Virus record (IMG/VR): IMGVR_UViG_3300043409_001994
Coordinates: 1-21,487 of that record
Length of the DNA: 21,487 nt
Reading direction: 5' to 3' (one strand)
Source: a virus
Positions within the stretch are counted from its first letter, which is position 1; every line of letters begins with the position of its first letter. The notes beneath the pieces are model-generated. The model searched no databases and was not told the origin of the DNA. It saw only the letters and a list, made by a program, of their open reading frames with translations. Both the position numbers and the translations under genes were made by a program. Positions 1-21,487 of this stretch are shown here, piece after piece.

Positions 1-390
1 GTATGCGTTTCCACTGAAGGCGTAAGCAAAGGTAAGAACTAGATTATTGTTATCTAGATATTCTATCTCACCTTCAACAACACTTCCGGCTGAATCTATT
101 ATAGTTACATTTGGTTTAAAGTTCAGGCTATGTACTATATTCCAGGTACTAGCCGAAACCCCTTGCGTATGTGCATACGCAATAGATACTGTTGCCCCAG
201 AAAGACCCTGTAATCCTATAGGCCCCTGAATACCTTGAACTCCTTGGGGGCCTTCAGAACCTATATTGGTTATCTCTGGTGCGGGTGGAACATAGGTCAT
301 CTGATCTATGATCTCCACTAACCCCGGAGAAACATCAATAATTTCAATTATCTCATTACAAGAGCAATCGTATGTGTGCTCGCAAGTCAT
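1..390 (-). CDS. Tail fibre / receptor-binding protein with collagen-like repeat, 5' part only
   Basis: Partial gene: 130 codons are visible and the reading frame leaves the window still open. Residues 44-65 are about seven Gly-X-Y triplets (GSEGPQGVQGIQG...), a collagen-like shaft common in phage fibres. Residues about 80-130 (STWNIVHSLNFKPNVTIIDS and on to AFSGNAY) match the small beta domain that recurs near fibre tips, in which a Trp-x-(I/V)-x-H strand is followed by a 'PNV-(T/I)-(I/V)-(I/V)-D' strand. A short Cys-containing head (C3, C9, C11) precedes it. The product is inferred to be a virion fibre that contacts the host surface. The ATG overlaps the stop of the upstream gene as TAATG, so translation is probably coupled. 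Family assignment is by eye from motifs. Confidence 0.8.
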   Translation of the reverse strand, partial: MTCEHTYDCSCNEIIEIIDVSPGLVEIIDQMTYVPPAPEITNIGSEGPQGVQGIQGPIGLQGLSGATVSIAYAHTQGVSASTWNIVHSLNFKPNVTIIDSAGSVVEGEIEYLDNNNLVLTFAYAFSGNAY

Positions 391-1478
391 TACTGTGGCC
401 CTAGCGGAGTGCTAACTTGGGCACGAGTAAACACCTTTCCAGAGAGGTAGGTCTTAACAGTTTGATCAGGAGCTGTGAGCTGTAGGTCATAGTATGAAAT
501 GTTGGGTAGATCTGCTGTGACACTGCCTGGAAGTGTAAGACGTAACCTGTCTGGAATTCCACCGACAATAGAAGGTTCTTTTGTAATAACCATGGTAGCA
601 ATAATAACTGGGCCAACTCTGCTTCCAGGAATAGATGGATAAAGTCTGACTTGTGAAAGGGGAGTATAGTTTGTAAGATCCATAGAAAATTTAACAATCT
701 CTACAAAGTCATCCCCAGCGTAAATAGATAAGTCTTTAACAACAGCAGGAGAGGCAGGGCTCATATCTCCATAGGCTGGTAGAGGTAATATAACTCGTTG
801 TGGAATAGAACCGTCGTCCACTTCTTGTGGGCGATAAACAGGTACATACCTATTTGTAAGGCGGCTAATCCTACGAAGTGTGTAAACTTCCATACGGTGC
901 ATGCCCACATTAAGAAGAGTACTAAGCTCTCGATATTGCTCTTTACGTATTTGAATAATCTCATTAAGTTGACGAAAGCGTTCAGATCGGGGAATACTCA
1001 CGCCGTCTGGGGAAATAATATCAATATCAAATGCACTATCTGTGGCTAAGGTGTAAAGTGCCATAGTTGAAGCAAGAAGAACTAAAGGATACTCGTCAAC
1101 TACTGGAAGAGTACTCATAGTGGCTAATGAGCCATTGCTATCTGTAGTAGTTCTAGCATGCTCAGTAAAAGCCGTATTTATATAGTAACAAATCTCTGTG
1201 TCTGTAAAATATTTATATGTAGTACCTGTAACTAAAACTAGGGCATTATTTGCAGGGGGTGTGTCAAATATTAAAAGACCAGTATTTTCTTCAATTGTGA
1301 CGTCATCCGAGACGTCCACCCCGGCGACTTTAACAAGCAAAGTTGCTCCATTGACCGGGGCATCACTTAGTTGAAAACGGGAGGTAACACCGTCTCCTGT
1401 AAAATTTTCAGCAAAAGACTTGCTTAAATCTCCAATTTCGGAGCGAAGTCTTGATGCAAGAGTAGTTAGGGTTGCCAC
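390..1478 (-). CDS. Putative virion structural protein (head-tail adaptor or baseplate type)
   Basis: A 362-aa protein with the chosen start. The N-terminal third has the phage structural pattern FTGDGVTSRFQLSDAP followed by GATLLVKVAGVDV, a beta-rich stretch then a helical 'CYYINTAFTEH' region. The C-terminal part begins SIYAGDDFVEIVKF and continues with LTNYTPLSQVRLYPS, which resembles the beta-sandwich domain of BppU-like baseplate proteins. The exact role is not certain. The open frame extends upstream to a TTG at 1514, but the GTG at 1478 has a clear GGAGG four bases upstream and is preferred. It lies between a strong terminator and the fibre gene, and its TAA overlaps the fibre ATG. Confidence 0.7.
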   Translation of the reverse strand: MATLTTLASRLRSEIGDLSKSFAENFTGDGVTSRFQLSDAPVNGATLLVKVAGVDVSDDVTIEENTGLLIFDTPPANNALVLVTGTTYKYFTDTEICYYINTAFTEHARTTTDSNGSLATMSTLPVVDEYPLVLLASTMALYTLATDSAFDIDIISPDGVSIPRSERFRQLNEIIQIRKEQYRELSTLLNVGMHRMEVYTLRRISRLTNRYVPVYRPQEVDDGSIPQRVILPLPAYGDMSPASPAVVKDLSIYAGDDFVEIVKFSMDLTNYTPLSQVRLYPSIPGSRVGPVIIATMVITKEPSIVGGIPDRLRLTLPGSVTADLPNISYYDLQLTAPDQTVKTYLSGKVFTRAQVSTPLGPQ

Positions 1479-1534
1479 GTATCCTCCAGCTAGGTTGGTA
1501 CTATTCTCCAACAAATATTGTCATAAGTCTGCGT

Positions 1535-1577
1535 AAAGAAAAGCCCGCTCTGACAGGAGGGCGGTTGTCAGAGCGGG
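1535..1577 (-). terminator. Strong Rho-independent terminator after the small head gene
   Basis: Read on the minus strand, CCCGCTCTGACA and TGTCAGAGCGGG form a perfect 12-bp stem (plus positions 1544-1555 and 1566-1577) with a 10-nt loop, followed by CTTTTCTTT. It sits between the 121-aa head gene and the 362-aa structural gene. It should end or attenuate capsid transcripts before the tail-side genes. Confidence 0.85.
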
Positions 1578-1608
1578 GGCCGATAGAGGTAGCTATTGTA
1601 TAGCCCTC

Positions 1609-1974
1609 TTACATTCGATCGTACAGATAGCCCTTTTCTTTAAGGTGATTAGCAACTGCCTTAGATACCTTGTACTTCTTACCGGTCTCAAAAGAGTATG
1701 TGTTGCCTGCTCCAATAGTCATGTGATCAATATTCTCCGCAACACGCACAACAACTGCGTCATCTGCCAAAGATACCCCAACACTTTCAACCTCATCAAT
1801 TACTGTAGGCTGCGCTGGAATTGTTAGATCTGTAATTTCTGTTTCATTCTTATATTCTTTTATAGCAGTTGCCATGGAAATTTCTCCTGCACGAGCTGCC
1901 AATGCTTCTGCGCTAGCTGCAATTTGAGCTTCACGCTGACGTCCTGTGACGTCTGTTACTTTTGCTTTTGCCAC
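1609..1974 (-). CDS. Small conserved head protein (DUF7302-like), role unproven
   Basis: A 121-aa protein directly downstream of the major capsid gene. The N-terminal 35 residues are Ala-rich and helical. Residues about 70-121 form a compact segment (VRVAENIDHMTIGAGNTYSF, then KKYKVSKAVANHLKEKGYLY) of the kind seen in small phage head proteins. The pattern of a beta strand, an 'F/Y-x-x-G-x-x-Y-x-V' turn and a final helix resembles DUF7302-type proteins; this is recalled, not searched. The start codon is GTG with GGAG ten bases upstream. Its position suggests a head decoration, stabilising or completion protein. It is bracketed by a hairpin on the capsid side and a terminator on the other, which should set its dose apart from the genes that follow. 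Confidence 0.6.
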   Translation of the reverse strand: MAKAKVTDVTGRQREAQIAASAEALAARAGEISMATAIKEYKNETEITDLTIPAQPTVIDEVESVGVSLADDAVVVRVAENIDHMTIGAGNTYSFETGKKYKVSKAVANHLKEKGYLYDRM

Positions 1975-2007
1975 GATTATTATTCTCCTTGTAGGTTTGT
2001 TTGTGTT

Positions 2008-2037
2008 GGGGAGACTGGGCCGGAACCCAGTCTCCCC
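2008..2037 (-). other. 12-bp GC-rich intergenic hairpin after the capsid gene, no U-tract
   Basis: GGGGAGACTGGG (2008-2019) and CCCAGTCTCCCC (2026-2037) are a perfect inverted repeat with a 6-nt loop. Read on the minus (gene) strand, the stem is followed by AACACAAAC rather than a U-run. It is therefore more likely a 3'-stabilising or processing structure for capsid mRNA, or a partial attenuator, than a normal terminator. Confidence 0.7.
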
Positions 2038-2048
2038 CTTACTTTAAA

Positions 2049-3125
2049 TTAGTTGGTTTCTGCAAGAACTACAGACTGGTCTGTGATTAGACCTAGGCCG
2101 TAGATAGCATACCAAGCAAGAGCGTGCTCACGACCGAAGTCAAGAATACCGCCGTCACGAAGTTCCACAGGAAGTGAAATAGCGTGACCAAATGCGTTGT
2201 CACCGATAAAGATTGCTGAGTAGCGATCCTTGTTACCGTTACCGGTCTTTGTAGCTGGTGATGTGTATCCTCCACCAGTTGGGTAAGTGATGTCTCCAGG
2301 AGCAACAACTGAATCAGTTGTGTATCCTGAACCAGCTCCGCCGCCTACTTTTTCAATCTGAGTTGTTTCGATGAATACTGTGTCATATAGACGACCGATT
2401 TCACCGAGCATGAAGTTACCAGGTGCTGCGTACTTGGTTACTTCAATGAACTCAGGATTGTCACGAAGACGACGAGATTGGTGAGGGTGCACGAATGCAA
2501 CATATGTCTCACCTAAGCGAGGGATGTTCTTGGTTGAGAGTGTCTCAACTGCGTCTTTAACAACGTGTGGTGAAAGGTAGGCAGCACCTGTTAGGGTTGC
2601 ACGGCTTGTAGCCATTGTGCCATAGTCATACCAGTTGTTAGAGCCTGTTAGAGCTGAGCGATCTTCACCGTAAATAACAGATGAAGCGGCCATGAGTGTG
2701 TCACGAGCCTGTCCATCAAGGTAAAGTGCCATGTTACGTCCAAGAAGACGTGATGCTGATGCCATAACGTCATCAAATGATGCGTTAAGTAGAAGTTCTG
2801 ATACAGCAATTGCAAAGCCGTGCTCTGCTACTGTGATTGAGAACTGCTGTGCTGTCAATGCGTTTGTTGACATACGGACGCCTTCAACGAGTGAAGATGC
2901 AAATCCGAGGTTGTTGTAACGCATAAAGTTAATCTGTAGACCAGGTGCGACGCCTAGTTCTGTCTTCTTAACAGCGAACTGTTCGAAGCGAAGAATTGGC
3001 ATTGACTGGAAAAGAATTTCCTTTGACCAGATGGTCTGAATTGCTTGTGTCAGGTTGCTATTAGCACCTGAGTATGCTGTAGGTGATGCGGCGAGATTGC
3101 CGGTACCTGTTACGGCTGATGCCAT
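2049..3125 (-). CDS. Major capsid protein, N4-gp56-like (HK97 fold)
   Basis: A 358-aa protein. The segment ETYVAFVHPHQSRRLRDNPE and then the region GNFMLGEIGRLYDTVFIET match the characteristic core of the N4 gp56-like major capsid family: a 'HP' loop, a helix, then GEIGR followed by a strand ending in ET. The N-terminus (TQAIQTIWSKEILFQSMPIL, then a lipophilic helix) and the late 'FIGDNAFGHAISLPVELRDGG' region fit the same family. It would form the icosahedral shell together with the upstream scaffold. The ATG follows GGAG at a somewhat long spacing. Its codons look more GC-rich than those of neighbours, as expected for a highly expressed gene. The 3' flank carries a 12-bp hairpin. Confidence 0.9.
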   Translation of the reverse strand: MASAVTGTGNLAASPTAYSGANSNLTQAIQTIWSKEILFQSMPILRFEQFAVKKTELGVAPGLQINFMRYNNLGFASSLVEGVRMSTNALTAQQFSITVAEHGFAIAVSELLLNASFDDVMASASRLLGRNMALYLDGQARDTLMAASSVIYGEDRSALTGSNNWYDYGTMATSRATLTGAAYLSPHVVKDAVETLSTKNIPRLGETYVAFVHPHQSRRLRDNPEFIEVTKYAAPGNFMLGEIGRLYDTVFIETTQIEKVGGGAGSGYTTDSVVAPGDITYPTGGGYTSPATKTGNGNKDRYSAIFIGDNAFGHAISLPVELRDGGILDFGREHALAWYAIYGLGLITDQSVVLAETN

Positions 3126-3170
3126 GTCGGTATTACTCCTTAGTTAGTGTATTTAAATTTCTTGGGTAGG

Positions 3171-3932
3171 TTACCCAAAGATTCCTTTATTTTTAGAATT
3201 AGCTGAATCTCCCATCAGCTTTCCTCGATGCTTTGCGTATTCAGTAACCGACATAGCGGCAATTTGTTCCGCTGTAAATGATTGTGAGTCCGAATTATTT
3301 TCCATTGTTGGAGGCAGTGTTGTTCGTGTGCCAGTCATATCACGACGCTGGGCTTGAATAGCTTGTTGCGCCGATTCCAAAATCTTAGCAGATCGCTCTC
3401 TAAGACCCGTAATACTGTTTTCTATTTCATCGTGAGTATTTCCTGAGATTAGATCTACAAGCTCAGGGATAATATTTTCACGTTCTTCTTCTAGGCGACG
3501 TGACCGATATGAAGTAAGTTCTGCATATTGACGTTCACGTTCTAGTAGGGCATCTTTACGAGCTGCTTCCTGACGGATTGACTCGATCTGTGCTCCCCAT
3601 TCTTTTTCTTTTGTTTCAAGAAGTGTACGAACATCCATTTCGGATTCAGATATACGCTTAGCTTCTAGCTCAGCTTCTGTTTTAAGGCGTTCAGCTTCCG
3701 CTGTACGCTCTTCGTCACGCTTCTTAAGAAGTGTTACTTCTTCTTTAAGAGAATCAATTTGAGGATAGAGCTTAGATTTCTCTTGCTCACGAACCTTTTT
3801 TAGATCTTCTTCTGTATATCCCCTAGCCTCTACAAAGTTTGTGTTGGGAGGGGTATTTGGTGTTGTGCCAGCTGCTTCAGATGCGAACGCTTCTTGTGCT
3901 ACTGCGCTTTCTACAACGGGTGAATCTGCCAT
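3171..3932 (-). CDS. Head scaffolding-like protein
   Basis: A 253-aa, highly charged protein between portal and major capsid genes, the usual place for a scaffold. Residues about 35-190 are almost continuous predicted coiled coil, rich in Glu, Lys, Arg and Leu (EEDLKKVREQEKSKLYPQID and onward), with a disordered N-terminus rich in Pro, Thr and Asn. The C-terminal stretch (FTAEQIAAMSVTEYAKHRGK) is a short helix-turn-helix, which in many scaffolds is the capsid-binding element. No protease motif is visible, so it does not look like a fused prohead protease. AAAGGA precedes the ATG at good spacing. The function rests on position and composition rather than on a sequence signature. Confidence 0.75.
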   Translation of the reverse strand: MADSPVVESAVAQEAFASEAAGTTPNTPPNTNFVEARGYTEEDLKKVREQEKSKLYPQIDSLKEEVTLLKKRDEERTAEAERLKTEAELEAKRISESEMDVRTLLETKEKEWGAQIESIRQEAARKDALLERERQYAELTSYRSRRLEEERENIIPELVDLISGNTHDEIENSITGLRERSAKILESAQQAIQAQRRDMTGTRTTLPPTMENNSDSQSFTAEQIAAMSVTEYAKHRGKLMGDSANSKNKGIFG

Positions 3933-4012
3933 GATTATTCCTTTAGGTTAAGAGGTCGTTGTCCGAATAAGTATCACGATGACCTGCGGGTTTGTTTGGT
4001 ATATAGTCTGCC

Positions 4013-4029
4013 AAATACTTGAGGTATTT
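4013..4029 (-). other. Small AT-rich hairpin between portal and scaffold genes
   Basis: AAATAC (4013-4018) and GTATTT (4024-4029) are a perfect 6-bp inverted repeat. It lies within the 108-bp gap (3933-4040), where no gene is visible. GCC and GGC flank the repeat and may lengthen the stem with a bulge. There is no U-tract. Confidence 0.4.
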
Positions 4030-4040
4030 ACAGGCTAAAT

Positions 4041-5759
4041 CTATTTATTTTCCTCAGAGTTAGGGGTGTCAGTTTGAGCACTACCTACTTCACGCTGTGG
4101 AAGTTTTGTTCCATATGCCTTAGTAACAAGTTCACTTTGCATCTGGGCCAAAGTCTGTTCTTCAAATGGAGTGATGACCCCCGGTTGCCCCATAGGGCCA
4201 GGGCCAGTTCCATCACCAGGAGCAGCTCCTGGAGGAAGAGTTCCATCAGGCATCATACCAGTTAATGATGTGATAGCTGAATTGATCTGCTGCTTGATGA
4301 GGTTGAGCGCTCCATCTGCCTTTGCATCGGCAATAAGCTCTGCCCGAATTTCTTCAAGCTTTTCATCTGGAAATTCCTCACCTAGCTGGCGTAGAGCTCC
4401 TTCACGGCTCTCTAACTGCATGTTCATCTTCTGTTGGATCTCATTAAGCACAATGAGTTTATCTAATGGAAGTGGGGGTGGGAAATGAACAATTGATTCA
4501 TACGTTAGTGGATCAAGCAAGTTAAGCTGTGGTAGCTGTTGTGCTTTGATAGGCCCATTAACATCTGGGTTATATGTAAAGATCTCTGGTTCTTTGAAAG
4601 CAAGGGTAAGAAGAACAAGCTCGTTGATACGGCGTAGGCCTTCTCCGTATTGAACAATCTTCTGTTGGTAACGGTTCATCAATGGCTGGTACTGAATAGA
4701 AAGTGCAACGCCTGATGTGTTAGAAATAGGCTGAACTTGTCCAAGAGCTGTCTCTGGAACCCCGACCATCTCGTGCATAGCAGTCTTAATGATCTTAAGG
4801 TATTCCATAGCACCTACAAGACCTTGTCCGCCACCTTCTAGATTAAATACTTGTGCGTCCTTTGGAAGACCGCCCCATACTTTCTTAGGGCCCTTTTCAA
4901 GACCTGCTGCCTTAGCTCCTGTAATAACAGTAACTGGTGCTGCATGGTAATTAATAATGTCTGCAATATCTGTAGCAACTTCATTGTAGTTACGGTTAAG
5001 AACAATGACGTCATGGCAATCAGAAAGTCCCCATGGAGATCCTGATACTCGGACGTTAGGAATATGAATGACTGGAACAACGCCAATTGGATTTGGACGA
5101 GAGTCAATAAGCTCGTCGTTAATGTATTCTTCAATTCGATCATCAGTCAAGATTTCGGTGTAAGTGTATACCTGGCGTGTCCCCTCAACTGAAGTACCCC
5201 AAAAGCGGTACTTTAGTTTAAAACGTATTAGGCGAGAACGGTCATGTGGGTGAAACTCTGGAAAACAAAAAGATGAATTGAGTGGAAGTATACGAACACG
5301 GCCCGGGTGTGGGCGCCCTGTTGAATCTTCATATGACTCTTCATAAGCTACTTTAACAAAACAATCGCCTGAAACCCCGCCTTGCTGGCCCATCTCCCAC
5401 ATAACGCCGTGCTTGTCGTTATCAATTTCCCATACACGTTTTAATAGATCTGGGACGATAGCCTCTGTTGCAAGTGGACTTCTGTATGTGGCACCACGGC
5501 CAAATGTAAAGTTAATAATAAAATCTGTAAATGCCCTGTAATAATTGTAAACCATCTGGGACTCACCAAATTCACGGCGGTACGACCAATGGTGTCCTAG
5601 ATACATTGCCCAGTTAAGGGAGTATCTGTTTAAGCGTGGACCGTGTACTTCAAATTCTTCGTCAGCTAGTTCTACTAAACCAAGAGGAGAAATGGAGATA
5701 GTTAAGTCGCTCGACGCCGCTCTATACGACGGAGGACTAAAGTCTACGCCACCACTCAT
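4041..5759 (-). CDS. Portal protein
   Basis: A 572-aa protein placed between terminase and scaffold, as portals normally are. The N-terminal half is of mixed alpha/beta type (SLNWAMYLGHHWSYRREFGE; DCFVKVAYEES). The centre has the crown/stem-type region with PNPIGVVPVIHIPNVRVSGS and SPWGLSDCHDVIVLNRNYNE, typical of SPP1 gp6-like portals, where a clamp helix is followed by a 'GVP' or 'G-x-PE' loop (MHEMVGVPETALGQV). The C-terminal tail is Pro/Gly-rich and disordered. As a dodecamer it would form the DNA channel at the unique vertex and dock terminase. The ATG overlaps the stop of a 6-codon open frame just upstream (ATGA), and only a weak GGA precedes it. Confidence 0.88.
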   Translation of the reverse strand: MSGGVDFSPPSYRAASSDLTISISPLGLVELADEEFEVHGPRLNRYSLNWAMYLGHHWSYRREFGESQMVYNYYRAFTDFIINFTFGRGATYRSPLATEAIVPDLLKRVWEIDNDKHGVMWEMGQQGGVSGDCFVKVAYEESYEDSTGRPHPGRVRILPLNSSFCFPEFHPHDRSRLIRFKLKYRFWGTSVEGTRQVYTYTEILTDDRIEEYINDELIDSRPNPIGVVPVIHIPNVRVSGSPWGLSDCHDVIVLNRNYNEVATDIADIINYHAAPVTVITGAKAAGLEKGPKKVWGGLPKDAQVFNLEGGGQGLVGAMEYLKIIKTAMHEMVGVPETALGQVQPISNTSGVALSIQYQPLMNRYQQKIVQYGEGLRRINELVLLTLAFKEPEIFTYNPDVNGPIKAQQLPQLNLLDPLTYESIVHFPPPLPLDKLIVLNEIQQKMNMQLESREGALRQLGEEFPDEKLEEIRAELIADAKADGALNLIKQQINSAITSLTGMMPDGTLPPGAAPGDGTGPGPMGQPGVITPFEEQTLAQMQSELVTKAYGTKLPQREVGSAQTDTPNSEENK

Positions 5760-5784
5760 TTATTAAGTCCGTTCATGTTTACCC

Positions 5785-6054
5785 TCACACTACTAGATTT
5801 GCTTTTTTCATAGCACGCTTTTTAGCCTGCTTCTTCTCTTTATCTTTGTGTTCTTCTTCGGCTTTAAAATCTCTATTTTTAGGATCAACCTGATTAATAG
5901 AATCTACAAAGCCTCCGCCTTGATTAATATATTCTTGTCGTAACCACTTTGCTGCTGCAAAAGTTAGTTTACCATCTGCTGCTTGATGGGGGTACTTGGC
6001 AATGGATTGTCCCTTAAGGAGATTCCATAATTTTGGATTACTTGGTTGTGCCAT
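5785..6054 (-). CDS. Small hypothetical protein, possibly DUF5872-like
   Basis: An 89-aa protein between terminase and portal. The first 55 residues (NPKLWNLLKGQSIAKYP ... AAKWLRQEYINQGGGF) resemble the small phage proteins in which 'NP-x-L' is followed by a helix and then 'W-L-x-x-x-Y-x-x-x-GG-x-(Y/F)', as in DUF5872. The match is loose and from memory. The C-terminal 30 residues are extremely charged (EEEHKDKEKKQAKKRAMKK), like a nucleic-acid or scaffold-interacting tail. GAGGGG four bases before the ATG is a good ribosome-binding site. The 30-bp gap to the portal gene contains a mini open frame. Confidence 0.55.
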   Translation of the reverse strand: MAQPSNPKLWNLLKGQSIAKYPHQAADGKLTFAAAKWLRQEYINQGGGFVDSINQVDPKNRDFKAEEEHKDKEKKQAKKRAMKKANLVV

Positions 6055-6071
6055 GATTCCCCCTCACAATA

Positions 6072-6100
6072 GGCCCAGCCCCATTACTGGGGCCGGGACC
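6072..6100 (-). other. GC-rich imperfect hairpin in the leader of the 89-aa gene
   Basis: GCCCCA and TGGGGC around the loop TTAC form the core stem. CCC/GGG and GG/CC pair outside it across one mismatch and one bulge. There is no U-tract on the minus strand, so it is probably an mRNA-stabilising or processing element rather than a terminator. The rest of the 65-bp gap contains a TACGCTATACTA stretch that resembles the extended -10 motif found near the Hsp20 gene. Confidence 0.5.
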
Positions 6101-6119
6101 ATCGTAGTATAGCGTATTT

Positions 6120-6527
6120 TTAGTCTGCGACCGATGCAGGATTTACACGCTCGTAGCGTGATCCATTACGGATAACTTCTTCGATAACAACCTCAGAGTG
6201 ATCTCCAAAGTTACCTTGAGCAAATTCACCAAGGTATGTTGGAGCTTCAACCCATGCTGCTGAGCCTACATGTGCACGCTCACGCATTGTCTCTTCTGGG
6301 TATTTTTCAAATACATTTGTATTATGGTTTGGACGACCAGCTGGTGTGTCATAGCCTTGATCCAATCCAAGTTGGAAATCATTTGGAACGTCTGTGTCTG
6401 TTGCAATACCTTCTTCAAAACGAAGTGGGCCACGTAGCCCTGGTGTTGCAGGAGACATCTTGCGCTCATATGAGTTGCCTGGGCGCTCTGGGAATCCAGG
6501 CGTTGGGGCGATATTTTCTACTGCCAT
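6120..6527 (-). CDS. Hypothetical protein in head module
   Basis: A 135-aa, acidic, Pro- and Gly-rich protein of unknown function between terminase and the 89-aa gene. No domain is recognised. It looks largely unstructured at the N-terminus (APTPGFPERPGNSYERKMSP), with one beta-like segment near the end (HSEVVIEEVIRNGSRYERV). It has a strong AGGAG and ATG start. Its place in the head cluster suggests a minor virion or assembly protein; this is inference only. Confidence 0.65.
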   Translation of the reverse strand: MAVENIAPTPGFPERPGNSYERKMSPATPGLRGPLRFEEGIATDTDVPNDFQLGLDQGYDTPAGRPNHNTNVFEKYPEETMRERAHVGSAAWVEAPTYLGEFAQGNFGDHSEVVIEEVIRNGSRYERVNPASVAD

Positions 6528-6605
6528 TTTTTATTCTCCTATAGGTTTGGGATTGAGGTCCTCAGGCTTAATTCTGCCTCTTTTTTACTTGTGTGTACGG
6601 CTAAA

Positions 6606-8180
6606 TTAAAAAAATGGTGAATTAGATACTTCTACTGAAGGCATAACCATATCCACTGTCATAGAACAAGCAAGGGCTAAAGAGTCAACAAAGTCATCGT
6701 GGGCGTGTGCTTCGTCTGGTGCGGCAACTAGAAAGTTAGGTCCTTTATAGGTAATTTCCGCATCTGTCATTTGTTGGTAAAACTTCTTCCAAATACGAAG
6801 ACGACGGGTTTTAGCATGGGCTGGCCATGAAACCATCTGTCGTTGAATAAGGGCTTGAAGGTGCTTCCAACGCTTAGATTGTTCTGTAGGGCTAGAAGTA
6901 ACAGGTATAACTTCAGCACGGGGCATAAGAATTTTAAGACGTCCGGCCACTGCGTCACCTACACCATTGGCGTCAATGCCAATAGCAAGCACATCATAGT
7001 TAGATAAAAACTGTTGGATCTGGAAGTATTGTTCTTCCCAATCATCTCCTTGAAGTTCTAGCCAGTTAAGTACTCTATGGTCATAGTAACCATACTCATC
7101 TGGCCTATCCCAGTCTACCCACACCACTGTTACTACAGTAGAGTCCATTTTACGGGCGGGGTCAATGCCAACCACAACCGGAGAACGATGATAGGACTTA
7201 ACTACTTCTTGAGAGGTATCCCCTAAATCATCCATAATATTAGAGGTAATAAACATACCACGGTCTAAAAGCCACTTACAGTTATACGATAGTTGGAACT
7301 CATCTGAGTCTTCTCCAATACGGAGCATTTCCTTCTTAATAAACTTACCGTAGTTATCATTGAACTTAACTACATCTTTCCAATCCCATTGAAAATGATT
7401 TTGTTTAGAGTTACGGCCTTGAGTTTGTCTACGCTTATTAAGAGTAATAGCACGATAAAAATTGTTTTTGTGGGTTGTAGGTGTACCAGTTTTAACCATT
7501 GTAGCGTTATAGTACGCACCCATAGGAGCAATAGACTTTGATACTACAAAGTCGTCTGCTTCTTGACACTCATCAATAATAATAAGGTGGAAAGACTTAG
7601 ATTCAATCTTAGCTCTTGGGTTAGCTGTCATCATCATAAGAGTAGAGCCTGAGTTCTTAAGCTTAATATTTCTTACAACCCCGGGGTTTTTACCCACAAT
7701 GTCATCAATTTCAGGATCACCTAAAATTTGAAGCGCTTGTTCACTTGTTAGTCTAGATACAGTACGTCCGTATAGGGTTTCTACCTGAGATTGAATAGGG
7801 GCAAACATACCCACCCAAATGCCGTCACCAAACTTACCAAGTAGATCTGGGTACATTTTAGCTAATCTTGGCAAGATAACCATTAATGTGGCCACTGTGT
7901 TTGCAATAGTCTCTGACTTACCTGACTGACGTGAAGCAAGGGCTGTTACTTCTTCACCGTCGTTAATAATAACTGACTCAATGATACGTCTAGCTAGGGG
8001 TGCTTGATATGCGTGGAGCTCATGGCCTACCAATAAAACCATAAATGACATGACCTTATTAACTAATAGTTTAACAAACTCTTTAGATAGTTCATCTAGT
8101 TCATCTTCTTCTTCTTCAAGAAAAGGTAAATCATCTTCAAGCTCTTCTAGCTCAACAGTGCCAAATTGATCCTCACTCAT
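6606..8180 (-). CDS. terL: Terminase large subunit
   Basis: A 524-aa DNA-packaging motor with ATPase and nuclease halves. Walker A is SRQSGKS at 83-89. Walker B is LIIIDE at 199-204 with the catalytic Glu, and a coupling-motif-like TGTP is at 231-234. The RNase H-like nuclease shows its acidic residues at D340 (VVVGIDPARK), D403 (AIGIDANGVGD) and D495/D496/D499 (HDDFVDSLALA). The first 30 residues are strikingly acidic, an unusual extension before the adenine-binding region. It cuts concatemeric DNA and drives it through the portal. The ATG overlaps the preceding TGA (ATGA) with no obvious Shine-Dalgarno, so it is probably translated by coupling to the 80-aa gene. That neighbour may be the small subunit, but this is unproven. 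Confidence 0.95.
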   Translation of the reverse strand: MSEDQFGTVELEELEDDLPFLEEEEDELDELSKEFVKLLVNKVMSFMVLLVGHELHAYQAPLARRIIESVIINDGEEVTALASRQSGKSETIANTVATLMVILPRLAKMYPDLLGKFGDGIWVGMFAPIQSQVETLYGRTVSRLTSEQALQILGDPEIDDIVGKNPGVVRNIKLKNSGSTLMMMTANPRAKIESKSFHLIIIDECQEADDFVVSKSIAPMGAYYNATMVKTGTPTTHKNNFYRAITLNKRRQTQGRNSKQNHFQWDWKDVVKFNDNYGKFIKKEMLRIGEDSDEFQLSYNCKWLLDRGMFITSNIMDDLGDTSQEVVKSYHRSPVVVGIDPARKMDSTVVTVVWVDWDRPDEYGYYDHRVLNWLELQGDDWEEQYFQIQQFLSNYDVLAIGIDANGVGDAVAGRLKILMPRAEVIPVTSSPTEQSKRWKHLQALIQRQMVSWPAHAKTRRLRIWKKFYQQMTDAEITYKGPNFLVAAPDEAHAHDDFVDSLALACSMTVDMVMPSVEVSNSPFF

Positions 8181-8419
8181 TTTGAAACTCGGGCGTATAA
8201 ACTTTCAACAATGGCATGCAAAGCCTCTGTATTTATTCTAGCCTCTTCTAAATAGGCCACTGCCTCAGTCTTTTGCCAACTGGATAGATTTCTTCCAATA
8301 GAGTATAGTACTGAGTCGCTCCAAGGAACTAACTCAGAAATGGATAACATTGCCGCTCTTTTAGTCATTTTAGAAACTGCACGTTCGTGCTTCTTTTTAA
8401 ATATCATGTTCCGCCCCAT
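8177..8419 (-). CDS. Small helical protein upstream of terminase, candidate small subunit
   Basis: An 80-aa, basic, mostly helical protein (AVSKMTKRAAMLSISELVPW ... EALHAIVESLYARVSK) whose TGA overlaps the terminase ATG. Position, size and charge would suit a small terminase subunit or DNA-binding partner, but no family is recognised. Two ATGs are possible: 8419, and 8407 (MIFKKKHER). Both overlap the end of the 96-aa gene by 11-23 bases, and neither has a convincing ribosome-binding site. Confidence 0.6.
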   Translation of the reverse strand: MGRNMIFKKKHERAVSKMTKRAAMLSISELVPWSDSVLYSIGRNLSSWQKTEAVAYLEEARINTEALHAIVESLYARVSK

Positions 8420-8687
8420 ATCTAATACGATTCCAGTCTACTTCGTCCTGAGACATTGCCCGTCCTTTAACCGCATGGGTTAAAGCAGTTCGTTCGTCAT
8501 ATTTACGAACCCATTTTCCTACAATAAGTGAAAACCGTGTGAAAGGTACTCGTAAAGAAACCCCAGAACCAAAACGGTAATCACCGTCAATTTCTTGAGT
8601 TTCCGCCCGCTCAACCAACACTGGTGGCTTTACTGGGTACCTCATTGGATGCCAATAAAATTTTCCAACACTTCTTGGGTTCGCCAT
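8397..8687 (-). CDS. Hypothetical protein upstream of terminase
   Basis: A 96-aa basic protein of unknown function. The ATG at 8687 (MANPRSVGKFYW) is chosen over a longer frame because AGGA lies five bases upstream and because it does not overlap the previous gene. Its middle (GSGVSLRVPFTRFSLIVGKW) looks like a beta hairpin, and the C-terminus is charged and helical. It sits in a closely spaced run of small genes that feeds into terminase. Confidence 0.65.
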   Translation of the reverse strand: MANPRSVGKFYWHPMRYPVKPPVLVERAETQEIDGDYRFGSGVSLRVPFTRFSLIVGKWVRKYDERTALTHAVKGRAMSQDEVDWNRIRYGAEHDI

Positions 8688-8694
8688 ATGATTC

Positions 8695-8946
8695 CTAACA
8701 AATATGATTTGAGATTTCGTGGTCAAGCACCAGTTCATCACAGTCCTTACATTTAAATACCTTTGGTGGTCTAAAGTTATTTTGTGCTGTGCCACCAACT
8801 GGTACGTCTTCTATTTCAGGTGCATATTCAGTAACAACTTGTGTCTGTGCATAAAGTTCCGGAGGAAACGGCCCTTTAGCTGGTCCAGCTGATTTTGGAA
8901 CCGGGTGCCCTTGTTTTGTTTCTATCCTCTGGATAATCCTTGTCAC
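8695..8946 (-). CDS. Small protein with C-terminal zinc finger
   Basis: An 83-aa protein with a C-terminal zinc-finger-like segment, CKDCDELVLDHEISNHIC, with possible ligands C66, C69, H76 or H81, and C83. The N-terminal 60 residues are Pro-rich and likely flexible. The start codon is GTG and overlaps the stop of the 92-aa gene (GTGA), so translation is probably coupled. Function is unknown; such proteins often bind nucleic acid or host factors, which is not shown here. Confidence 0.65.
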   Translation of the reverse strand: MTRIIQRIETKQGHPVPKSAGPAKGPFPPELYAQTQVVTEYAPEIEDVPVGGTAQNNFRPPKVFKCKDCDELVLDHEISNHIC

Positions 8947-9221
8947 TCTGTGACTTCAGGGGTTTCTACAACAACTTCGGCCACTGCTTCAACTTCTACA
9001 AGAGCTGGTATTGTAGGTGCTGCTTTTTCTACAGTATCCTTTTTCTTTGTCTTAGGTGCTGTAGGTATTGGGGTAGTATTACCAGTCTGTGTAACATAGT
9101 CTGGAAGACGCTTAGCATTAAAAAATTTAGGTAAGTGTTCTTTGCAGAACTCCTGTGAGTGTGCTCCGGGGCTTTTTACAGAATAGAATGACGGATTCTC
9201 ACAATTAGCGCATTTGGCCAT
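8943..9221 (-). CDS. Zinc-ribbon mini-protein, first gene after the lysin region
   Basis: A 92-aa protein with a CxxC...CxxH site at its N-terminus (C4, C7, C26, H29 in MAKCANCENPSFYS ... EFCKEHLPKFF). This layout is common in short actinophage proteins. A long Ala/Val/Glu/Pro-rich tail (VEVEAVAEVVVETPEVTE) follows and is probably unstructured. AAGGA precedes the ATG. It is the first gene of the terminase-proximal run, beyond the oppositely oriented lysin, so a promoter may lie in the 240-bp gap upstream. Confidence 0.7.
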   Translation of the reverse strand: MAKCANCENPSFYSVKSPGAHSQEFCKEHLPKFFNAKRLPDYVTQTGNTTPIPTAPKTKKKDTVEKAAPTIPALVEVEAVAEVVVETPEVTE

Positions 9222-9291
9222 ATTTAGGTCCTTTCAAGGAGTGATTTATTTCACAAGATGTATCTTACACCATAATACACTAGTTTCCGAG

Positions 9292-9345
9292 TTGCTAAGG
9301 GGGTGTATTTACTGCTATTATAGGTTATAGAGGTTCACCCCTCTA
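9292..9345. promoter_or_regulatory. Divergent promoter region between zinc-ribbon gene and lysin
   Basis: This lies in the 240-bp gene-free gap 9222-9461. On the plus strand TTGCTA (9292-9297) and TATTAT (9316-9321) are spaced by 18 bp. The same bases give a perfect TATAAT on the minus strand (9322-9317). Just beside them TAGAGG and CCTCTA (9328-9333, 9340-9345) form an inverted repeat with a 6-base spacer, a possible operator. This is an inference from consensus matches only. Confidence 0.4.
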
Positions 9346-9461
9346 ACACTAACTACGTAACAAAAGAGTTGCAACTAGCCTGGCAGACAGACGCCGGGCT
9401 ATTCTAGTCCAAGTGACAGTTGGATAAGGATCCGGGTTGGCTCTCTAGCCTAGGAGATAGT

Positions 9462-9980
9462 GTGCTTATTAATGAAAAAAAGAAATATATAGCAGTAATA
9501 CTCTCAGTAGTCCTTATAGTATCCGGACTATTTACCAACAGCGCTAATGCTGTTAAAGTTAAGGTTATAAAACCTTGCCTGTCCCCAGTATCTAAATACA
9601 TGCACGCCAAGAAACTGACCCCAGCTCAGGTCTATGACCTATTGAAAATGGTTGGGTTTAAAGGCCATGAATTAAAGGTAGCTTGGGCAGTGGCTATGAA
9701 AGAATCAAACGGTCGCCCATTAGCGCACAACTATAATCCTAATACGGGAGACAACTCGTATGGCATGTTCCAGGTTAACCTCTACGGGGCTCTGAAGGGC
9801 CGTATAAAGCAGTACGGGCTTAAGTCAGCCAATGACCTTAAGGACCCTGTTATCAACGCTCAGATCGCCTACAGGATGTCTTCAAAGGGTAAGAACTGGA
9901 GTCCTTGGCATGCTGATCCAGGTGAGCGTGATCGCCACCTAATTGTAAAGTGGCTTGCACTATACCCGACTAAAGTTTAA
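9462..9980 (+). CDS. Secreted lytic transglycosylase / lysozyme-like endolysin
   Basis: A 172-aa protein, the only plus-strand gene inside the late block. Residues 1-30 are a signal peptide or signal anchor: a KKK patch, the hydrophobic stretch YIAVILSVVLIVSGLF, and an ANA cleavage-type site. Residues about 70-150 have the SLT/lysozyme-like core: AWAVAMKESNGRP with catalytic Glu81, then GDNSYGMFQVN, the conserved 'N-(S/Y)-G-(L/M)-x-Q-(I/V)-N' strand. It would cut peptidoglycan outside the membrane, using host secretion. The frame extends back to a TTG at 9420, but the GTG at 9462 has AGGAG five bases upstream and gives a proper signal peptide. No holin is evident next to it. A virion-associated lysin is an alternative role. 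Confidence 0.85.
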   Translation: MLINEKKKYIAVILSVVLIVSGLFTNSANAVKVKVIKPCLSPVSKYMHAKKLTPAQVYDLLKMVGFKGHELKVAWAVAMKESNGRPLAHNYNPNTGDNSYGMFQVNLYGALKGRIKQYGLKSANDLKDPVINAQIAYRMSSKGKNWSPWHADPGERDRHLIVKWLALYPTKV

Positions 9981-9995
9981 GATTTACTTTTATAA

Positions 9996-10030
9996 ACGGC
10001 TTTCATAGAGCCGTCACTGGGGTCTTTTTA
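9996..10030. terminator. Bidirectional terminator-like hairpin between convergent genes
   Basis: ACGGCT (9996-10001) and AGCCGT (10009-10014) are a perfect 6-bp stem. On the plus strand it is followed, after a few bases, by CTTTTTATT; on the minus strand by TTTATAAAA. It lies in the short gap between the lysin and the convergent 53-aa gene. Confidence 0.55.
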
Positions 10031-10034
10031 TTCA

Positions 10035-10196
10035 TTACATACTTCCTAATGAAATTGTAGCTTGACGAACCTGTTCTTCAGTCATTCCGCCAGAACTATT
10101 TACTCTACTATCATGAAAGTTTTGGTTACGAGTAGCAGGGGGTGGGGTATCTTGTTGTTTTACTTTTTTAATAAGTATTTGCTTTAACTTTTTCAT
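10035..10196 (-). CDS. 53-aa basic hypothetical protein, last of the small-gene run
   Basis: A 53-aa protein: a Lys-rich amphipathic N-terminus (MKKLKQILIKKVKQQ), a Pro-rich link, and a C-terminal helix (GGMTEEQVRQATISLGSM). The ATG lies one base after the stop of the previous gene. A longer frame starting at 10274 would overlap that gene heavily and is not favoured. Function is unknown. Confidence 0.5.
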   Translation of the reverse strand: MKKLKQILIKKVKQQDTPPPATRNQNFHDSRVNSSGGMTEEQVRQATISLGSM

Positions 10197-10197
10197 T

Positions 10198-10437
10198 TTA
10201 ATGGTACCTCTGTCCCAAAGCGCCGCCGGCCCCCATACTAGCCATACCACCAATGTTAAACCCACCACCGCCACCTGAAGGAGTTTGTGCCATACCTAAT
10301 TTATTACCAATATTAGAGAATGATGCTCTACCAGAATCTATTGACATATGTTCCATAGATCCTGTACTAAAATGGCTGTTTCTTCCAGATGAATTTAGTA
10401 ATTTTCCTGTACTCATTTGATAATTACCCCTAGCCAT
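10198..10437 (-). CDS. 79-aa Gly/Ser/Met-rich hypothetical protein
   Basis: A low-complexity protein with a Ser/Gly/Asn-rich first half and a glycine run near the end (PSGGGGGFNIGGMASMG). Its ATG overlaps the stop of the HNH gene as TAATG. No domain is visible. The glycine run resembles one at the N-terminus of the 219-aa protein at 15541-16200, so both may be flexible virion-associated proteins. Confidence 0.5.
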   Translation of the reverse strand: MARGNYQMSTGKLLNSSGRNSHFSTGSMEHMSIDSGRASFSNIGNKLGMAQTPSGGGGGFNIGGMASMGAGGALGQRYH

Positions 10438-10730
10438 TATTTCTTCCCCGCTCTACGCTTGTTCTCTTTAGCAGTGTTCTTACCGTGCTTTAGAGGACGC
10501 AGGTTGCTGGCACTATCATTGTCGTGGTTATTATCTTTATGGTCCACGTCTGTGCCTTTAGGTAGCTTGCCATGCTTCTTTTCATATTTAGCTTTAGCAG
10601 CATTCTTAGAAGTGGTGTGCCACTTACCGGACTTATCCTTGTAGTGCTCAACAATAATTTTGCGACCACCATTAGCAGCAGAGCCTTTGTACTCTTTACC
10701 GCCAGCTACTTCTTTTTTCTTAGTTGCCAT
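10437..10730 (-). CDS. HNH endonuclease-like protein
   Basis: A 97-aa basic protein with an HNH core: DVDHKDNNHDNDSASNLRPL at 61-80, in which H64 is the general base, N76 the central Asn, and the 'SNLRPL' and following 'KHGKN' complete the motif. This is the HNH_3-type spacing seen in phage homing and packaging nucleases. The N-terminal half has a short 'HYKDKSGKWHTTSKNAAKA' strand-helix like an AP2-type or NUMOD DNA-binding piece. Possible roles are a packaging cofactor or a free-standing homing nuclease. Against the latter, the gene is joined to both neighbours by TAATG overlaps, which makes it look resident rather than invasive. Confidence 0.75.
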   Translation of the reverse strand: MATKKKEVAGGKEYKGSAANGGRKIIVEHYKDKSGKWHTTSKNAAKAKYEKKHGKLPKGTDVDHKDNNHDNDSASNLRPLKHGKNTAKENKRRAGKK

Positions 10731-11005
10731 TACTTAGCCCACCTAACTTGTGCATGCAAAGCACATCCCCTACTTTGAACCTTTGTAGTGCATCCCCAAT
10801 CACAAGCCATAACACCAGCATTTTTAGCAGCTTCTAAATGTTGTCTTGCTTCTTCGGGGGTTTTTAATCCGCCAACTTTAGCGTCTCTTTTGGCAGGAGT
10901 AAATCTACGGCCATTACCTGGACCAGGCTGTGCTACTAAGTGGTGTACCGATTTACCACTAGCTAATAAAGCATTACGTTGTTCGTACTCTTCTTGTTCA
11001 TTCAT
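10730..11005 (-). CDS. 91-aa protein with C-terminal zinc site
   Basis: Helical N-terminus, basic Gly/Pro-rich middle, then CDWGCTTKVQSRGCALH with a C68, C72, C81, H84 ligand set. The ATG at 11005 overlaps the TAA of the upstream gene (TAATG). A longer frame from 11017 has no such signal. No known family is recognised. It is one of a run of coupled mini-genes. Confidence 0.6.
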   Translation of the reverse strand: MNEQEEYEQRNALLASGKSVHHLVAQPGPGNGRRFTPAKRDAKVGGLKTPEEARQHLEAAKNAGVMACDWGCTTKVQSRGCALHAQVRWAK

Positions 11006-11283
11006 TAGCAGTCCCATGCCCTTCTTGCTTTGTTTAAGCGACTATTAGGATCTTTAGCCGCTTTAGGAAATTGTTTAGCCTGTCCTGCAGAACGAGCACA
11101 ATAAGACTTACGACGAGCAGCAGACTTCTTAGATTTAGCTGCCTCTTCTTTTTTAACAGGCGGCTTAAGATTATGGCCTTCTTTTTTAGCAGAAGCACGG
11201 CCCGCAGCATTTAACCCACCATTAGGATTTTGGCCCTCTTTACGAGTCCACGCAGCTGATTTTGGTTTTGCTTTAGTTGCCAT
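11005..11283 (-). CDS. DUF6321-like basic protein
   Basis: A 92-aa, strongly basic protein. The pattern SAAWTRKEGQNPNGGLNAAG followed by RRKSYCARSAGQ and DPNSRLNKARRAWDC matches, from memory, the DUF6321 proteins known from T4-like cyanophages. In these, 'W-x-R-K-E-G-x-N-P-x-GGLN-x-x-G' and 'RR-K-S-(F/Y)-C-A-R' are hallmarks. Function is not known. AAGGA seven bases before the ATG at 11283 sets the start; it overlaps the previous gene by 11 bases. Confidence 0.7.
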   Translation of the reverse strand: MATKAKPKSAAWTRKEGQNPNGGLNAAGRASAKKEGHNLKPPVKKEEAAKSKKSAARRKSYCARSAGQAKQFPKAAKDPNSRLNKARRAWDC

Positions 11284-11461
11284 AAACAGATCCTTTACAT
11301 ACTGGGCAAGGTCGTACATCATTTACATATCCAAATTTATAACTAGATTTACCGGATCCATGCGGACCAAATGCAGAACACACTGTACGAGTGGTAGGAA
11401 TATCTTCAGTAGTTGGGGTTTGGTGAGCCGCACCCATTGAAAACTCAAAGTTGCTATCCAT
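11273..11461 (-). CDS. 62-aa Cys-containing mini-protein
   Basis: Unknown protein with C29 and a C-terminal CPVC knuckle (C52, C55). GGAAGG about nine bases upstream and an 8-base overlap with the previous gene support the ATG at 11461 rather than the longer frame from 11581. It contains GPHGSGKSS, which looks like a P-loop, but the protein is too short to be an NTPase. Confidence 0.5.
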   Translation of the reverse strand: MDSNFEFSMGAAHQTPTTEDIPTTRTVCSAFGPHGSGKSSYKFGYVNDVRPCPVCKGSVYGN

Positions 11462-11666
11462 AAATGTCTTTCCTTCCCGCCTGTGAATCGTTAGCTGAAT
11501 TATAACACTTATGGCTATCTGCTTTGCGTTGTCCCTGGTTTTGTTTTTTACGCCCACCAAGTTCACTATGGGTCCAACCACAGCCCATACAGTTCCAGGA
11601 ATGTGACCCTAGACCATTTATTTGGCCATTGGATCTATAGTTAGTAAGGTTTGGTTCGCTTGCCAT
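11454..11666 (-). CDS. 70-aa protein with CxxC and HxC motifs
   Basis: Unknown protein with a possible zinc site at C26, C29 (WNCMGCGW) and H52, C54 (DSHKC). Its ATG overlaps the stop of the 57-aa gene as TAATG. It is rich in Gly, Asn, Ser and Gln outside the site. It belongs to the coupled run of mini-genes. Confidence 0.5.
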   Translation of the reverse strand: MASEPNLTNYRSNGQINGLGSHSWNCMGCGWTHSELGGRKKQNQGQRKADSHKCYNSANDSQAGRKDIYG

Positions 11667-11839
11667 TAGTTATTGCTACCTGATGACCGGCCAAACTTTT
11701 GATTAGTAATAGCATTATCCCCTGGGCCTTCATAAGACTCATTGGTTAAGTATTCCTTTGCCTCGCGTGCACGCCTATGCAAGGTATACCCCTCTTGTTT
11801 AGGCTTAGGTTGGTCAAAGAAAATGTCTTTCCTAGACAT
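11666..11839 (-). CDS. 57-aa hypothetical protein
   Basis: A short polar protein (MSRKDIFFDQPKPKQEGYTL...), read directly from the sequence. Both ends are TAATG overlaps: its ATG overlaps the stop of the 1233-aa gene, and its stop overlaps the next ATG. That double coupling is the main support. No domain is recognised. Confidence 0.6.
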   Translation of the reverse strand: MSRKDIFFDQPKPKQEGYTLHRRAREAKEYLTNESYEGPGDNAITNQKFGRSSGSNN

Positions 11840-14800
11840 TAGTACTCTAACTTATTAGTGTCTGCTATAGCCTTTGTAGAACCGGAATCAAACTTAACAT
11901 GAGTTTTACCGCTTCCATCATGATTTGAACTGTATCCAAGTACAGTACCTGTTCCATGCTGCTTGTGTGTAACAGCTGCTCCTCTAGTAGACGGTGTGAA
12001 ACGAGATAGTTCTTGGTTCTTAGTTGTCTTACCTTGTTTATCTGTAACGTGAGTGTGAATGTTATCTCCAGTAAAGGTCTTTTCTTTCTCACCAAATTTA
12101 ACAGTTGCTGTAGTTTGTCCAGTACCGCCAATAACAAGTCCGTGGGAAACAACTGTTCCTACACCGTGCTTTGGATGGTAAACAAATTCACCAGGTGTGA
12201 ACATCTTAGGTGTAGCTGCTTTTACCTTTTCAGCAGCAGTTCTTGCAATTTTACGAGCACCCTTAACACCATATTTACCTGCTTTGGTTTTAAGCGCAGC
12301 TTCTTCGTCATTTGGAAGACGATTGCCTTGAGACATAATATATCCGCCAGATGCCAGTTCTCGGGAATCACCCTTTTCAACAGTTACTCCAGCAGTAGTA
12401 GAACCTTCTGGTCTAATTACAGATGTAGCAGGTGCTACTGGAGCATCTGGATCAGTTACACCGCCTGCGGGTATATCACTGTTACGTGGCCACGCAGAAC
12501 TTGGGCCAGCGGGTGCAGGTACACCACTGTTTTCTAAATCAGCAACAAGAGTATTAGTAATTTCTTCATGTTTCTTTCGGCTTGCACCTTTAATAGGTGA
12601 TCTAGCAGCCGGTTCAAATCCTAGATCATTATCTTCACCAGCATAAAGGTCTTTTCTAGTTTGAGTTAAGCTCTTTCCCTTTTCAACGGCTGCACGAATA
12701 ACCTCTCCCTCATGTATAGCACCTGTTGGAATACTATGCTTTTCAAGTAAAGTAATTTGTTTTCCTGTTTGTGGATGAGTTACTCCAGGGGTTGGATGCC
12801 AACCTTGATGTCCTGTAAATGCTATAAATGTTCCAGGTTCTTTAGGATTTGGTATTCCACCTTTAAATATGTGGCTTCCTTCTAAAGTACCTTTACCACC
12901 TGGTAGTGGATGATCAGGGTGATTAACTTCTGATAAAGGAACAAGTGCGCCATTTTTTGCACGAAAGTGTACTTTATCTGCATCAAGTCGATTATCACCA
13001 GAATCATCCATGCTATAAGTAATACCCGTTCCTGGATTTTTGGTAGCATGAAATTTTTCTTCAGCTTTAAGATCGTCGTGCATACCTTGAATTGCTGTAA
13101 TATTTGTTGGAGAGTTGCGTGGCCCACCCGCAACTGTGTCTAGTCTTTCCTCAGCAGCATCAGATATGCCTCCCGTTTTGTGAAGAACAAAAGCTTTAGC
13201 TCTATGCTGGCGCATACCTGTTCCTGTCATAATGTCAGGATTATCTAGGTCCCCAGCATTTTTTATAACTCCGCCTTCTTCTTCAGGCCGCATAGCCATG
13301 TCCATAGCAGTATTTTCAACTTCTTTGGAATATGTAGTATCTTCGTAATCATCGCCAAGTTTTGCCGCAAATTTTGCTTTACGAGCTGCATCTGCGGTAA
13401 TTTGATACTCATCACGTCCAGCAGTAGCACCAGTTGGTCTACCGCCAGGGTCTAAAACTCCTGCTTTCTTTTTTGCGTTCTTAGCTTTACCTGGTACTAC
13501 AGAAGTACTTTTTTGTGCTTGTTTAAAACGTTCATCATCTGAAAGAGGCTTACCGTCAGCACTCTTTACTACTTCAGCATATGTAACAGCTTCTCCTCCA
13601 GGAGCAGAAGTATCTTCAAATGCACGCATTGGAATAACATTTCCAGATTTAGTTGGAACTGTTCTACCATTATCTATAACAGCTTTAGGTACTCTATCTA
13701 TACGTCCTTCTACAACCTTTGTCTTAGGACCTCGCATTTGCGTGCTAACACCTTGTTCTAGGATATCAGTGCCCGCCTGTGCACGACGCCCACGTTCTGC
13801 ACCAGCAGTACCGCTAGCATCTGGTTCAGAACCAATGTTTGGTACAGGCTCTTCTAATCTTTCTATTTTAAGATTTTTTGGTACTGGAACTTCACGCATA
13901 GTGGTGCTGTTAGGAGAATTAGGATCATCGTACGCAGGTTTTACATTACCCTGCTCATCAAGAGGATCTTCATACTCTGTTTTAAAGTTAGGACCGCGAT
14001 CTACTTCGTCAGGAATTACATTTCCTTCAGCATCCAAGCGTTTTTCTTTACGTGGACCACGTGTCCTATTAAGTTTCTTTTGCTTCTTTTCATATTCTAA
14101 TGCAGCTTTACGTGTAGATTGCTCACGTTCATTTTCAGCACGATCTCTTGGAGTATCAATAACTTTGTATGTAGACTCTTCATCTGCTGCTTGCCATTCT
14201 TCTGAATCAGGATCAAGTTCTATTGATTCTGCTTGATTAGTAGGACTAGTAGGACGTTTGTCAACGTAATTATCTTGATACTCTGCTGGGTTAGCCTCAT
14301 CCGCTTTTGTTGAAAGTCCAGAAGTATCAGAAAGACCTGCCTCACCCTCTTGCGATGCTAGTTCAGCTGCTGTAGAAACAACAGAAGAAACTCCTTCGGA
14401 CTTACCAAAAGAACTTTCCGCTTTTATACGTGCTTCTGGATTATCTTGTTTTGGTCCTAGCTGGGCATTAATAAGTTCTTCTTTTGTTTTTGCTGGTGTT
14501 GTAGAAGCAGGAATAGGTGACTCATAAGGGGTTCCGTTTTTTATTGCGTCTTCTTGAGTTTTACCAAGTTTAGAACGACCACTGGTAATTCCTTCAAGAT
14601 CAGCGTCAAAGGTAGAAGGAGCTACTTGTTCTTTAATTGCTACATTTTTTCCTGCTGGTTCCCAAGTCTTAGAGGTTTTAGTATAAGATTTACCATTAAC
14701 AGTATATGTTGTTTCTCTATCTGGTCCTGGTTTAAGTACAGGCCTTTTTTGTTTATCTAATTTTGCTTTAAAATATGTGTCACCCGTTGGTCGTACAGAA

Positions 14801-15540
14801 GATGCTGCAGTTGCTGCTTCTGCTTCCCTATCTGCTAAATCATAAGTAACACCATTTTTTACACGTGTTGTAGAACCGCTAGCTTCTTCTTTAGCATTAA
14901 TTTCTGATTCGTTAGCTAGTAAAGTATTGCGCTCAGTTTCTTGAGCAAATTCAACACGCCGCTTAGCTTCTCTTTCTGCTTTTCCTGGATCCATTGCATT
15001 AGCAGCATCTTCTGCAGAAATAAAAGGCCCTTGTAATGGTTTTCCTGCTTTACCTTTTGGACGACGTGTTGGTGCTGGGTGTGTGCCCGCAATTACGGGT
15101 GCGGGGCGACCAATTTTAGTTTCTGGTTTTTCATAGGCTTCGCCTTCAGCGTTAACTCGCATGTCAGTAGTTGCTAAATTTTTACGGGCTTCTTCAAGTC
15201 TATCTTTAATTCTAGTGGGGTTGCCACCTGTAGTACGAATTCTATTAGCTTTTCTATTTGCTAATCGTGACAGTGCAATTGGTTTACGACCACCAGCATT
15301 TTGCTCAGGACTTTGTTTTAACCCGTAAGTTTCAGCAGCATTATCTTCAAGTACCATACCTGCTGCACCCCCAACCATAATGCCATCAGCATCTTTTGTT
15401 GCAGGAACTGAGGGAACTCTTGCAGCTTTAGATGGGGTAGCTGGTACAACCGGTGCACTGGAAGTTTGGGTAAAAGCTGTGCTTGTGTCAGAGTCTAAAG
15501 CTTCTCTTATTTTTGTTATTTGTGTGTCAAATTGTCCCAT
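11839..15540 (-). CDS. Very large low-complexity protein with two C-terminal SH3/Tudor-like repeats
   Basis: A 1233-aa protein, the largest in the window. Most of it is charged and disorder-prone (Lys, Glu, Asp, Pro, Thr, Ala), with a more ordered region around residues 840-980 (KVHFRAKNGALVPLSEVNHP; FIAFTGHQGWHPTPGV). The C-terminus holds two related units at about 1117-1160 and 1186-1233. The first has YHPKHGVGTV followed by TATVKF; the second has THKQHGTGTV followed by THVKFD. Each resembles the small barrel seen at the C-terminus of UvrD/PcrA helicases and the CarD/Mfd RNA-polymerase-binding domain. Inference: a virion-internal or host-interaction protein that binds DNA or RNA polymerase. 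It starts directly after the stop of the 219-aa gene (TAA then ATG). Confidence 0.75.
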   Translation of the reverse strand: MGQFDTQITKIREALDSDTSTAFTQTSSAPVVPATPSKAARVPSVPATKDADGIMVGGAAGMVLEDNAAETYGLKQSPEQNAGGRKPIALSRLANRKANRIRTTGGNPTRIKDRLEEARKNLATTDMRVNAEGEAYEKPETKIGRPAPVIAGTHPAPTRRPKGKAGKPLQGPFISAEDAANAMDPGKAEREAKRRVEFAQETERNTLLANESEINAKEEASGSTTRVKNGVTYDLADREAEAATAASSVRPTGDTYFKAKLDKQKRPVLKPGPDRETTYTVNGKSYTKTSKTWEPAGKNVAIKEQVAPSTFDADLEGITSGRSKLGKTQEDAIKNGTPYESPIPASTTPAKTKEELINAQLGPKQDNPEARIKAESSFGKSEGVSSVVSTAAELASQEGEAGLSDTSGLSTKADEANPAEYQDNYVDKRPTSPTNQAESIELDPDSEEWQAADEESTYKVIDTPRDRAENEREQSTRKAALEYEKKQKKLNRTRGPRKEKRLDAEGNVIPDEVDRGPNFKTEYEDPLDEQGNVKPAYDDPNSPNSTTMREVPVPKNLKIERLEEPVPNIGSEPDASGTAGAERGRRAQAGTDILEQGVSTQMRGPKTKVVEGRIDRVPKAVIDNGRTVPTKSGNVIPMRAFEDTSAPGGEAVTYAEVVKSADGKPLSDDERFKQAQKSTSVVPGKAKNAKKKAGVLDPGGRPTGATAGRDEYQITADAARKAKFAAKLGDDYEDTTYSKEVENTAMDMAMRPEEEGGVIKNAGDLDNPDIMTGTGMRQHRAKAFVLHKTGGISDAAEERLDTVAGGPRNSPTNITAIQGMHDDLKAEEKFHATKNPGTGITYSMDDSGDNRLDADKVHFRAKNGALVPLSEVNHPDHPLPGGKGTLEGSHIFKGGIPNPKEPGTFIAFTGHQGWHPTPGVTHPQTGKQITLLEKHSIPTGAIHEGEVIRAAVEKGKSLTQTRKDLYAGEDNDLGFEPAARSPIKGASRKKHEEITNTLVADLENSGVPAPAGPSSAWPRNSDIPAGGVTDPDAPVAPATSVIRPEGSTTAGVTVEKGDSRELASGGYIMSQGNRLPNDEEAALKTKAGKYGVKGARKIARTAAEKVKAATPKMFTPGEFVYHPKHGVGTVVSHGLVIGGTGQTTATVKFGEKEKTFTGDNIHTHVTDKQGKTTKNQELSRFTPSTRGAAVTHKQHGTGTVLGYSSNHDGSGKTHVKFDSGSTKAIADTNKLEY

Positions 15541-16200
15541 TTACTTAATCTCCGGTTTCGGTAACTTATCTAGATTGCTGTTTACTCTTTTAATATCTTT
15601 TTCACTCACATCATCTACGGCACCTGGGTTAATGTTAGGATTTCTCTTTCTGTAAGCGCTACTATATTCTGCTGCTTCTTCAGGATGAATAAATCCTTTA
15701 TTAAGAGCATCTTGAGTATCGTTAAGGCCCCAATTCTTACCTTTAGGTTGTTTTGGCTTTCGAGTATTGCTTCTTCCACTAATTTCAATAGCTTGGTTAA
15801 TACCACCAATACCAGGACCAATTTCCATCAATCCACCAGAAGCAAATCTTGCACTAGCTTTTATATAATGATCAGCGGTAACAGGGTCTTTGTAATATTT
15901 TTGTGTTACTGGATGAGGTTTAATTAAAGGATTTGACCTATCTGGGTGATTCTTAGGCAACTCCTTTAAAGCACCCTTAGAAAAATGTAAAGTGGGTAAA
16001 AATGAATTCTTTGCTTTGTGGTCAAATATTGCTGTTTCAGTAGCAACTCTTACTTGGCCTTGATGAGTAGCAAGATCTTTTCTATTTTGATTAACTTGTG
16101 CGTAGGCTTGATTTTGAAGAATAAAATTTAAGAAGGTTTTAAACCCGCCGCCACCGCCACCTGAAGGCTGCACTATATTTGATCCGCCGCTTAAGTTCAT
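15541..16200 (-). CDS. 219-aa hypothetical protein
   Basis: Unknown protein with a Gly-rich N-terminus (PSGGGGGGFKTFLNFILQN), a charged middle, and a basic C-terminal half rich in Asn, Lys and Pro. The ATG overlaps the preceding stop (ATGA) and its TAA abuts the ATG of the 1233-aa gene, so the three genes are one translational unit. A minor virion or assembly protein is possible but not shown. Confidence 0.6.
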   Translation of the reverse strand: MNLSGGSNIVQPSGGGGGGFKTFLNFILQNQAYAQVNQNRKDLATHQGQVRVATETAIFDHKAKNSFLPTLHFSKGALKELPKNHPDRSNPLIKPHPVTQKYYKDPVTADHYIKASARFASGGLMEIGPGIGGINQAIEISGRSNTRKPKQPKGKNWGLNDTQDALNKGFIHPEEAAEYSSAYRKRNPNINPGAVDDVSEKDIKRVNSNLDKLPKPEIK

Positions 16201-16382
16201 ACTGATGCTACCTCTTCCTTAGACATACCCAAAAGTCTAGCAACTCCGCCCTGTTCTGTAAGGGCTACAGCATGATTATTGTAATGATGGTAGCAAAAAG
16301 CTAATTCCCCGTAGGGCAATTCAACTAGAACCATAGCTCTAGCTGAGCAGGAATCACATTGCACCCGGAGTTGAGGCTCCAA
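16197..16382 (-). CDS. DUF7455-like zinc mini-protein
   Basis: About 61 aa with CDSCSARAMVLVELPYGELA followed by FCYHH: ligands C9, C12, C30 and H32 or H33. This is the pattern of small actinobacterial and actinophage proteins of the DUF7455 type ('C-x-x-C-x-A-x-A-x-V-x-V-x-L-P-x-G-x-L-x-F-C-x-H-H'); the match is recalled, not searched. The start is uncertain. The TTG at 16382 has GGAG six bases upstream. The GTG at 16364 is the other option. The ATG at 16484 would overlap the previous gene by 131 bases. Confidence 0.65.
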   Translation of the reverse strand: MEPQLRVQCDSCSARAMVLVELPYGELAFCYHHYNNHAVALTEQGGVARLLGMSKEEVASV

Positions 16383-16647
16383 GGCTGACTCCAACTGAGT
16401 TTGATTCTCCACCTTCTCCACCTGCTGTGACTGGTGCATCTGTCTCCTCGCCGGCCTCATGGCCTGGTTCTTGGTTTTCATCATCTACAATTAGGCCACC
16501 GGTATTGTAGTATCCGTAGGCATTACCAAAGCTTACACCATTTCTTGTGTATTGCCAAGGCACGCCACCTATGCGGTGCTTGCCACGCCCTACAGTACGA
16601 TAGCGTTTATCTTTGGGTACATTGAATTCTTGAGTATCACCGAACAT
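16354..16647 (-). CDS. 97-aa hypothetical protein
   Basis: Unknown protein. The N-terminal half looks folded and aromatic (YRTVGRGKHRIGGVPWQYTR; YGYYNTGGLIVDD); the second half is acidic and Gly-rich, probably disordered. Only a weak GGGA precedes the ATG. It overlaps the start of the zinc mini-protein in another frame. Confidence 0.5.
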   Translation of the reverse strand: MFGDTQEFNVPKDKRYRTVGRGKHRIGGVPWQYTRNGVSFGNAYGYYNTGGLIVDDENQEPGHEAGEETDAPVTAGGEGGESNSVGVSLGASTPGAM

Positions 16648-16687
16648 ATGCGTATCATCCCACTTCTAGGTCGTGTATATATGCCAA

Positions 16688-16710
16688 AGGCCGGGAGAAT
16701 ATCCCGGCCT
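16688..16710 (-). other. 9-bp GC-rich hairpin after the 279-aa gene
   Basis: AGGCCGGGA (16688-16696) and TCCCGGCCT (16702-16710) are a perfect inverted repeat around a 5-nt loop. On the minus strand only a short U-run follows (CCTTTGGC). It may act as a weak terminator or as a 3'-end stabiliser, like the hairpin behind the capsid gene. Confidence 0.6.
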
Positions 16711-16734
16711 CTGCGCTATTTAGTTGTAAAGCTA

Positions 16735-17574
16735 TTAGTCGTTGAGGTAACGAACGTGGATGTTAGTTCCTTCGTCCTTAATATCTCCTGGTTGGTTCCA
16801 GAAGCGCATAAGAGTAATAACATTTGTTAACTCTGGTCCTGCCCAGATATTTCCAATAGCAGAATCATCTAGATTAAGAGCAGTTGCTGTTTCAAATTCG
16901 ATCCAGCTGTCTTCTCCATCAGCGTTTAGATCTGTAATTGTTACTAAGTCTCCAAAGTCTTCAAGGTTGTTGTCAACCCATACTTTGTCTCCAACTTTTA
17001 GTCCTACAAGGGCAAGTTCGTCATCCCATGGGTCAGTGTCCCAAGCGTATACACGAACTGTTGTTCCTGTTGACTCGATGTAATCAATGTCAATGTTGTG
17101 AGCAGTTGCAAATAAGTCAAGGTTTAACTTATCAAGTTCGTACTCAGCTTGTGCAAGAGTCTTACGAACCAAGTTAGGAACTACTTGTTCTAACTCTGGA
17201 TCTTCATCTCCTGCGTAACCTGGAATAAATCCTGGGAAGTTCTGGTGGCCAAGAGTTGCAATTGTGTGGCTATCTGCTGGTGACTTAACTTCTAAGTTAT
17301 TAAGCTCTAAGTTATAGTCAGCTGTACGAAGAGTATCACTTGTATTTGTAAAAGTTGAGCTCCAGCCTATATCGCCTTCTCCGCCACCAAAGCTGATGTA
17401 TTGGTCTGTGCGATCATCATCTGGCTGCATTGGTAGGTTGCCCCACTCACGTGCAACTTGTACGTTTCCTGTTACTAGGCCTGCACCTGTTGGGTAGTAC
17501 CCTGAACGAAGAACACCGTCTTCATCTGTAAATACTTGGAAAGAAGTCTCTTCCCATTTTTCTCTGGTTGTCAT
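16735..17574 (-). CDS. Putative virion protein with PASTA-like segment
   Basis: A 279-aa acidic protein. Residues 131-154 (VVPNLVRKTLAQAEYELDKL, then NLDL) fit the start of a PASTA domain: 'V-P-N-L-V-G-K-T-x-x-x-A-x-x-x-L-x-x-x-x-L'. PASTA domains are known for peptidoglycan or beta-lactam binding in bacterial kinases and PBPs. The rest is beta-rich (GLKVGDKVWVDNNLEDFGDL; WIEFETATAL). The C-terminus ends with a conserved-looking strand (TNIHVRYLND). It has a good GAGG and ATG start and a strong hairpin behind it, as expected for a highly expressed virion protein. The precise structural role is unknown. Confidence 0.65.
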   Translation of the reverse strand: MTTREKWEETSFQVFTDEDGVLRSGYYPTGAGLVTGNVQVAREWGNLPMQPDDDRTDQYISFGGGEGDIGWSSTFTNTSDTLRTADYNLELNNLEVKSPADSHTIATLGHQNFPGFIPGYAGDEDPELEQVVPNLVRKTLAQAEYELDKLNLDLFATAHNIDIDYIESTGTTVRVYAWDTDPWDDELALVGLKVGDKVWVDNNLEDFGDLVTITDLNADGEDSWIEFETATALNLDDSAIGNIWAGPELTNVITLMRFWNQPGDIKDEGTNIHVRYLND

Positions 17575-17603
17575 TATTTTTCCTCACTTGATCAATGTGA
17601 TTT

Positions 17604-17618
17604 GTTCGAGGTTCGAAC
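17604..17618. promoter_or_regulatory. Perfect 6-bp inverted repeat in the leader of the 279-aa gene
   Basis: GTTCGA, GGT, TCGAAC: a perfect inverted repeat 30 bp upstream of the ATG at 17574. It could be a protein-binding site or a very tight RNA hairpin. No other support. Confidence 0.3.
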
Positions 17619-17637
17619 GACCCAATAGTCTCAGAGA

Positions 17638-18204
17638 TTAGGCTTCTTGTACGTATGTAATTATTTCTCCGCCAGAGTAAATGTCATGTTTTATAGCTGC
17701 TTCTATAGCCCGATGTATAGCTTTTTCAGCTTGAGCGGGAGATTTTATTTTTTGGTAGTTTAAAGCCTCTAAAGCTCCCAGTGCAATGTCTCCACCGGAT
17801 CCTGAGTAATAAACGTTGCGGGCTTCTCTATCCCAAGAGTAATCAGAACCAATTGGATAGATAACACCGTTAAGTACTACAATCAAATCTGAATCAGTCT
17901 CAGCAGCAGCACCGTCATCTTTACCTTCATAGCCTGCATCTTGAAATGCTTTACGAAGTGAAGGAATAAATTTTTTAGTCATAAAAACATCTAAATTTTC
18001 AGTAGCACGAGGTTTTGGTGGTTTCCATCCAAATTGTGCAATATTGCCTCCACGGCTTGCGCCGGAGACCGCTATCAGTACACCATTGTTATTTATAATC
18101 TTTGATGTAGCTAAATCCATATATCGCCCACCTTCTTCAGATGCACGAGAATCACAACCTATTACAGCCCAACCGTCACCTTGTATCGCGGCAAGCGTTG
18201 TCAT
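17638..18204 (-). CDS. Proteasome beta / HslV-type Thr protease
   Basis: A 188-aa Ntn-hydrolase. After Met removal the protein would start Thr-Thr (MTTLAAIQGDGWAVIGCDSR), exactly as in HslV and mature 20S beta subunits, so no propeptide is needed. The expected active-site residues are visible: T2 as nucleophile, D18 (GCDSRAS), K35 (TSKI), S136 in SGSGGD, and D174 plus S177 in HDIYSGG. Length is close to HslV (about 175-200 aa). It should assemble into a hollow ring protease. Nothing resembling a partner unfoldase (HslU, Mpa/ARC, ClpX) is encoded in the window. It could use a host ATPase, degrade unfolded substrates, or process virion proteins. GAGGG precedes the ATG. Confidence 0.88.
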   Translation of the reverse strand: MTTLAAIQGDGWAVIGCDSRASEEGGRYMDLATSKIINNNGVLIAVSGASRGGNIAQFGWKPPKPRATENLDVFMTKKFIPSLRKAFQDAGYEGKDDGAAAETDSDLIVVLNGVIYPIGSDYSWDREARNVYYSGSGGDIALGALEALNYQKIKSPAQAEKAIHRAIEAAIKHDIYSGGEIITYVQEA

Positions 18205-18240
18205 TTGTCCCTCTCGTTGGCGTACCTATAGGATATCAGA

Positions 18241-18636
18241 CTATTCGTCAAAACCCAAGTCAAAATGTTGCCCACGGGTTCTAGGAAGGTTTCCGTAGTT
18301 AATTTCCATCCAAGGCCACCCAAGTAGTGCAGTATCTACGTAATCGTTTGTAGAAGTGGACATAAGTAACTCTTCCCACATATCGGGGGAAACTTGATCA
18401 TATTGAATCCAAGTGTGCTTATCACGCATGATAATCACAAGAGTTTCTGTATACGGGTTGTAACCGGCCTTTAAAGCTCGGGGACGCTCCCCACCACTAG
18501 TCGGAGCATAGATCTCTTGGTAACCAGGACCAAAGACTCTACTACGAACTTTATCGTATTGTAGTGCAGCAGTTAAAGCAGCGTAGCTATCGTAATCTAC
18601 TTTAGGCATAAAACGTCTGCCTCTATACCTGTCCAT
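18241..18636 (-). CDS. KTSC-like domain protein, copy 2
   Basis: A 131-aa protein. Residues 35-110 (VFGPGYQEIYAP, then PRALKAGYNPYTETLVIIM and WIQYDQVSPDMWEELL) are clearly related to residues 52-144 of the protein at 19667-20164. The segment from 'GY' through the paired strands to the helix ending in 'LL/LK' resembles the KTSC fold ('G-Y-(D/N)-x-x-x-x-x-L-x-(V/I)-x-F...Y-x-x-V-x-x-x-x-(W/Y)-x-x-L'). KTSC function is poorly known, with proposed links to nucleic-acid-acting proteins. No clear Shine-Dalgarno precedes the ATG at 18636; the internal ATG at 18609 (MPKVDYDSY) is an alternative. Confidence 0.65.
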   Translation of the reverse strand: MDRYRGRRFMPKVDYDSYAALTAALQYDKVRSRVFGPGYQEIYAPTSGGERPRALKAGYNPYTETLVIIMRDKHTWIQYDQVSPDMWEELLMSTSTNDYVDTALLGWPWMEINYGNLPRTRGQHFDLGFDE

Positions 18637-18650
18637 GAACAGAGTATACC

Positions 18651-18818
18651 TTAGGAGCCGCCCCAGCCGCCGCCTCTAAATACTGCAGGCGTAGCCTGCC
18701 AAACCCGGGACATGGTTGAGTTACACCCAGTACACATAGGCTCTATGTCTTCATCAAATGATCTAGTGATCTCTATTTCAGAGGAACAGTTGTTGCACTT
18801 GTAGTCGTACTTAGGCAT
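18651..18818 (-). CDS. FmdB-type zinc-ribbon mini-protein
   Basis: A 55-aa protein, read directly from the sequence: MPKYDYKCNNCSSEIEITRS, then CTGCNS, ending in a Gly/Trp tail (FRGGGWGGS). The two CxxC knuckles (C8/C11 and C29/C32) and the start 'M-P-x-Y-(D/E)-Y-x-C' match the FmdB regulatory-protein zinc ribbon (CxxC_CxxC_SSSS). These are often found in phages; their function is unclear. GGAAG five bases before the ATG supports the start. Confidence 0.8.
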   Translation of the reverse strand: MPKYDYKCNNCSSEIEITRSFDEDIEPMCTGCNSTMSRVWQATPAVFRGGGWGGS

Positions 18819-18856
18819 TGAGTCTTCCATCTCTTTCCGCCGGGAAGGTGTAAATA

Positions 18857-18949
18857 CTAATCGTGTATCTGATTCTCCCAGTAGGAGATATCCTCTTGAG
18901 TTGCCTCTTCTAATAAATCGTGTTGCTCTTCTTTATTCTTCTTATCCAT
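18857..18949 (-). CDS. 30-aa acidic peptide gene
   Basis: A very short frame, MDKKNKEEQHDLLEEATQED to the end ISYWENQIHD, with AAGGA six bases before its ATG. It lies between the terminator behind Hsp20 and the zinc-ribbon gene. It would form one acidic helix. Support is the ribosome-binding site and position only. Confidence 0.4.
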   Translation of the reverse strand: MDKKNKEEQHDLLEEATQEDISYWENQIHD

Positions 18950-18966
18950 CAAAATTCCTTAAGGGG

Positions 18967-19009
18967 TATTAAAAGCCCCCTAGCAGAGGTTTAAATTCGG
19001 CCAGGGGGC
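18967..19009 (-). terminator. Rho-independent terminator after Hsp20
   Basis: On the minus strand GCCCCCTGGC and GCTAGGGGGC (plus positions 19000-19009 and 18975-18984) form a 10-bp stem with one wobble and a 15-nt loop. It is followed by TTTTAATA. A second hairpin (19016-19041, stem of 8 bp with a bulge) lies just upstream. Confidence 0.75.
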
Positions 19010-19051
19010 GGGAAAGCTAAAGAGGTTCTTAAGCTCTTAGCCTCTATTACT

Positions 19052-19074
19052 ATTATAGCATACTTTTATGCTAT
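19052..19074 (-). promoter_or_regulatory. Extended -10 promoter-like motif at the Hsp20 3' end, with palindrome
   Basis: The minus strand reads TATGCTATAATAG, containing an exact extended -10 (TGCTATAAT). The motif is the right arm of a perfect 8-bp inverted repeat, ATAGCATA/TATGCTAT (19055-19062 and 19067-19074). No -35 match is evident. Transcription from here would meet the terminator at 18975-19009 after some 70-80 nt. Confidence 0.45.
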
Positions 19075-19596
19075 TTGGATAACCTTCGGCTTCTTTTCTT
19101 CTGGTAGCTCTTGCTCCAGAGTAATACGTAGTAATCCATCTTTAAGCTCTGCACCCTTGACGACTACATACTCAGCTAGAACAAAGCTTTGCTTGAAGTC
19201 TCTGGTTGCAATTCCCTTATGGATAGGCTCCTGCTCAGATGCCTCTAATTCGCCTTCTACGGTCAGTGTGAGCTCTTTAACGGTGATGGTAAGGTCTTCC
19301 TTACCAAAACCTGCTACAGCAAGCTCAAGGACGTAATGGTCCTTCTTCTTGTAGATATTATAGGGCGGGTAGCCGCTAGCTTTAGTTGTTAGAGATACTT
19401 CTTTGAAGGTATCAAATAATGGATCAAATCCAATAGCCCACCGATTGAACTGTGGGAATAGGGAGGTGATTGTTAGTGGTTGGTCAACCTTTGTTACTTT
19501 AGGATATTGATCATAATCTTTTGGACTTCTAGGTCCCCAAGGATCTGTGTAACGATCTTTGTATGGATGTTGTTCAGGCATGGGCATATTAGCCAT
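19066..19596 (-). CDS. hsp20: Hsp20 family small heat-shock protein
   Basis: A 176-aa alpha-crystallin-type chaperone. The N-terminus has FNRWAIGFDPLFDTF, the motif shared with IbpA and T4-like cyanophage Hsp20. The alpha-crystallin domain spans about 77-165: YPPYNIYKKKDHYVLELAVA, GFGKEDLTITV, and GLLRITL near its end (the 'G-x-L-x-(I/V)-x-(L/V)' signature, with Leu in place of the usual Val). The C-terminus KPKVIQIA is the I-x-I-type tail used for oligomer contacts. It would hold unfolding host or virion proteins in a refoldable state, and its neighbour proteasome-type protease suggests a joint proteostasis role (inference). AAGGAG precedes the ATG, and an extended -10 lies 60 bp upstream. 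Confidence 0.92.
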   Translation of the reverse strand: MANMPMPEQHPYKDRYTDPWGPRSPKDYDQYPKVTKVDQPLTITSLFPQFNRWAIGFDPLFDTFKEVSLTTKASGYPPYNIYKKKDHYVLELAVAGFGKEDLTITVKELTLTVEGELEASEQEPIHKGIATRDFKQSFVLAEYVVVKGAELKDGLLRITLEQELPEEKKPKVIQIA

Positions 19597-19626
19597 AATT
19601 ATCTCCTTAGACGATAACTAGTAATG

Positions 19627-19664
19627 GAGTCTCATTGTTGAGCACTCTAATAACTATTATAGCA
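19627..19664 (-). promoter_or_regulatory. Likely Hsp20 promoter with leader hairpin
   Basis: The minus strand again carries TATGCTATAATAG, the same 13 bases as at the Hsp20 3' end (extended -10 at 19664-19656). It lies about 60 bp before the Hsp20 ATG and immediately after the stop of the KTSC gene. The leader contains a hairpin (19627-19647, 8 bp with one bulge, loop of 4). The Shine-Dalgarno lies outside this hairpin, so it is not an obvious thermosensor. Confidence 0.5.
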
Positions 19665-19666
19665 TA

Positions 19667-20164
19667 TTATGAAGCTAGTATAGAAGCAACTACTTCGTTT
19701 AATCCCTTTTGGTTATTTCCTGGTACATCTGACCACGCATAACCACTTAGCTCTGATCTTAGCCAATCACCTGTTGAATGAGCCATCTTCAAGCTATCCC
19801 AGGTATCTTCATCTATTCCAGTATAGAAGATCCATGGCGAAGGCTTTCCCGAATCTGCAGCCCATACGCCTTTAGTAATTCTACCTGGTGGTCTAAATTC
19901 TATGACTAACAGTTCTGCTTCTCTATGATATCCACAGTAGTATGCCCTTGGTGGCTTTCCCGCTGGTGTCTTACTAGGAGCTGGTATCTCTTCAAAGCCA
20001 TCCCCGAATATTGCTGAGTTATGAAGACTAGGTACTGATCCTAATAAATCTACCTTAGTTTGATCAGGATCCTCTTCCATACGCTGTATAAGAGAAGGAC
20101 GCTTAGATTTATAGAGTTTACCGTTTTTACCTAGGTAGTACCCGTCAGGAACATTAGTAGCCAT
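19667..20164 (-). CDS. KTSC-like domain protein, copy 1
   Basis: A 165-aa protein from the ATG at 20164 (MATNVPDGYYLGKNGKLYKS); the frame stays open to 20245 but the extra 27 residues do not look natural. Residues 52-144 (IFGDGFEEIPAP, PRAYYCGYHREAELLVIEF, WIFYTGIDEDTWDSL) are the same domain as in the protein at 18241-18636, with an insertion of about 15 residues between the strands. It appears to be the first minus-strand gene of this transcription unit. No clear Shine-Dalgarno is visible. A TATCAT stretch ends only 7 bases before the ATG, which would suit a leaderless mRNA. Confidence 0.65.
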   Translation of the reverse strand: MATNVPDGYYLGKNGKLYKSKRPSLIQRMEEDPDQTKVDLLGSVPSLHNSAIFGDGFEEIPAPSKTPAGKPPRAYYCGYHREAELLVIEFRPPGRITKGVWAADSGKPSPWIFYTGIDEDTWDSLKMAHSTGDWLRSELSGYAWSDVPGNNQKGLNEVVASILAS

Positions 20165-20370
20165 AGGTGTAATGATACTACTTGGCCACTGCCTTGAAAG
20201 TCTGAGAACCCCCCGAAATTTTTGCCTCATCAACTCTATGATCATTGGGAGAGTTTTCCCGCATCACAGCATAACAAATTGTGATCTAGATCTTAGCTAC
20301 CGAAACACTAAATTACCCCGCCCAATTTATCGTTTAGGCCACTGCCTTTTCCCATTTTGAGCTGCCAGTT

Positions 20371-20399
20371 AGTACCAGCTGCTGGATTCTCTGGGTACT
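20371..20399 (+). other. Hairpin in the plus-strand leader
   Basis: AGTACCAG (20371-20378) pairs with CTGGGTACT (20391-20399) through 8 bp with one bulged G. It has no U-tract. It is the first of a series of stems in the leader of the 181-aa gene. Confidence 0.45.
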
Positions 20400-20438
20400 T
20401 TCCATTTAAGGGTGGGTGTTACCGCTATCGGGCAAACA

Positions 20439-20544
20439 GGAGAAAGTCTCTCCCGCCTATCGCTTCTGGCTCACATCACGCAAGTGGTGTGAGTCGGTGG
20501 TGGTAGGCACCTAGACAAATCGTCTAGGCGAGAGTCCTATCATC
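20439..20544 (+). ncRNA. Structured 5' leader with GCAA-capped long hairpin and alternative pairing
   Basis: Three stems precede the 181-aa gene. GGAGA/TCTCC is at 20439-20453. A long hairpin at 20455-20508 has two 25-nt arms, a single T-T mismatch and a GCAA tetraloop at 20480-20483; its top is CTCACATCAC paired with GTGGTGTGAG. CCTAGAC/GTCTAGG is at 20510-20528. The bases GGTGGTAGG (20499-20507) in the 3' arm can instead pair, 9 bp with wobbles, with CCTATCATC (20536-20544), right beside the Shine-Dalgarno at 20547-20552. Two exclusive folds suggest a riboswitch-like or protein-controlled leader. No known class is recognised. Confidence 0.55.
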
Positions 20545-20557
20545 AGAAGGAGCGCAA

Positions 20558-21103
20558 ATGTCTGTCATCGACAGCATTAAAGCACAAGTGGAGATATGGA
20601 ATCTGGCTAAGCCAGTCCGTATCAACCGCGAAGCACTTGCTATCTTCAAGGCTAGCAAGCACACCCCTAGCGATTACATCAGCGCAGGGGTTAAGGGCAC
20701 TTCTGTCTGGGGTGCTATCTATGCTGCTTTCTACACCTTTACAAGTGGTGTAGTTATCAGTAGCAAGTCTTACTCCGCGATTGGTGAGAATTACCATCTC
20801 ATCACCAATCACAAGGATAAGGCTGTTATGGAAGCACATCTAGATGAGGTGCTTGCTGGTGTCAAGGCTGAGAAGGTTAGCCAAGACACAAAGGACGACT
20901 CTGACGGCAAAGCAATTGCCGAAGATATGTCCAATATGATGAAGGTTGCCAAGAAGGCAGCCACACATCGTGCCGTGCCTACTGAGGATAACCTCAAGGC
21001 AGCGGAAGCGTTATTTGCTTTCGCACAAGCCAACCTCAACCGCTTCACACTTGCGGTTGGTGTAAAGGCAAAGAAGGCGGGAAAGGCTACTCTAGTTAAG
21101 TAG
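20558..21103 (+). CDS. 181-aa hypothetical protein of the plus-strand unit
   Basis: Unknown, mainly helical, Ala/Lys-rich protein. The N-terminal half is more compact (ISAGVKGTSVWGAIYAAFYT), the middle charged, and the C-terminus rich in Ala and Lys (LAVGVKAKKAGKATLVK), which suggests nucleic-acid binding or an abundant cytoplasmic protein. AAGGAG five bases before the ATG is the best ribosome-binding site in the window. The gene is monocistronic, with a structured leader and a strong terminator. Codons look more GC-rich than those of the minus block. High expression is inferred; function is not. Confidence 0.75.
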   Translation: MSVIDSIKAQVEIWNLAKPVRINREALAIFKASKHTPSDYISAGVKGTSVWGAIYAAFYTFTSGVVISSKSYSAIGENYHLITNHKDKAVMEAHLDEVLAGVKAEKVSQDTKDDSDGKAIAEDMSNMMKVAKKAATHRAVPTEDNLKAAEALFAFAQANLNRFTLAVGVKAKKAGKATLVK

Positions 21104-21121
21104 TCTATTGTCGTAGTGAGA

Positions 21122-21149
21122 GGGTGGGGTGTAATAGCCCCACCCTTTT
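21122..21149 (+). terminator. Rho-independent terminator of the 181-aa gene
   Basis: GGGTGGGG (21122-21129) and CCCCACCC (21138-21145) form a perfect 8-bp stem with an 8-nt loop, followed by TTTT. It begins 18 bases after the stop codon. Confidence 0.85.
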
Positions 21150-21150
21150 G

Positions 21151-21177
21151 CTATGCCCATAGATACTATGAGCATAG
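21151..21177 (+). other. 27-nt near-perfect palindrome
   Basis: CTATGC and GCATAG form the outer stem; CATAG and CTATG the inner stem; one C-A mismatch lies between them and the loop is ATA. It follows the terminator at once, so it is either the start of the next leader RNA or a DNA-level binding site. Confidence 0.5.
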
Positions 21178-21193
21178 AGAGAGCAAGAGGGGG

Positions 21194-21270
21194 AGATACT
21201 GAAGCAAGTAATACTCGCTAGTGATGTGCAAGGTAAAGCGAGATGAAAGGCTAGCAATAGCCCAGTATCT
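21194..21270 (+). ncRNA. Candidate three-way-junction RNA
   Basis: An outer stem AGATACTG/CAGTATCT (8 bp, 21194-21201 with 21263-21270) encloses two further perfect stems. CTCGCT/AGCGAG is at 21214-21219 and 21237-21242. GGCTA/TAGCC is at 21249-21253 and 21258-21262 and is closed by a GCAA tetraloop. The last stem stacks directly on the outer one with no bases between. It lies in the leader of the partial gene at 21424. Class unknown; conservation could not be tested. Confidence 0.5.
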
Positions 21271-21326
21271 GTTAGCCCCTGGTGGGTGGGAGAGACTATT
21301 TCTCTATTCAGAAGCCAACATAAACA

Positions 21327-21394
21327 TTTAGGCCACTGGTCTGCCAGCCATATGGCTGTCCAGCCGTGCAACCAAGTCTAGCGACACTCGCTAG
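21327..21394 (+). promoter_or_regulatory. Cluster of repeat, palindrome and inverted repeat upstream of the last gene
   Basis: Three elements lie in a row: TTTAGGCCACTG (21327-21338, also at 20334-20345), the perfect 14-bp palindrome CAGCCATATGGCTG (21345-21358), and CTAGCGA/TCGCTAG with a 3-base spacer (21378-21394). The bases ACTCGCTAG of the last element also occur at 21213-21221. Together they look like operator sites or a structured leader. The rest of 21104-21423 holds no gene. Confidence 0.45.
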
Positions 21395-21423
21395 CGTTAT
21401 TATCAGGTAACTAGGAGGTTACT

Positions 21424-21487
21424 ATGTCAATACTAAAAAGTGAGTTCCGTTGTGAGGAATGTAGCACATTCTTTGCTCTGCAATGCC
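21424..21487 (+). CDS. Zinc-ribbon-like protein, N-terminal fragment
   Basis: Only the first 21 codons are in the window: MSILKSEFRCEECSTFFALQ then C. AGGAGG five bases before the ATG is a strong ribosome-binding site. C10 and C13 make a zinc knuckle and a further Cys follows, so it is probably another small zinc-ribbon protein. Identity cannot be decided from the fragment. Confidence 0.65.
   Translation, partial: MSILKSEFRCEECSTFFALQC

Follow-up and report, generated by a model that had tools for sequence, protein, structure and literature searches.

A proteasome-type threonine peptidase of tailed phages, exchanged as a whole gene between close relatives

Here we present an analysis of a viral DNA of 21,487 nucleotides (IMG/VR record IMGVR_UViG_3300043409_001994, positions 1 to 21,487; designated the window), in which the minus-strand open reading frame (ORF) 17638..18204, read from 18204 to 17638 and 188 amino acids (aa) long, is confirmed as a genuine threonine peptidase of the proteasome superfamily (MEROPS T1); a chance match is excluded. 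The slot that the gene occupies is a swap site, at which distantly related proteases have been exchanged from start codon to stop codon. Moreover, the protease seems not to be needed for building the virus head, its dispensability having been observed in related phages of ~39 kb. Two candidate jobs can thereby be separated: required head maturation does not fit, and an exchangeable accessory role does. We lean towards an autonomous, self-compartmentalizing threonine endopeptidase, predicted to be catalytically competent and encoded by an exchangeable accessory gene in the late region.

Results and discussion

Active site and predicted fold

The original prediction, a proteasome/HslV-type threonine peptidase with a complete active site, was borne out by Pfam, PHROGs, AlphaFold2 and Foldseek analysis and by the homologues. 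All of the residues named in it are present in the ORF: T2 directly after M1 (codon 18201-18199), D18 (18153-18151) and K35 (18102-18100), all read on the minus strand, as well as the loop S134-G-S136-G-G, D174 and S177. In 20S beta subunits their counterparts are Thr1, Asp17, Lys33, Ser129, Asp166 and Ser169; in addition, G48 matches the oxyanion Gly47. The prediction had named no strand for the ORF, which is on the minus strand, with a purine-rich stretch, GAGAGGGACAAATG, upstream of its start codon. The profile searches that had been proposed placed the window protease above the cut-off of the Pfam Proteasome model (PF00227; E=6.7e-7, 29.6 bits vs 22.4) and matched residues 1-186 to phrog_1040, "peptidase HslV family" (E=4.5e-28); the match is near full-length, although phrog_1040 is a broad cluster, and every homologue scanned matched it over nearly its full length. 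With the NCBIfam HslV model the score was 12.5 of 137 bits, far below the cut-off. A sequence search of the PDB retrieved 20S beta chains, most strongly across residues 121-184.

The monomer structure prediction that had likewise been proposed, run with AlphaFold2 on an input of 57 homologues, yielded a model with a mean pLDDT of 92.4 and a pTM of 0.88, in which the order of strands and helices is that of the proteasome fold, the Ntn alpha-beta-beta-alpha sandwich of solved family members. A Foldseek search of solved structures returned BPH (PDB 5ovs, 5ovt; PMC5777263) as the top match, followed by HslV and 20S beta subunits, with E-values down to 1.3e-13, the value for BPH, for which the TM score was about 0.7. 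Judged from this model, the fold appears closest to BPH and HslV. Helices are predicted at residues 50-58 and 71-89, and strands 36-39 and 42-48 are linked by a short turn. The loop at 90-105, AGYEGKDDGAAAETDS, contains five acidic residues and is the least certain region of the model (block pLDDT 65).

T2, D18 and K35 are invariant in 101 of 101 distinct viral homologues (for one, L052, whose row was mis-started, they were counted from its annotated start), so that the loss of these residues, named beforehand as what would speak against the assignment, was not found. This invariance reaches homologues of only about 25-30% identity. Of the homologues, 100 have S or T at position 136, 97 have D at position 174 and 96 have S or T at position 177. 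Among close relatives dN/dS is ~0.03-0.1, and for most pairs dS approaches or exceeds saturation; as read from the sequences, the active site is under purifying selection. In every case the protein starts with Met-Thr and lacks a propeptide.

Distribution and relation to known systems

The view that this is an unusual phage gene did not survive: relatives are encoded by at least 547 IMG/VR contigs (profile scan), a PHROGs family exists, and phage and bacterial proteasome homologues, PPH and AAH, were described by Fuchs, Alva and Lupas in 2021 (PMC8665760). Named carriers include Actinomycetia phage DSL-LC01, Arthrobacter phages Hum25 and Pitbull, Microbacterium phage Pumpernickel, Psychrobacter phage D'Alembert, Moorella phage MTATph1, Vibrio phages and others, and in several named phages the homologue had already been annotated as a protease or as HslV. 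The protease is also encoded by LanE43-AprE7 (E7) and AprF5 (F5), the first phages of 'Ca. Nanopelagicales' to be brought into culture (PMC10202952), whose entries are filed as 'Caudovirales sp. ct2KA10'; within this pair the F5 protease is 92% identical. WhiB, an actinobacterial marker, was found in 25 of 26 long protease-bearing records. Because WhiB is common in the relatives and the cultured E7 and F5 carry the protease, the window is most likely DNA from a phage of freshwater actinobacteria. E7 and F5 are lytic and infect 'Ca. Planktophila', a group of lake bacteria that is very abundant, so that proteomics can address the role of the protease directly. Nine distant bacterial homologues (26-41% identity), some with Ser first after Met, came from a second scan of genome contigs, the first having given none.

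This kind of protein is therefore already known, since PPH and AAH were described in 2021 and an HslV encoded without HslU in a Salmonella jumbo phage was noted in 2020 (PMC7823757). PPH and AAH, found in tailed phages and bacteria, resemble the window protein in being small and proteasome-like, in having Thr1, Asp17 and Lys33 and in lacking a propeptide. By its description, however, PPH is ~140 aa long and lacks helix 2, whereas the window protein is longer, at 188 aa, and helix 2 is predicted in it. According to the 2021 report, AAH has no member among actinophages (PMC8665760), whereas the relatives of the window are actinophages, the comparison being with the description of AAH rather than with AAH sequences; if the proteins prove to be AAH, they would fill a gap noted in 2021, the lack of any known AAH homologue in an actinophage. 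HslV (ClpQ) shares the fold, the active site, a length of about 170-190 aa and the lack of helix 5, but no HslU gene was found in these phages. BPH, a cellular gene, is about 21% identical to the window protease and is a demonstrated tetradecamer, whereas the window protein is known from its sequence and a monomer model. No partner unfoldase is known for BPH, and its pore loop is long and acidic (PMC5777263; PMC8665760); the acidic loop 90-105 of the window protein falls in the same place, by sequence position alone. Our literature search found no experiment on these phage proteins and no proteasome-like phage protein with a known job.

Gene surroundings

Within the window the protease gene lies in a long minus-strand late region, and the order in its ~100-kb lineage is Hsp20, KTSC, protease, PASTA-like, giant ORF, lysozyme (opposite strand), terminase, portal, scaffold, capsid. 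The immediate upstream neighbour, on the minus strand like the protease, encodes a 131-aa KTSC-domain protein (18241..18636; Pfam KTSC E=2.3e-5, narrowly short of the cut-off), and the protease start lies 36 bases beyond its end. About 30 related loci have this gene immediately before the protease, and it forms one flank of the slot in the lineage of the window. The other flank is a weakly PASTA-like 279-aa protein (16735..17574, minus; Pfam PASTA E=0.047, below the cut-off), and relatives have ORFs akin to it on the downstream side of the protease. Two genes upstream is an Hsp20/IbpA-like small heat shock protein (19066..19596, minus; Pfam HSP20 E=3.6e-16, phrog_432), and a second, weaker KTSC-like protein is encoded at 19667..20245 (minus; Pfam KTSC E=0.0022, below the cut-off).

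Downstream of the protease a giant ORF of 1233 aa with no family match (11839..15540, minus) is co-directional with the late genes and is probably itself a late gene; the ~39-kb lineage, too, has giant ORFs downstream of its protease. An SLT lysozyme gene (9420-9980) is on the plus strand amid the minus-strand late region, an opposite orientation that is kept in many relatives. The packaging and head genes, all on the minus strand, encode the terminase large subunit (6606..8180; Pfam Terminase_6C E=1e-10), a portal protein of the SPP1 gp6 type (4041..5759; Pfam SPP1_portal E=1.6e-22), a probable separate scaffold of 253 aa (3171..3932; no family match, assigned from its portal-capsid position and coiled-coil-like sequence) and the 358-aa major capsid protein (2049..3125; phrog_1357 E=2.2e-65, residues 19-357 on profile positions 23-344), which has no long N-terminal extension.

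The ~39-kb lineage has its genes arranged as terminase, portal, protease, small genes, giant protein, scaffold and capsid, and E7 shares this order from the terminase through the giant protein. The protease follows shortly after the capsid gene in the lineage of L100, has a phosphatase, a deacetylase-like gene and the terminase nearby in ~130-kb phages, and is among early or metabolic genes in the Arthrobacter, Psychrobacter, Moorella and Microbacterium phages.

Exchange at the slot

Eighty loci were fetched by the portal protein alone, of which 76 had room for the protease and four ended too early. These 80 are the best-scoring loci and include many near-copies, so the fractions given here are not population estimates; the contigs compared are metagenomic and mostly incomplete. 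The protease was found 18-105 bases after the portal in 53 of the 76 loci, and the proteases of this portal slot fall into four clusters that are about 30-41% identical to each other. Mapped on the portal tree, the state of the slot (four clusters plus "none") changes at least 13 times, against a possible minimum of four. The clearest case is the pair L154 and L156, in which the portals are 99.5% and the flanking DNA 92-97% identical, while the proteases (L154:5755-6324 and L156:5755-6309) are 31% identical: homology ends at the ATG and resumes at the stop codon, an ORF-precise exchange. A single chimeric assembly is no explanation, because the second type was seen with this portal background in four contigs of different metagenomic origin. 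The model of the L156 type has the same fold as that of the window type. Near-identical phage pairs that differ mainly in protease type amount to natural allele swaps.

Exchange is also seen at larger distances. The E7 portal is 67-73% identical to those of the ~39-kb lineage, and its protease is only about 30% identical to the commonest type there; that commonest type is 61-65% identical to the window protease, and the window portal has no significant similarity to those of this lineage. In the lineage of the window itself, four loci (L248, L262, L284 and L290) fill the same KTSC-flanked slot with proteases 44-47% identical to that of the window; where the contig includes the capsid gene, the capsids are 89-91% identical. 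No protease was found on L297 and L299, incomplete contigs of this lineage (45 and 35 kb). That the protease has been replaced repeatedly suggests that different versions are favoured by an antagonist or by a host-specific substrate.

Is the protease needed for the head?

A prohead role was suspected because in the ~39-kb relatives the protease directly follows the portal, the classic protease slot, and the original prediction was correct that the head module of the window contains no recognised prohead protease. However, 23 of the 76 loci, with the same portal type and from the ~39-kb lineage, lack the protease. All 23 have in the slot a basic, Lys-rich protein of 83-90 aa (one is longer by a reading-frame artefact), which was never found in the slot of protease-bearing portal loci. 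This Lys-rich protein has an acidic tail (L167, L173, L177, L180, L181, L184, L200 and 16 other loci). Seven of these contigs, 30-41 kb long, had no proteasome-like gene at any position, and these "none" calls were made with profiles that detect all four protease types. Since a third of the phages with that portal do without the protease, it is not required for that head, and a required prohead protease as a general role is rejected on account of these absences.

The head proteins themselves look like the uncleaved scaffold type, the capsid proteins having no N-terminal delta domain and the scaffolds being separate genes. A separate scaffold and a capsid protein without a long N-terminal extension is the pattern of phages that need no maturation protease. 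A hidden canonical prohead protease of the S49, ClpP or S78 type was also sought. S49 and ClpP-type proteases were absent from the 26 records each, and S78 was restricted to large genomes: DSL-LC01, where it passed the cut-off when the genome was scanned but fell slightly short when the proteins were, and two others with weak matches. For these three types the candidate was rejected. In DSL-LC01 the weak S78-type prohead protease domain is inside an 855-aa protein (L142:3600-6167) and coexists with the proteasome-like protease. The canonical prohead proteases (S78, S49, S14) thus share with the proteasome-like protease the post-portal position in one lineage, but are unrelated in fold and chemistry, and the proteasome-like gene is dispensable with that portal.

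Candidate partners and a proposed mode of action

Hsp20, with which the protease had been proposed to act, was found in nine of the 26 long protease-bearing records, all from the lineage of the window. Its place beside the protease is kept in that ~100-kb lineage and absent from the others, and an obligate Hsp20 partner is therefore rejected. No ClpX/HslU-type unfoldase scored above the cut-off in the 26 records (AAA_2 profile). One phage candidate for the unfoldase, a weak AAA_2 match, proved to be an AAA_5/MoxR-type ATPase; an ATPase of that type is encoded at L140:270-1709, in the lineage of the window. A host partner of the HslU, ClpX or Mpa type may take this role. Exchange of the protease without its neighbours means that the enzyme is independent of a co-adapted partner beside it.

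An autonomous BPH-like enzyme is favoured because the gene is exchanged without its neighbours, no phage unfoldase was found, and the acidic loop is placed as in BPH. In the proposed mechanism, host methionine aminopeptidase would remove Met1 and so free Thr2; with an N terminus of Met-Thr and no propeptide, this step would suffice to expose the nucleophile. The subunits would then assemble into a double ring of six- or sevenfold symmetry with the active sites inside, and the acidic loop after helix 2 might line the pore, as in BPH. Such a particle could take in unfolded proteins or peptides without an ATPase of its own and, late in infection, would degrade host or misfolded phage proteins, a role in proteostasis or host-protein turnover. 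In the lineage of the window, Hsp20 perhaps helps the protease.

Alternative explanations

We consider it unlikely that the protease replaces a canonical prohead serine protease in virion maturation, trimming the scaffold, the portal or the giant internal or tail proteins. The idea draws on the terminase-portal-protease-giant protein-scaffold-capsid order of the ~39-kb relatives, which are one related lineage (53/76 loci) and whose order E7 shares up to the giant gene, on the post-capsid position in the L100 lineage, and on the lack of S49 and ClpP-type proteases and confinement of S78 to three large genomes; nearness to virion genes could still mean processing of virion proteins. It is weakened by the 23 protease-less phages of the same portal type, by swaps to a 31%-identical enzyme while the virion neighbours remain 92-97% identical, by the architecture of capsids and scaffolds, by the S78-like domain alongside in DSL-LC01, and by the early or metabolic setting in the Arthrobacter, Moorella, Psychrobacter and Microbacterium phages. 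A further role for such an enzyme, also improbable in our estimate, is counter-defence or host takeover, in which it would remove particular host proteins, such as defence effectors or sigma factors, its variants following host variation or escaping an inhibitor. ORF-precise exchange, presence/absence variation and mutual exclusion with a small gene are typical of host-conflict genes, and patchy phage peptidases have been interpreted as host-directed (PMC7824862), but the protease matches no defence family and has no known target, proteasome-type enzymes are usually broad in specificity, and a late-region location is unusual for early counter-defence.

Very improbable is an Ntn hydrolase that has ceased to act as a protease, such as a connectase-like protein ligase. 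The superfamily does include a ligase, and many of its new branches lack tests (PMC8665760); against this, the best fold matches are active peptidases, strands 3 and 4 are not separated by a helical insertion as in connectase, and the catalytic set is complete. Returning to the exchangeable accessory endopeptidase, a more speculative extension, which we regard as possible but doubtful, is that freshwater actinophages maintain a dedicated exchange slot, driven by a varying host target or inhibitor, and thus a conflict-driven protease system. If so, protease types would act like receptor-binding variants in host range.

A minor observation concerns one of the ~130-kb phages (L007:8610-10074), in which the protease is followed by a dual-specificity phosphatase and a histone-deacetylase-type gene, perhaps an acetylpolyamine amidohydrolase.
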